54,431 nt of DNA from Deltaproteobacteria bacterium (GTDB lineage: Bacteria > Desulfobacterota > Syntrophia > Syntrophales > UBA6807). Numbering within the stretch: position 1 is the first letter of the stretch; every line of letters starts with the position of its first letter. The position numbers were made by a program, and so were the translations under genes. Location: positions 1 through 54,431 of the forward strand of contig JAFGQS010000031.1 of assembly GCA_016935565.1 (NCBI GenBank), in the 5' to 3' direction. Below the pieces are notes generated by a model. It searched no databases and was not told where the DNA came from. It saw nothing but the letters and a program-made list of their open reading frames with translations. Below, one piece after another: positions 1 through 54,431 of this stretch.

Positions 1-38
1 TCGGGATTAAGGACATCCGAAAACAGGGTTTCAAACAT
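1..38 (-). CDS. possible N-terminus of a protein running off the left edge
   Basis: An ATG at 38 on the minus strand is preceded at about 9 bases by AAAGG, a reasonable ribosome-binding site, and opens 12 codons (MFETLFSDVLNP) without a stop to the window edge. A second in-frame ATG at 71 has no such site. There is too little protein to assign a family, so this is only a plausible gene start. Confidence 0.25.
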   Translation of the reverse strand, partial: MFETLFSDVLNP

Positions 39-151
39 AAGAAGGTGCCTTTCTGGTATTTGTACTTTCATATCAATAGCTTATAGCACATAACGGGGGC
101 AAAAACAACCATCAATCATCAACGTTCTTCAATTTTCAAAGAGCAGTATCA

Positions 152-376
152 ATGTTTACGCGGGTTTCAAACCGCATTTTTCAGGACGGACTAAGTAGTC
201 TCAGCGTAGCCCACTCTGGCGAAAATGTCGATATGACACGGGTACTTGGTCAGGTCGTTACCGGTATCGGATTTCTCGGTGCGGGAGTAATCATAGCGCG
301 CGAAGGGCTTGTCAGAGGAATTACATCCGCAGACGCACATTCTGATAATAATTATATCGACACGAACAACAAATAG
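152..376 (+). pseudogene. remnant of an MgtC/SapB-family membrane protein
   Basis: Codons about 28-57 read DMTRVLGQVVTGIGFLGAG followed by VI(x)5-8VRGITSA, which matches the most conserved block of the MgtC/SapB family (R-x-x-Q-V-V-x-G-I-G-F-L-G-A-G, then VRG-[LI]-T-[TS]-A). The residues on both sides do not resemble the family: the N-terminal transmembrane helices are absent, and after ITSA the frame runs through unrelated sequence to a TAG inside the 371-424 palindrome. Family members are normally at least 140 residues. I read this as a decayed fragment left by deletion. A chance short ORF is very unlikely given the length of the matching block. Confidence 0.6.
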
Positions 377-424
377 GGACATCCATTTTCCCCTTGACAA
401 AACTTATCATGGATGTCCCTATTT
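371..424. repeat. perfect 16-bp inverted repeat
   Basis: AAATAGGGACATCCAT (371-386) and its exact reverse complement (409-424) flank a 22-base loop. It lies between the MgtC remnant and the stop of the lipoprotein gene, so it could act as a terminator for transcripts from either side. It also resembles the terminal palindromes of small mobile or REP-type elements, and the junction falls exactly where the MgtC frame is lost. Confidence 0.6.
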
Positions 425-444
425 AATGCAGCCGTTCTTATCAC

Positions 445-1725
445 TCACCGGTAAAACCGAATTGAGTCTATCTTCATTTGTCCCTTAACCGGGGGATTGT
501 CTCTTCCGATAGCACCAATGCCGAAAAGCTCTACGCGGTCCAGACGAAGGATTTGATCCCCGTGTCGTGCGCCGTACTTTTCATCCCCTCCCTTTATCCA
601 TCCTCGTCCAACGGTCAGACTTTCAAAGGGAATTTTCACCAGTTTCCATTCCTTATCCGCCGCGAATTCTCCCGTCCATGCATCCATGACGTTCGGATCA
701 TCGGGGCTTGAAGTCAGGAGATAGAAATGGCCGGTCATTGGTCGCGATGCCCGAACGAAAAATTCCACACCTCGATACATATAGAGATCTCGCTTTTTAC
801 GGTTCTCCGCCTTGGCAAAGATTTTTTTGCCTCTCTTTCCTTTGAAATTAAATCTGATTGCCAGTGAGTTTCGAGAGTCTTCCGCTCCCTCTGTGCGATC
901 CAGTCCGGCGTGAAAAGCCCCTCTCATTTTATGGCCTATCTTCCACGATGGATCAGCCGCATCTTCCTCGAAGTCTTCATTCATAGGACCGGCATCTCTC
1001 ATCTCCGACGGCTTGAACAGCTCCGTTCGCATCGATATTGCCGCAAGTGCCCGACCCGTCCTGACATTTAGAATCCGCAGGTTGATATCCCAGTTTTCTT
1101 TTATCTCTGCCAGGGTTCCTGTCAGGATGAGATCGGCCATATGGAGATGTCCCGTTTTGGCCGATGCTGATTCGTCCATGAGCCCGGACATGCTCAACTC
1201 CAGCTCACTCATAATAGACTTCAATTTTGCCCGCTCCACGACATTGAAATGTCCCGAGTCGATCAGAGCCGATGCAAGCCCCTCGAGGGTTACTCGTCCC
1301 GCTTCTTTCTGGTTGCCCCGAATGACTTCAAAATCGACAATAGCTATAGTCTTCTTGGGAATCTTCAATGCCACCTGGGATCCGACGGCATAGGTAAGCG
1401 GCTTCTCTGCAGTAACGCGAATGACATTTCCGTGGGTTTCCCGAACAACAACGGGCACCGTATCGATATCAACCGTTATTCCTGCAATAAACAGCCCCTT
1501 CTCAACCACCTGCTGTGCAATGTCGTGGATCGTCTGATCCACTCCCGGTTTTAAGACTGGCATTGCTACCTTCAGGACCGCTTCACGATCGGAAACGCTT
1601 TGTACTGTCGCAGTAATATCTAACTGATATGATTCCTCAGCCTCCTTCGTCGTCTTGATGCCGGTACATGAACAGACGAAAACAGCCGTCATTATCACTA
1701 TGATTAGTTTCAGTCTCCCTTTCAT
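445..1725 (-). CDS. lipoprotein with CsgG-like and carbohydrate-binding-like domains
   Basis: A 426-residue exported lipoprotein. Residues 1-20 form a signal peptide with a lipobox-like VCSC, placing the lipidated cysteine at 20. Residues about 125-245 look like the CsgG/LpoB nucleotide-independent fold: KTIAIVDFE, a helix with LASALIDSG, the FNVVERAKLKSI motif, then ADLILTGTLAEIKENWDINLRILNVRTG. Residues about 265-426 resemble a galactose-binding-like jelly roll (CIA30/CBM11 type), with RGVEFFVRASRPMTGHFYL and a closing VELFGIGAI strand. It is probably anchored in the outer or inner membrane and binds a polymer or partner. The Shine-Dalgarno AGGAGG is about 14 bases from the ATG, which is longer than usual. 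It follows the kinase gene by 45 bases and may be its last co-transcribed gene. Confidence 0.72.
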   Translation of the reverse strand: MKGRLKLIIVIMTAVFVCSCTGIKTTKEAEESYQLDITATVQSVSDREAVLKVAMPVLKPGVDQTIHDIAQQVVEKGLFIAGITVDIDTVPVVVRETHGNVIRVTAEKPLTYAVGSQVALKIPKKTIAIVDFEVIRGNQKEAGRVTLEGLASALIDSGHFNVVERAKLKSIMSELELSMSGLMDESASAKTGHLHMADLILTGTLAEIKENWDINLRILNVRTGRALAAISMRTELFKPSEMRDAGPMNEDFEEDAADPSWKIGHKMRGAFHAGLDRTEGAEDSRNSLAIRFNFKGKRGKKIFAKAENRKKRDLYMYRGVEFFVRASRPMTGHFYLLTSSPDDPNVMDAWTGEFAADKEWKLVKIPFESLTVGRGWIKGGDEKYGARHGDQILRLDRVELFGIGAIGRDNPPVKGQMKIDSIRFYR

Positions 1726-1770
1726 TTCTTATTTACATGCCTCCTTTCAAAACCTGACACCGCCTGTTTG

Positions 1771-3339
1771 CTATTTGCCCCGTTTTCTTCCGTACTCTCC
1801 GAGCGATTTGTATAATGCTTCCATCCGTGGATACGCGCTCCGGTAGATGGGATACAGGTCATTGTATATCTCCGTATTCGCAGGATCAGGTGTGAAGGTT
1901 TTTTCTATCTTGATGAGGTTCGTCGCTTCCTCATAACTACCCCAGATACCTGCCCCGACACCGCCCATGATTGCCGCGCCGATAGCCGTCATCTGCTGCG
2001 GTGAAGACAGACGCGCAAACGGCATCCCGTTAACATCGGCATAAATCTGCATCCACAGGTCGCTCTGGACGCCGCCGCCGATCGCCCTGATCTGATCGAG
2101 GCTGAAGATCGGCACATTCAATTCTTCATACAGGTCGTACAGCCACCGCATATTGAAACAGATGCCCTCGTACAGAGCCCGCAACATATGTGTCCGGTCA
2201 TGCGTCATGCCCAATCCCATAAAGGCACCACGGGCATCGATATCAAAGTGCGGGGCCCCGCCTCCGCGTAAATAGGGCAGGAACACGAGCCCGTCGGCAC
2301 CGGGTGCGACGCTCGCCGTATCCGCTTCCATTTTCTCGTATATGTTGGTATTCAGTATGTTGCTCGCAAACAGATCCTCCGTTTTATAGAACCCGTCCTT
2401 GAACCAGTCCTGTGCGATGCCGCCGGCGGCGGTTATCATAACCAGCTCGTAGCCGCCCTGGGGCTGCATAGTATTGCAGTTCATCTTGTATTTCGGGTCC
2501 AGGCTGGGCTTGTCGCTGAATACGCCGGACCAGTTTGCCGAGCCTATGTAGGTATATGCCATTCCTTCTTTGATGACCCCCGCCCCGGTGTTGGCACAGA
2601 TGACGTCTCCGGAACCCATTGCAACGGGAGTCCACTCTGCCAGGCCCGTTTCCGCTGCGGCTTCTTTCGTGACATGGCCGACGATATCGTGGGAATTGAG
2701 AATGTCCGGTATTTTCCCCATATCAACACCGGCAGCCTTGAATATAGCGGGCGAAATCTCGCGCTTTGCACTGTCCATCATTCCGTTCATGGACATATCG
2801 CCGTATTCTGTTGCGAACCTGCCCGTCCACCGGTACGTCACCAGTTCCTTATACTGAAGGAACATGTAGGTCTTTGCGTATATGTCCGGAGCATTGTCCT
2901 TGTACCACATGACCTTGCAGATTGGTGCCAACTCGGGCTGCCACCCGACGCCGGTGATCCTGTAATATTCATCATTGCCGCCGAGGGCGCTCATGAGGCG
3001 TTTCGCCTGCTCGTCCTGCCGCATATCGCACCATATACCAACTTCATCCATCAGGGCATTGCCCTCTTTATCGACGGGAATCATTGTCATCATCTGGTTG
3101 CTGAACGAAACAACGGCAATATCCTTGGGATCGATCCCGCTCTTGTCGATGACGGCTTTCGTATTCTGAACTACCACATCATATACTTCCGAAATGCGCT
3201 GCGTCGCCCAGTTCAGATGCGGATAGTAGGTGGCATAATCACCCCCTTCTGAGGCTACTATGTTGAGCTTGTCATCGACAATAACGGCCTTATTGCCTGT
3301 CGTACCTGCATCATTCACGAGAATATACTTTTTGGCCAC
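1771..3339 (-). CDS. FGGY-family carbohydrate kinase (xylulokinase-like)
   Basis: A 522-residue ATP-dependent sugar or polyol kinase. The N-terminal phosphate-binding motif DAGTTGNKAVIVD (residues 11-23), the segment SFSNQMMTMIPVD and the catalytic-Asp region IWCDMRQDEQ fit the first FGGY domain. The C-terminal domain has GADGLVFLPYLRGGGAPHFD and the family signature IRAIGGGVQSDLWMQIYADV, with the second ATP-binding glycines. Length and layout are those of xylulokinases, but the substrate cannot be read from the sequence. The start is GTG at 3339 behind GGAGGAATACC. It is downstream of two SDR genes and a transglutaminase-like gene on the same strand, suggesting a small catabolic or modification operon. 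Confidence 0.88.
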   Translation of the reverse strand: MAKKYILVNDAGTTGNKAVIVDDKLNIVASEGGDYATYYPHLNWATQRISEVYDVVVQNTKAVIDKSGIDPKDIAVVSFSNQMMTMIPVDKEGNALMDEVGIWCDMRQDEQAKRLMSALGGNDEYYRITGVGWQPELAPICKVMWYKDNAPDIYAKTYMFLQYKELVTYRWTGRFATEYGDMSMNGMMDSAKREISPAIFKAAGVDMGKIPDILNSHDIVGHVTKEAAAETGLAEWTPVAMGSGDVICANTGAGVIKEGMAYTYIGSANWSGVFSDKPSLDPKYKMNCNTMQPQGGYELVMITAAGGIAQDWFKDGFYKTEDLFASNILNTNIYEKMEADTASVAPGADGLVFLPYLRGGGAPHFDIDARGAFMGLGMTHDRTHMLRALYEGICFNMRWLYDLYEELNVPIFSLDQIRAIGGGVQSDLWMQIYADVNGMPFARLSSPQQMTAIGAAIMGGVGAGIWGSYEEATNLIKIEKTFTPDPANTEIYNDLYPIYRSAYPRMEALYKSLGEYGRKRGK

Positions 3340-3386
3340 GGTATTCCTCCTTTCGTTGTTTGATCATTCCGTCCTGCAAATATTTC

Positions 3387-4019
3387 TTATAATTTGTCTG
3401 TTTCCCGCAGGCTGTCGAGCCAGCCCGTTAATGTCACGAGAAACCTGTGCCGTGCGTCCTGCAGTTCCCGGGGAAGTGTGCCCGTCAGCTCGGCTTTCCT
3501 CTCAAATCCGTTGTCTCCGCAATCCCATACCTTGTGGCTGCCCACAAAACAGAGGGGCATGTCGGACAGTCCGTCCCAGTGCTCCGTCGTGTAGAATCCC
3601 AGTTTCGTGAGTGGAAGGTCGATGGTTGCATCGACGGTAATCCAGGTATTGTTGACAAAGATCTTCACATAGTTGTGAAAATCGATGATTTCCCATTGGA
3701 CCAGCTGGTCACGCAGGTCGTCCGGCAGATCAACCAGTCCGTACATATCGTCCGGAAACCAGGTAAGATCCTTCCAGCGCTGCATGCAAATCATGTCTTT
3801 GGTGCGCAGCCCGATTCCCTTATACAACTCCCGCAAGAGGAAGTTTTTCCCCGAGCATGTTCCTTTGTTTTTTTCATACACGTCTTTCGGATCACGGGAC
3901 CCGATGCTGCCGAACCGTATGTCCCTGACCTTTTCAAAGATTTTTATGATCTGCTGATTCCGCGGCAGCTCAAGAATGTTCCAATCGTCAAGAACTGTTT
4001 TCGTGAACGTGTCTTCCAT
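3387..4019 (-). CDS. transglutaminase-like superfamily protein
   Basis: A 210-residue protein with the ordered catalytic triad of transglutaminase-like cysteine proteases: Cys in KGTCSGKNFLLRELYKGIGL, His in DFHNYVKIFVNN and Asp in TWITVDATID. No signal peptide is visible, so it is probably cytoplasmic. Members of this fold act as proteases, peptide N-glycanases or amide-transfer enzymes, and the substrate here is unknown. AAGGAG lies 9 bases before the ATG. It sits between an SDR gene and an FGGY kinase, an unusual partnership for this fold. Confidence 0.72.
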   Translation of the reverse strand: MEDTFTKTVLDDWNILELPRNQQIIKIFEKVRDIRFGSIGSRDPKDVYEKNKGTCSGKNFLLRELYKGIGLRTKDMICMQRWKDLTWFPDDMYGLVDLPDDLRDQLVQWEIIDFHNYVKIFVNNTWITVDATIDLPLTKLGFYTTEHWDGLSDMPLCFVGSHKVWDCGDNGFERKAELTGTLPRELQDARHRFLVTLTGWLDSLRETDKL

Positions 4020-4037
4020 AAAGGAAACTCCTTTTTC

Positions 4038-4739
4038 TTAATACAATCGTAGAATCTGAGCGCAGGAATAGTCGCCCATTCCGGAAAGCCACAGGTTGGC
4101 GGCCCACAGTATGCGATCCTGGTCATGCTCATAGTCCGGTCCGAGGGCTATACCGTTGACGGATATCCCCTGCGGAATAATATCCCTGGCAATCGATGTC
4201 ATCATCCCGGTTATGGCGCTTGAACAGGCGCTTTCATGAATCGATCCCTCTCCGGCGAGCCCGCCCTCACCTTCTCCTTCGCCGGTATACCCGGTGGTGG
4301 TATTCACAAACACGATCTTGCCGCCCTTGTTCCGTATCATGCCCGGAACTGCTGCTTTCAGTATCAGGAAGTAACTCCGAATCCACTCGTCGAACATTCG
4401 GTCCCAGGTCGCAATGGAAAGATCTCCCTGATCGATCACGTCCCGCATATCCTCCAGGTAACATGAACAAATGAGATAGTCGATACCGCCCAGTTGGGCG
4501 CTCATATTCTCGACGGCCTTCGTGAATGCTCCTTCGTCTCCGGGAGGCACGGTACGGTACAGAACCTGGCGATTCGATTTTCGCACCGCGTGGGCAAGCG
4601 CATCGTCTCTCCGATAATCGAGATCTATCAGCCCCAGGTCAACGGTGTTGCGGGAGAGGTACTCACTCATGGTCCGCCCGAAAAAACTGTTTGCCCCGAA
4701 TACGAGGCCGGTGCGACCGGTGTAGGTGTTATGAATCAT
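4038..4739 (-). CDS. divergent SDR-fold protein lacking catalytic residues
   Basis: A 233-residue Rossmann-type protein. The start chosen is ATG 4739, because AAAGGGACAGC precedes it and the gene then begins 10 bases after the upstream SDR ends. The overall SDR order is clear (TGLVFGANSFFGRTMSEYL; GGIDYLICSCYLED; KIVFVNTTTG; SIARDIIPQGISVNGIALGP). However, the glycine-rich turn is altered (GANSFFG), the NNAG motif is replaced by ICSC, and the Tyr-x-x-x-Lys pair reads His-Glu-Ser-Ala-Cys. It therefore probably cannot reduce or oxidise a substrate by the usual mechanism. It may be a partner subunit of the intact SDR upstream. Confidence 0.72.
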   Translation of the reverse strand: MIHNTYTGRTGLVFGANSFFGRTMSEYLSRNTVDLGLIDLDYRRDDALAHAVRKSNRQVLYRTVPPGDEGAFTKAVENMSAQLGGIDYLICSCYLEDMRDVIDQGDLSIATWDRMFDEWIRSYFLILKAAVPGMIRNKGGKIVFVNTTTGYTGEGEGEGGLAGEGSIHESACSSAITGMMTSIARDIIPQGISVNGIALGPDYEHDQDRILWAANLWLSGMGDYSCAQILRLY

Positions 4740-4749
4740 GGCTGTCCCT

Positions 4750-5526
4750 TTATTGCAGATACGTAATGCCGCCATCGGAAAGGAGGGTAATTCCATTGAT
4801 TCCGGCAGTAGTGTTGACGGAAAAGTGCGCGTAAGTGTCGGCTATTTCTTCAGGAGTAATCATCCGACCGGTAAGAGATTTTGCGTTCATCTTCGCCAGT
4901 CCCTCTTCGACATCATGACCCCTGCTCATGATAACTCGCCGAATCATTGGCGTCCCGACATGCCGCAGTACTAATGCGAATGTACTGATCCCGTATTCGC
5001 CGTAGTGCCTGGCGACGTACTTGGTCAATCCGATAAAACCGGCCTTGCCGGCAAGATAGGGACACGGTATCCCCGAGGACGAAAGGGGTGCGGCGGAAAA
5101 AAGGATTTTGCCCCATCGCTGTTCCTTCATGTACGGCAAAGCCATCAGGGTGCAGTATACCGCCCCGGAAAGATCGATCTTTATGGTGGCGAGGAAATCC
5201 TCATAGGAGATCTGTGGAAAATGATGCGTCTCCAGGGGGCCGTACACGGCGGCATTATTGATAAGAATGTCGATGCCGCCTCTTTGGTTCTCAATGCGGC
5301 GGTACATGGATCTGACATCTTCTTTATCAGCAATATCACACGCAACGGGCTCTGCCCGCATATCCATGTATTTTTCATTGATGGCCTGCGCGAGATCGGC
5401 GGATTCCTTAATATCACAGAGATATACAAAGGAGCCCAGGGCCGCGAATCTTTCGCAGATCTTCATCCCTATTCCACCGGCGGCACCCGTTACGAGAGTG
5501 GTCTTCCCCTTGAGTGGTTCTGCCAT
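4750..5526 (-). CDS. short-chain dehydrogenase/reductase
   Basis: A 258-residue classical SDR. The cofactor turn is TLVTGAAGGIGMKI, the adenine-pocket motif is INNAAVYGP, and the active site has Ser in ILFSAAPLSSSGIP with Tyr-Leu-Ala-Gly-Lys (YLAGK). The Asp after the second strand (LCDIKES) favours NAD(H) over NADP(H). The C-terminal SDGGITYLQ is typical. It probably oxidises or reduces a sugar alcohol or similar compound in the pathway with the FGGY kinase. GAGGAGGGATGGC precedes the ATG, and this is the first gene of the four- or five-gene minus-strand operon. Confidence 0.88.
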   Translation of the reverse strand: MAEPLKGKTTLVTGAAGGIGMKICERFAALGSFVYLCDIKESADLAQAINEKYMDMRAEPVACDIADKEDVRSMYRRIENQRGGIDILINNAAVYGPLETHHFPQISYEDFLATIKIDLSGAVYCTLMALPYMKEQRWGKILFSAAPLSSSGIPCPYLAGKAGFIGLTKYVARHYGEYGISTFALVLRHVGTPMIRRVIMSRGHDVEEGLAKMNAKSLTGRMITPEEIADTYAHFSVNTTAGINGITLLSDGGITYLQ

Positions 5527-5550
5527 GCCATCCCTCCTCGCACATGATCG

Positions 5551-5771
5551 GGGTCAGGTCCCAACGTTCAACAGATTCTTTAGTATCCAAGTTAAGTTCT
5601 TGATTTTATACTTACTAAACTGATTACATGACAAGCGCTCTCGATCAATTACTTCCTTAAAATTGATCGAATTTTTATCAGATGTAAGAAGTGAATGTAC
5701 AGAAAGATCTTTGCCACCCTTTTTCATTTCTAGCAGTATTTATACGCCCTACAAAGCAGAATTTCAAGGAA
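5551..5771. repeat. copy A of a ~215-bp diverged intergenic repeat
   Basis: This stretch aligns along its whole length, in the same orientation, with 9996-10216 (copy B). Shared blocks include TTCAACAGATTCTTTAGT, GAATGTACAGAAAGATCTTT and TATACGCCCTACAAAGCA, with small substitutions and indels between them; identity by eye is about three quarters. It contains a perfect 10-bp inverted repeat TCGATCAATT (5641-5650) / AATTGATCGA (5661-5670). No open frame is shared. The rest of the 5527-5910 gap holds degenerate GTGGCAAGTGGTAAGTG-type repeats (about 5783-5860) and no gene. Confidence 0.8.
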
Positions 5772-5910
5772 CTTCTTAGTGTTGCGTGGCAAGTGGTAAG
5801 TGTAAAGTGAAGGCAGGTAAAAGGTTTCAGGGATCATGTTTCAGGTAAAAAGTCAGTTGTTCGTGGATCGCTATCAGTGCATCGTCGTGCGGAGGTTGTG
5901 AGCTGTTAAA

Positions 5911-7812
5911 CTATGCATGTCGAGCCATTCTCCGGAACAGCGCTGCCATCACAATCGTTGAAAGCACCAGACCAACGACAAGTATCATCAATGCCATAAC
6001 GAGTCCGATGTGAAGTGAAAGGTAACTGAATGCTATTAGCGGTATCAGGGTGACAGCAACGACTGATTTCAATACCTCGTGCTTTTCTATGAATAGCGCC
6101 AGATCTGGTGAGTATTTGTAATATGTCCGGATGATCATGCGTCCGAATGAACAGTGTACCAGATAAGTATCCCGGAAATCCTTCAGAATGCTCACATGGC
6201 TTTCAAGGGGAGAACCGTATGTAGCCGTGGCAAGGAAGCACCCACCCCTCCCACTATCACCGGCACCAGCACCAAGATCTCCCGACAATGATTGAGAACT
6301 ACCGGAGGAGATTCCACCGGGATCAGTGATAATTCCGTTGGCCACACCGTCGCTGTCACCGCTACCACCGTCTGTGAGTTCCAGGATGAACGACTGACCG
6401 TCGTCATTAAATGTTGTGTGCTGTGTATAATTGTACCACCCGTCAAGTGTGTCATACTTGTAGAAGTTATCCGTCGAGTAGATTCCCGCTGAAAAATAAA
6501 CCCGGACACGGGCGACGGCACCGGGTTGGTTCAAAATAAGGCGGTACGAGAAAAGCCCGTAGATAATATCTGACGGTCTTTCGGAACTATACGGAATATC
6601 TGCAGGGTCAACCGCATCCAGCGCCTGGATTTCAGTTATGGAATCGGAAATCTTTTCAACACCGATATTCACCGATCCATCTGATGCCCTGACACATTTT
6701 ATATTTTCAGGTTCATAGATATCGGGTATGCCATTGAGGTTGAAGTCAACGGTACCGTCCACTTCCCATTCATCGGGGACGCCATCACCATTAGTATCTA
6801 TGACATAGTATGATGTGGTAAATTCTGCAGAATCCGACCATTCCGATTCTGCTGAATAGACGTCGTAAAACCGGACACGTGCATAGTACGTCTGATTCGG
6901 CTTGAGTATCATGTGAGGTACCGGCAGTGTTGTACGATGACTGTCGGTTGCAACATCAAGAACAAGGCTGGAAAAATCATTTTGTTCACTGATCTGCCAG
7001 CGACTTTTCGTGTGAGAATCGCCGTCAGTATCTGAAAATGGATCAGTGGTAATACTGAGAGGTACTTCGGTCTCATTCTGACCATCTAGCGGATATGCAA
7101 TGGACGGCTTATCGGGCGGAACATTAGACGCCGGCTGGTCCACAATTGTTACCTGCCTGGCCGCTGTTTCGGTTATGTTGTTAAATGTGTAATTAACCTG
7201 GATTGTAACCGTCTGGCTGCCCGACACATTCAAAGTTGTCAGCACACCGCCGCCACTGATGGATGCATAGGGTGAATCCTCGCTCCAGGTCGCAACTTCT
7301 GTAATGTTATGCGTCGATCCGTCGTTGACCATTACCATAGCCGTATACGATGCATTGCTGTTCTCAAGCACCGAATCCGTCCCGCTTATGGAAACACCGA
7401 CAGGCACTACTGATGGGTCGGATACCTCGTTGGAATATGAGCTTTCCGCACCGGCATTGTATGCCGTCACGGCAAAGAAATAGACTGCGCCATCCTGCAA
7501 GCCACTGACTGTAAACTGAGGGGCATCAGGGTCGCTCAAACTGTTGACAGGCACGGTTATCGGCGAGTTGCCTTCTGCGGCCCCGGTACTGTTCTCGTAC
7601 GTAAACGAACCGGTTCTGTAGTACACCTTGTACCCTGTAACATTTTCTGACGCATCGTTGGGATCCCAGGCAAGGGTGACGTTTTTTGCCATGGCACTGT
7701 GTACTGATGAGATAAGAAGGAATAATACAATGACTCCCCAAAGAATAAGTGTGTTGAAGAGGGATCGATACTCCTGCTCCTTCATTGTAGATCTCTTTGT
7801 CAGAGGCTTCAT
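5911..7812 (-). CDS. FN3 / choice-of-anchor U / CFI-box membrane-anchored surface protein
   Basis: A 633-residue exported protein. Residues about 18-42 are a signal or anchor helix. Residues 45-130 are a fibronectin type III domain (VTLAWDPNDASENVTGYKVYYR to YSNEVSDP); 135-225 an Ig-like domain; 230-335 a second FN3-like domain. A Ca-binding-like DTNGDGVPDEWE segment lies near 340. About 365-510 matches the choice-of-anchor U domain with its closing SDGVANGIITDPGG. From about 530 comes the CFI-box C-terminus: GGCFLATATYGSPLESHV, then FRDTYLV, a YYKYSPDLALFIEKHE segment, and two hydrophobic helices ending RRMARHA. These domains are known as cell-surface sorting or anchoring modules. GGGAGGGCTCA supports the ATG at 7812. 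It lies downstream of Wzz- and CpsD-like genes, so a role at the exopolysaccharide surface is likely. Confidence 0.8.
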   Translation of the reverse strand: MKPLTKRSTMKEQEYRSLFNTLILWGVIVLFLLISSVHSAMAKNVTLAWDPNDASENVTGYKVYYRTGSFTYENSTGAAEGNSPITVPVNSLSDPDAPQFTVSGLQDGAVYFFAVTAYNAGAESSYSNEVSDPSVVPVGVSISGTDSVLENSNASYTAMVMVNDGSTHNITEVATWSEDSPYASISGGGVLTTLNVSGSQTVTIQVNYTFNNITETAARQVTIVDQPASNVPPDKPSIAYPLDGQNETEVPLSITTDPFSDTDGDSHTKSRWQISEQNDFSSLVLDVATDSHRTTLPVPHMILKPNQTYYARVRFYDVYSAESEWSDSAEFTTSYYVIDTNGDGVPDEWEVDGTVDFNLNGIPDIYEPENIKCVRASDGSVNIGVEKISDSITEIQALDAVDPADIPYSSERPSDIIYGLFSYRLILNQPGAVARVRVYFSAGIYSTDNFYKYDTLDGWYNYTQHTTFNDDGQSFILELTDGGSGDSDGVANGIITDPGGISSGSSQSLSGDLGAGAGDSGRGGCFLATATYGSPLESHVSILKDFRDTYLVHCSFGRMIIRTYYKYSPDLALFIEKHEVLKSVVAVTLIPLIAFSYLSLHIGLVMALMILVVGLVLSTIVMAALFRRMARHA

Positions 7813-7941
7813 TGAGCCCTCCCGAGTCGGCTGTTCATATCAAACGGCTTTTTGCATGTGGTGCGTTCAATGTGCGTGCTCTTATGACATTGTTCATCAG
7901 TACCTGGTAAAACGAATGAGTGGCAATCTCTCTTAAAATAA

Positions 7942-8700
7942 CTAGATTTTAAGATCTTCGGTTTTTTCCAGCACGGCATATATTCTATTCAGATTCGGCA
8001 GAGATCCGATTATGGGAAGATCGACATATTGTGCCACCTGTCGTTCTGACTTGAACGAAGGATCTGACCATTCGAGCACTCCAATCAATACCAATATGGC
8101 TAGCACTGAAAAAAATGCAGTCAGTACAAACGGAACAGTTCGATCCGCTCTCCAGAAAGCCCGGTACTTCTCTACGTTCATAGCACCGGTCATCGCAGGC
8201 ATTTCATTTGCCTGCAGCTTGACTCTGCTCCGGGCAATGCCTTCCCGTGATTTACTCATCAACCGCTGGGAGAAATAGCCAACCAGTATCCGTCCCATCC
8301 TCTCATCGGGCCCGGAATAATTAATTTTTACAAGATTGCCCGTGGGTGCCGTTAACGTCATAGTGCTTCTCACCGTATCCAGAAGCGTGCGGAACTGACG
8401 ATCCGCCCTATAAACGGCAGTTCCCGCATACAGGGTTGTATAGAGCTGTCTCACTGCATAATTGTTCAGAAAGAAGATATCCGGGTTGGAAATTATATTC
8501 TCGACCTTCGTGATGCCTGCCCCCGTCGCAGCGTGAGCGAAAGGTGTATCCTTCGAAATCGAGATGCTCTGATTTACAGAAAAGCGATCATAATGCATAG
8601 CCCCAAACAAAAGGTAGAGTAAGGGCGGCAGCAGAATTAACAACAACCAGTTGCGACGAGTTGATAATCCATGACCATAACGTTTTATGTTAAAATGCAT
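7942..8700 (-). CDS. Wzz-type polysaccharide chain-length/co-polymerase protein
   Basis: A 252-residue inner-membrane protein with two transmembrane segments (about 17-35 and 188-208) flanking a periplasmic domain, the usual arrangement of Wzz/GumC-type polysaccharide co-polymerases but shorter than most. The tail after the second helix, PSFKSERQVAQYVDLPIIGSLP, is the characteristic DPxxxSxxxVxxxxxxPxLGxIP-like end of the family. AGGAGGCATT precedes the ATG. It follows the CpsD-like ATPase gene by 39 bases, and the two proteins are expected to work together in setting polymer length or export. Confidence 0.78.
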   Translation of the reverse strand: MHFNIKRYGHGLSTRRNWLLLILLPPLLYLLFGAMHYDRFSVNQSISISKDTPFAHAATGAGITKVENIISNPDIFFLNNYAVRQLYTTLYAGTAVYRADRQFRTLLDTVRSTMTLTAPTGNLVKINYSGPDERMGRILVGYFSQRLMSKSREGIARSRVKLQANEMPAMTGAMNVEKYRAFWRADRTVPFVLTAFFSVLAILVLIGVLEWSDPSFKSERQVAQYVDLPIIGSLPNLNRIYAVLEKTEDLKI

Positions 8701-8739
8701 AATGCCTCCTTTCGTGCATCAAAAAGAACAGGGGTTCTT

Positions 8740-9387
8740 CTATACCATGGGATTTTGCCATTGGTTTACGACAACACCGAGAACATTTACTCCTGCCGTG
8801 TCCAGAAACATACGTGCACGCTTAATGAGCTGGCGAGGTGTCTCATTGGTCAGGACGACCATAGCGACTCCATCAGCAATCCTGGCAATATTAACGGGGT
8901 CCATCATGCGGCGATTGGTTGGAAATATTGACGATGTATCGATGACGGTGAAATCGTAATTCTCACGTGCCTGTTTCACGATTTCTTTCCCCAATAAATA
9001 TTTATTTATCTCTTGCCGACTTCGGCTTTGATCAGAACGTGCGGTCAGGATATCAAGGTTTTGAATGCCCGTTGGCTGAATCATTTCTTTAATGGAGTTG
9101 TCGCGCTTGTAGATGTCAAAATCAAACGTCAGATCTACACCGAACATCTTATGCAACGCGGGAGAATACCAGTTGAGATCCACGGCAAGGACATGTTTAT
9201 TTGCGTGGAGCGCTGCAACGGCTGCAAGTCCTGCAGCAACCGTGGTCTTCCCCTCACCCCTCGCTCCGCTGGTCACAGCGACGCATGCAGGATTTACATT
9301 CAAGGTCTGCTCAATTACCGAGTAAATCCTTTTCATCTCGGCTATTTCGGCGAGCATCTTGACTTCTCTGCTGATTGATTGGCTCAT
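8740..9387 (-). CDS. CpsD/CapB-family tyrosine-protein kinase-like ATPase
   Basis: A 215-residue P-loop ATPase of the bacterial tyrosine-kinase (BY-kinase) type. Walker A is SGARGEGKTTVAAGLA (about residue 41-56), Walker A' is HVLAVDLNWYSPALHKMFG and Walker B is YDFTVIDTSSI. It ends at NQWQNPMV, without the C-terminal tyrosine cluster seen in many autophosphorylating members, so kinase activity is not certain. It would pair with the Wzz-like protein encoded next. AGGAGGGAAAGATCTC precedes the ATG. A sigma-54 promoter lies about 300 bases upstream. Confidence 0.82.
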   Translation of the reverse strand: MSQSISREVKMLAEIAEMKRIYSVIEQTLNVNPACVAVTSGARGEGKTTVAAGLAAVAALHANKHVLAVDLNWYSPALHKMFGVDLTFDFDIYKRDNSIKEMIQPTGIQNLDILTARSDQSRSRQEINKYLLGKEIVKQARENYDFTVIDTSSIFPTNRRMMDPVNIARIADGVAMVVLTNETPRQLIKRARMFLDTAGVNVLGVVVNQWQNPMV

Positions 9388-9693
9388 GAGATCTTTCCCT
9401 CCTTTTAATCCTTCAGGAATACCAACGATTCATGTCTTCAAGGAACGATACCGCAGGCTTGAATTTTATTACGTAATATGGATTTGCAATACGATTGCTT
9501 CACTAACATGGTCAGAAATATGGGATATGAACTTGATGTATGTCAAGGGAGCGTAATCTTAACATGCAGTATCTACGGTGCAAGTTGCCATTACTATATA
9601 AAATATCGGGCCACATATTACTATAGATACGTTCCTGTTCCATTTTTTATAGTGTCGAACAATCGATCGTTACTAATAGCAACCGATTATTAT
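9388..9693 (-). other. long 5' leader of the exopolysaccharide operon
   Basis: If transcription begins at the sigma-54 element at 9694-9709, about 295 untranslated bases precede the CpsD-like gene. The stretch is AT-rich and has no convincing gene. A small hairpin CTTGA/TCAAG (9532-9547) is visible. The length leaves room for post-transcriptional control, but no known riboswitch was recognised. Confidence 0.4.
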
Positions 9694-9709
9694 AGCAAGA
9701 GCCGTACCA
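9694..9709 (-). promoter_or_regulatory. sigma-54 (-24/-12) promoter
   Basis: On the minus strand the sequence is TGGTACGGCTCTTGCT. It matches the RpoN consensus TGGCACRNNNNTTGCW at every fixed position but one (T for C in the -24 box) and keeps the essential GG and GC with 10 bases between them. It points towards the CpsD-like gene. Two identical 17-bp boxes lie 131 and 218 bases upstream, where enhancer-binding proteins normally bind. Confidence 0.7.
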
Positions 9710-9839
9710 GCAAGTGTTTGTTAGGGTTATTTCATAATATACTGATTGTAAGGTACCGTAATTACATATGTAAAAGCCATTGCTATCACGAAATATTTCG
9801 AAATATTTTTCATAGCATTACGTATGTTCGAGTCAAAAC

Positions 9840-9856
9840 TGTAAAAGAATCCGACA
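9840..9856 (-). promoter_or_regulatory. 17-bp upstream box, proximal copy
   Basis: TGTAAAAGAATCCGACA on the plus strand (TGTCGGATTCTTTTACA towards the operon). It has TGT...ACA ends typical of a dimeric regulator site, and an identical copy lies 87 bp further upstream. It is probably an activator site for the sigma-54 promoter at 9694-9709. Confidence 0.6.
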
Positions 9857-9926
9857 GTTTCTCGGTAGTTTGTGGGCATTGAAAACATAAGTATCTGTAA
9901 ATATATGTCTTTCGCCTGATGAAACA

Positions 9927-9943
9927 TGTAAAAGAATCCGACA
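9927..9943 (-). promoter_or_regulatory. 17-bp upstream box, distal copy
   Basis: Exact repeat of the 17-bp box at 9840-9856, in the same orientation, 87 bp away (close to eight helical turns). Two identical sites on one face of the helix suit binding of a sigma-54 enhancer-binding protein. No other exact copy was seen in the window. Confidence 0.6.
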
Positions 9944-9995
9944 ATACATCATTTTACCATGTGTTCCCACTGGTTAACTCAGTCAGATAATGTGT

Positions 9996-10216
9996 ATCAG
10001 GTCTTAATATTCAACAGATTCTTTAGTTCCCAAGGTAAGTTCTTTAATCTTGAACTTTTAAAAACTGACTATATTACCGGAACTCTTTATCAATTACTGT
10101 TGTATGATTGATCGAATTTCTATGAGATGTAGGAAATGAATGTACAGAAAGATCTTTACCATCCTTTTTCGTTCCTGGTTATATTTATACGCCCTACAAA
10201 GCAATATTGCAAGGGA
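9996..10216. repeat. copy B of the ~215-bp diverged intergenic repeat
   Basis: Partner of 5551-5771 in direct orientation. The blocks TTCAACAGATTCTTTAGT, TGAATGTACAGAAAGATCTTT (split here for length: TGAATGTACAG, AAAGATCTTT) and TATACGCCCTACAAAGCA are conserved. The central inverted repeat is partly decayed (TATCAATTACTG ... GATTGATCGA). Together the copies bracket the three-gene exopolysaccharide block and its control region. No protein-coding frame is common to both. Confidence 0.8.
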
Positions 10217-10284
10217 TATCAGCTATCTCTGAAGTAATCCAGGGGGCAGGTTCGAGAATCTAGGTGATGGGAGTCAGAAGACGG

Positions 10285-10371
10285 AAGATTGATTCGTGAT
10301 TCGTGACAAGTGATGAGTGGTAAGTGGGAAAGATGAGGGTATAGGATATTGGGTGCAAGGGATCGAGTAAC
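10285..10371. repeat. degenerate short-repeat spacer
   Basis: A run of imperfect 7-9 base units (ATTCGTGATTCGTGACAAG, TGATGAGTGGTAAGTG, then GAGGGTATAGGATATTGGG). Nearly the same units recur at 17676-17735, 16598-16640 and 5783-5810. No gene is present. Confidence 0.55.
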
Positions 10372-10391
10372 CACATTGAAGAAGACAGGAG

Positions 10392-11159
10392 TCAGGGGAC
10401 TTTTGTAAACCCGGCGGGCTTGGCTATTTTGAGATGTTTCAGCATTTTTTCCCAGAGTTTCTGCCACGTTTTCCATGAGTGCCCGCCCGGCGCGGTAAAG
10501 ACGTTTTCCGGCGGCAATACTTCGGCAAGCACCTGACATGACTCGACGAACCTGTCCTCCGTTCCATATCCGAGGAACACGGATGACCGCCTTTCAGGGT
10601 CCGACACATATGATCGAATCGACTTCCAGAGTTTACACGAATACTCCCATGCATACTGCGGGCACACATCCCATGTTTGCAGCCCTCCCGCCTCACTGAT
10701 TATGTTCGTTACGAAAGGATCGCTGATGAACGGGGCAAAGAGAAACAACCCCTCAATATCGTGCGGGTATTCCATCGTATAGAGCAGTGCGGCATGCCCG
10801 CCCAGGGAGGTGCCGAGAAGGTAAATGTGTTTATAGCCCCTGGCTTTCGCCGGATCGATGACACGGCTTTTCATTTTTTTTACGATCCGCTTTTTGAGAT
10901 ACAGCGTCGGCTGTACGTCAATGGCCATGATATCGACGATAGCCCCGTGTTTCCTGCATATGTCGATAAGTCCCTGCTGCTCATAAAGCTTGCCCTGCCC
11001 GGCAACCGTGGGCAATAAGACGACGAGCGTTTTTCCCTCCCCTTCCCCGAACCCGGGATAGAATTTGATGCTCAACCTGTCTTCCCGCATTAATACGAGA
11101 ATGACCGCAAGTATGGTGATGATGAGTAATATCGCGAAAATTCGTATGAATTTTTTCAT
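10392..11159 (-). CDS. membrane-anchored or exported alpha/beta hydrolase
   Basis: About 255 residues from the ATG at 11159, chosen because AAGGACACTGCA precedes it. Residues 1-25 are a hydrophobic signal or anchor (MKKFIRIFAILLIITILAVI). The fold is shown by TLVVLLPTVAGQGK after the first strand, the nucleophile elbow GTSLGGHAALL (Ser), the acid candidate in GYGTEDRFVE and the His in APGGHSWKTW. The substrate is unknown. It lies downstream of queC with a 129-base gap containing short repeats, so it may or may not belong to that transcript. Confidence 0.72.
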   Translation of the reverse strand: MKKFIRIFAILLIITILAVILVLMREDRLSIKFYPGFGEGEGKTLVVLLPTVAGQGKLYEQQGLIDICRKHGAIVDIMAIDVQPTLYLKKRIVKKMKSRVIDPAKARGYKHIYLLGTSLGGHAALLYTMEYPHDIEGLFLFAPFISDPFVTNIISEAGGLQTWDVCPQYAWEYSCKLWKSIRSYVSDPERRSSVFLGYGTEDRFVESCQVLAEVLPPENVFTAPGGHSWKTWQKLWEKMLKHLKIAKPAGFTKVP

Positions 11160-11217
11160 TGCAGTGTCCTTGTCGTCGGTGCTGCTTGAATTTTTATACA
11201 ATAGGGGACCAGGATTA

Positions 11218-11292
11218 AAAGCAGTCAGCTTTCAGCTATCGGCCATCAGAAAAGAAACTGAGAATAGTCAGCTGTCAGCCATCAGGTGTCAG
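11218..11292. repeat. TCAGCTTTCAGC-type degenerate repeat
   Basis: GCAGTCAGCTTTCAGCTATC, GGCCATCAG, AGTCAGCTGTCAGCCATCAG, GTGTCAGG: imperfect TCAGC units in the spacer after queC. The run overlaps the last bases of queC. Similar runs occur at 22876-22905, 49088-49106 and 49852-49890. Confidence 0.55.
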
Positions 11293-11981
11293 GACACATA
11301 TTCCGTTGGATCCGTTACACCGGCTTCTTTAAATCCTTTCTTTCTCAGGAGGCAACTGTCACAATACCCACATGATTTGCCTTCAAGTGTCGGATCGTAG
11401 CAACTGTGTGTCATACTGTAATCAACACCTAATTCAATACCTTTTTGAATAATCCGGGCCTTGGTCATGTGAATAATCGGGGTTCTGATTTTCAGTTTGG
11501 TTTTGCCTTCGACACCGGCTTTGGTTGCGAGGTTTGCCATGCTCTCAAACGCTTCAATGTATTCCGGACGACAGTCGGGATAACCACTGTAATCAATTGC
11601 ATTGACGCCTATGAATATATCAGATGCACCCAACACTTCTGCCCAGGCAAGCGCGTAAGACAGAAAAATGGTGTTTCGCGCAGGAACGTAGGTAACAGGA
11701 ATTTCCTTTATTATTTCTCTTTCGCTCCGGCCTTTTGGTATCCTGATATCATCGGTCAGTGCCGAGCCCCCGATTGTCATCAAATCAATGTCGATGACCA
11801 GGTGTTCTCTGACATCGAAAACTCCCGCGATTTTCTCAGCCGCATCCAATTCTATTAAGTGACGCTGCCCGTATCGGTAACTGAGACTGTAAATCTCATA
11901 GCCTTCGGATTTTGCAATCGCCATGACTGTGGTTGAATCAAGGCCGCCGCTTGAAAGAACAACGGCTCTTTTCTTGCTCAT
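11289..11981 (-). CDS. queC: 7-cyano-7-deazaguanine (preQ0) synthase QueC
   Basis: A 230-residue enzyme that converts 7-carboxy-7-deazaguanine to preQ0 with ATP and ammonia. The N-type ATP pyrophosphatase P-loop SSGGLDSTT is at residues 9-17. [25 protein letters not shown] and [18 protein letters not shown] are family hallmarks. The C-terminal zinc site is provided by Cys residues in HSCYDP and [15 protein letters not shown]. It starts 9 bases after queE ends, with GGAG and AGGAG before the ATG, in the order queD-queE-queC. Confidence 0.95.
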
Positions 11982-11990
11982 ATAAATCTC

Positions 11991-12638
11991 CTACACTCCT
12001 CTTTTTTCAGGATCCCATATAATCTTATGCAGTTGCAGGTTGAGTCTCACGTCCAAACAATCTTCCAGTATCCACTGAGCGAGCACATGCGGTATCATTT
12101 GTCCGAATACGGGTGAAAGGTGGGGCAAACTCATTCTTGATGATTTACACTGTATGATCTCCAGTATTGTCCTTGCGTATTCATAATCTTCTCTTCCCCC
12201 GATGACAAATTTTATTTCGTCTCTGTCAGTTAACCTCTCCAGGTTCTCCAGATCATTCTTCTCGTCCTCGCCGCTGGAAGGACACTTGATGTCAACAATC
12301 CTCACACAGCGCTCATCGATCAGGCTGATGTCCTGACTGCCGTTGGTTTCCAGCAGAACTTCATAGTCCCTTTCAAGAAAGCTTGTTATCAGGAAAGGCG
12401 TGTCGTGCTGGATTAAGGGTTCACCACCCGTAACCTCGACCAGGCGGCATTGGTAAGACGCAACCACGTCAACAATTTCACTGATTTCCATATCCCGGCC
12501 CTCTTCATAAGCATAACGGGTATCGCAATAGGAACATCTGAGGTTACATCCTGTCAGTCTGACAAAGACGCAGGGGCGGCCGGTATAGGAGGATTCACCC
12601 TGGATGCTGTAAAAAATCTCATTGACTTTGATCGACAC
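11991..12638 (-). CDS. queE: 7-carboxy-7-deazaguanine synthase QueE (radical SAM)
   Basis: A 215-residue radical SAM enzyme that makes 7-carboxy-7-deazaguanine from 6-carboxytetrahydropterin. The SAM-cluster motif is CNLRCSYCDTRYAY (Cys-x3-Cys-x2-Cys), preceded by FYSIQGESSYTGRPCVFVRLTG. VEVTGGEPL and LLETNGSQDIS follow as expected. The start is GTG at 12638, directly abutting the queD stop, with GGAGGAATAA supplied by the end of queD, which suggests translational coupling. Confidence 0.94.
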   Translation of the reverse strand: MSIKVNEIFYSIQGESSYTGRPCVFVRLTGCNLRCSYCDTRYAYEEGRDMEISEIVDVVASYQCRLVEVTGGEPLIQHDTPFLITSFLERDYEVLLETNGSQDISLIDERCVRIVDIKCPSSGEDEKNDLENLERLTDRDEIKFVIGGREDYEYARTILEIIQCKSSRMSLPHLSPVFGQMIPHVLAQWILEDCLDVRLNLQLHKIIWDPEKRGV

Positions 12639-13019
12639 TTATTCCTCCCGGTAACCGGCTCCGGCATTCGGTGTCTCTGAAACGATCACCCTTGATATTC
12701 TCACTTTTTCTGTATTGAGCCTGTTGCCTATCTCTTTATAGAGGAATCTGGCAAGATTCTCCGATGTGGGATTCACATCCGTAAATGCCGGGTGATCGTT
12801 CAGGTTAGAATGATCAAGGCCTTCAAGTATTTCATTAACAGTCTGTTTGATGTCCCTGAAATCAATGCCGATGCCAATGCCATCCAGTTCACTGCATTTG
12901 ACAAACACCTCGATGCCCCAGTTATGTCCGTGGATTCGGGCACAATCGCCCGGATAACCCCTGAGGAAATGGGCTGCCGAAAAATGAGTCTTTACGTATA
13001 TTTCAAAAATACCCGGCAT
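12639..13019 (-). CDS. queD: 6-carboxy-5,6,7,8-tetrahydropterin synthase QueD
   Basis: A 126-residue QueD/PTPS-like enzyme acting on dihydroneopterin triphosphate. The zinc ligands are His in THFSAAHFLRG and the HGHNWG motif. The catalytic Cys is present in GDCARIHGHNW, and LDHSNLND and PTSENLARFLYKEI complete the signature. It is the first gene of the queDEC operon. No FolE or QueF gene is present in the window. Confidence 0.94.
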   Translation of the reverse strand: MPGIFEIYVKTHFSAAHFLRGYPGDCARIHGHNWGIEVFVKCSELDGIGIGIDFRDIKQTVNEILEGLDHSNLNDHPAFTDVNPTSENLARFLYKEIGNRLNTEKVRISRVIVSETPNAGAGYREE

Positions 13020-13185
13020 TATTCTTCCTTGTAGATAAGATTTTTTCTATCCACGATACAGTGAGGGATCATCTCGAATAAACAATTTCGTTATATAGAC
13101 ATGAGAACTGAAAATAGCAAGGAATATTGAGATAGTGATGTATAATAACGAGGGTGTGGGAGGTGGCGTGAAGTGTAGAACTTAT

Positions 13186-13557
13186 TCATGCGGTTTTCCC
13201 CGCGTGTTTGACTGTATACCCTTGTTTTTTGAGTTCTTCCACCAATGTGTCCCGGTGATCACCCTGGATTTCAATGATACCGTCTTTTATGGTGCCGCCG
13301 GTACCGCATTTTTGTTTCAGCTGTTTTGAAAGTTTCAAGAGTCCGGCATGGTCCAGGGGAACTCCGGTGATCACGGTTACGCGCTTTCCTCTGCGTCCTT
13401 TCGTTTCCTGCCCGACCCTCACAATTCCATCGCCCCGGCGAACCGTTCCTTTCTGACGGCATATGCAGTCAATGATAGCGTTTCCGCAGGCCGGACACAT
13501 CCTGCCATGTTCGGTGGAGTAAACACGGCCGGTATTGCCGTCTTTTCTTGTCTTCAT
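13186..13557 (-). CDS. yciH: SUI1/YciH-family translation factor with N-terminal zinc knuckle
   Basis: A 123-residue eIF1-like protein. The SUI1 core spans about 45-118: GDGIVRVGQETKGRRGKRVTVITG, LSKQLKQKCGTGGTIKDGIIEIQGDHRD. Compared with E. coli YciH there is an added CPACGNAIIDCIC segment (residues 21-33), a CxxC-x6-CxC pattern that would bind a metal. Family members influence start-site fidelity at the ribosome. The gene is followed by queD about 160 bases away on the same side but is probably separate. Confidence 0.9.
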   Translation of the reverse strand: MKTRKDGNTGRVYSTEHGRMCPACGNAIIDCICRQKGTVRRGDGIVRVGQETKGRRGKRVTVITGVPLDHAGLLKLSKQLKQKCGTGGTIKDGIIEIQGDHRDTLVEELKKQGYTVKHAGKTA

Positions 13558-13705
13558 ATTTAAAATTTACCTGATTACCACTCTTATTTCTATTTCCCGG
13601 CCTGCAATGGCAAAACCGCAAATTTTTAAATTTAAATTAAGGATAAAATCATTTTTTACCAGCATTGCCCGGGTAGGAAATTGCATGTAAGCCACAAAAC
13701 CCCCT

Positions 13706-13785
13706 TTGTCCCCCTTTGCAAAAGGGGGATTGAAATGAATGCCATTGTTTATTGTCCCCCTTTACAAAAGGAGGACTTCAATGAA
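13706..13785. repeat. two tandem 34-bp palindrome-bearing repeats
   Basis: TTGTCCCCCTTTGCAAAAGG... at 13706-13739 is repeated with six or so changes at 13752-13785. Each copy folds as CCCCCTTT/AAAGGGGG (the second imperfectly). A partial CCCCCTTTG precedes the first. This is the common C5T3-type palindromic intergenic repeat. The rest of 13558-13985 is AT-rich and holds no recognisable gene. Confidence 0.7.
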
Positions 13786-13985
13786 AAATATTTCACGGTA
13801 ATGACATTGTAATAGTACATAATATTATTAACTTATGCTGGATATCAGATCTGGAACATTAATGAATATTCCACTGCACGTTTCACAACGACGCTTACAC
13901 AAAGTCTTATAGCAAAACCTGCCGGAATATGCTATGAACAACCTGTCAATCCGACAAACCGTGATGAAAGGGAAACATTCAGGAT

Positions 13986-14894
13986 ATGTTACGTTATCTG
14001 CCGGGTCCGGTACGAGGCAGCTTGTCTTTTTTGTTGTATGTTATCAACACGATCTTCTGGACGACTCCACTTTTTATTATTGCATTTCTGAAACTGATCA
14101 TTCCTGTCAAAGGATGGCGAACATTCTGCAATATCGTGTTAACTGGCCTTGCCAATAACTGGATAGCCGTAAATAATTTCAATCAGTGGTTTACCAATAA
14201 GATCCATTGGGATGTAACCGGACTGGAAGGTCTGAAGAGGAACGAGTGGTACATGGTCCTGTCCAATCATCAGTCCTGGGTTGATATTCTGGTTCTCCAG
14301 AAGATCTTTTATCGTAAAATTCCTTTCTTGAAGTTTTTCATAAAAAAAGAATTAATCTGGGTGCCGATCCTCGGGCTTGCGTGGTGGGCACTTGATTTTC
14401 CCTTCATGAAACGATATTCCTCGGCGTTTCTTGAAAAAAACCCTCACCTGAAAGGAAAGGATCTGGAGACGACCAGAAAGGCCTGCGAGAGGTTCAAAAC
14501 GATTCCCATGTCTGTTATGAATTTCGTCGAGGGAACGAGATTCACCGCAGAAAAGCACCGCAAGCAGGGATCACCGCACATAAACCTCCTCAAGCCGAAG
14601 GCGGGAGGAACAGCGTTCGTTTTTCAAGCGATGGGTGAACAGATACACCGAATCGTTGACGTAACCATCGCCTATCCCGGCGGGGCGAAGGGTTTCTGGC
14701 AATTTCTCTGCGGAAAGGTACATGAAATCAAGGTCAGGGTGACGTCGTATCCTCTGGGCAATGAGCTGCTGGGTGATTATTTCAATGACGTTGAATTTCG
14801 TGAGCGATTTCATGAATGGTTGAATACGCTGTGGGAGGAAAAGGACCGGCAGATTGAGCATTTGCTGCATTCCAGGGCGCTAACATCTGGTTGA
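13986..14894 (+). CDS. YihG-type lysophospholipid acyltransferase (PlsC family)
   Basis: A 302-residue inner-membrane acyltransferase. A hydrophobic helix (about 15-40) leads to the catalytic HX4D box SNHQSWVDI (about residue 94), then KKELIWVPILGLAWWALDFPFMKRYS and the acceptor-binding motif NFVEGTRFT. KPKAGGTAFVF and a tail WLNTLWEEKDRQIEHLL closely follow E. coli YihG over the whole length. It transfers acyl chains to lysophospholipid. The ribosome-binding site is weak (AAGGG about 13 bases upstream). Confidence 0.9.
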   Translation: MLRYLPGPVRGSLSFLLYVINTIFWTTPLFIIAFLKLIIPVKGWRTFCNIVLTGLANNWIAVNNFNQWFTNKIHWDVTGLEGLKRNEWYMVLSNHQSWVDILVLQKIFYRKIPFLKFFIKKELIWVPILGLAWWALDFPFMKRYSSAFLEKNPHLKGKDLETTRKACERFKTIPMSVMNFVEGTRFTAEKHRKQGSPHINLLKPKAGGTAFVFQAMGEQIHRIVDVTIAYPGGAKGFWQFLCGKVHEIKVRVTSYPLGNELLGDYFNDVEFRERFHEWLNTLWEEKDRQIEHLLHSRALTSG

Positions 14895-14906
14895 AAACAG
14901 AAGTCA

Positions 14907-14955
14907 CCCCTGTGGAACCGGCAATAGCGTGTCAGCGCTGCTGATTTCCACGGGG
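14907..14955. terminator. hairpin downstream of the acyltransferase gene
   Basis: CCCCTGTGGAA (14907-14917) pairs with TTCCACGGGG (14946-14955) around a 28-base interior that can itself fold. No T-run follows, so it could be an RNA-stability structure and not an intrinsic terminator. Downstream, 14965-15055 holds GTCAGGAGACAGGAGTCAGG-type degenerate repeats. Confidence 0.4.
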
Positions 14956-15138
14956 CGAGGGATAAATCAGAAGTCAGGAGACAGGAGTCAGGAGACAGAA
15001 GGCGAACGGAATTCCAGGGGCAAGTTTCCAGGCGCCAGAAATCAGGTTTCAGGAAAAAACAAAAACGATGGTGGTGATAGTAGGGTATAGTGAATCGAAA
15101 GATTCAGAGATCTCGTCATTCAGGGATCGCTGAAAAAG

Positions 15139-15168
15139 AAAAAGCGGAGTCGGTGACTCCGCTTTTTT
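15139..15168. terminator. bidirectional intrinsic terminator
   Basis: AAAAAGCGGAGTC (15139-15151), loop GGT, then GACTCCGCTTTTTT (15155-15168). A 13-bp stem is bordered by A and T tracts, so it can end transcription from the acyltransferase side (+) and from the 15221-16237 gene (-). Confidence 0.85.
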
Positions 15169-15220
15169 GTCGTGTGGCTCACAGTGCCTGTTGAAACGAC
15201 TTCTGGAAATACAATCGAGA

Positions 15221-16237
15221 CTACATCTTTTCAACTGAGACCCTGTACAGGTACATATTTTGAGTGGTTCCCGGTTCGACGATCCAGTAGAAGTAGTGTG
15301 ACCCTACCGAGAGGTTGAGCAGGACCGGGTGATCGGTGTGATAGTAATGGCTCCGCTCATCCCATGTTTGTACCGTCGCATAGCCCGAACCGGTCCAGTG
15401 CTTCAGCGTTGCCTTTGCACCATTGAACGTCTCGAAATTAATGAGGTACCAGCCCGATGTGGGAACGCTGATGTTAAGATAGACGGATGGTTTATCGATC
15501 CTTGTCCCGATCGATGAACCCCAGTAACGGTTATATAACCGTGCATAGGTTGAACCTGAATTCCATGCTCCGCTTATCTCTCCATTAATATAAATCTTTC
15601 CATAAAACGGGCTGGACTTAGTGGGAGCATATGGTGTCAGGATCAGAGGTGTGCCACTGGCATGGGCCACCCCTGCCTGAAACGGATTCAGATGAGACAG
15701 CGAGGAGAAAAACCATCCTGTCGTTTCCGGTCCCGCCCCCAGCTTGAACCCTTCCGGTTTTGCCTTTTGGATCTTATCCTTTCCGCCGGGCTGTTTGAGC
15801 ACCTGCTGGAGCAGGGTGTCTCTCGTCGGTCTTGTCCGTTCCTGTGTTGGCGCAGCTTTCGTGTCTTTCATCTTTGCCGTCTCGGGAGGTTCCGTGGATG
15901 AAGCACGAAGCACTGTTTTACCCTGTTGTTTTGCCTTCGCCTGTTGGACTTTCTCCTGTCCGCCCTGCTGTTTGGTCACTTTCTGAAGCAGGGCTTCTCT
16001 TGTCGGCCGTGTCCGTTCCTTTGTCGGGGCAGTTTTGTCTTCTTTCAACTTATCCATTTCGGGAGGTCCCTTGGCGGATGCCGGCAGCATCTGAAGTCCC
16101 GGGTTTATTGTCTGAACCTTTTGCGCAGCATCAGCCGTGCTTATTACTGATTGTTGAAGCGCCATCCAGCCGAGGAAGCCTCCGACGACCAGCGCAATGA
16201 CCACAAATCTGAATCGCCACGTCCGTAAATCTTTCAT
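15221..16237 (-). CDS. exported protein with a duplicated linker and C-terminal beta domain
   Basis: A 338-residue protein of unknown function. Residues 1-37 are a signal or anchor (RFRFVVIALVVGGFLGWMAL, then ADAAQ). Two copies of a ~45-residue Lys/Gln/Pro-rich unit follow (about 57-105 and 112-163): PPExxKxKxxKxAPTxERTRPTRxxLLQxVxKQxGGxxKxQxAK. After AGVAHASG a domain of about 150 residues, with NRYWGSSIGTRIDKPSVYLNISVP and GWYLINFETFNGAKATLKHW, looks like a beta-sandwich. It ends with VGSHYFYWIVEPGTTQNMYLYRVSVEKM. It could be a periplasmic or surface structural protein. No family was recognised. Confidence 0.68.
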   Translation of the reverse strand: MKDLRTWRFRFVVIALVVGGFLGWMALQQSVISTADAAQKVQTINPGLQMLPASAKGPPEMDKLKEDKTAPTKERTRPTREALLQKVTKQQGGQEKVQQAKAKQQGKTVLRASSTEPPETAKMKDTKAAPTQERTRPTRDTLLQQVLKQPGGKDKIQKAKPEGFKLGAGPETTGWFFSSLSHLNPFQAGVAHASGTPLILTPYAPTKSSPFYGKIYINGEISGAWNSGSTYARLYNRYWGSSIGTRIDKPSVYLNISVPTSGWYLINFETFNGAKATLKHWTGSGYATVQTWDERSHYYHTDHPVLLNLSVGSHYFYWIVEPGTTQNMYLYRVSVEKM

Positions 16238-16671
16238 GAAAATCTCCTTTCGTTGTTAGAGGATATCTTTTACTTGAAATACATATTTCAACAACTGGTC
16301 CGATAAGATATTGATCGTTACTTTACCTATACAATACCGAACTCATGATAAAAAAGCTCTCCCAAGTAACATAAGAAATGAATACGAAACAGTCCGGGCG
16401 ATCATCCCACCGTGGCGGATGATGCTCACATCTTGAAAAGATGCGTGTGCTCAATGTTCCTCTGATAGAACAAATAGGTTTTAATATTATGATGTTTATA
16501 ACCATATGTCAAGGCTATTCGAGGACAAACAGGTTCAAGGTTCCATGTTCCAAGAAAAGAGTCAGGGGCAATGAGCAAGGCTAAAGGCGAAAGGAATGGA
16601 ACAGGGTATAGCGTGTTGGGTGGAGGGGGTCGAATAAAAAAGTTACATGAATCTTATATATTCAGTGCATT
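16238..16671. other. 434-bp spacer without a gene
   Basis: It contains an imperfect inverted repeat GATCATCCC/GGATGATG (about 16400-16424) and degenerate repeats GGTTCAAGGTTCCATGTTCC (16531-16550) and AACAGGGTATAGCGTGTTGG (about 16601-16620). No protein, RNA gene or clear promoter was recognised. Confidence 0.5.
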
Positions 16672-17511
16672 TCAGTTTGACAGTTTGTCGATGAAGGATC
16701 GTAAACCGATTGTATAGTGTCTTCCCGAGGTGAGGAATCCTTCGTTATGTGAACCTGATATTTCCAGGAATTCCTTTGGGTTACTTGCCGTTTCGAAGAG
16801 CTTCTGTCCATGACTGAAGGGTATTATCTCGTCATTTCGACTGTGAATAATAAGAACGGGACTCCTGACCTCACGAATACAATCGATGGCTTTATACTGG
16901 TAACGGGACAGAAGCCTTACCGGAAGATAGGGGTATAATCCGGCGGCGATATCGGGAACGGAGGTGAAAGTGGATTCGATGATTAATCCTTTCGGCTTGT
17001 GGTGTTTGGCGAGCCGTGTTGCGATTGTCCCACCGAGAGATCTTCCGAAAATAATAATCTCATTCGGAGGATATTCTTTTATTCTCACGAGATAACGCCA
17101 TGCCGCTTCGGCATCACGATAGGTCCCTTCTTCGGTTATTTTTCCCCGGCTCCTGCCATAGCCGCGATAGTCAAAAATGAACGTACTTAATCCGAGACGA
17201 TAGAATATGTTAAGAGAATCGAGTCGATGAGATATGTTGCCTGCATTCCCATGGCAGAAGAGAATTACGCCTTTTGAATCCTCTCTCGGAATAAACCAGC
17301 CGGAAAGAATTACGTTGTCCTCAGTTATGAATGCAACTTCCTCAAACGGAAGCTGCATGATTTTCGGCGTGGCCATGATTCGTCGTTCGGGAAAGAAGAT
17401 AAAGTGAGACTGAAAGACCGCAACCAGGATGATGACAATGACATACACCGCAAGTGCTGTACCCACTATGTTCAAGACTGACGACCATAGACTCGATTCC
17501 AGCATACGCAC
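16672..17511 (-). CDS. alpha/beta hydrolase, membrane-anchored (Bem46-like)
   Basis: A 279-residue hydrolase with an N-terminal transmembrane helix (about 10-35). The motifs are GVILFCHGNAGNISHRLDSL (oxyanion HGNAGN), FDYRGYGRSRG, the nucleophile elbow IIFGRSLGGTIAT, the acid IIHSRNDEIIPF and the base His in SGSHNEGF. This matches the ABHD13/Bem46-type family, whose substrates are poorly known. The start is uncertain: GTG 17511 has GAGG 7 bases upstream, ATG 17505 is also possible, and an in-frame ATG at 17550 has no ribosome-binding site. Confidence 0.8.
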   Translation of the reverse strand: MRMLESSLWSSVLNIVGTALAVYVIVIILVAVFQSHFIFFPERRIMATPKIMQLPFEEVAFITEDNVILSGWFIPREDSKGVILFCHGNAGNISHRLDSLNIFYRLGLSTFIFDYRGYGRSRGKITEEGTYRDAEAAWRYLVRIKEYPPNEIIIFGRSLGGTIATRLAKHHKPKGLIIESTFTSVPDIAAGLYPYLPVRLLSRYQYKAIDCIREVRSPVLIIHSRNDEIIPFSHGQKLFETASNPKEFLEISGSHNEGFLTSGRHYTIGLRSFIDKLSN

Positions 17512-17675
17512 AGCGTTTCCTCTCCGAAAGTTATACTTTATATGTTGCATTGAACATGCTGTTTTTACTGTGACATTTCATTTGTCGGGGATCAAGAATT
17601 TTCAGCAAACAGTTATCAGATTTCAGCGGTCAGGGAACTTTCGTGTTTCGTCGTCCGTGGATCACCAAGCGTTGA

Positions 17676-17735
17676 GTGATGAGTGGTAAGTGGAATAGAC
17701 GAGGGTGTAGGTCGTGCGGTGTTGGGTGTCAGACC
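17676..17735. repeat. degenerate short-repeat spacer
   Basis: AGTGATGAGTGGTAAGTGGA followed by GACGAGGGTGTAGGTCG and GGTGTTGGGTGTCAG. It closely parallels 10301-10356 in unit order. It lies between the hydrolase and LapA-domain genes. Confidence 0.5.
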
Positions 17736-17801
17736 GGAAATCGTGGTTCGTGTTTTGTTGATCGAGTTCCGTGTTATGCGCACCGACAGGAAGAAACACC
17801 A

Positions 17802-18017
17802 TTAGTCTGTATCACTCTTATTCTTCGAACCGGTCATTTTGGCTACGGCAAAGCCAATTATGAACCCTGCCAGGATAAGAATCGGAAAGAAGATGATTCG
17901 CGACATGCTGATTTCCCAGAAGAACAGTTTGAGTGATACGACCTCAGCGTTTTGTACGAGGAGAACAGCAAGCGTTGCAACTGCTATTGTGATAATGATA
18001 AATTTCGGTTTTGCCAT
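17802..18017 (-). CDS. LapA-domain (DUF1049) small membrane protein
   Basis: A 71-residue protein starting at ATG 18017 behind GGGGGCGAT. Two transmembrane helices (about 4-22 and 43-63) enclose VLLVQNAEVVSLKLFFWEISMS, the conserved QN...V.L.FF.W..S pattern of DUF1049/LapA proteins, and a charged tail KMTGSKNKSDTD follows. E. coli LapA helps control LPS levels with LapB. No LapB gene is adjacent here, so the role is inferred only from the family. Confidence 0.82.
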   Translation of the reverse strand: MAKPKFIIITIAVATLAVLLVQNAEVVSLKLFFWEISMSRIIFFPILILAGFIIGFAVAKMTGSKNKSDTD

Positions 18018-18321
18018 ATCGCCCCCGAATCTTATGTATTCATAGTGAAAAAATGGTGTGATCATGTATGTCTCGTCTTTGCAAATCATAATACCGAAGT
18101 TGGATTCTCATGCCAAGAAATATTTGGTACATGATGTGACTTCGTGAAAAATCAGTGCCTGGCATTCCTTTCGGTAATATGAGATCCGATCCGTTAATTT
18201 TTAGAAAAACGATTGTCATCACTTACATCACTAAAAAACCTAAAAAATCAGAATCGTACTTTGATTGTCTCACGATTTATGGTAGAAGGATATCAATTAT
18301 TTTCAAGGATTGGAGGCGGTC
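18018..18321. other. divergent promoter region between lapA-like gene and leuS
   Basis: This 304-base AT-rich gap must hold promoters for both flanking genes. TTGATT (about 18260) with a weak -10 (TAGAAG) before leuS is the only candidate, and it is poor. No T-box leader or tRNA-like element was recognised upstream of leuS. Confidence 0.35.
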
Positions 18322-20904
18322 ATGGAAAGAAAGTACATTCCTTCGGAGATCGAAGATAAATGGCAAAAATACTGGGAAGAAGAAAAGTCTTTCAACGTAA
18401 CGGAAGATCCAGGCAAGGAAAAATACTATCTTTTGGAAATGTTTCCCTATCCTTCCGGTAAAATCCACATGGGTCATGTGAGAAACTATACGATCGGCGA
18501 TGTCGTTGCACGGTATAAAAAGATGAAAGGGTACAACGTACTCCATCCTATCGGCTGGGATTCATTCGGTATGCCCGCAGAAAACGCCGCCATCGATCAT
18601 GGCGTTCCACCGGCTAAATGGACAAATGAAAACATCGATACCATGAAAAAGCAGCTCAAGAAGATGGGTTTCAGCTATGACTGGGACAGGGAACTCTCCA
18701 CTTGCGAAGTTAAATACTATAAATGGGAACAGCTCTTCTTCCTGTGGATGTTGGACAATGGACTCGCATACAAAAGAGGAGCAACGGTTAACTGGTGTTC
18801 CAAGTGCCAGACTGTTCTGGCGAACGAACAGGTTGAGGCGGGTTTATGCTGGAGGTGCGGGACTGAAGTTGATGAGGAGTATTTCGAACAATGGTTTTTT
18901 CAGATCACCAGATACGTTGAAGAACTTCTGGAATACTGCGACAAACTTCCCGGCTGGCCCGAACGTGTGCTGACAATGCAGAAAAACTGGATCGGGAAAA
19001 GTCATGGATGTGAAATTGTTTTTCCCATGGCCGACTCTGACGATGTCATCAAGGTTTTCACGACGAGACAGGATACGATATTCGGTGCAACCTTCATGCT
19101 CATTGCCGCGGAACATCCCCTTGTCATGGAATTGACCAAGGGGAAACCCATTGAACAGGATGTCAGAAACTACGTAGAACGCGTGAAAAAACAGGATAAA
19201 TTGATGAGAACCTCCGATTACTACGAAAAGGAGGGTATCTTTCTTGATGCATATTGTCTCAATCCTGTAACCGAACAAAGGATGCCGATTTATGCGGCCA
19301 ACTTTGTTTTGGCCGATTACGGTACCGGCTGTGTCATGGCCGTACCGACTCACGACCAGCGTGACTTCGAGTTTGCTAAAAAGTATGGTCTCGAACTGAT
19401 TGTCGTCATTGATAATCCGGACAGTTCGCTCGACGCCGAAACAATGACTGAGGCCTACATCGATGAGGGAATCCTCATTAACTCGGGTCAATTCAACGGT
19501 ATGGAGAATCTGAAAGCCCTTGATTCCATTGCCGAACACCTTGAGTCCTTGGGCCGCGGCAGAAAGACTATCGAATATCGCCTGCGAGACTGGGGAATCT
19601 CGAGACAGCGATACTGGGGAGCGCCCATTCCCGTTGTCTACTGTGAAAAGTGTGGAATGGTACCCGTGTCTGAATCCGATCTTCCCGTTATTCTTCCTGC
19701 CGATGTAGCGCTAACGGGAGCAGGAGGGTCTCCACTGGCGCGGCTGTCTTCATTTGTCGAAACGGTCTGTCCGAACTGCGAAGGCCCGGCAAAACGGGAA
19801 ACGGATACAATGGATACGTTCGTCGAATCATCATGGTACTTCGATCGATTTTGTTGTCCTCACTTCGATGAGAAACCGGGACTTGACAAGAAGAGTCTTG
19901 ACTACTGGATGCCCGTTGATCAGTACATCGGAGGAATCGAACATGCTATCCTTCACCTCTTATACTCTCGTTTCTATACCAAGATGTTGAGAGATTTTGG
20001 AGTTATCGATGTAGACGAGCCCTTCACCAACTTACTTACCCAGGGTATGGTCTGTAAGGAAACGATGCGGTGTAAAGAACATGGATATCTCTATCCCGAC
20101 GAGGTTCAAGATGGAAAATGTACGCGCTGCGGTCTTGAAATCAATATCGGTAAAACGGAAAAAATGTCGAAATCCCTGAAAAATGTCGTTGATCCCGAAT
20201 ACCTGATTCAGAAATACGGTGCCGATACGGCGAGGATGTTCTGTCTCTTTGCCTCACCACCAGAAAAAGACCTGGAGTGGAGTGACCAGGGAGTCGACGG
20301 CTCGTTCCGCTTTATAAACCGGGTATGGCGCATCATTATCGACTATCTGGACGATATAAAGGGCATCGAACCATTCGACGGCACAGTAGATCTTGACGGT
20401 GATTTAAAGAAACTCAGGAAGAAAGTCCATCAAACAATCAGAAAGGTAACGTCCGATATAGAGGACCGTTTCCATTTTAACACTGCGATCAGCGCGGTCA
20501 TGGAACTGGTTAATACACTCTACCAGGTAAAACGTCCGGACAAGGCTCATGCAACGGGACTCTCTGTTGTGAAAGAAGCAATGAATGCCATCATCATTCT
20601 CCTCAACCCGATCGTGCCGCACGTTACGGAAGAAATGTGGGAAATCATTGGCGGGCAAGGGAGGCTTTCCGATATTTCATGGCCTACATATGATGAATCA
20701 GTTGCGGCTGAAGAGGAAATAACCATCGCTATCCAGGTTAACGGCAAATTGCGAAGCAGGGTTCAGGTCAGTGCCGACGAGGATGAAGACCGGATTAAGG
20801 AACGTGCCCTCAACGACGAAAGAATTGTAAAATACACCGAGGGCAAAACGATAGTGAAAAAGATCTACGTCCCGAAAAAGCTGGTTAATATCGTCGTGAA
20901 ATAA
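18322..20904 (+). CDS. leuS: leucyl-tRNA synthetase
   Basis: An 860-residue class I synthetase that charges tRNA-Leu. ATG 18322 is preferred to an ATG four codons earlier because GGAGGCGGTC precedes it. The HIGH motif is [15 protein letters not shown] (His49-Met-Gly-His52); KMSKS is at about 614-618 ([14 protein letters not shown]). Zinc-type Cys pairs occur in [15 protein letters not shown] and GLCWRCG, and again in the 430s. The CP1 editing domain contains [11 protein letters not shown] and the [15 protein letters not shown] motif. The C-terminus ends in the usual VNGKLR and [14 protein letters not shown]. lptE follows, as in many proteobacteria. Confidence 0.97.
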
Positions 20905-20918
20905 TAAGGCAGCAAAGC

Positions 20919-21062
20919 TGCAAATTAGAAATCCTAAGTACGAAATTCGAAAAAATATCAAAACTTTAAATTCGAATGTCCAAAACTGTTTCGGAAATTT
21001 GTTATTTGATATTCGGATTTGTTTCGTATTTCGATATCTTAATTTCGAATTTATTTTCCGCC
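20919..21062. repeat. CGAAAT-rich imperfect inverted repeat
   Basis: The leuS-lptE spacer is built of variants of AAATTCGAAATACGAAATTC. The left half (AAATTAGAAATCCTAAGTAC...) is roughly the reverse complement of the right half (...GATATCTTAATTTCGAATTT). This may reduce read-through from leuS into lptE. It is the same class of low-complexity intergenic filler seen elsewhere in the window. Confidence 0.5.
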
Positions 21063-21116
21063 AGTATTTGTGCAAAAAACGTATTTGTTGAGAACAGATG
21101 ATCTACGGTGCTTGAG

Positions 21117-21638
21117 ATGAATAAAAAATTGTGGTTTTTTATCTTATTATTGATGCCCCTGCTGAGCTTGGGGTGTGGCTATCATTTTTCACCGGGGGGG
21201 GAACATATCGATGAAAATATCCGTACCGTATTCGTAGAAAATTTCAAAAATAAGACCAGTGAAGCGAATATCGAAAATTATATACGAAATGCCCTCATCA
21301 ATGCGTTCCGGAAGAGAAGCAGATTTGATCTGGCAAACAGCAAAGAGACGTCAGACGCCTATATATCGGGAAGTGTCAACAGATCGGACATCTCTCACCT
21401 CTCCTACACGAGCACCGATGTGGCGAAGGAAGATGAAATGAATCTCATCTTGGAGATTACGTTTAAAAAAACCAGTAATAATGAAATCATCTGGACGAAT
21501 AATAATTTTAGGGGGAAAGAAGCCTTTCTGGTAAACAGTGATCCCAACAGAACAGAAAGGAATAGAAAAAATGCCCTTAAAAAACTCGCCGATGACATGG
21601 CTGAAAGGGCATATCGGAATATCATGTCGGGATTTTGA
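21117..21638 (+). CDS. lptE: LPS-assembly lipoprotein LptE
   Basis: A 173-residue outer-membrane lipoprotein that plugs the LptD barrel for LPS insertion. The signal peptide ends in a lipobox LLSLGC, followed by GYHFSPGG, the classic CGYxF start of LptE. IRTVFVENFKNKTSEANIENYIRNAL and SDAYISGSV.ISHLSYTSTD match the family. ATG 21117 is preferred; an in-frame GTG lies three codons upstream and neither has a strong ribosome-binding site. It follows leuS, but the holA gene common at this place is absent and rpsT converges from the other strand. Confidence 0.88.
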   Translation: MNKKLWFFILLLMPLLSLGCGYHFSPGGEHIDENIRTVFVENFKNKTSEANIENYIRNALINAFRKRSRFDLANSKETSDAYISGSVNRSDISHLSYTSTDVAKEDEMNLILEITFKKTSNNEIIWTNNNFRGKEAFLVNSDPNRTERNRKNALKKLADDMAERAYRNIMSGF

Positions 21639-21653
21639 TTCTGAAAAAAAGAA

Positions 21654-21917
21654 TTAACTCAAAGCGTTTACTTTCCTCGTCAATCGGGATATCTTCCGGG
21701 CAGCGTTGTTTTTGTGTAATACACCTCTGGCCGAAGCCTTGGCGATAACAGATGATGCCTTAAAAAGAGCATCCGCCGACTTTTCACGATCATTTTCCTC
21801 AACTGCCGCCAGTACCGCTTTGATCCTCGTCTTCACAAGGCTCTTCGCAGAAACCTTTCTTAACCGTTTATTCCCGCTTTGCCTCATCCTCTTTTCCGCA
21901 GATTTATGATTGGCCAA
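21654..21917 (-). CDS. rpsT: 30S ribosomal protein S20
   Basis: An 87-residue, strongly basic helical protein (ANHKSAEKRMRQSGNKRLRK, then KTRIKAVLAAVEE, GVLHKNNAARKISRLTRKVN). The start codon is TTG at 21917, with GGGAGG 8 bases upstream and no in-frame ATG nearby. E. coli rpsT also uses UUG, which is linked to its translational autoregulation, so the same may apply here. It converges on lptE with only 15 bases between stops. Confidence 0.97.
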   Translation of the reverse strand: MANHKSAEKRMRQSGNKRLRKVSAKSLVKTRIKAVLAAVEENDREKSADALFKASSVIAKASARGVLHKNNAARKISRLTRKVNALS

Positions 21918-22102
21918 AAATACGTCCTCCCTTTTACAATGAGATTTTAAATCAATAATAGCTATACCAGTTTTTATATCGTGTCAAGTTTAAATCATCT
22001 TTGTGTCAAAAGCAAAAACAAAGATTTGGTGTTTTTCAATCTCATATGATACATAGAGCGTCGATGATAAAAGCCGTTTATACTCATGTGAGGACATTCA
22101 AT

Positions 22103-22873
22103 TTGAACAATAAGAAAATCCTTTCCATTCTTTCCATAAGTATTGTCTTCTCTTTTTTCTTTGTATCTCTTTCAGCAGGGGATGATACATTCCCTCGGCC
22201 ACAGGGAGCTGTCAATGATTTCGCAGGCGTTATTTCATCCGGCTATGAACGTTCCATGGATCTTCTGGCCCGGGAAGTCCTGCAGAAAACAGGAGTTTCA
22301 ATAGTTGTTGTGACCGTAAAAAGTATTGAGGACAATGATCCTGCCGATTACGCAAACAGGCTCTATCAGGCATGGGGCATCGGCACAAAGGGAGAAGACA
22401 AAGGAGTCCTCATTTTTCTTACCCTGAAGGAAAGAAGGATAAGAATTGAAACGGGTTACGGTGTCGAGGAGATACTCCCTGACGGTCGTGTCGGCGAGGT
22501 TCTTGATCAATATTCCGTACCCTACTTAAAACAGGGCGATTACGGAAAGGGCCTTGCAAACGCCATGGCTGCTGTTTCTACTATCATTGCAAAAGACGCG
22601 GGCGTTTCTTTATCGGGGCACCCTGTTATACCGGCAATGAAAAGACCGAAAGAAAGCCGGGGCTTTAATTTATTTTCACTGGTTCTCATTCTCATCGTCA
22701 TGTCAATGCTCCTCGGTACACGGCAGGGACGAGCAATGCTTCCCTGGATTCTTCTTATGCTCATGATGGGAGGCAGAGGTGGCGGCGGTGGCAGTTTCGG
22801 CGGTTTCGGCGGCGGTTTCGGCGGTTTCGGCGGCGGAATGAGCGGCGGCGGCGGTGCGGGCCGCGGATTTTAA
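22103..22873 (+). CDS. TPM-domain (YgcG-like) membrane protein
   Basis: About 256 residues if translation starts at TTG 22103, which has GAGG 8 bases upstream and places a clean signal peptide (NNKKILSILSISIVFSFFF) at the N-terminus; longer in-frame ATG starts (22001, 22046, 22064) lack one. The TPM domain (about 30-165) has VNDFAGVISSGYE, VSIVVVTVKSIEDNDPADYANRL, WGIGTKGEDKGVLIFL and RIRIETGYGVEEILPDG. A transmembrane stretch follows, then a C-terminal Gly/Phe-rich tail (GGFGGG repeats) typical of YgcG/DUF2207-linked proteins. Such proteins are usually encoded beside LemA, which is found two genes downstream. Confidence 0.85.
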   Translation: MNNKKILSILSISIVFSFFFVSLSAGDDTFPRPQGAVNDFAGVISSGYERSMDLLAREVLQKTGVSIVVVTVKSIEDNDPADYANRLYQAWGIGTKGEDKGVLIFLTLKERRIRIETGYGVEEILPDGRVGEVLDQYSVPYLKQGDYGKGLANAMAAVSTIIAKDAGVSLSGHPVIPAMKRPKESRGFNLFSLVLILIVMSMLLGTRQGRAMLPWILLMLMMGGRGGGGGSFGGFGGGFGGFGGGMSGGGGAGRGF

Positions 22874-22960
22874 AACGATGGAAGCTATCGGCTGTCAGCC
22901 GTGGGATTGACCTTATTATGCATTATATAATTCTTTTTCCCAACGAAAGGGAGTGATAAA

Positions 22961-23689
22961 ATGGCCAGGATACAAAAACCGGAAGAAATGTTCCCGGACA
23001 TAGTAGAAGATTTCAAGAAAGTCTTTGCCGACAATCTCATTTCCATTATTCTCTATGGCAGTGGAGCCGGGAGTGACTACAAACCCGGCAAATCCGACCT
23101 GAATTTCCTTGTTATTATATCCGAAGAGGCAATCGACCATCTGGATCAAGCCATTGAAACGGTCTCCCGATGGAAGAAAAAGAATGTTGCCGTTCCCTTA
23201 TTCATGACAAAATCATATATAAGCTCTTCTCTCGATTCTTTTCCCATCGAATTCCTCAATATCAAGAAAAACTACATCCTCGTTTTTGGTGAGAACGTAC
23301 TCAAAGATATATCTTTTGATGCACGTCACCTTCGACTCCAGTGTGAGCGGGAAATTAAGGGGAAACTCCTGCTCTTGAGAGAAAGCTACCTGGAAACTGA
23401 GGGAAAACAGAAGAGAGTTAAAGAACTGATCAAGGCTTCCATAACGGCTTTCATTTCTATATTCAATGGAATTCTGTATCTCAAGGGCATTGAATTACCC
23501 GCAACGAGAAGGGAGATCATCCAATCCGTCGCGGGAGAAATACCGATCAATCCTGAAGTATTTATGACATGCCTTGACATAAAAGAAGACAAAAAGGAAT
23601 TCTCATCGGCCGAGACAACGGGTATTTTCAAAGATTACCTGATGCAAATCAGAAAGTTATGGGAATTTATCGATCAAATGGAGTTGTGA
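22961..23689 (+). CDS. nucleotidyltransferase-fold protein
   Basis: A 242-residue protein. The N-terminal segment ILYGSGAGSDYKPGKSDLNFLVI (residues 30-52) is the pol-beta-type signature GSxxxG...SDxD, with Asn in place of the second Asp, so metal binding may be impaired. The rest is helical, with KGKLLLLRESYLETEGKQKRVKELIKASI, and lacks known domains. It sits between a TPM gene and lemA, which are usually adjacent. GGGAG precedes the ATG. The substrate is unknown; it could be a signalling or tRNA-type nucleotidyltransferase relative or an inactive regulator. Confidence 0.7.
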   Translation: MARIQKPEEMFPDIVEDFKKVFADNLISIILYGSGAGSDYKPGKSDLNFLVIISEEAIDHLDQAIETVSRWKKKNVAVPLFMTKSYISSSLDSFPIEFLNIKKNYILVFGENVLKDISFDARHLRLQCEREIKGKLLLLRESYLETEGKQKRVKELIKASITAFISIFNGILYLKGIELPATRREIIQSVAGEIPINPEVFMTCLDIKEDKKEFSSAETTGIFKDYLMQIRKLWEFIDQMEL

Positions 23690-23789
23690 GAACAGGTGCA
23701 CTCAGCGTTTGGTATCAGGCTACGGTACTGTATCGTGTGATCTTGACGTCGACCGCTGAAAGTTCATCAAATAAGGAGGATATGAGCAT

Positions 23790-24365
23790 ATGACAAAGGG
23801 ACAGAGAAATCTATTAATTGCCGTTGTGGTAGTTATTGTAATTGCTTTTTCAATGTATTCTTTCGTGAAGGGAACATATAATTCTTTTGTGTCCCTTGAT
23901 GAATCCGTCAAAGCATCGTGGGCACAGGTAGAAAATCAACTGCAGCGGCGGTACGATCTGATTCCCAACCTTGTGGAAACCGTCAAGGGTTTTGCCAGGC
24001 AGGAAAAAGAAGTTTTCATCGGTGTTACTGAAGCTCGATCAAAAGTCGCCGGCGCAGCCACCATCCCTGACAAGATCAAGGCGAATAACGAATTGTCCGG
24101 AGCCTTGAGCAGGCTGCTTCTTGTCGTAGAACGGTATCCCGACATCAAATCGAACCAGAACTTCATCAGACTCCAGGACGAACTCGCCGGGACGGAAAAC
24201 CGGATTGCCGTTGAAAGAAGGCGCTATAATGAAGCGGTAAAAACCTTCAATGTAAAGATCAGAAGCTTCCCGGAAAACCTCTTTGCCGGAATGTTCGGTT
24301 TTACACAAGCTGCTTTCTTTGAAGTGCCGGAAGCGGCAAAGGCGGTACCGAAGGTTAAATTCTAA
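23790..24365 (+). CDS. lemA: LemA family protein
   Basis: A 191-residue protein with one N-terminal transmembrane helix (about 8-27) and a long helical domain: YNSFVSLDESVKASWAQVENQLQRRYDLIPNLVETVKGFA, then the LSRLLLVVERYPDIKSNQNFIRLQDELAGTENRIAVERRRYNEAV signature and FPENLFAGMFGF. Function is not settled; the family is often encoded with TPM-domain proteins, as here. GGAGG is 10 bases before the ATG. Confidence 0.93.
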   Translation: MTKGQRNLLIAVVVVIVIAFSMYSFVKGTYNSFVSLDESVKASWAQVENQLQRRYDLIPNLVETVKGFARQEKEVFIGVTEARSKVAGAATIPDKIKANNELSGALSRLLLVVERYPDIKSNQNFIRLQDELAGTENRIAVERRRYNEAVKTFNVKIRSFPENLFAGMFGFTQAAFFEVPEAAKAVPKVKF

Positions 24366-24409
24366 CCGCGGAGCCAAGGCTCAAAAGAATTTCATCCCGA
24401 ATCTTAAAA

Positions 24410-24438
24410 CTGAGGTCGATAGACCGAATCGACCTCAG
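24410..24438. terminator. hairpin after lemA
   Basis: CTGAGGTCGAT (24410-24420) pairs perfectly with ATCGACCTCAG (24428-24438) around a 7-base loop. No T-run follows, so termination is uncertain. It probably marks the end of the lemA transcript. Confidence 0.5.
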
Positions 24439-24614
24439 CCGGGACCACCACGCATGGAATGATCAACTTCTGTCATTACAACAACCATAAATCGCACACC
24501 GTATACAATTTCCATTTATCGGAACGCCTGTCGATCTTCACTGTAAATCAATTTATATTTAATCTCTTTTATTTCTAAAGTCTGATCGTACCTCTGCCGA
24601 TCTTACACATTACT

Positions 24615-26132
24615 ATGAGCATAATAAATGAACTCCATCAAGAAAATGTAAAGTTGCCGTCACCACCGGCAATAGCAGTGCGGATACTTGAAGCGGTGAA
24701 AAAGGATGATGCCTCATTCAATGAGCTTGCCAGAATTATATCATCCGATCCCGCTCTCTCCGTAAAGGTATTGAGGGTTGCGAATTCGTCATTCTATCGA
24801 ATGCCGAACAAGGTCGACAGCATTCAGAAAGCACTCACGATCTTAGGCATTAATGTCCTGAAAAACATTGCCCTCTCATTCGTCATAGCCGATGGCTTAC
24901 GGGGAACACCGGAAATCGGGTTCGATTTTGATCTATTCTGGAAACGATCCGTAACCGCAGGGGTTGGGGCAGAACTATTAGCGGCACGTATTAACTATAA
25001 AAATGATGACACATTTGTGACCGCCCTCCTCCAGGATATCGGTGTTGCTATCATGTACCTCTGCAAACCCGAAAAATATTCGCAGGTTCTTGATGAAAAG
25101 AAGGTAACGGATGCACCGGCACGAACTATCGAAAAGCAAGTATTCGGATTCGATCATCAGGAAGTCGGATCTGAAATACTGAAAGATTGGGGTTTACCCG
25201 AAAATATATACATCCCGATTCTTTACCACCACAATGACAGGGAAATTCCAAGCGAATACGCCATGTTGTCACACATTCTTTCATTATCGGACAAGGTATC
25301 ATCCGTCTACTATGGCAGGAACAAAAATGAGGAAATTCAGAATATAAAGAATATTCTCTTCGATTATTATGGAATCAGCGGACCCGATGTTGATACTATC
25401 GTTGATTCCGTGGCCCACGAGAGCGTTGAAATACTTGCTTACTTCGATATCGATCCCGGCAAAATGGTCCCGTATTCACAGCTGCTTCAGGAAGCAAATG
25501 AAGAACTCGGCAAATTAAACTTTTCTTATGAGCAACTCATTATGGAATACAAGGAGGCAAAAGAACGGGCGGAGAATCTTGCCCGGGAACTCAAATCAGC
25601 GAATGACAGACTGAAGTATATCGCCTATACGGACGAGTTAACCGATTTGTACAACCACAGATGTTTTCATCAGCTCCTGGAAACTGAATTCAACAGAGCG
25701 AGGCGATACGGCAGGCCGTTTTCACTGATTATGTTTGATCTTGACGATTTTAAGAAAGTCAACGATGAATTCGGTCACTTACGGGGCGATATCGTATTAA
25801 AAGAAATGGGTGCACACGTTAAGAGAAACGTGAGAGGTTCCGATTTTGTCGCTCGATACGGCGGCGAGGAATTTGCCGTTATTTTACCCGAAACAGACTC
25901 GAAAGGCGCATCAATCCTCGCTGAAAGACTGCGTAAAGATATCGAACAGATGAAGATTGTGGCAGATGGCAATAAAATCAAAGTCACCATCAGCGTCGGT
26001 GTGGCCACGTATGTACCCGGTTCTCGGTTGAGAGACAAATCTGAAATGATCGGGGCAGCGGACAAAGCATTGTACCTCTCAAAGAGAACGGGAAAGAATA
26101 AAATAAGTGCAATGGAACTCACTCCGAATTGA
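24615..26132 (+). CDS. HDOD-GGDEF diguanylate cyclase
   Basis: A 505-residue regulator. The HDOD domain (about 10-210) begins LPSPPAIAVRILEAVKKDDASFNELARIISSDPALSVKVLRVANSS. A helical linker (about 285-335) leads to the GGDEF domain, with TDELTDLYNHRCF, FDLDDFKKVNDEFGHLRGD and the active-site ARYGGEEFAVILPE (GGEEF about 416). The inhibitory site RxxD (RGSD) sits five residues before GGEEF, so product inhibition by c-di-GMP is expected. HDOD domains often connect to cell-cycle or stress signals. No strong ribosome-binding site was seen before the ATG. Confidence 0.92.
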   Translation: MSIINELHQENVKLPSPPAIAVRILEAVKKDDASFNELARIISSDPALSVKVLRVANSSFYRMPNKVDSIQKALTILGINVLKNIALSFVIADGLRGTPEIGFDFDLFWKRSVTAGVGAELLAARINYKNDDTFVTALLQDIGVAIMYLCKPEKYSQVLDEKKVTDAPARTIEKQVFGFDHQEVGSEILKDWGLPENIYIPILYHHNDREIPSEYAMLSHILSLSDKVSSVYYGRNKNEEIQNIKNILFDYYGISGPDVDTIVDSVAHESVEILAYFDIDPGKMVPYSQLLQEANEELGKLNFSYEQLIMEYKEAKERAENLARELKSANDRLKYIAYTDELTDLYNHRCFHQLLETEFNRARRYGRPFSLIMFDLDDFKKVNDEFGHLRGDIVLKEMGAHVKRNVRGSDFVARYGGEEFAVILPETDSKGASILAERLRKDIEQMKIVADGNKIKVTISVGVATYVPGSRLRDKSEMIGAADKALYLSKRTGKNKISAMELTPN

Positions 26133-26177
26133 CGGTTTCATAAATGAGCCTATAAAGCGATTGTGATTATGAAAAAG

Positions 26178-26206
26178 AAAGGCAGGACTATTTTGGTCCT
26201 GCCTTT
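26178..26206 (+). terminator. intrinsic terminator of the HDOD-GGDEF gene
   Basis: AAAGGCAGGAC (26178-26188), loop TATTTTG, GTCCTGCCTTT (26196-26206) followed by further T residues. A strong stem plus T-run shortly after the stop codon. Confidence 0.88.
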
Positions 26207-26375
26207 TTTAGTTGTGAAAGCGTTATTCATCGTTATGAACAAAGCCATCCAGTAGGCAGAAACACGATAACGTCTTCATTGTACAATCCACATAATTTCT
26301 TTATAATCACATCCATCAATAAAAAAATAGTATCTCAGGTCGGTCCCGGCTCTACCATAAGGACGAAAGCTGACA

Positions 26376-27212
26376 ATGATGACGGTTCGCATGATAGGAT
26401 CAATAGAACAACACGTTAATTTTACATCTGCGTATGTCGATTCCCGTACTGTTGATATCTGGCTTCCCCCGGGATACGGCGATTCAGACAACCGCAGGTA
26501 TCCCGTCATGTACATGCACGACGGTCAAAACCTTTTTCATTCGGAAACGTCGTTTATCGGTGTCGATTGGGGTATGGACGAAACGATGGCCCGCCTGATT
26601 GACAAAGGCAGCATAGAAGCGGCTATCGTTGTGGGAATCTGGAACACACCGAATCGTGTACGGGAGTACATGCCGCAGCGACCGGTAGAGTCACCGGCTG
26701 GAACCACGGTGCTTCAGCAGTTCGCAGCAGAATTCGATGGCAAACCGCTGTCGGACAACTATCTGAAGTTCATCGTTCGCGACGTGAAGTCGTTCGTGGA
26801 TAACAGGTATCCCACGCTCCCCGGTCCGGAGCATACGTTTATCATGGGTTCCAGCATGGGTGCTCTCATTTCTCTCTACGCCCTGTGCGAATATCCCGAT
26901 GTATTTTCCGGAACCGGATGTCTTTCGACTCACTGGCCCGCCGTTGAATCGGTCATCATTGATTATCTGGAATCGGCACTGCCCGGTCCGGGAAGACACA
27001 AACTATATTTCGACTACGGCACGGAAACACTGGATGCACCCTACGAATCGTGCCAGAAGAGCGTTGATACGGTAATGCAGTCTGTCGGGTATGAATCGGG
27101 AAAGGACTGGAAAACACTGAAATTCCCGGGAGCGGAACATTCTGAAAGAGCATGGCGGGATCGGGTTCACATACCACTGCAGTTTCTTTTAGGAAGGGGG
27201 CAACCGGAATGA
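26376..27212 (+). CDS. putative esterase (esterase D / enterochelin esterase-like fold)
   Basis: A 278-residue alpha/beta hydrolase of the PF00756 type. DIWLPPGYGDSDNRRYPVMYMHDGQNLFHSETSF is the family entry motif. The nucleophile elbow is FIMGSSMGALISLYAL (GxSxG, Ser), the acid is probably in YFDYGTETLDAPYE, and the base is His in PGAEHSERAWRDR. No signal peptide is present. It is followed by Rieske and enolase-superfamily genes on the same strand, with a gap of about 130 bases. Confidence 0.82.
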   Translation: MMTVRMIGSIEQHVNFTSAYVDSRTVDIWLPPGYGDSDNRRYPVMYMHDGQNLFHSETSFIGVDWGMDETMARLIDKGSIEAAIVVGIWNTPNRVREYMPQRPVESPAGTTVLQQFAAEFDGKPLSDNYLKFIVRDVKSFVDNRYPTLPGPEHTFIMGSSMGALISLYALCEYPDVFSGTGCLSTHWPAVESVIIDYLESALPGPGRHKLYFDYGTETLDAPYESCQKSVDTVMQSVGYESGKDWKTLKFPGAEHSERAWRDRVHIPLQFLLGRGQPE

Positions 27213-27339
27213 TCATCTGCCTCCTGGGGGAAGTCTCCGAATCTTCATCCACGTATTTATTACATGTATGTGACTGCCAAGCCGGTCATTGTTTAATTAA
27301 CGATTTTTCTTTATAATAAATCAATTTCGGAGAATGAGT

Positions 27340-27648
27340 ATGGGAAATCTGACCAGGGTAGCCGACGTATCCGACATCGCTCCCGGTGGCGTTCGGATTG
27401 TTAAGGTTGAGAGGAAGACCTTAGCCGTCTTTAACATTGACGGAACATTGTATGCCATTGACAACACCTGCCGCCACCGAGGCGGTCCCCTCGGTGAAGG
27501 TAAGCTGGAGGGGACAACCGTCACGTGCCCCTGGCATGGCTGGAAATACAATATCTCTACCGGTGAAAATCTCACAAAACCGGATAAGAAAATCGCGACC
27601 TATCCCGTTACAGTTAAGGAGGACAGTATCTTCGTGGAAATTTCATGA
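27340..27648 (+). CDS. Rieske-type [2Fe-2S] ferredoxin
   Basis: A 102-residue single-domain Rieske protein. The cluster ligands are in CRHRGGPLGEGKLEGTTVTC and CPWHGWKY (Cys-x-His...Cys-x2-His). ATG 27340 is preferred to the ATG two codons earlier because GGAG stands 7 bases away. It resembles NirD/biphenyl-dioxygenase-type ferredoxins, which feed electrons to an oxygenase or reductase not found here. It may be co-transcribed with the enolase-superfamily gene 69 bases downstream. Confidence 0.9.
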   Translation: MGNLTRVADVSDIAPGGVRIVKVERKTLAVFNIDGTLYAIDNTCRHRGGPLGEGKLEGTTVTCPWHGWKYNISTGENLTKPDKKIATYPVTVKEDSIFVEIS

Positions 27649-27717
27649 GAAAAAAAATAGCGGCAATGATCTTCTCATAACAATCAAGGATAAGATGTAT
27701 CATAAGGAGGGAAACTC

Positions 27718-28944
27718 ATGAAGATATCGGTAATCGAAATGTATCATGTATCCATACCGCTGACGCATACCTTCTGGCCCACGTGGATACCCGGATATCC
27801 CCAGACCCATAACAGTTTTACGTTGATAAAAATTATCACCGATGACGGCATCGAGGGATACTCAGCCGGATCGTCCATGGGAACCGAACGGCAGGGTCTT
27901 GGCGAACTGATCGGAGGTTATCTGCTCGGTGCCGACCCGACCGATATCGACGGCATTCAGAGTCTGCTGAAACAGGCAGGGTTTCTCGGCTGGCGCAATT
28001 TCTGGATCGAACCCGCCTGCTGGGACATCATCGGAAAGAGTCAGGGAAAACCGGTTTATGAACTCCTCGGGGGCAATGCCCGGCCCGTTCCCGTCTACTG
28101 TTCCACCGGTGAAATGCACGAACCCGGACAAAGAGTGGACGAACTCAACGCCATGAAGGAACGTGGGTTTACAACCTCCAAACTGCGCGTGAAAAACAGA
28201 GAACTTCAGGATGACATCAGACTCATTGAAGCCGTGAGAAAGGGAATCAGCAATGATATGGTACTCGGCGTCGATGCCAACCAGGGGTGGCTCGTAACCA
28301 TCGTCGATAAAATACCGGCATGGGATCTGGAACGGGCTACCGAGTTTGTACGGGCATGTCATACCAACAACATTTCCTGGCTTGAAGAACCGCTGGACTC
28401 CAGAGACTACGACGGCAACGCAGCACTGAAAAAGGTATCCGAGGTAAAAATTGCGGGTGCAGAGCTGAACTACGGATGGGACGAAATCAAGATCATGTTC
28501 GAAAAGGATTGCTTCGATCTCTATCAGCCCGATGCCACCTTTGCCGGCGGCATTGCCCAGGTTAAAAAAGTGATCGATGCCTGCCATAGCAATAACAGGG
28601 AATTCTCACCCCATACATGGACCAACGGAATCGGTTTTTACGTGAACTGGAATATGGTTCTTGCCGATAACAATAACATCCTTCCCCTGGAATACCCCTT
28701 GGAAGAACCATCATGGATACCTGAATTCAGAGAGGGAATCATCGAACCTATCATACCCGACTCCAATGGCCTTCTTCAGCCGTTTACGCGACCGGGTCTC
28801 GGGTTTGAAATAGACAAAGGGCTCCTGAAAAAGTACGGGAAGCGCTTTTTCAAACTGACCGAAACACGTCTTAAACTCAAGGTGATCAGGCAGAAGGGAT
28901 TAAAGGCTGCATTGGATCTCAAGAAACGGAAGGAAAATCAGTAA
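27718..28944 (+). CDS. enolase-superfamily (mandelate racemase-type) enzyme
   Basis: A 408-residue member of the MR/MLE group. The N-terminal cap is followed by a TIM barrel with the general bases in SKLRVKNRE (K-x-[RK]-x-K pattern), the metal ligands Asp in LGVDANQGW, Glu in SWLEEPLD and Glu in KIAGAELNYG, and the His base in FSPHTWTNGIG. This set fits a sugar-acid dehydratase or racemase, but the substrate cannot be read. The C-terminus has a basic extension of about 30 residues. AGGAGGGAAACTC precedes the ATG. Confidence 0.87.
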   Translation: MKISVIEMYHVSIPLTHTFWPTWIPGYPQTHNSFTLIKIITDDGIEGYSAGSSMGTERQGLGELIGGYLLGADPTDIDGIQSLLKQAGFLGWRNFWIEPACWDIIGKSQGKPVYELLGGNARPVPVYCSTGEMHEPGQRVDELNAMKERGFTTSKLRVKNRELQDDIRLIEAVRKGISNDMVLGVDANQGWLVTIVDKIPAWDLERATEFVRACHTNNISWLEEPLDSRDYDGNAALKKVSEVKIAGAELNYGWDEIKIMFEKDCFDLYQPDATFAGGIAQVKKVIDACHSNNREFSPHTWTNGIGFYVNWNMVLADNNNILPLEYPLEEPSWIPEFREGIIEPIIPDSNGLLQPFTRPGLGFEIDKGLLKKYGKRFFKLTETRLKLKVIRQKGLKAALDLKKRKENQ

Positions 28945-29288
28945 GGCGGACCCACCTCACCGATGTGAGCATATACTGAAAGCACAAATATGTTTTGGCA
29001 AAAGAACACCGTTTACGATACAAAATCAATATCACTGCATTTCTCTAACATGTTTGGATATCCGGAGAAACGATTGAGCCGCTTGATAGAGCCGGACTTA
29101 TACGGCTCTTATCGTCTCACCGGCTTGTTTAACTACATATTCATAATCGCTTTTACCAGAGTTTTACGTTGTATCAACACGCATTGCAAATAAAGACACT
29201 GCGCCTCTCTCAGATAATGTAACGATTCCATAAATATATAACTGTGCCGACCGATGTTGTGATATTTTTAATGTGTTCCCCGTGTGCA
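28945..29288. other. spacer with hairpin between convergent genes
   Basis: The 344-base gap after the enolase gene holds AGAGCCG (29088-29094) / CGGCTCT (29103-29109), a 7-bp hairpin that may stop read-through, and no gene was recognised. The remaining sequence is AT-rich. Confidence 0.4.
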
Positions 29289-30014
29289 TCAATCAAATGC
29301 CATTTCCGTCTTCCATTCCTTCCAGACATTACCGACGAGATCGGGTCCTGGCTTTAATGTCTTTTTACCGGGCCTCCATCCCGAAGGCGTTGCCTCGGTT
29401 CCTTCACTGTCCCGTACAACCTGGAACGCCTGAATCTGACGGATAGATTCATTGACATTTCTCCCTACGGGTGGTGTCAGCACTTCAAATCCCTGAACAA
29501 CACCGTCCGGATCAATAATAAATCTTCCCCTCGTTTCAACGCCGGCATCCTCGTCATAAATGCCATACACTGCCCCTACTTTTCCTCCAGCATCGGACAG
29601 CATGGGAAACGGAATACCACCCTTGACCATTTTCGACAACTCATGATCAACCCACATCTTATGAACAAACACACTGTCGACACTCATTGATAGTACGGTA
29701 ACACCAAGCTTCTTGAACTCAGGATGTTTTTCGGCAACTGCCGAAATTTCCGTTGCTCAGACAAAGGTAAAATCCCCGGGATAAAAGCAGAGCACTACCC
29801 ACTTACCGAGGTAATCTGAGAGCTTCACTGACACAAAATCCCCCTCAAAATAGGCCGGGGCCTCAAAATCCGGTGCTTTCCTCCCAACTTTTATCATACT
29901 GCCAACCTCCTTCTTTGTTGCTACCGTTGTTTCTTCTTTTGGTGCTGATTCAACAGATTCGCCAACAGGTCCCCCCGTTGGCCGCGCACAGCCTGCTTTT
30001 ATTTTTTTTGCCAT
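29289..30014 (-). CDS. selenocysteine-containing peroxiredoxin (PrxU type)
   Basis: One 241-residue AhpC/TSA peroxiredoxin interrupted by an in-frame TGA at 29757-29759 (codon 86). Before it comes [13 protein letters not shown] and [13 protein letters not shown]; after it, in the same frame and with no indel, [29 protein letters not shown] and [16 protein letters not shown]. The TGA takes exactly the place of the peroxidatic Cys (FTFVCATEI in relatives), so it is read as selenocysteine. The usual resolving-Cys motif VCPAGW is TPSGWRPG, so a 1-Sec mechanism with an external thiol is likely. ATG 30014 follows AAGGAGG. The final stop is also TGA. An N-terminal Lys/Pro-rich tail of about 50 residues precedes the domain. 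Confidence 0.88.
29729..29746 (-). promoter_or_regulatory. SECIS-like hairpin for UGA recoding
   Basis: Reading the mRNA, TTTCGGC AGTT GCCGAAA forms a perfect 7-bp stem (8 if the A-U closing pair is counted) with a G near the front of the apical loop. The stem begins 10 bases after the UGA and the loop 17 bases after it, within the spacing typical of bacterial SECIS elements inside coding sequence. Confidence 0.75.
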
Positions 30015-30375
30015 AGAGAACCTCCTTCTGTGTACAAATTGCAAACGCCAAATCGGGTTTCAACAACTGTAAAAAATGAATGTCAAGAATTACCCACTGT
30101 TTTATGTTGAAAACGTCTACTACATTCACATGGCACGAGGCTAAAAGGAACGGACTTACAAAAAGAACCGGAGGATGGGAAACCGTCGAGATAGGTTGCG
30201 TACATACAGTCTCTTGATAGAAGAATGAATCAAGCTTTATCCGGCAAGTACTGCAGCGTTTCTATTATAGACAAGAAACATTTTCATGTAAAGAAAATTA
30301 ACGGATGATAATTGATCAATCATGATCTGATATGGAGTGTTCGTGCCATAGAGCGCCGGAAAATATTTTTCAATA
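30015..30375. other. promoter region upstream of the selenoprotein gene
   Basis: 361 bases between the CNT transporter and the peroxiredoxin gene, both on the minus strand. A minus-strand TTGACA (complement of 30081-30086) with a weak TTGAAA 17 bases on is a possible sigma-70 promoter for the peroxiredoxin. No terminator hairpin or regulator box was recognised. Confidence 0.35.
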
Positions 30376-31620
30376 TTAATTCCAGAGAATGCCAACGACC
30401 GCACCGGTCATATAGGTGGCAAGTGTACCGGCCACGATTGATCGAACGCCAAGAGCAACGATTTCACCGCGCCGTTCCGGTGACATAGTTCCCATACCGC
30501 CGATCATGATTCCCAGACTTCCCGGGTTTGCAAAACCGCACATTGCGTAGGTCATAATGAGTACACTCCTGGGACTCAGGGTACCTTCGGGTAAATGAGC
30601 AAGCTCAAGGTACGCAAGCAGTTCATTGAGAATCGTCTTCGTCCCCATGAGCGATCCCGCCGTCATCGATTCATTCCAGGGAACACCCATAAGCCAGACA
30701 ATCGGCGCCATAATAAAACCGAGAACTTTCTGCAAAGTAACAGGCTGTCCGCCCAAATGAGGAAACAGACCCAGTATCAAATTGATCAGATAAACCCATG
30801 CAACCAGGACGATCAGCATGGCAATGATATTGAGAAGCAGTTCTATCCCCTGAATCGTTCCTTTCGTAATTGCATCCATTGAACTCGCATATTCATCGGG
30901 GGCGGTTAGCTCGCCCGATGTCGGTTCACCTGTTTCGGGAACCATGATTTTAGAAATCGTAATAGAGGCGGGAACACTGATAATGGAAGCTGTTAAGATA
31001 TGTCCCATCACACCGGGAACGGTATCGCCCAGGATGCTGGCATAGAGTATCATAACCGTCCCTGCTATGGTAGCCATACCGCAGGTCATGAGCGTGAAGA
31101 TTTCACTCCGTGTCATGCCTTTCAGGTACGGACGAATCAAAAGTGGTGACTCAACCATCCCCACAAAAATATTGGCTGAAACGCCCAGACCTTCCGCCCC
31201 CCCTATCTTCATGGTCTTCTGCAATGCACAGGAAAAAGCACGAACGACAAGGGGAAGTACTTTCCAGTAAAATAAGAGAGCAGAGAGGGCACTCATCACG
31301 AGAACAAGGGGAAGCGCCTGAGAGGCGATGATAAAGCTTGAACCGGGAAATTTTTCTTCAAACGGCAGGGGTCCTCCTCCGAGATAGCCGAAGACGAATG
31401 ATGTACCCGCTGTTGTTGCTTCTTCAAGTGACAGGACAAGTTTATTTAAAAATATGAAAAAATCTCTGAAAAAAGGAATCTTCAGAAGAACGGCAGCAAC
31501 TGCCAGTTGAATAACAATTCCGATGAACACCGGTTTCAGGCGTACCTGACGGCGATTCTCACTGATCATCCATGCAACTATTGAAAAAACAGCCAGTCCC
31601 GCTATACTTTGAATCATCAT
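30376..31620 (-). CDS. concentrative nucleoside transporter (CNT/NupC family)
   Basis: A 414-residue polytopic inner-membrane protein that imports nucleosides with a cation. Family blocks include KIGGAEGLGVSANIFVGMVESPLLIRPYL (the GAE/ESP motif), FTLMTCGMATIAGTVMILYASIL and the C-terminal TYAMCGFANPGSLGIMIGGMG. ATG 31620 is chosen for GAGGAAG about 7 bases upstream. It starts 41 bases after the universal stress gene, in one transcript. Adenine deaminase nearby fits purine salvage. Confidence 0.93.
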   Translation of the reverse strand: MMIQSIAGLAVFSIVAWMISENRRQVRLKPVFIGIVIQLAVAAVLLKIPFFRDFFIFLNKLVLSLEEATTAGTSFVFGYLGGGPLPFEEKFPGSSFIIASQALPLVLVMSALSALLFYWKVLPLVVRAFSCALQKTMKIGGAEGLGVSANIFVGMVESPLLIRPYLKGMTRSEIFTLMTCGMATIAGTVMILYASILGDTVPGVMGHILTASIISVPASITISKIMVPETGEPTSGELTAPDEYASSMDAITKGTIQGIELLLNIIAMLIVLVAWVYLINLILGLFPHLGGQPVTLQKVLGFIMAPIVWLMGVPWNESMTAGSLMGTKTILNELLAYLELAHLPEGTLSPRSVLIMTYAMCGFANPGSLGIMIGGMGTMSPERRGEIVALGVRSIVAGTLATYMTGAVVGILWN

Positions 31621-31661
31621 TCCGTAACTTCCTCTTCCGCGCGGTGCTGCCATCTCCGATG

Positions 31662-32096
31662 TTATCGCTTGATAACGAGGACCGGTTTCTTTGCCTTGCG
31701 TATGACCTTTTCAGATACGGAACCGAGAAGCATTTCTTTGACGTTACTCACCCCGTGTGATCCGATGACAATAACGGACACATCTTCTTCCTGTTCAACA
31801 CGCAAGATTTCCCTGAATGGAACACCTCTTTCGAGTCGAATGCGAACGGTAAAACCTCTTTCCGTCAGGCTCATTTTTGTTCTATTCAGGTCTTTCGTAA
31901 TATTCTCTTTAATCTTTTCTTCAATGGTCATAAACAATTCAGGAGCATATCGACTTGAGAAATCCATTATATTTGCATCCATTACATGGAGTACAATCAC
32001 CTCTTTTTTGTCTGCATTTTCCAAAGTTTTGATGAAATCCAAGGCATTTTTTGCAACATCGGAAAAGTCAGTGGGGTACAGAATTTTTTCAAACAT
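31662..32096 (-). CDS. universal stress protein (UspA family)
   Basis: A 144-residue UspA-fold protein. It opens FEKILYPTDFSDVAKNALDF and carries the ATP-binding signature VIVIGSHGVSNVKEMLLGSVSEKVIRKAKKPVLVIKR (G-x2-G-x9-G-[ST]). It is likely a nucleotide-binding stress or adaptor protein. GGGAGGGAACCC precedes the ATG. It is the first gene of the unit with the CNT transporter, and diverges from the small peptide gene at 32162. Confidence 0.92.
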   Translation of the reverse strand: MFEKILYPTDFSDVAKNALDFIKTLENADKKEVIVLHVMDANIMDFSSRYAPELFMTIEEKIKENITKDLNRTKMSLTERGFTVRIRLERGVPFREILRVEQEEDVSVIVIGSHGVSNVKEMLLGSVSEKVIRKAKKPVLVIKR

Positions 32097-32161
32097 GGGT
32101 TCCCTCCCGGTTAAACGTTAAATTGCCGCTATTCTGCACGATTTCACATATATTTTCCAGC

Positions 32162-32410
32162 ATGAATTTGCATTCGGATAAATTTCGGATAATACACCCA
32201 TCTCAATCACTGCAGTACTCCACGGGGTCATCCGCTTCAATCGACGGTACATGCGCTAATGGCCCAGACGTGGGTACCCCGTCATGCGAATCAGGCACCG
32301 TCAACGCGGGCACGGTATGTAACACGGTTATCGGGGCTGGTTCCGCAGGGGGTGGATGTTCTAGTGGAACCGGTGTTGGGGTGGCTTGCAATAACGGGAC
32401 AGGTGAATAG
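32162..32410 (+). CDS. small Gly/Cys-patterned peptide, candidate RiPP precursor
   Basis: An 82-residue peptide. The first 18 or so residues (MNLHSDKFRIIHPSQSLQ) could be a leader; the remaining 64 are almost only Gly, Ser, Thr, Ala, Val, Asn and Cys. Cys occurs at 31, 42, 53, 66 and 76, spaced 11, 11, 13 and 10, and four of the five are followed by x-x-G (CANG, CESG, CSSG, CNNG). Such repeated C-x-x-G-[ST] units recall Cys-rich precursors matured by radical SAM enzymes. There is no maturase, protease or transporter gene in the window, and no clear Shine-Dalgarno before the ATG, so the gene may be a remnant or an orphan precursor acted on in trans. The region is visibly richer in GC than its surroundings. 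Confidence 0.55.
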   Translation: MNLHSDKFRIIHPSQSLQYSTGSSASIDGTCANGPDVGTPSCESGTVNAGTVCNTVIGAGSAGGGCSSGTGVGVACNNGTGE

Positions 32411-32736
32411 CACGCTTGCAACCGTGAGGCCCCAGTCATGATCATGGATCGCGGCAGTTGATCCGGCAAAAAAATATCTTTGTTGGTCGGGGAAAAATAT
32501 GTATCTTTTAATCGTCAAGATTTATTGATTTTCCTTGATTTTTACAGTTTCTCTGTTATACGTTTCACCATAACAAATTAAAGGGTCCCGAGATCTGCTC
32601 TTATGTCGACCGCATCCTGTCAGTTAAACGCATGGACGCATGCTATACATAACGTCCATGCAGTACCGGAAATGGATACTGACATTCACAATCAATATCC
32701 TGACCCCTGTTCACATACTTGACGCGGACATTGCAC
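32411..32736. other. spacer before the GAF-GGDEF gene
   Basis: About 326 bases. The first 60 keep the higher GC of the peptide gene, then the sequence becomes AT-rich. ATAACGTCCATGCAGTACCG-type sequence near 32650 forms weak dyads. No second peptide or maturase was found. Confidence 0.35.
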
Positions 32737-33780
32737 ATGAACAGTCAAAATCCGAGTGAAAAAAACAACTCCTATGAAACAGACAAGCTGCTGACATGCC
32801 TGGAAGTGGGAAAACTCCTCACATCAACACTGAATTTACGAGGAATTCTGGAACTCATCATGAGCAAAGTCAGTCAGCTGGTTGATGCCGAGAACTGGTC
32901 TCTCTTGCTGAAGGATCAGGAAACGGGTGAATTATCTTTTGAAATAGCTGTCGGCATAGATAACAATACAATTAAAGGAATCCGCCTCGCTCCCGGCGAA
33001 GGGATTGCAGGTCAGGTGGCTGAAACCGGAGAACCCGTTTACCAACCAAATGTCAAAGATGACCCGAGATTTAATGAGAGTATTGATGAGCGAACAGGAT
33101 TTACCACCTCATCAATTGTGTGCATACCTCTTACCATTCACAGGAAAATATTGGGAGTCATAGAAATAATCAATGTCATGGATATGGAACTGTTCAAAGC
33201 GAAAGATCTTCCCATTTTGATGATTCTCGCGGATTATGCAGCTATTGCTATCGAGAACTCCCAGTATTTCGCACGAATTCAACGAATGAGCGTGACAGAT
33301 GAATATACCGGCTTTTATAATGTACGGTACCTTCATCACATATTAGATGAATTAATCATGAAGGCAGACAAGAGTGATACCAAAATAGCAGTCGTTTTCG
33401 GAGATATAGATAATTTTAAAGATGTTGTCGATGAGTATGGTCATCTTTTAGGCAGTCAGGTGCTCAAAGAAATCGCGGTAACTATCTCCCGCTGCCTGAC
33501 CGAAAAAGATATTCTCGTGAAATATGGTGGAGATGAATATGTGATAATACTTCCCGACAGAAACAAAGAGGAAGCACTTGATCTGGCTGAAACAATTCTT
33601 CAGTCCCTCAGAGAATCAACATATCTGAAGTCACGACCGGAACCTGTTAAGATTACGGCCAGCTTTGGTATTGCCGTGTATCCGGATGACGCTCATACAA
33701 AAAAAGACCTCCTTCTCTTAGCGGATAATTCAATGTACAAAGTCAAGAGGGGGCGTAAAGACGGAATCGGAACGACGTAA
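32737..33780 (+). CDS. GAF-GGDEF diguanylate cyclase
   Basis: A 347-residue cytoplasmic signalling protein. A GAF domain (about 20-180) has LRGILELIMSKVSQLVDAENWSLLL, LAPGEGIAGQVAETGEPVYQPNV and IHRKILGVIEIINV. The GGDEF domain (about 190-345) has TDEYTGFYNVRYLH, FGDIDNFKDVVDEYGHLLG and VKYGGDEYVIILPD. The active motif is GGDEY, not GGDEF, and the RxxD inhibitory site is absent (TEKD), so it may be active without product inhibition, or only binding. ATG 32737 is assumed; a TTG six codons earlier is the alternative. Confidence 0.9.
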   Translation: MNSQNPSEKNNSYETDKLLTCLEVGKLLTSTLNLRGILELIMSKVSQLVDAENWSLLLKDQETGELSFEIAVGIDNNTIKGIRLAPGEGIAGQVAETGEPVYQPNVKDDPRFNESIDERTGFTTSSIVCIPLTIHRKILGVIEIINVMDMELFKAKDLPILMILADYAAIAIENSQYFARIQRMSVTDEYTGFYNVRYLHHILDELIMKADKSDTKIAVVFGDIDNFKDVVDEYGHLLGSQVLKEIAVTISRCLTEKDILVKYGGDEYVIILPDRNKEEALDLAETILQSLRESTYLKSRPEPVKITASFGIAVYPDDAHTKKDLLLLADNSMYKVKRGRKDGIGTT

Positions 33781-34104
33781 GTCACGCTACGTTATCTCCG
33801 CACATCGAGAAGCAACGGCATGCACGTCAAGCATCAACTGTCAATATTTGATGCCATCGTAAAAAGACTCAAAACTGTATTTACTGAATTTTCCTCACAC
33901 CTTTGCCTCCTACTTCAAATTTCGAATGACCGTTAAAGGTACCATGTCTAGCTCACGCTACACGTTTTTTATTGGCGGTACGGACTTATTTCTTGTTATA
34001 GTGTAAACACTTAAATCGAGCATACGACATCATCGAAACACGACTGCACATGAAACGGACGACTTCGGAACGTTAATCCATAACACACCAGATGAGGGAA
34101 CATT
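33781..34104. other. intergenic region upstream of adenine deaminase
   Basis: 324 bases. I looked for a purine riboswitch and a promoter and found neither. The sequence TTGTTATAGTGT (about 33994-34005) could serve as a -10 region. No gene was recognised. Confidence 0.35.
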
Positions 34105-35739
34105 ATGAGCCACCGTAAAAAAACAGTCTCCGGTAATATCGTCGATGTAGTCAACGCTGAAACATATCCGGGAAGATTGAAGATCTCTGATGGCAAAATC
34201 GTTGAAATCAGCCGGGGTGAAACGAGCTATGAGACGTATATCATTCCCGGGTTCGTTGACTCCCATGTCCATATCGAAAGCTCCATGCTGACGCCATCGG
34301 AATTTGCCAGGGCGGCTGTTATTCACGGCACCGTTGCCGTAGTATCCGATCCTCATGAAGTCGCCAATGTCATGGGAATGGACGGCGTCAAATATATGAT
34401 AGAAGATGGAAAAACCGTTCCCATGAAGTTTTATTTCAGTGCTCCTTCATGCGTACCGGCAACACCCTTTGAAACGTCCGGTGCCGTTCTTGATGCGGAA
34501 GGAGTGGATGAGCTCCTGAAACTGGATGACATAAGATATCTCGGAGAGGTTATGAATTATCCGGGAGTCATATACAACGACCCTGAAGTCATGAAAAAGA
34601 TTGCCAGTGCCAAAAAACATTCAAAATTGATCGACGGCCACGCACCAGGCTTGCGAGGCAGCGATCTCACAACATATGTCCGGGCAGGAATTTCGACTAA
34701 TCATGAATTCCTGTCGAAAGAAGAAGCCCTTGAAGACATTCAAGCAGGCATGAAAATCCTGATCAGAAAAGGATCGGCAGCGGACATCTTTGAAGAATGT
34801 ATACCCCTTCTGAAAAAATATCCTGAATCATGCATGCTGTGTGCTGATGACAAACACCCCGACGACCTTCTCAAAGGGTATCTCAACGATATGGTCCGGC
34901 AAGCCCTTACGTACGGTATCGACATTATGAAAATTCTCCGGGTCGCATCGGTCAACCCTGTCCTGCATTATGGGTTGGACGTGGGACTGCTTCGTGTCGG
35001 AGATCCGGCAGACTTTCTTGAAATCGACAGTCTTGACAATGTACGAGTCCTGAAAACATATATTAACGGAGAGGTCGTAGCAGAAGAAGGAGCTTCGCTC
35101 ATACCGAAACGACAGCCAAGGATTCTTAACAATTTCAATACGAAAAAGAAAACAACCGATGATTTCGCCCTTCCCTCTTCAGCCGGCATGGCAAACATTA
35201 TCGGAGCTCTTGACGGCCGGCTTATTACAGAGAAACTCATCGAACATCCACGGATAGAAAACGGCTGTGCCGTATCGGACGTTGACAGGGATATTTTGAA
35301 GATAACTGTGGTCAACCGTTACCGTGACTCTCAACCGGCAGTCGGGTTCATACAGAATTTTAACCTGACACATGGTGCCATTGCTTCCAGTGTTGCCCAT
35401 GATTCACACAATATCATAGCGATCGGCGTCACCGATGAAGACCTGTGCAGGGCGGTCAACCTGATCATAGACACAAAAGGTGGAATCTGTGCCGTTTCGG
35501 GAGACCAGGAGAAGATCCTCCCGTTGCCGATCGCGGGGATTATGAGCGATAAAGATTGTGAAACCGTGGCAGCTGACTATACGGCCGTTGATGCGATGGC
35601 AAAATCCATGGGGTCAAAGCTGCGGGCACCATTTATGACGCTATCATTTATGGCACTGCCTGTCATTCCGAAACTCAAACTCACCGACAGGGGACTCTTC
35701 GACGGTGAAAAATTCGAATTTATCGATCTTTTTGAATGA
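34105..35739 (+). CDS. ade: adenine deaminase
   Basis: A 544-residue amidohydrolase that converts adenine to hypoxanthine. The metal site begins PGFVDSHVHIESSMLTP (HxH), continues VVSDPHEVANVMG and DGHAPGLRGSDL, and STNHEF and CADDKHPDDLL supply further ligands. The C-terminal domain GGICAVSGDQEKILPLPIAGIMSD completes the Ade pattern. GAGGGAACATT precedes the ATG. With the CNT transporter it indicates purine salvage. Confidence 0.95.
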   Translation: MSHRKKTVSGNIVDVVNAETYPGRLKISDGKIVEISRGETSYETYIIPGFVDSHVHIESSMLTPSEFARAAVIHGTVAVVSDPHEVANVMGMDGVKYMIEDGKTVPMKFYFSAPSCVPATPFETSGAVLDAEGVDELLKLDDIRYLGEVMNYPGVIYNDPEVMKKIASAKKHSKLIDGHAPGLRGSDLTTYVRAGISTNHEFLSKEEALEDIQAGMKILIRKGSAADIFEECIPLLKKYPESCMLCADDKHPDDLLKGYLNDMVRQALTYGIDIMKILRVASVNPVLHYGLDVGLLRVGDPADFLEIDSLDNVRVLKTYINGEVVAEEGASLIPKRQPRILNNFNTKKKTTDDFALPSSAGMANIIGALDGRLITEKLIEHPRIENGCAVSDVDRDILKITVVNRYRDSQPAVGFIQNFNLTHGAIASSVAHDSHNIIAIGVTDEDLCRAVNLIIDTKGGICAVSGDQEKILPLPIAGIMSDKDCETVAADYTAVDAMAKSMGSKLRAPFMTLSFMALPVIPKLKLTDRGLFDGEKFEFIDLFE

Positions 35740-35943
35740 TCGGCACAATATTATGCAGACGGCACATCAGTTAAGAATCAGTCCGCTCCTTCAGAAAAAG
35801 AATACATCATGTGCGAATCCATCACGTCTCACTGTCGGCACAAAGATGGTAATCCTGATTCTGTCCGACAATGACGTTTATTCTATCCTCACATTGAATG
35901 TGAAGGCATTGCATTTATCACCGACACAGCGATGAGATGATAT

Positions 35944-38046
35944 ATGAAAGACAACGAATTCCATAATCGTTTGATCAATGAAAAAAGCCCCTATCTGTTA
36001 CAGCACGCAAATAACCCTGTCGACTGGTATCCATGGGGCGATGATGCCTTTGAGAAAGCGGACAAAGAGAAGAAACCGATTTTTCTCTCCATAGGTTATT
36101 CAACCTGCCACTGGTGTCATGTCATGGCCCACGAGTCGTTTGAAGATCCCCGTGTGGCACGTCTGATGAACACCTTGTTTATCAATATCAAAGTAGATCG
36201 TGAGGAACGGCCCGACATCGACAAAATCTACATGACCGTTTGTCAGATGATGACGGGAAGTGGTGGATGGCCGCTCACTATCATCATGACACCGGATAAA
36301 CGGCCATTTTTCGCCGCAACGTACATCCCGAAGGAAAACCGATCCGGAAGAACCGGGATGCTTGAACTCCTCCCTCGGATTGATGAGATCTGGAAATCCA
36401 GCCGTGATGAGATAGATCATACGGCTGATACCATCGTTACGTCTCTGATGTCGATCGCCGGCGATTCAAAACGGGAAGAACCGGCGGATGATATACTCAA
36501 ATCGGCATATGATCATCTCGTGCATATCTTCGATGACAATCACGGTGGTTTCGGGATTGCCCCCAAATTTCCCTCTCCACAAAATCTGCTGTTTCTTCTC
36601 CGCTACTGGAAGCGAAGCGGCAGTGAGTATGCACTCGAGATGGTGGAAAAGACCCTCAAGGAAATGCACTGCGGCGGTATACACGATCACATCGGATTCG
36701 GATTCCATCGTTATTCCGTCGACCATAAATGGTTTCTGCCGCACTTTGAAAAGATGCTCTATGACCAGGCTATGCTTGCCATTGCATACACCGAAGCATA
36801 CCAGGCGACAGGAAACGATCTTTATGCCGAGACGGCACGGCGTATCTTTGATTATGTACTGCGACATATGACGTCGCCTGAAGGCGGTTTCTATTCCGCA
36901 GAGGATGCAGACAGTGAAGGAGAGGAGGGAAAATTTTATGTCTGGACACATGATGAAATTACGAAAATTCTCGACAAAGACAAAGCCGAGCTTATGATCA
37001 ACGTATTCAACATGGAACAGTCCGGCAACTTTTCAGATGAGGCGACAGGAACAAAAACGGGGAGAAATATCCTGTATCGTACCAAATCCCTTGCTCAAAT
37101 GGCTGCCGACCGTGGCATGCCGGAAGACGAATTCTTTGAAGCAATCGAACAAGCGCGTCGGAAACTCTACGAGGCCCGTGAAAAACGCATCCATCCCCAT
37201 AAGGATGACAAAATCCTCGTTGACTGGAACGGCCTTATGATCGCCGCACTTGCAAAAGGGGGGCGGGTCTTCGGAAATGCCGACTATGTAAATGCCGCTG
37301 GTAAAGCCGCAGAATTTATTCTGCATCGAATGCGCCGGGACGACGGCAGACTATTGCATCGCTTCAGAGAGGATGAGGCGGGAATATCGAGTCATATCGA
37401 TGACTATGCGTTTTTCATATGGGGACTCATCGAACTTTACGAAGTGACATTTGACGTTGGCCACCTCAAATGGGCACTTGATCTGAATGCGGATTTGATA
37501 GATAACTTCTGGGACTGTAAGGACGGGGGATTTTTCTTTACACCGGCTGACGGTGAAAATTTAATTATCCGCCAGAAGGAAATTTATGACGGTGCACTGC
37601 CATCGGGAAATGCTATCGCCATGTTGAACATGCTTCGACTCGGGCGTATGACCACCAATACGGAATTATTAGATATGGCATGGCAGACAGGATCGGCTTT
37701 CTTCGGCACGGTCAAACAATCTCCGGCAGCATATGCGCAGCTCATGGTTGCTCTCGACTTTGCCTTCGGACCATCCTATGAAGTGGTTATTGCCGGTCAT
37801 CCACAGGCAGAGGATACGAAGGAGATGCTGACAACGTTGAACGCTCATTTCATACCGAACACGGTGGTCATCTTCCGACCGATTGACGAAGAACCTGATG
37901 AAATCGCCGGGATTGCTCCATTTACGAAGGATCTTACGGCCATCGAAGGGAAGGCAACGGCCTACGTCTGCATTCACAATACCTGTGAACTGCCGACAAC
38001 GAATGTAAAAAGGATGCTCGAGTTTTTTCATATCACAACGGACTAA
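35944..38046 (+). CDS. YyaL-type protein with thioredoxin-like domain (DUF255)
   Basis: A 700-residue protein. Residues 1-165 form the DUF255 thioredoxin-like domain: [29 protein letters not shown], then [19 protein letters not shown] with the CxxC-like CHWC, and [13 protein letters not shown]. The rest is an (alpha/alpha)6-barrel with [13 protein letters not shown] and [15 protein letters not shown], as in SSP411/YyaL proteins. The family is widespread; its reaction is unknown. No signal peptide, so cytoplasmic. Confidence 0.93.
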
Positions 38047-38096
38047 CTTATAAGTGCTCATTCGAAACCATATTTCAAGGAGGACACTACGAAGTC

Positions 38097-38702
38097 ATGG
38101 ATGCTCTATCGACATTATTTGATTCTACAACATTCAAATGGATTATTCTTCCACTTCTTATATTCAGCGCCCGGATAATTGATGTCACCCTCGGGACTAT
38201 ACGTATTATTTATATTTCTCGAGGATTGAAATATTTGGCTCCTATTTTCGGGTTCTTTGAAGTCCTCATCTGGCTTCTCGCCATTGGACAGATTATGCAA
38301 AACTTAACCAACGTTGTGTATTACATCGCCTATGCCACCGGTTTTGCCACCGGAAATTTTGTCGGCATTTATATCGAGGAGAGAATGGCCGTAGGCACTG
38401 TGATAATTCGAATCATCACGCAGAAAGATGCTTCGGAGCTAATCCAATACCTCAGATCAGAAGGTTACGGCGTTACAAGCATCGACGCCACCGGTATGAC
38501 CGGACCGGTTAAAGTCATTTTTACAACGATCAGACGACAGAATCTCGAAGAAATCATAAAGCATATCCGGAGATTTAATCCGAAAGCATTTTTCTCGGTA
38601 GAAGATGTCAGATTTGCAAAGGAGGGGGTATTCCCGCCGCCAAAAAAGCTGGGTTCTGATACTCTCAAAGGTTTACTGAAATGGCAGCGTAAGGGGAAAT
38701 GA
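38097..38702 (+). CDS. UPF0316 / DUF2179 membrane protein
   Basis: A 201-residue protein with three N-terminal transmembrane helices (about 12-95), including FSARIIDVTLGTIRIIYISRG and FFEVLIWLLAIGQIM, and a cytoplasmic DUF2179 domain (about 105-180) with GYGVTSIDATGMTGPVKVIFTTIRRQNL. Family function is not known. AGGAGG is about 13 bases upstream of the ATG, somewhat long. Confidence 0.88.
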   Translation: MDALSTLFDSTTFKWIILPLLIFSARIIDVTLGTIRIIYISRGLKYLAPIFGFFEVLIWLLAIGQIMQNLTNVVYYIAYATGFATGNFVGIYIEERMAVGTVIIRIITQKDASELIQYLRSEGYGVTSIDATGMTGPVKVIFTTIRRQNLEEIIKHIRRFNPKAFFSVEDVRFAKEGVFPPPKKLGSDTLKGLLKWQRKGK

Positions 38703-38846
38703 GTAAACGAGCATCAAAATGTGATGGATCTTATTTATAAAATGAAAATGACTCAAAATATCTCGTGTACTTTCACGTCAATCAAACACGGCCCCTGACA
38801 GGGAACTAAAAAATGTACTGCAGAACAAGATAAAGGAGAGAAAACC

Positions 38847-39758
38847 ATGAAGATTTTTATAACAGGAGGGACTGGTTTTGTCGGCAGCACGCTCACGCGA
38901 GAGCTGACCGGTCAGGGACACGAAGTAACCATTTTAACCCGAACCATAAAAAAAGGACGGATCCTCCCGGAAAGGGCATCATTTCTTGAAGGAGATCCGA
39001 CCAAACAGGGACCATGGCAGGAGAACATTCCCGAACATGATGTGCTTATTAACCTTGCCGGCGCCTCAATCTTCAGCCGATGGTCCAACGGAAAAAAGCG
39101 AGAGATACGAGACAGCCGCATCCTGACAACCAATCATCTTGTGGAAGCGCTCGCCGCCAGAGAAGGCAAGGAAACGCACCTGCTCAGCACATCTGCCGTG
39201 GGTTACTACGGCTTCCATGGAGATGAAATGCTGGATGAAGGCAATCATGCAGGAACCGACTTTCTCGCTTCCGTTGCCGCAGAATGGGAGGCAACCGCAC
39301 GGGGTGCCGAACGATATGGAACACGGGTTGTCCTCTGCCGTTTCGGGGTCGTTCTGGGAAAGAAAGGGGGGGCATTGGAGAAAATGGTCTCGGCTTCCAG
39401 GTACTGGCTGGGAAGTCCACTCGGGACCGGCACACAATGGGTTTCCTGGATTCACGAAGTTGATCTGGCACGTATCTTTCTTTTCCTGATTGACCATACG
39501 GATCTGGCAGGGCCGATCAATTGCACCGCACCTGAACCGGTTCACAATAGAGAAATGGCGGAACTGATAGGAAAAGTTATCGGCAAACCGACGTTCCTGC
39601 CGCCGGTATCCCGTTTTTTCGTCAAGCTTATGCTCGGCGAATTCGGTGATGTACTCTTGAAGGGACAGAGGGTCTATCCTGAAAAATTAATGCAAAATGG
39701 ATTTGTATTTCAATTTCCTACAATGGAAAGTGCATTAAAAGATATTTTACAAACATAA
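38847..39758 (+). CDS. TIGR01777-family NAD(P)-dependent epimerase
   Basis: A 303-residue extended SDR of the YfcH/TIGR01777 group. MKIFITGGTGFVGSTLTREL is the Rossmann turn; NLAGASIFSRWSNGKKREIRDSRI and STSAVGYYGFHGDE are family signatures, with Tyr-Tyr in the active region. The C-terminal DUF1731 part (SRFFVKLMLGEFGDVLLKGQRVYPEKL) is present. The reaction is unknown. GGAGAG precedes the ATG. Confidence 0.92.
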   Translation: MKIFITGGTGFVGSTLTRELTGQGHEVTILTRTIKKGRILPERASFLEGDPTKQGPWQENIPEHDVLINLAGASIFSRWSNGKKREIRDSRILTTNHLVEALAAREGKETHLLSTSAVGYYGFHGDEMLDEGNHAGTDFLASVAAEWEATARGAERYGTRVVLCRFGVVLGKKGGALEKMVSASRYWLGSPLGTGTQWVSWIHEVDLARIFLFLIDHTDLAGPINCTAPEPVHNREMAELIGKVIGKPTFLPPVSRFFVKLMLGEFGDVLLKGQRVYPEKLMQNGFVFQFPTMESALKDILQT

Positions 39759-39825
39759 TATTATGATGTATTAATTCTTTGTGCTTTTTGTAAGCATGTT
39801 CGGACAATTCGTGAGGGAGAAAAGT

Positions 39826-40665
39826 ATGCTTATAAAATGTTGGGGGACACGAGGATCGATACCCGTATCCGGACCGGAGTATTTAAAATACGGCGGCGAT
39901 ACGACATGCATTGAGATCAGGACAAAAAATGACGAGATCATTATTGTCGATGCGGGATCAAGCATCAGAAGAGCAGGAAACAAGTTCATCGCTGAAGGCC
40001 GTTCTGATTTTACAATGCTTTTTACTCACGCGCACTGGGATCATCTCATGGGATTTCCATTCTTCAAACCTCTTTATTCATCAAAAAGCCGCATAAAAAT
40101 TTGCGGGTGTCCTTTTGCCCAATCAACGGTGGAAGAAATGATTTCCCGAATTATGACTCCTCCCTACTTTCCTGTAAATTTTGATAATATTCGAGCCGAA
40201 ATCACATACGAGGGTGAGTGTTACGAAAGTTTCTTAGTAGATTCCGTCACCATCACTCCGATATTCCTGAATCACCCTAACCAGGGCCTCGGATACAAAT
40301 TTGTCGAAGACGGCAAATCTTTCGTCTTTATCACCGACAACGAACTGGGTTTTAAGCACCCCGGTGGATTGGATTTTGACGATTATCGTGATTTTGCAAC
40401 AAATGCCGACATTTTTATCCACGACTCAGAATATACTGAAGGGGACTATAAGAGGACGAGGGGATGGGGCCACACCGTTTATAACGACGCGCTGAGGCTG
40501 GCCATGGAAGCCAATGTTAAGAACTTCGGACTGTTCCATCACAATCAGGATAGAAACGATGACGGGGTCGATCAGATTGTCCGGGATTGTCATACCATGA
40601 TCGAGAAGCATCGCTCCCCGCTCGAATGTTTTGCCGTTTACCAGAACATGGAATTAATACTGTAA
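39826..40665 (+). CDS. metallo-beta-lactamase-fold hydrolase
   Basis: A 279-residue MBL protein starting at ATG 39826 behind GAGGGAGAAAAGT. CWGTRGSIPVSGPEYLKYGGDTTCIEI is the entry of the PhnP/cyclic-nucleotide phosphodiesterase-like branch. The metal motif is FTHAHWDHLMGFPFF (HxHxDH, about 68-73), with later ligands in FLNHPNQGLGYKF, FITDNEL and FIHDSEY. It may hydrolyse a cyclic phosphate or related signal. Confidence 0.88.
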   Translation: MLIKCWGTRGSIPVSGPEYLKYGGDTTCIEIRTKNDEIIIVDAGSSIRRAGNKFIAEGRSDFTMLFTHAHWDHLMGFPFFKPLYSSKSRIKICGCPFAQSTVEEMISRIMTPPYFPVNFDNIRAEITYEGECYESFLVDSVTITPIFLNHPNQGLGYKFVEDGKSFVFITDNELGFKHPGGLDFDDYRDFATNADIFIHDSEYTEGDYKRTRGWGHTVYNDALRLAMEANVKNFGLFHHNQDRNDDGVDQIVRDCHTMIEKHRSPLECFAVYQNMELIL

Positions 40666-40787
40666 GTTCAGAAGTCAGGAGTCTGAAGACAGTATTCAGA
40701 ATTAATTTATCTCTAGAAAATATTTCTTTGTCCGTGTATCATTTTTTTTACATCCCTTCAATTAACGTATCAGGAGCTTATCCAACT

Positions 40788-42773
40788 GTGGACTTCCCGC
40801 TATTAAGAGATATTTTTATTATCTTTGCTCTGTCGATCGTGGTCCTCTTCGTTTGTCTGAGAATCAAGATACCGACAATCGTAGGATTCCTCATTACCGG
40901 TATTGTCGCGGGCCCATACGGACTGGGACTGATCAGTGCGGTTCATGAAGTCGAAACCATGTCGGAAATCGGTGTCGTCCTCCTGCTTTTTACAATCGGC
41001 ATTGAATTCTCCCTGAAGGACCTTATTAAGATCAAAAAATCGGTCTTTCTCGGCGGCTCAATACAGGTTATCCTTACCATTCTCGCTTTTTTTATCGTGG
41101 CCCGTCAGGTAGGACAAACGATTCCCCAATCGGTTTTCATGGGGTGTCTCATGGCTTTGAGCAGTACCGCCATTGTTTTGAAACTCCTTCAGGAACGGGC
41201 CGAAATAGAAAGTCCCCACGGAAGGACGTCCCTGGGAATACTCATCTTTCAGGACATCGCCATCGTTCCTATGATACTCATAGTTCCAATGCTTGCCGGT
41301 GCTTCCGGAAACATAGCCACGTCACTGGGCATTCTCCTGGTAAAAGCTGCCGGCATCCTCGTACTGGTCTTCGTAAGCACCAAATGGCTTATACACAGTC
41401 TTCTCTACCAGATCACCCGTACCAGGAATCGAGAAATATTTCTTCTGAGTATCGTTATCATATGCATCGCCGTGGCCTGGCTCACATACAGTCTTGGGTT
41501 ATCACTTGCTCTCGGCGCTTTTCTGGCGGGATTGATCATATCCGAATCGGAATACAGCCACCAGGCACTGGGAAATATCCTGCCATTCAGGGACATTTTT
41601 TTAAGTTTCTTTTTCGTATCGATCGGTATGCTTCTGAATCTGGATTTTGTTTTCCGAAATACCTGGCTGATCGTACTTATCACGATGGGTGTCATCCTTT
41701 TGAAGTCACTTATTGCCGGTTTCACCACATCGCTTCTCGGGTACCCTCTACGTACCATGATTCTCGTCGGGTTTGCTGTCAGCCAGGTTGGAGAATTTTC
41801 TTTCGTTTTATCGAAAACCGGCCTGGAATATGATTTGCTCATACCGGACAAGACCTATCAACTGTTCCTTGCCGTTTCGGTTTTGACAATGATCGCAACT
41901 CCCTTTATCCTTCAGATATCGCCATGGCTTGTCGATGCAGCCCTTCGCCTGCCCTTTCCGCAAAAATTGAAATCGGGAGTTCATCCCGCATTTACGATCA
42001 ATGATATTGTGAAGATGGATCATCTGATCGTTGTCGGTTTCGGCATCAATGGCCGGAATGTAACCAGGGCAGCTAAGATGGCAGGTGTTCCTTACATCGT
42101 TATCGAAATGAACCCGGAAACGGTACGCCTTGAAAAGGCATGGGGCGAACCCATTTTTTACGGAGATGCCACGCACGAAGCGATTTTTCATCATGCGGGA
42201 ATAAGCCGTGCGAGAATCGTTGTTTTAACCATTGCCGACGCATCGGCAACACGAAAAATCACCGCCCTTGCCCGTAGATTGAATCCAAAGATCCACATCA
42301 TTGCCCGGACTCGATTCCTTCAGGAAATGGAACCACTGTACGGGCTCGGTGCCGATGAAGTAATACCGGAAGAATTCGAAACGTCCGTAGAAATTTTCAC
42401 CCGCGTGCTCTCAAAATATCTAATACCGAAAGATGAGATTGAACAATTCATCAATGAAGTTCGAGCGGACGGATATCAGATGTTTCGGACCCTTTCGTCT
42501 GAAGCCGCATCCTGTTCCGACCTGCGTCACTGCATGCCGGATATCGAAATCACGACCGTACGAATCGGTGAGACATCCCCCATTGTCGGGAAGACCCTGG
42601 GCAAAACCGAGATGAGGAAACGATACGGGGTAACCGTCCTGGCAGTGCGGCGCAATGATACAACCATTTCTAATCCGGATGTCGATTTCACCTTTGCCGC
42701 CAACGATATCGTGTTCATTCTCGGAAGGCCGGATTTGTTTGCAGAAGTCACCAATTTGTTCTATAATTCATGA
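40788..42773 (+). CDS. KefB-type CPA2 cation/proton antiporter with RCK domains
   Basis: About 661 residues from GTG 40788, which has AGGAG 11 bases upstream; an in-frame ATG at 40587 would overlap the preceding gene by 79 bases. About 12 transmembrane helices fill residues 5-390 (PTIVGFLITGIVAGPYGLGLI; LALGAFLAGLIISESEYSHQ). A TrkA-N/RCK_N domain follows (about 410-530: DHLIVVGFGINGRNVTRAAKMAGV, FYGDATHEAIFHHAGI), then a RCK_C domain (about 575-655). It exchanges K+ or Na+ for H+ under nucleotide control. No KefF-type partner was found, though flavodoxin-family genes follow. Confidence 0.92.
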   Translation: MDFPLLRDIFIIFALSIVVLFVCLRIKIPTIVGFLITGIVAGPYGLGLISAVHEVETMSEIGVVLLLFTIGIEFSLKDLIKIKKSVFLGGSIQVILTILAFFIVARQVGQTIPQSVFMGCLMALSSTAIVLKLLQERAEIESPHGRTSLGILIFQDIAIVPMILIVPMLAGASGNIATSLGILLVKAAGILVLVFVSTKWLIHSLLYQITRTRNREIFLLSIVIICIAVAWLTYSLGLSLALGAFLAGLIISESEYSHQALGNILPFRDIFLSFFFVSIGMLLNLDFVFRNTWLIVLITMGVILLKSLIAGFTTSLLGYPLRTMILVGFAVSQVGEFSFVLSKTGLEYDLLIPDKTYQLFLAVSVLTMIATPFILQISPWLVDAALRLPFPQKLKSGVHPAFTINDIVKMDHLIVVGFGINGRNVTRAAKMAGVPYIVIEMNPETVRLEKAWGEPIFYGDATHEAIFHHAGISRARIVVLTIADASATRKITALARRLNPKIHIIARTRFLQEMEPLYGLGADEVIPEEFETSVEIFTRVLSKYLIPKDEIEQFINEVRADGYQMFRTLSSEAASCSDLRHCMPDIEITTVRIGETSPIVGKTLGKTEMRKRYGVTVLAVRRNDTTISNPDVDFTFAANDIVFILGRPDLFAEVTNLFYNS

Positions 42774-42934
42774 CATTGTAAGCTCACGGTTCAAGGCTGA
42801 CGGCAAGAGCGACAAAAAACAGGAAGCAACAAACCCTGCACACACATAACAATGGAAATTGAAAAACGGTGACACTTCGTTCAACCCGAAACCCCGAACT
42901 CAAAACAGGAACCAGATAACCGGAGGTTTTCACT

Positions 42935-43417
42935 ATGCAGGTCTTAATCATGTACTTTTCACAAACGGGAAATACGAAGAAACTGGCAGAGGCAATTGCC
43001 GCAGGCGTCGAAAGAGTCGAAGGGGTAAGCTGTCTCACAAAGCCTGTCCAGGAGGTTACAACGGATGATTTCGCTTCCTCCGACGGCATTATTGCCGGTT
43101 CTCCCGTGTATTTCGGAACTATGGCGGCCGAATTAAAGGAACTTTTCGATAAATTTATCGGCGTCCGAAGAAAAATGGAAAGCAAAATCGGTGCTGCTTT
43201 CGCAACATCAGCAGACCCCTCCGGCGGGAAGGAAACGACCATGATGTCGATCATCCAGGCCTTTTTGATCTATGGAATGATAATCGTCGGAGATCCTCTC
43301 TCGGCAACAGGCCATTATGGTGTGGCATGTACCGGCGCCCCCGACAAAAAGACAGCCGATAACGCCGCCAAGCTGGGAGAACGGGTTGCTTCTCTGGTCA
43401 AGAAGTTGAAAGGTTAA
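42935..43417 (+). CDS. flavodoxin-family protein
   Basis: A 160-residue FMN protein. The phosphate loop is MYFSQTGNTKKLAEAIAAG (residues 6-24), then DGIIAGSPVYFGTMAAELKELFDKF supplies the isoalloxazine contact, and AAFATSADPSGGKETTMMSIIQAFLIYGMIIVGDP is typical of the NAD(P)H-quinone reductase-like branch. GGAGG lies 9 bases upstream. It is the first gene of a redox-type cluster running to 45601. Confidence 0.9.
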   Translation: MQVLIMYFSQTGNTKKLAEAIAAGVERVEGVSCLTKPVQEVTTDDFASSDGIIAGSPVYFGTMAAELKELFDKFIGVRRKMESKIGAAFATSADPSGGKETTMMSIIQAFLIYGMIIVGDPLSATGHYGVACTGAPDKKTADNAAKLGERVASLVKKLKG

Positions 43418-43471
43418 TTAATTTTACGGGTCACAGTACCATCAACACTCTATTCGGAGAGGAGGAAATAC

Positions 43472-43864
43472 ATGATGTCGGTAAAATACACAAAGCAGGT
43501 TCTTATTATCTCAATTATCTGCCTGATGACATGTGCTGTCTGTCCCACAACGGCAAACGCACATAGCCCGGGAAGTGTCACCTTGGATTATAACATTGAC
43601 ACAAAGGTCTTGAGTGTGACAATTTCCCACTCCGTTTCGAATGCCGCCAAACATTACGTTGATAAAATCAAATTCTCACTGAATGGAGAGCTTATCAAAA
43701 CGTTCGAATACACGAGTCAGCCCGATAATTCCACCTTCACGTATCAATATTCCATAGAAGCAAAGGAAGGAGACACGTTGGAGGTCAAGGCGGAATGCAA
43801 TTATTTTGGATCGAGAACGGCAAAGTTAATTGTTCACAAGGGCAGTACCGGCGCATCTCAATGA
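43472..43864 (+). CDS. exported SoxZ/desulfoferrodoxin-like Ig-fold protein
   Basis: A 130-residue protein with a signal peptide (QVLIISIICLMTCAVCPTTANA, cleavage before HSPGS). The mature part, VTLDYNIDTKVLSVTISHSV, KHYVDKIKFSLNGELIKTFEYTSQ, and GDTLEVKAECNYFG, looks like a small periplasmic beta-sandwich. It recalls SoxZ or the Ig-like half of desulfoferrodoxins, but lacks an obvious iron site. Function unknown. GGAGG precedes the ATG. The membrane protein at 43897 follows by 32 bases. Confidence 0.65.
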   Translation: MMSVKYTKQVLIISIICLMTCAVCPTTANAHSPGSVTLDYNIDTKVLSVTISHSVSNAAKHYVDKIKFSLNGELIKTFEYTSQPDNSTFTYQYSIEAKEGDTLEVKAECNYFGSRTAKLIVHKGSTGASQ

Positions 43865-43896
43865 AAGATTCAGAACGGGAATACGAGTGAACCACA

Positions 43897-44289
43897 ATGT
43901 TTGTGTACCATGCAGTACTCATGACAGGCGGATTTCTATGCATGACAACAGGAGTAACCATTGCCGTGCTCATGAGAAAGAAGCGATGGTGGCTCACGGC
44001 CCATACAAGAGCCGGGTATGCCGGTGCAACATTCGTTCTGCTTGGTCTGATCACGGCACTGTATATGGTTTCTCTTTCTGAAGGTAAACATTTTGCCGTA
44101 TTGCACGCTTATCTCGGTCTTCTTTCCGTCTTCTGCGCTGTGCTCACACCGACGCTGGGCCGTATGCAGTTTATATTCAGACGGAAGGCTGCAACGATAC
44201 GACCCATACACCGCTGGTCCGGTCGCATCACCATTGTCATGCTCTTCATAACAATACTCTCCGGTCTCATCCATGCCGGAATCATTTGA
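43897..44289 (+). CDS. four-helix membrane protein resembling cytochrome b561
   Basis: A 130-residue protein with four transmembrane helices and four regularly placed His residues: VYHAVLMTGGF, LTAHTRAGYAG, AVLHAYLGLL and RPIHRWSGRI. These could bind two haems as in b561-type electron carriers. It would accept electrons near the exported Ig-fold protein encoded just upstream. The ribosome-binding site is weak. Confidence 0.65.
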   Translation: MFVYHAVLMTGGFLCMTTGVTIAVLMRKKRWWLTAHTRAGYAGATFVLLGLITALYMVSLSEGKHFAVLHAYLGLLSVFCAVLTPTLGRMQFIFRRKAATIRPIHRWSGRITIVMLFITILSGLIHAGII

Positions 44290-44410
44290 TCAGAGATTCA
44301 TACTGCAAGTTTAGAGTTGCACAACATCATCCGTCTGTGGTTCAATACTGAAATCTCACATTGAAATGATGAGCATTGAAATAATTCTCAAAGGGAGGAA
44401 ACCACCGTCC

Positions 44411-44950
44411 ATGCTTACAGTGGAAAACACCATGCTGATCGTCATCGATATACAGGGAAACCTCTATGAATCAATGCATGAGAAAGAATTTCTCTTCAAC
44501 AATCTCGCTATGATCGTGAAAGGTGCACAGGTCATGGAGATTCCTATCCTGGTGACCGAACAGATCCCGGAAAAACTGGGACCGACCATTCCTCAACTTA
44601 CCGAACTTCTCACAGGCATTCAGCCCGTACCAAAAGCGAGTTTCAGCTGCTGCAGCGATGATGGTTTTATGAAAGAACTCAAGGCAATCAACCGCGGGCA
44701 GATATTAATGACCGGTATCGAATCTCATGTGTGCGTGTATCAGACAACAATGGATCTTATCGATGCAGGCTACGAGGTGAACCTGCTGGCTGACGGCGTC
44801 TCTTCTCGAACGAGCATGAACAGAGCTATCGGAATCGAACGTATGGTGAATGGCGGTGCGAAACTGAGCAGTACGGAAATGGCTCTCTTTGAATTAGTGA
44901 AAACCGCGGAAGGAGATAAATTCAGGCAAATGATAAGGATAGTAAAGTAA
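44411..44950 (+). CDS. isochorismatase-family hydrolase
   Basis: A 179-residue cysteine hydrolase. The catalytic Asp is in LIVIDIQGNL (Asp13), Lys in QPVPKASFSC (about 74) and Cys in GIESHVCVYQTT (Cys108). Family members hydrolyse isochorismate, nicotinamide or other amides; the substrate is not evident. ATG 44411 is preferred, with GGGAGG 12 bases upstream; an in-frame ATG at 44366 lacks any site. The wrbA gene follows by 39 bases. Confidence 0.88.
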   Translation: MLTVENTMLIVIDIQGNLYESMHEKEFLFNNLAMIVKGAQVMEIPILVTEQIPEKLGPTIPQLTELLTGIQPVPKASFSCCSDDGFMKELKAINRGQILMTGIESHVCVYQTTMDLIDAGYEVNLLADGVSSRTSMNRAIGIERMVNGGAKLSSTEMALFELVKTAEGDKFRQMIRIVK

Positions 44951-44989
44951 TCGTAAAGAAGTCAGAAACCAGAATGGAGGGAATGAACC

Positions 44990-45601
44990 ATGAAAGTTCT
45001 CATTCTTTATTACTCCATGTATGGCCATGTTCATCGCATGGCAGAAGCAATTGCGGAAGGTGTCATGGAAGTCGAGGGGGCAGAGGTGGAAATGCGTCGT
45101 GTCCCTGAAACGCTTCCGGAAGAGGTACTGGGCAAAATGGGGGCTCTCGAAGCACAGAAATCCTTTTCTCATATCCCCGTAGCCTCAATCAAAGATCTAG
45201 CATCGGCGGATGCGATTATCTTCGGCACGCCGACTCGATTCGGCAATATGTGCGGGCAGATGCGTCAGTTCCTGGATGCCACGGGCGGGCTCTGGGCAAA
45301 AGGCACTTTACTCGGAAAGCCTGGAAGCGTTTTTACGAGCACGGGCACACAGCATGGAGGCCAGGAATCCACGATTCTCAGTTTCCATTTGACCCTGCTC
45401 CACCTCGGAATGATCATCATCGGTTTACCGTATTCCTTTCAGGGACAGAGTAGAACGGACGAGGTGACCGGTGGTTCTCCCTATGGTGCTTCAACAATCG
45501 CCGGCCCGGCCGGGAACCGCACACCCACGGAAAACGATCTGGCAGGAGCACGGTTCCAGGGAAAACACGTGGCGACAATCACGAAAAAACTTACGCAGTA
45601 A
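44990..45601 (+). CDS. wrbA: NAD(P)H:quinone oxidoreductase WrbA type
   Basis: A 203-residue flavoprotein of quinone oxidoreductase type [26 protein letters not shown] holds the FMN phosphate loop; [26 protein letters not shown] and [36 protein letters not shown] are strongly conserved WrbA segments, as is the closing [32 protein letters not shown]. It reduces quinones by two electrons. GGAGGG precedes the ATG. Confidence 0.96.
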
Positions 45602-45681
45602 AAACAAATATCGGAATAGGTGATAAGGGGTACACGCCTTAAGCCCTATGCCCTCAGCCTTTCGCCCCATGAATAAAGCTT

Positions 45682-46821
45682 ATGAAACCTATTTACCTGG
45701 ATTACAACGCAACAACCCCCGTCGATCATGAAGTTGCGGAAGCGATGAAACCCTATCTCGAAGAGCATTTCGGGAATCCATCCAGCCTTCATCTTATGGG
45801 AATTGCCGCCAGAAAATCCGTGGAAAATGCGAGACGGCAGGTAGCGGATCTCCTGAATTGCATTCCCGAAGAAATCGTCTTCACCAGCGGCGGAACCGAG
45901 TCCAATAATTATGCCATTAAAGGAATCGCTTTCGCCAACCGGCGGAAGGGACATCACATTATCACAACAACCATCGAGCATCCCGCCGTGACGGAGGTCT
46001 GTAACTACCTCGAAGCATTCGGGTTCCGCACAACATATATCCCCGTGGACGAAACGGGTCTCATTGACCCTGGCAAACTTGAAAAAGCGATTACAAACGA
46101 AACCATTCTGATCACCATCATGCATGCAAATAACGAGGTGGGAACCATTCAACCCATCGAAGATATTTCTGTCATCGCGCACAAACACGGGATTTTCTGT
46201 CATACTGATGCGGCCCAGTCGGTGGGAAAGATCTCGACAGATGTCAACAGCCTCAACGTGGATCTTCTGTCAGTCGCCGGTCACAAGGTATATGCGCCGA
46301 AAGGAATCGGTGCACTGTTTATTCGTGAAGGAATTCAGCTTGAGAAATTCATGCATGGAGCCGGTCATGAACGGAACCTGCGTGCCGGCACCGAAAATGT
46401 CCTCGAAATTATCGGACTGGGAAAGGCCTGTGAAATCGCAAAGCGGGATCTTGATACAAACATGGCCCACATGATGGCCATGCGCGACCGGCTTCACAAC
46501 GGGCTGAAAAACAGGATTGCGAGTGTCAGGCTCAACGGTCATCCTGAAAAACGCCTTCCCAATACCCTGAGCATTGGTTTTAAAGGACTGGAAGCATCGG
46601 CCCTGCTGAATGATTTGATGATGGCGGACATTGCCGCATCGGCCGGTTCGGCCTGCCACGCCGGATCGACGACAGTTTCTCATGTCCTGGAAGCAATGAA
46701 TGTGTCCTTGGAATATGCCGTGGGAACGCTCCGCTTATCGGTCGGGAAAATGACGACAGAAGACGAAATTGACCGGGCTATTGCAGAGCTTGCAAAAGCA
46801 GTTCAACGATATCAAAAATAG
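45682..46821 (+). CDS. cysteine desulfurase (NifS/IscS type)
   Basis: A 379-residue PLP enzyme that moves sulfur (or selenium) from Cys (or Sec) to acceptors. IYLDYNATTPVDHEV opens the fold; FTSGGTESNNYAIKG and HTDAAQSVGKI bind PLP; the Schiff-base Lys is in SVAGHKVYAPKG (Lys202); the sulfur-accepting Cys is in AASAGSACHAGS (Cys325). No IscU, SufE or SelD gene is next to it, so its acceptor is unknown. The ribosome-binding site is poor. Confidence 0.93.
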   Translation: MKPIYLDYNATTPVDHEVAEAMKPYLEEHFGNPSSLHLMGIAARKSVENARRQVADLLNCIPEEIVFTSGGTESNNYAIKGIAFANRRKGHHIITTTIEHPAVTEVCNYLEAFGFRTTYIPVDETGLIDPGKLEKAITNETILITIMHANNEVGTIQPIEDISVIAHKHGIFCHTDAAQSVGKISTDVNSLNVDLLSVAGHKVYAPKGIGALFIREGIQLEKFMHGAGHERNLRAGTENVLEIIGLGKACEIAKRDLDTNMAHMMAMRDRLHNGLKNRIASVRLNGHPEKRLPNTLSIGFKGLEASALLNDLMMADIAASAGSACHAGSTTVSHVLEAMNVSLEYAVGTLRLSVGKMTTEDEIDRAIAELAKAVQRYQK

Positions 46822-46827
46822 CAAAAG

Positions 46828-46859
46828 GGTGGGGTCAGTTTCGAATACCCGGCCCCACC
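46828..46859. terminator. hairpin between convergent genes
   Basis: GGTGGGGTC (46828-46836) pairs with GGCCCCACC (46851-46859), including one G-T pair, around a 14-base loop. Bounded by AAAA on the left and TT on the right, it can serve both the cysteine desulfurase gene and the convergent ligase gene. The gap holds no other feature. Confidence 0.65.
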
Positions 46860-46869
46860 TTAATGAGTT

Positions 46870-48420
46870 CTATTCAATACCAAATTCCTTCAGTACTATT
46901 TCTCTGAGAGTCACCTTTTCCAGCTTGCCGGTCACCGTCTTGGGCAGTGTGCCAAAAATGTGGATGAATTTCGGTGCCTTATAAGATGCCAAATTTTCCC
47001 TGCAGAACGTGATCAGTTCTTCCTCAGTCAGTTTTTTCCCTTCCTTCAGGGCGATGCAGGCTACTACTTCTTCTCCTTTTATAAGGTCGGGGACACCGAT
47101 CACTTGTGCTTCGGCTATGGCGGGATGCGTATAAAGATGATCCTCAATTTCCTTGGGGAAGATGTTATATGCCGCCCTCACGATCATATCCTTCTTCCGG
47201 TCTTTCACGTAACAGTATCCGTCTTCATCGAAGCAGACCAGATCCCCCGTATGAAGCCATCCATTACGAAGCGTTTCCGCTGTCTCTTCCGGCTTGTTCC
47301 AGTAACCGAGCATCACGCACGGGCCCTTGATGACCAGTTCGCCTACTTCACCGATGGGAACCTCTTTATCGTTCTCATCAAAGGCGGCAACTTCGATCTC
47401 CGGTACAATGGGAACACCGCACGACATGACTTTTTGCTCTCCTTTTCCGGGCAGCGGGTTCATGAAAACCACCGGTGCCGCCTCCGTAAGACCATACCCC
47501 TCGCTCAGCGGCGTGAACTTCTCGTTCCACGCCCTCAGGATGGGCTCCGGTGTTACCGCCGCCCCTGTCACACAATAGCGCAGATTTATTTCCCGTGCAT
47601 AATCATCCGCTTTCGGGTGACTCACCAAGGCATAATATATTGTCGCCACACAGTGACAGGCCGTTGCCTTATACTTTGCCATGGCCTCAAGGAACGAACC
47701 CGGTTCGAAACGCTCGAGCCAACACACCGCACCTCCTTCGATGAGAAGCTCCCCCACGACGTGTGTCAGCGCATACGAGTGGAAAAGCGGCAATGCACAG
47801 ACTGAAAGATCATGATACGTCGTCTCCGCCCAATCGGCACAGTGGCGCGCGTTCGACCATAAGTTCATGTGCGAGAGCATCACGCCCTTTGGCTGTCCCG
47901 TCGTTCCCGACGTATAGAGGATGGCAGCCAGGTCATCTTTCTCCACATCAACGGCGTTGAATGTATTCGGATACCGGCCGGCCCATGTATCGTGACGCAT
48001 GATATTGTCGCCCTCACCGCCGCCGACGATGACCATTTTCTCAACGCTGTGATTCGGCTTGTTAAAAACATTAAGCGGCACCGAAGCGATTGTTTCCGAG
48101 GTGACTAATACCTTCGGCGTGCAGTCTCTGACGACATAGTCAAGCTCCTTTTCCTTGAACATGACATTGATGGGATTGACCACTGCCCCCATTTTCATAA
48201 CCCCGAAGTACCAGAAGAAAAACTCAACACAGTTCGGAAGAAAGAGCGACACACGATCACCCTTCTCCACTCCCATCGCAACGAGTCCATTTGCAATTCT
48301 GTTAATCTCAGCATCCAGCTGCCGGTACGTCCACGTTTCATCCTCAAAGATCACCGCGGTCCTCTCCGGATGAGCGTGCACTGAATTTTCCACATAACTT
48401 GCAACATTTACCCCCTTCAT
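46870..48420 (-). CDS. AMP-dependent acyl-CoA synthetase/ligase (ANL family)
   Basis: A 516-residue adenylate-forming enzyme. The AMP-binding P-loop is ILYTSGTTGQPKGVMLSHMNL; the A5 motif is SEGYGLTEAAP; A7/A8 are WLHTGDLVCFDEDGYCYVKDRKKDMI; and the final Lys motif is LPKTVTGKLEKVTLRE. This fits fatty- or aryl-acid CoA ligases such as medium- or long-chain FadD types. The acid specificity cannot be read. AGGAGGGAAGC precedes the ATG; two terminators lie in its upstream region. Confidence 0.93.
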   Translation of the reverse strand: MKGVNVASYVENSVHAHPERTAVIFEDETWTYRQLDAEINRIANGLVAMGVEKGDRVSLFLPNCVEFFFWYFGVMKMGAVVNPINVMFKEKELDYVVRDCTPKVLVTSETIASVPLNVFNKPNHSVEKMVIVGGGEGDNIMRHDTWAGRYPNTFNAVDVEKDDLAAILYTSGTTGQPKGVMLSHMNLWSNARHCADWAETTYHDLSVCALPLFHSYALTHVVGELLIEGGAVCWLERFEPGSFLEAMAKYKATACHCVATIYYALVSHPKADDYAREINLRYCVTGAAVTPEPILRAWNEKFTPLSEGYGLTEAAPVVFMNPLPGKGEQKVMSCGVPIVPEIEVAAFDENDKEVPIGEVGELVIKGPCVMLGYWNKPEETAETLRNGWLHTGDLVCFDEDGYCYVKDRKKDMIVRAAYNIFPKEIEDHLYTHPAIAEAQVIGVPDLIKGEEVVACIALKEGKKLTEEELITFCRENLASYKAPKFIHIFGTLPKTVTGKLEKVTLREIVLKEFGIE

Positions 48421-48447
48421 GCTTCCCTCCTTTGGTCATCCTGAAAT

Positions 48448-48478
48448 AAAAAAAGGGCCGCGGAATATCCGCGGCCCT
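48448..48478 (-). terminator. intrinsic terminator in the ligase leader, downstream copy
   Basis: On the minus strand AGGGCCGCGGA/TCCGCGGCCCT, an 11-bp stem with a 3-base loop, is followed by a run of T. It ends 28 bases before the ligase ATG, so it would stop transcripts that come from upstream unless prevented. Confidence 0.82.
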
Positions 48479-48484
48479 CACATA

Positions 48485-48524
48485 CAAAAAAGCCGCGGGC
48501 AGATCGTCTGGTCTGCCCACGGCT
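48485..48524 (-). terminator. intrinsic terminator in the ligase leader, upstream copy
   Basis: On the minus strand AGCCGTGGGCAGA/TCTGCCCGCGGCT, a 13-bp stem with one mismatch and an 8-base loop, is followed by TTTTTT. It is only 7 bases upstream of the second terminator, giving a tandem pair. Confidence 0.82.
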
Positions 48525-48640
48525 CTGGTTACCGGTTAAGGGTCACGAGCACAGCAGGCAGACCCTGCGAAAAAAGCAAAAATAGCTGTCTGCCGTACTG
48601 ATTGCTGTCATTGACATCTGTTTATCTCATTTCCTGTATC
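48525..48640 (-). ncRNA. possible structured leader or small RNA before tandem terminators
   Basis: The 115 bases upstream of the terminators contain complementary GCAGAC/GTCTGC pieces (GGCAGACAGCT, CGCAGGGTCTGCCTGCTGTG) that can fold with one another and with the first terminator stem (GGGCAGACC). A minus-strand TTGACA lies near 48672. No known riboswitch family was matched. The remaining stretch to 49126 is AT-rich, with a TCAGCC repeat near 49088 and no gene. Confidence 0.4.
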
Positions 48641-49126
48641 CGGATAACCTGTAAGCAAATATATCCCTCATGTCAAGGAGAAACTACAATTGTCAACAAA
48701 TATACCTCAACCCCATGATCCGCCGGCTGCCGAATGCGATACGGATTATGAACTCTGTTTTTTACTCGAACGTACACCCTTTCTCGGTAAAAACCTTCAA
48801 GCGGTTAGATATTTTCTGCCTTGTCGTCTACGACCATGAAGTTCATTTCTTACACCTCTTTTTTATGTTATGCTTTTCGGAGTGATTCATTTACAGCATA
48901 TTTCATGTGATACAAGAATGAAAAATACATTTCAGCATTCTATATCATTGCTGGGTAAGAACTGCGTTTTTTGATGTACCGAGAAAGGTTTTGATCTGTT
49001 CATCATGACCACTGAACCCATCAGGATGGTTAATTGATCAGGATATACATTCCTGATTCATTCCGGATCATTTCCGCCCGTGGCTCCGCTGTCAGCCATC
49101 GGCAACGAGAAAACATCATACAGAAG

Positions 49127-49735
49127 TCAGGGTTGTTTGTCCCGGGTTTCTTCGTATATCCGGGTTATAACACTGCAAACTAGTCCGGGATCTCCCTCAA
49201 ACCAGCCGGAAAAGGTGATCGGTGTTCTTGTGTCAGGATAACACATAATCGATTCCCTGGCTATTTCGTATTCTTTCGATGTACCTTCTATACCGAGTTG
49301 AAACAATTTATTCATGACATGTGATGCGATATTGAAAATTATATGTCCGATATTGACAACATTGCCGTAGCGATGGACGGTCTCGTAGATGGTCAGTTCG
49401 TCATCTTCCCGGTAGTTTTCGTCGATCGCTTCAATAATCTTTTCCAGGGTATCGTCGTCGATCAGGCAAAGAAAGGGAAGGTCCGTCTGGACACCGGGCA
49501 TCTCGGGGACCCTGGCCAGAACAAAGTGATGTTGTATGTCCTCGTGGTTATGCCAGTAGTTTCTGATGGCATCAAGGGGAACATACTCCGGGAAAATCTG
49601 AAGGGTTATGTCGTGCTTTTCCTGTAGTTCTTCATCCAGGAAAATCAGACTATCCAGCACGTGTAACAACGACTGATGATCATACTGTGTCCAGTAATTT
49701 ACATAGGCACCGAAAAAAGAATCGACGGCCTTCAT
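49127..49735 (-). CDS. uncharacterised 202-residue protein
   Basis: A soluble acidic protein with no signal peptide or transmembrane helix. It begins MKAVDSFFGAYVNYWTQYDH, has clusters of Asp/Glu (DDDTLEKIIEAIDENYREDDE) and a helical HRYGNVVNIGHIIFNIASHVMNKLFQLG segment. No family was recognised. GGAGGATCTATT before the ATG and normal codon use support it being a real gene. It lies alone between the ligase leader and TrmO. Confidence 0.65.
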   Translation of the reverse strand: MKAVDSFFGAYVNYWTQYDHQSLLHVLDSLIFLDEELQEKHDITLQIFPEYVPLDAIRNYWHNHEDIQHHFVLARVPEMPGVQTDLPFLCLIDDDTLEKIIEAIDENYREDDELTIYETVHRYGNVVNIGHIIFNIASHVMNKLFQLGIEGTSKEYEIARESIMCYPDTRTPITFSGWFEGDPGLVCSVITRIYEETRDKQP

Positions 49736-49903
49736 AATAGATCCTCCGGGAATGGTAATGCTTGATAAGAGTCATCTCATATCAAATTTTGAGGTGATTG
49801 TGCAAGATGCTATTGGGGGTTTGGAATAAAATCAGGAGACAGAATATATAGCAGTCAGCTTTCAGCTCTCAGTGTTCATCTGTCAGAGGTGAAAGGCACT
49901 AAG

Positions 49904-50296
49904 CTAAGAGCGGAAGGGCTTGATGTCCAGGATCGGTGTTCCATCGAGCATATCCAGACCTTTGACCGATATGGCGGTGTCTTTGATATCGATGACGGTA
50001 AGGATTGACATGCCGATCGGGTTGGGACGGACGGGTGAACAGATATCAAACACGCCCCTTTTTTCTCTCGAAATGTCGCCACGTGGGTACTGGATGAGGT
50101 ATTCCGGTGTAAATCGTCTGCTCTTATGGAAATAAAAAATAACAACAATTCGATCTCCCGGTGTAATCCCCTTGAGTCCCTCACGGTACTGTTCATCAAT
50201 GACAAGTGTTCCTTCTATATCGGAATATGACCAGTGTCTCGGTATCATCGTTGCATCGGTTTGAACCATGCCGATCGGAGTCATTTCTATCTGCAT
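49904..50296 (-). CDS. tRNA (t6A37) N6-methyltransferase TrmO / TsaA-like protein
   Basis: A 130-residue SAM-dependent TsaA-domain protein. TPIGMVQTD opens the barrel; DRIVVIFYFHKSRR, RGVFDICSPVRPNPIGMSILTVIDI and GLDMLDGTPILDIKPF are the conserved blocks. E. coli TrmO methylates t6A at position 37 of tRNA-Thr; this short version has only the core domain. The upstream spacer before PilZ (50297-50540) is AT-rich without a gene. Confidence 0.88.
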   Translation of the reverse strand: MQIEMTPIGMVQTDATMIPRHWSYSDIEGTLVIDEQYREGLKGITPGDRIVVIFYFHKSRRFTPEYLIQYPRGDISREKRGVFDICSPVRPNPIGMSILTVIDIKDTAISVKGLDMLDGTPILDIKPFRS

Positions 50297-50540
50297 TGTC
50301 GTGCACCTTTGCAGAGCATCATTAATTAATCTTGCAGTGTACTCACTTTATCATATTTTCGTCGATTTACACGCAATAATTTGAACACCGATTGTTAATC
50401 GCTTCAACTGCCGAATGAGAGGCTGAATCGCAGCTGAATCGCATATGAGCTATTTACAATTTTTCATCACACCGCTTGCAACATTTCGGAGGAAATGTTA
50501 AAAGTCAATTGTATAACACAAGAGGGTCAGTTCAGAAATC

Positions 50541-51056
50541 ATGGCACCAGAAGAGGTAAAACAGGTTTATCCCGATAAACATGATAATGTAACCCTCGTC
50601 TGTCATGAATGCGGCCATGTACATCGCATAGATGCATCACCATATAAAGCACCCGGCAGATCAGGCCGATTAAGTATAACGTGCGTCGGCTGCGGTCATG
50701 CACTCGAAGCCTTAATCAGTTTCAGGAAACATTATCGAAAAGAAACGAACCTTTCGGGAACCTGTACAACGCGATCAGCACAGCCAAATAAGACGATTTC
50801 CGGAGAATTTTCAGGAATCGTCGTAAAGAACATATCTTTGAGTGGCATCGGGTTTATTGTAAAATCTCCCATTCACGCCAAAGAGGGAGACATCCTCAAC
50901 GTAACGTTCAAACTGGATGATTCAAAGCGAACAGTGATCAGCAAACAAGTTATTGTCCGTCGAATCATTGATAATCTCTTCGCTGCCGAGTTTACACCTC
51001 CCATGGATCCCACGGGGTCATCCCTCGCCTTCTACCTTCGGTTCAGTCAGAATTGA
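50541..51056 (+). CDS. zinc-ribbon PilZ-domain protein
   Basis: A 171-residue protein. The N-terminal half has two CxxCG knuckles (LVCHECGHVHRID and ITCVGCGHALEA) that would bind zinc. The C-terminal half looks like a PilZ domain: FRKHYRKETNLSGTC carries the RxxxR-like Arg pair and VVKNISLSGIGFIV the [DN]xSxxG motif, with Asn in place of Asp. It probably binds c-di-GMP made by the GGDEF proteins in this window. The only purine-rich site is more than 12 bases from the ATG. Confidence 0.75.
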   Translation: MAPEEVKQVYPDKHDNVTLVCHECGHVHRIDASPYKAPGRSGRLSITCVGCGHALEALISFRKHYRKETNLSGTCTTRSAQPNKTISGEFSGIVVKNISLSGIGFIVKSPIHAKEGDILNVTFKLDDSKRTVISKQVIVRRIIDNLFAAEFTPPMDPTGSSLAFYLRFSQN

Positions 51057-51159
51057 TCGGTATCATTCCACCAGTGGAATGCCTCAGTGATTGCTGTGAA
51101 GATGAATACATGAATGAGTCAAACCCGGATATGGTCCCTTTGTGGTGGGTTCGCTTTTG

Positions 51160-51996
51160 TTACTCGTCAAACAGGAATGTGCTCTCCGCATAAAAACGGA
51201 TGGCGTTTGCCGTCAGGCGTTCATGCCACCACCTGCTCAGCCAGGCTTTTTTGTCAGTCAATGGCTTGTCTTCTGCAAGCACGGCAAGGGGAATGTTAAT
51301 GCGCAGGGCCCGCTGAGGAATGATATGACGGGTTATCCCGCTGGGCACGACCTCACCGTGACGAACAAAGGCGATTAAATCGGCCGGTCTGAAACTTGGG
51401 AAGACCACCAGTGCTGTGATATCGGGATAGCTCGGCGCCTGCTTGCTGAAATCGTCATTACTGGCCCGGTAGATGTCTGCCCTACCCTTATAAATATTAA
51501 CCAGATCATTGAGCAGCTGTAGATCACTGTCAGAATTCCCTGTTCTGTTTCTCACGATGTAAACAACATTTCTGCAAATAATGTAAGCGATGGCATCTCC
51601 TATGGCAAGGGATTGCCGCGCCTCCTGAATGGAACATTGTTCCAGATGCAGGCTGTATAGCTCTGCAAGAGCAGCCCTGAACTGACCTTCCGGCATACCT
51701 GCGACAACATGGTTCCATGCATTTAATTCTACGTCGGGGTCATCGTAGGACACAACCTGTACTACAATATGTGGAATCCCGAGCATTTTAAAAGCCGATA
51801 CCCGGTTGGCACCGTCCAACACCATGTACCGGTCACCATCGGGTAAGGGCGTAACCGCCGGGGGATTCTTTAACCGATTTTCTTCATGAATGCGATTGGC
51901 CAGACGAGCTACTCTCCGTTCGTCACTCGTTTCGTGTAAAAGCAATTTTTCGACCTGCATAATTCGTAAATCCGGCAGATGCTTTGAGTATCTCAT
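51160..51996 (-). CDS. ParB/Srx-fold protein of the SbnI/SerK type (possible serine kinase)
   Basis: A 278-residue protein with an N-terminal ParB-like domain: MQVEKLLLHETSDERRVARLANRI, then GDRYMVLDGANRVSAFKMLGIPHIVVQVV. The Glu after His in LLLHET and the DGxxR motif are features of SbnI from staphylococci and archaeal SerK, which phosphorylate free L-serine with ADP or ATP. There is no DNA-binding helix-turn-helix as in true ParB. The C-terminal half is family-like in length. GGGGAAGCG precedes the ATG. The call as a kinase is inference. Confidence 0.7.
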   Translation of the reverse strand: MRYSKHLPDLRIMQVEKLLLHETSDERRVARLANRIHEENRLKNPPAVTPLPDGDRYMVLDGANRVSAFKMLGIPHIVVQVVSYDDPDVELNAWNHVVAGMPEGQFRAALAELYSLHLEQCSIQEARQSLAIGDAIAYIICRNVVYIVRNRTGNSDSDLQLLNDLVNIYKGRADIYRASNDDFSKQAPSYPDITALVVFPSFRPADLIAFVRHGEVVPSGITRHIIPQRALRINIPLAVLAEDKPLTDKKAWLSRWWHERLTANAIRFYAESTFLFDE

Positions 51997-52069
51997 CGCT
52001 TCCCCTTTTTTTTCTACATCTTCGACTTTCGACGAGGTGATTCTGATTGTCTGCTCTTACTGTATCACA

Positions 52070-52198
52070 GAAGATACGGCCGTGGCTGATCACTATTCGT
52101 GCCCGTTCGGGATCGGCCTGATATTTTCGGAAGAAAATCGTGAGGCCATCGTGGCTCATAAAGCTACCCGCGTATTCGGACAACGCAGATATGGTCAT
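52070..52198 (-). pseudogene. N-terminal remnant of an alpha/beta hydrolase (monoacylglycerol-lipase type)
   Basis: The minus strand from 52198 encodes AGSFMSHDGLTIFFRKYQAD then PERARIVISHGR, which fits the start of lysophospholipase/MGL proteins (F.S.DGL.LFYR.WxP....A.V.I.HG). After the oxyanion HG the frame continues into unrelated residues and stops before the next gene. No GxSxG, Asp or His parts were found nearby, so most of the gene has been deleted. Confidence 0.55.
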
Positions 52199-52270
52199 TC
52201 TTTCTTCCCTGTAACAATCTCTTTTCCGGTGAATTATTTCACCGACACATAAACTCAGTCATTCAGGCCT

Positions 52271-52966
52271 TTAAAAAAGCACGGGAAGTATCGTGCCCGC
52301 CGTTGATTGAATACTTTCATCGTACATGGGCGACAGTTCTGTCGGCACTGGATTGATTTCGATGCAGACTGCACCGGCATCTTTCGCAATTCTCGGGAAT
52401 CCTGCCGCCGGGTAAACAACGGCTGAGGTGCCGATACTGATGAAGAGATCACAGTCCCGGATGGCAGTTACAGCGTCTTTCATAACGTACTGGTCCAATG
52501 CATCGCCAAACCATACGATGTCGGGCCGAAGCCAGCTGCCGCAGTCTTCACAGGTATAGCACCTGTATGTCTTACCGACGTCTTCAACAACACCGTGCCA
52601 GGGACACCTGAGCCGCCAGAGGCTCCCGTGCAGTTCTTCCACATTCTGACTCCCTGCCCGCTGGTGCATGCCATCAATGTTCTGCGTAACGACCGTGACG
52701 TTGGGATGCCGTTTTTCCATGTCCGAAATAATATAATGTCCGGCGTGGGGTTCACATTCCAGGACTGCCTGTCTTCGCAGTTCATGGAATTTGAGTACTC
52801 TTTCCGGATCACGTTCGAAAGCCGTCTGGCAGGCATAGTCTTCCCATCTGTACTCATTCCATACTCCGCCTCTCCCCCGGTAGGTGGGAACACCGCTTTC
52901 GGCGGACATCCCCGCCCCGGTAAAGAAAAGAATGTGTTTGTATTCGTCCGGATTGATCTTCTGCAT
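52271..52966 (-). CDS. Sir2-family NAD-dependent protein deacylase
   Basis: A 231-residue sirtuin. GAGMSAESGVPTYRG is the NAD-binding motif, TQNIDGMHQRAGS and ELHGS contain the catalytic His, and four Cys (RCPWH, YRCYTCEDC) form the zinc site. In the acyl-pocket the CobB-like Tyr-x-x-Arg reads His-Glu-Leu-Arg, so acyl preference may differ from desuccinylases. The ribosome-binding site AGGAGG is about 13 bases from the ATG. Confidence 0.93.
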   Translation of the reverse strand: MQKINPDEYKHILFFTGAGMSAESGVPTYRGRGGVWNEYRWEDYACQTAFERDPERVLKFHELRRQAVLECEPHAGHYIISDMEKRHPNVTVVTQNIDGMHQRAGSQNVEELHGSLWRLRCPWHGVVEDVGKTYRCYTCEDCGSWLRPDIVWFGDALDQYVMKDAVTAIRDCDLFISIGTSAVVYPAAGFPRIAKDAGAVCIEINPVPTELSPMYDESIQSTAGTILPVLF

Positions 52967-53001
52967 GATTATCTAATTTCCTCCTCATCCTTCGTCTGAA
53001 A

Positions 53002-53412
53002 TCAGGCGATTTTCTGTCCGGCACTGTCACCGGGAGATATAGTATAGATATCAGTTATTTTAAGAATCACGGCACCCTTCGATTTCAGATGAACATTAAA
53101 CTTTTTCCCCAGGTCTTCAATCCATCGCATCGTCTCTTCGAATCTCGGTCCCGATGTTTCGATTGATACCATACCCTTGATCTGGTACCCTTCTGTCTTT
53201 TCCCAGACAGTAACCGCCGCCCGGGGATTTTCTTTCATGTTCGCGAGAGTTTTGTCAAAATATTGATCCGATATCAAAATCGTCTCATCATCGATGATCT
53301 TTTTTGCTCCGACAACAACAACGTTGGGTATGCCCTCTTTGGAAGCTGTGGCAAGAACGACATCATGCTGTTTCTGAAATATTTCTTTCACACGCTCACT
53401 CATCTTTGCCAT
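53002..53412 (-). CDS. pyridoxamine 5'-phosphate oxidase-like FMN-binding protein
   Basis: A 136-residue split-barrel protein starting at ATG 53412 behind GGGAGGTATCAGTA; an earlier in-frame ATG at 53484 lacks a site and overlaps the next gene. VKEIFQKQHDVVLATASKEGIPNVVVVGAKKIIDDETILISDQYFDKTLANMKENPRAAVTVW is typical of the family. It likely binds FMN or a related cofactor. DUF481 is encoded upstream. Confidence 0.85.
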   Translation of the reverse strand: MAKMSERVKEIFQKQHDVVLATASKEGIPNVVVVGAKKIIDDETILISDQYFDKTLANMKENPRAAVTVWEKTEGYQIKGMVSIETSGPRFEETMRWIEDLGKKFNVHLKSKGAVILKITDIYTISPGDSAGQKIA

Positions 53413-53473
53413 TACTGATACCTCCCGAATAGTTTTAAACCCAGCATGTGCAATAGCTGCCGGAACATATGTG

Positions 53474-54226
53474 TCAAAAATCAATAATCAACGATGTCAG
53501 AAATATTTTATCGGTTTGTTTGATATCGTTTGACGGCGGTTCATTCTGATAATTAATGATATAGCTGATGCCGAGGGACACCTTTTCTTTAATTTTGACC
53601 TCAAGGGCGGTTTCAGAGTTTATGAAATACTTTTGTGTATCTTCAAATGATACAAGATAGTCGGCATACTCCTTAAATTTCAGGTTGTCCCAGATTTGCC
53701 ATTCGTAACTGATTACTGCTTTCCCGGCTACATAATCATCCGACTTTTCAGGACCTGCCGAGTACCTGTCATAGTAATAAAGAACGCCCGCAGCACCTTT
53801 GAGAGTATGGTCTTTCGTCTTAACAATTTCATAACCGACGCCCGGACCGCCACCGACGCGGTATTTATATCCGGAAAATTTATCTTTCAAGTAATTTGCG
53901 GTCAGAAAACCATAGAGTCTCTTGCTTAATACTCTTTCCCACCTGCCGTCAAGGAGCCATTTGTTGGCCGTATCATTATTTTTGTCTTCGGCCCGAAAGA
54001 CGTTTACCTTTCCATAGTATCTGTTTACAGCCTCCTCTCTCTTGGTTTCGAGTTTACCTGACATTGTTTCATTATCCGAGTTGCCCGAGGTTTTCACGTA
54101 TGAAAACTCGGCCCGCGTTTTCCAGGTAACTTCTTCCGGTTTCTTCTCTTTCTCCTGGGCATAAACGATAGCACCGGACATAATTATACCCAGAACGACA
54201 CACGCGATTACAAACTTTCTCACCAT
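53474..54226 (-). CDS. DUF481 outer-membrane beta-barrel protein
   Basis: A 250-residue protein with a signal peptide (MVRKFVIACVVLGIIMSGAIVYAQ). The mature part is rich in alternating beta strands: WKTRAEFSYVKTSGNSDNETMSGKLE, DGRWERVLSKRLYGFLTANYLKDKFSGYKYRVGGGPGVGYEIV, and a C-terminal FLTSLIIDF ending in Phe, as outer-membrane barrels do. These match DUF481 (YdiY-like). Function is not known. A textbook AAGGAGGTGAACC precedes the ATG. An MscS-type gene ends 86 bases upstream. Confidence 0.9.
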   Translation of the reverse strand: MVRKFVIACVVLGIIMSGAIVYAQEKEKKPEEVTWKTRAEFSYVKTSGNSDNETMSGKLETKREEAVNRYYGKVNVFRAEDKNNDTANKWLLDGRWERVLSKRLYGFLTANYLKDKFSGYKYRVGGGPGVGYEIVKTKDHTLKGAAGVLYYYDRYSAGPEKSDDYVAGKAVISYEWQIWDNLKFKEYADYLVSFEDTQKYFINSETALEVKIKEKVSLGISYIINYQNEPPSNDIKQTDKIFLTSLIIDF

Positions 54227-54311
54227 GGTTCACCTCCTTAATTCTGTTAAAGAATTTGCCGGATTGCATGGATGCGCCAGAAAGTTCCCGGATTGTTCTA
54301 TATATCGTATT

Positions 54312-54431
54312 CTATTGAGTCACCGAACCAGATGCTTCTTTCAGTTGATACAAATGAACATCCTGCTGGGGAAATGGAATCGATATACTTTCGGCATCGA
54401 AGCGTTCTTTAATCTTTTCCTTCAGGTCGAA
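54312..54431 (-). CDS. C-terminus of an MscS-family mechanosensitive channel (partial)
   Basis: The minus strand from the window edge reads DLKEKIKERFDAESISIPFP then QQDVHLYQLKEASGSVTQ and a TAG at 54312. The pattern F-[DN]-x-x-x-I-x-I-P-F-P-Q-x-D-V-[HY] is the end of the MscS C-terminal domain. The rest lies outside the window. It precedes the DUF481 gene. Confidence 0.85.
   Translation of the reverse strand, partial: FDLKEKIKERFDAESISIPFPQQDVHLYQLKEASGSVTQ

Follow-up and report, generated by a model that had tools for sequence, protein, structure and literature searches.

The window, by which we mean the whole 54,431-nucleotide stretch of DNA analysed here, contains a short open frame (P0001) that is on balance probably an orphan and a decayed relic of a ScmA-like precursor. 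Its ancestor would have been one of the RiPP precursor genes that lie beside SynChlorMet (Scm) radical SAM/SPASM cassettes. This reading is favored by the lack of a leader motif and of a Shine-Dalgarno site, by the failure to detect ScmE or a PqqD-type protein in the genome, and by a TAC codon at a position where a Cys is expected. Against it stand a core that is unbroken by stop or frameshift, the lack of an intact ancestor at the same locus in the relatives compared (G003 and G001), and a match to the Scm peptides that comes mostly from Cys spacing, the Gly of the CxxG units, and composition.

An Open Frame With Regularly Spaced CxxG Units

P0001 stands alone in a 640-base gap that runs from a universal stress protein gene to a GAF-GGDEF gene (Table 1). 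Re-translation confirmed the 82-codon, Gly/Ser/Thr-rich frame with five Cys described by the first-pass annotation. These Cys occupy positions 31, 42, 53, 66, and 76 (spacings 11, 11, 13, and 10), and four of the five start a CxxG unit, while Cys53 is followed by NTVIG instead. In order, the core units read CANGPDVGTPS, CESGTVNAGTV, CNTVIGAGSAGGG, CSSGTGVGVA, and CNNGTGE, and the core ends in a proper stop without any internal stop or frameshift. From stop to stop the frame spans 124 codons, and its upstream extension overlaps the universal stress protein gene in antisense. The higher GC content that had been noted for the tract is real (0.52-0.56 vs. about 0.40 around it) and is accounted for by the residues encoded: the core has a GC of 0.58/0.71/0.50 at the first, second, and third codon positions, and the third-position value falls within the range of the neighboring genes (0.41-0.66). 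No tandem or inverted repeats were found at the DNA level at P0001, and the frame has no match in Pfam or NCBIfam.

TABLE 1. Coordinates of P0001 and of other features discussed in the text; positions are those of the window unless a contig or locus is given.
Feature	Position	Strand	Remarks
Open frame P0001	32162-32410	+	82 codons; translation MNLHSDKFRIIHPSQSLQYSTGSSASIDGTCANGPDVGTPSCESGTVNAGTVCNTVIGAGSAGGGCSSGTGVGVACNNGTGE, then stop
P0001 core	32252-32407	+	Five Cys-started units; aligns with ScmA-like CxxG units of order relatives
Residues 1-18, proposed leader	32162-32215	+	MNLHSDKFRIIHPSQSLQ; outside the family profile alignment
Residues 19-30, putative decayed sixth unit	32216-32251	+	YSTGSSASIDGT; profile alignment begins here
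20 bases upstream of the ATG	32142-32161	+	TTTCACATATATTTTCCAGC; without Shine-Dalgarno site
Universal stress protein gene	31662-32096	-	Name from sequence reading
GAF-GGDEF gene	about 32737-33780	+	Name from sequence reading
Peroxiredoxin, seemingly split	29289-30044	-	One frame, UGA at the peroxidatic position (GDFTFVUATEIS)
Fibronectin-like surface protein	5911-7812	-	
SbtM fragment, truncated and frameshifted	C142:4950-5161 (L118, own genome)		Found by SPASM search, then SbtM match of 67 bits
SbtA-like peptide	L171 3380-3990		UGA in frame two or three times; shortly before an intact SbtM gene
SbtA-like peptide	L173 3400-4030		As above
SbtA-like peptide	L174 3000-3760		As above

A chance origin of this pattern is very unlikely. 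When all six frames of the window were scanned for stretches of 50 residues with four or more CxxG, P0001 was the only place found. In 6 Mb of simulated sequence from an order-4 Markov model trained on the window, a single CxxG cluster arose with a small-residue fraction of 0.49, compared to 0.90 for P0001, and no comparable small-residue-rich cluster was seen, which upholds the earlier statement that random frames do not give such a pattern. The absence of a close homologue and of a Shine-Dalgarno site, together with a codon use that is neither clearly gene-like nor uniform, would fit an open frame that arose by chance, or an RNA feature; the Markov simulation, the lack of an Rfam match at P0001, and an RNA folding z of -0.78 speak against this, and we consider its probability to be very slight.

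Two other genes of the window deserve mention. The seemingly split peroxiredoxin is likely a selenocysteine peroxiredoxin, and the genome therefore probably decodes UGA as Sec. The fibronectin-like surface protein has a C-terminus that we take to resemble a sorting tail of the CFI-box type.

Search for Homologues of P0001

Close homologues of P0001 were found neither in 155 genomes of the order nor in a sample of 395 genomes of the phylum, nor in a scan of GTDB contigs, viral contigs, plasmids, and phages. The GGDEF orthologues of the family members G003 and G001 have other upstream neighbors and no such peptide. Weak matches appear to be due to chance, being stop-containing frames or unrelated larger proteins, with the exception of one in genome G018 (E about 0.6), a 121-residue peptide in which nine CxxG units follow the leader MTTSKKLPYEPPLIIDLSG. 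With this peptide as query, a set of 26 such peptides was assembled, which shows that at least 23 genomes in the same order, probably Syntrophales, encode them. The check that had been proposed, for homologues with conserved Cys spacing beside maturase genes, thus succeeded at the level of a peptide family, with CxxG-repeat peptides beside ScmE, ScmF, and ScmD, and failed to yield a close homologue of P0001 itself.

A CxxG-Repeat Peptide Family Beside SynChlorMet Cassettes

The family peptides are longer than P0001 and consist of a leader of the Y-E-x-P type, with the motif Y-(E/A)-x-P followed by (L/I), and about 4-12 CxxG units that recur every 10-11 residues. Among the 167 units, 155 have a length of 10 or 11, Gly is found at +3 in 164, and Ala or Pro at +6 in 144. 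All 25 genes that could be tested have a Shine-Dalgarno site, with anti-Shine-Dalgarno duplex energies of -4.0 to -14.4 kcal/mol. For most of the peptides, SynChlorMet radical SAM/SPASM genes lie no more than a few kb away, and ScmE-type genes are present in all but two of the 23 genomes (G084 and G022, both draft). The G018 peptide adjoins genes for ScmF (542 bits), ScmE (567 bits), and ScmD (107 bits), all above the NCBIfam cut-offs, whereas the match to ScmC is weak. The cassette of G081 comprises an S26-like peptidase (just below the Pfam cut-off), an ABC exporter, a PqqD-type ScmD, and two precursors. ScmD has the PqqD fold according to Pfam, and ScmE and ScmF both have radical SAM domains, with a SPASM domain that is clear in ScmE. 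A metagenome-assembled genome deposited as Syntrophus aciditrophicus and the relative G034 carry the same peptide, a match that makes Syntrophales the probable order.

The existing ScmA model (TIGR04252) is narrow, since none of 100 peptides of relatives reaches its cut-off. Peptides with a Y-E-x-P leader and (CxxG)n that adjoin ScmE/ScmF (L021-L041, L081-L110, and L139) fall below this cut-off throughout the genomes searched. Divergent precursor-like peptides, whose leader reads RYE(A/P)P and whose Cys-rich cores are spaced differently (CGEF...C, CGCDSCC), are encoded at L040 and L050; such peptides occur in G028, near ScmE, and in G072. The literature searched yielded nothing about the chemistry and product of the Scm system.

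Relation of P0001 to the Family

Like ScmA-like precursors (TIGR04252, associated with ScmC TIGR04249, ScmD TIGR04248, ScmE TIGR04250, and ScmF TIGR04251), which occur in the same order, P0001 has CxxG every 10-11 residues, is rich in Gly, Ser, Thr, and Ala, and ends shortly past its last CxxG. In contrast to these precursors it lacks the Y-E-x-P leader, a Shine-Dalgarno site, and the cassette, and one of its units is irregular. P0001 itself does not match TIGR04252. Against a family HMM built without P0001 its core scores 13.1 bits, compared to 13.6 bits for the core of the weakest cassette-linked member (G081b) in a leave-one-out comparison. Whole genuine peptides reach at least 27 bits and P0001 only 11.8 bits, because its leader is absent. 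When the profile is limited to the core, the score of P0001 is 9.1 bits, which corresponds to an E of about 2 for a genome-sized search.

Shuffled sequences indicate what this similarity consists of. The score of P0001 is reached by 1 of 3000 composition shuffles and by 44 of 3000 shuffles in which the Cys positions are kept, and its pairwise scores with six family members exceed those of all 300 Cys-kept shuffles. When both the Cys and the Gly of the CxxG units are kept, 27 of 300 shuffles match the score of P0001; therefore the evidence consists of unit pattern plus composition, not of a detailed sequence match. This leaves room for the view that P0001 encodes a small protein, or part of one, that is rich in Cys and Gly but has no relation to the Scm peptides, and whose CxxG pattern is convergent. 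The weak single-sequence similarity to the G018 peptide is in line with this, as only a simple pattern is common to both and the Ala or Pro at +6 is not kept (Val or Asn in three units of P0001). However, the unit length and the Gly at +3 fit the family, the family is present in the same order, the best pairwise scores surpass those of Cys-kept shuffles, and no Pfam or NCBIfam match assigns P0001 elsewhere, so that we regard convergence as unlikely.

With leader, Shine-Dalgarno site, and cassette all lacking, P0001 is therefore not classed as a ScmA precursor; it would instead derive from one. The first-pass annotation had likened P0001 to Cys-rich peptides that radical SAM enzymes mature, and this is supported, as CxxG peptides of the family adjoin ScmE/ScmF/ScmD in relatives of the order. 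Ranthipeptides or six-Cys peptides also have a Cys-rich core, which is produced by radical SAM/SPASM enzymes of the PapB type. This parallel is a general one, and P0001 has no NCBIfam match.

Missing Leader, Ribosome-Binding Site and Enzymes

A short leader had been proposed for P0001, and the stated sequence is that of residues 1-18, but the Y-E-x-P...L motif of the family is absent from them. The family profile leaves the residues before 18 unaligned, P0001 has no Y-E-x-P-x-(I/L) motif, and visual inspection of the three forward frames immediately upstream revealed no leader motif. Residues 19-30 match the CxTGSSA unit of the family except for Tyr19 (YSTG vs. CxTG). Its TAC codon (32216-32218) may once have been a Cys codon, as TGC is one transition away (G-to-A). 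The poor ribosome-binding site, which had been named as the main doubt, is indeed a weakness: no Shine-Dalgarno sequence precedes the ATG, and the anti-Shine-Dalgarno duplex energy is +1.2 kcal/mol, far from the values of the 25 family genes.

Maturation genes, searched for in the genome with ScmE and PqqD models, appear to be missing as well. As had been stated before, no maturase is present in the window, where QueE at about 12 kb is the only radical SAM gene seen and no Scm protein was detected besides a cross-match to this QueE. In the genome as a whole, which is 99.15% complete, neither ScmE (the best match is the heme synthase AhbD) nor a PqqD-type protein above the cut-off was found. 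The SPASM genes found in the genome encode AhbC and AhbD, which are involved in heme synthesis, one 456-residue protein without NCBIfam match, and an SbtM fragment. The proposal of a new, working precursor is thus not borne out, given that leader motif and Shine-Dalgarno site are absent, ScmE and PqqD were not found in the genome, and the collections searched yielded no close homologue.

These findings bear on two readings of P0001 as a living gene. It might be an orphan precursor with a diverged leader that is matured in trans by an enzyme encoded elsewhere in the genome. The intact core frame with its proper stop is compatible with this, the CxxG pattern is far above chance, and the two draft genomes G084 and G022 likewise encode a CxxG peptide of the family while no ScmE was detected in them. 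Yet in an almost complete genome ScmE and PqqD were not found, the SPASM genes are restricted to those listed above, and besides the Shine-Dalgarno site and the leader motif a match to a sigma-70-like promoter is also lacking, which makes this reading quite unlikely. There is also a slim prospect that P0001 is a living CxxG peptide, with its leader absent or diverged, that was retained after loss of the Scm cassette. If true, such a peptide would be matured or used without the cassette, for example as an unmodified metal-binding peptide or with an unknown enzyme acting in trans. Of the two options that the first-pass annotation had left for an orphan, a remnant is the better supported, and service in trans is unsupported.

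The SbtM Fragment and SbtA-Type Peptides

The SbtA/SbtM thio(seleno)oxazole system (TIGR04082) offers another possible source, as a fragment of the maturase is present in the genome of P0001 and SbtA peptides, like P0001, are rich in Gly, Ser, and Thr and contain Cys or Sec. A frameshift splits the alignment of the fragment to residues 463-531 of the intact SbtM of family member G001 into two parts, which are 76% and 61% identical to the intact protein. G001 has, in addition to the intact SbtM, an SbtA-like peptide that contains UGA. SbtA-like peptides encoded beside SbtM have in-frame UGA, a U-x-G motif with a spacing of about 20, and a lipoprotein-like start; those just upstream of intact SbtM at three loci are listed in Table 1. 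Peptides of this kind would escape ORF callers.

P0001 could accordingly be a decayed selenopeptide of the SbtA type, a reading suggested by the SbtM relic in the same genome, the intact pair in G001, and the G/T/S-rich core. The differences are substantial: SbtA peptides have U/C-x-G about 20 residues apart and a lipoprotein-like N-terminus, whereas P0001 has C-x-x-G every 10-13 residues. Aligned with three SbtA-like peptides, P0001 reaches z values of -0.8 to 0.3, no better than shuffles, compared to 4.6-4.9 with four peptides of the Scm type. An identity as SbtA relic was rejected on the alignments with the three peptides, and we give it next to no probability.

A Model for the Probable Decay of P0001 and Its Implications

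Common descent with the Scm peptides, the chemistry, and the death of the gene are what we infer from these comparisons, and the order of steps given here for the Scm system is likewise deduced. In the relatives, the Y-E-x-P leader is presumably bound by the PqqD-like ScmD, and Cys or nearby residues of the CxxG units are presumably modified by ScmE/ScmF. The leader would then be removed and the product exported by the S26-like peptidase and the ABC transporter, where these are present. In the genome of P0001 the Scm cassette may have been lost, or may never have arrived with the peptide, and decay would have affected the leader, the ribosome-binding site, and one or more Cys units. That the core frame is still open may reflect recent decay, or a 52-codon tract that is GC-rich and poor in stops may persist for a while.

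Taken alone, P0001 is a probable remnant. Together with the SbtM fragment it suggests the loss of RiPP systems in one lineage. Beyond this genome, P0001 points to a broad family of precursors that combine a Y-E-x-P leader with CxxG repeats and that do not reach the ScmA model's cut-off in any genome searched. These precursors adjoin ScmE/ScmF in about one in four of the genomes sampled from the order.
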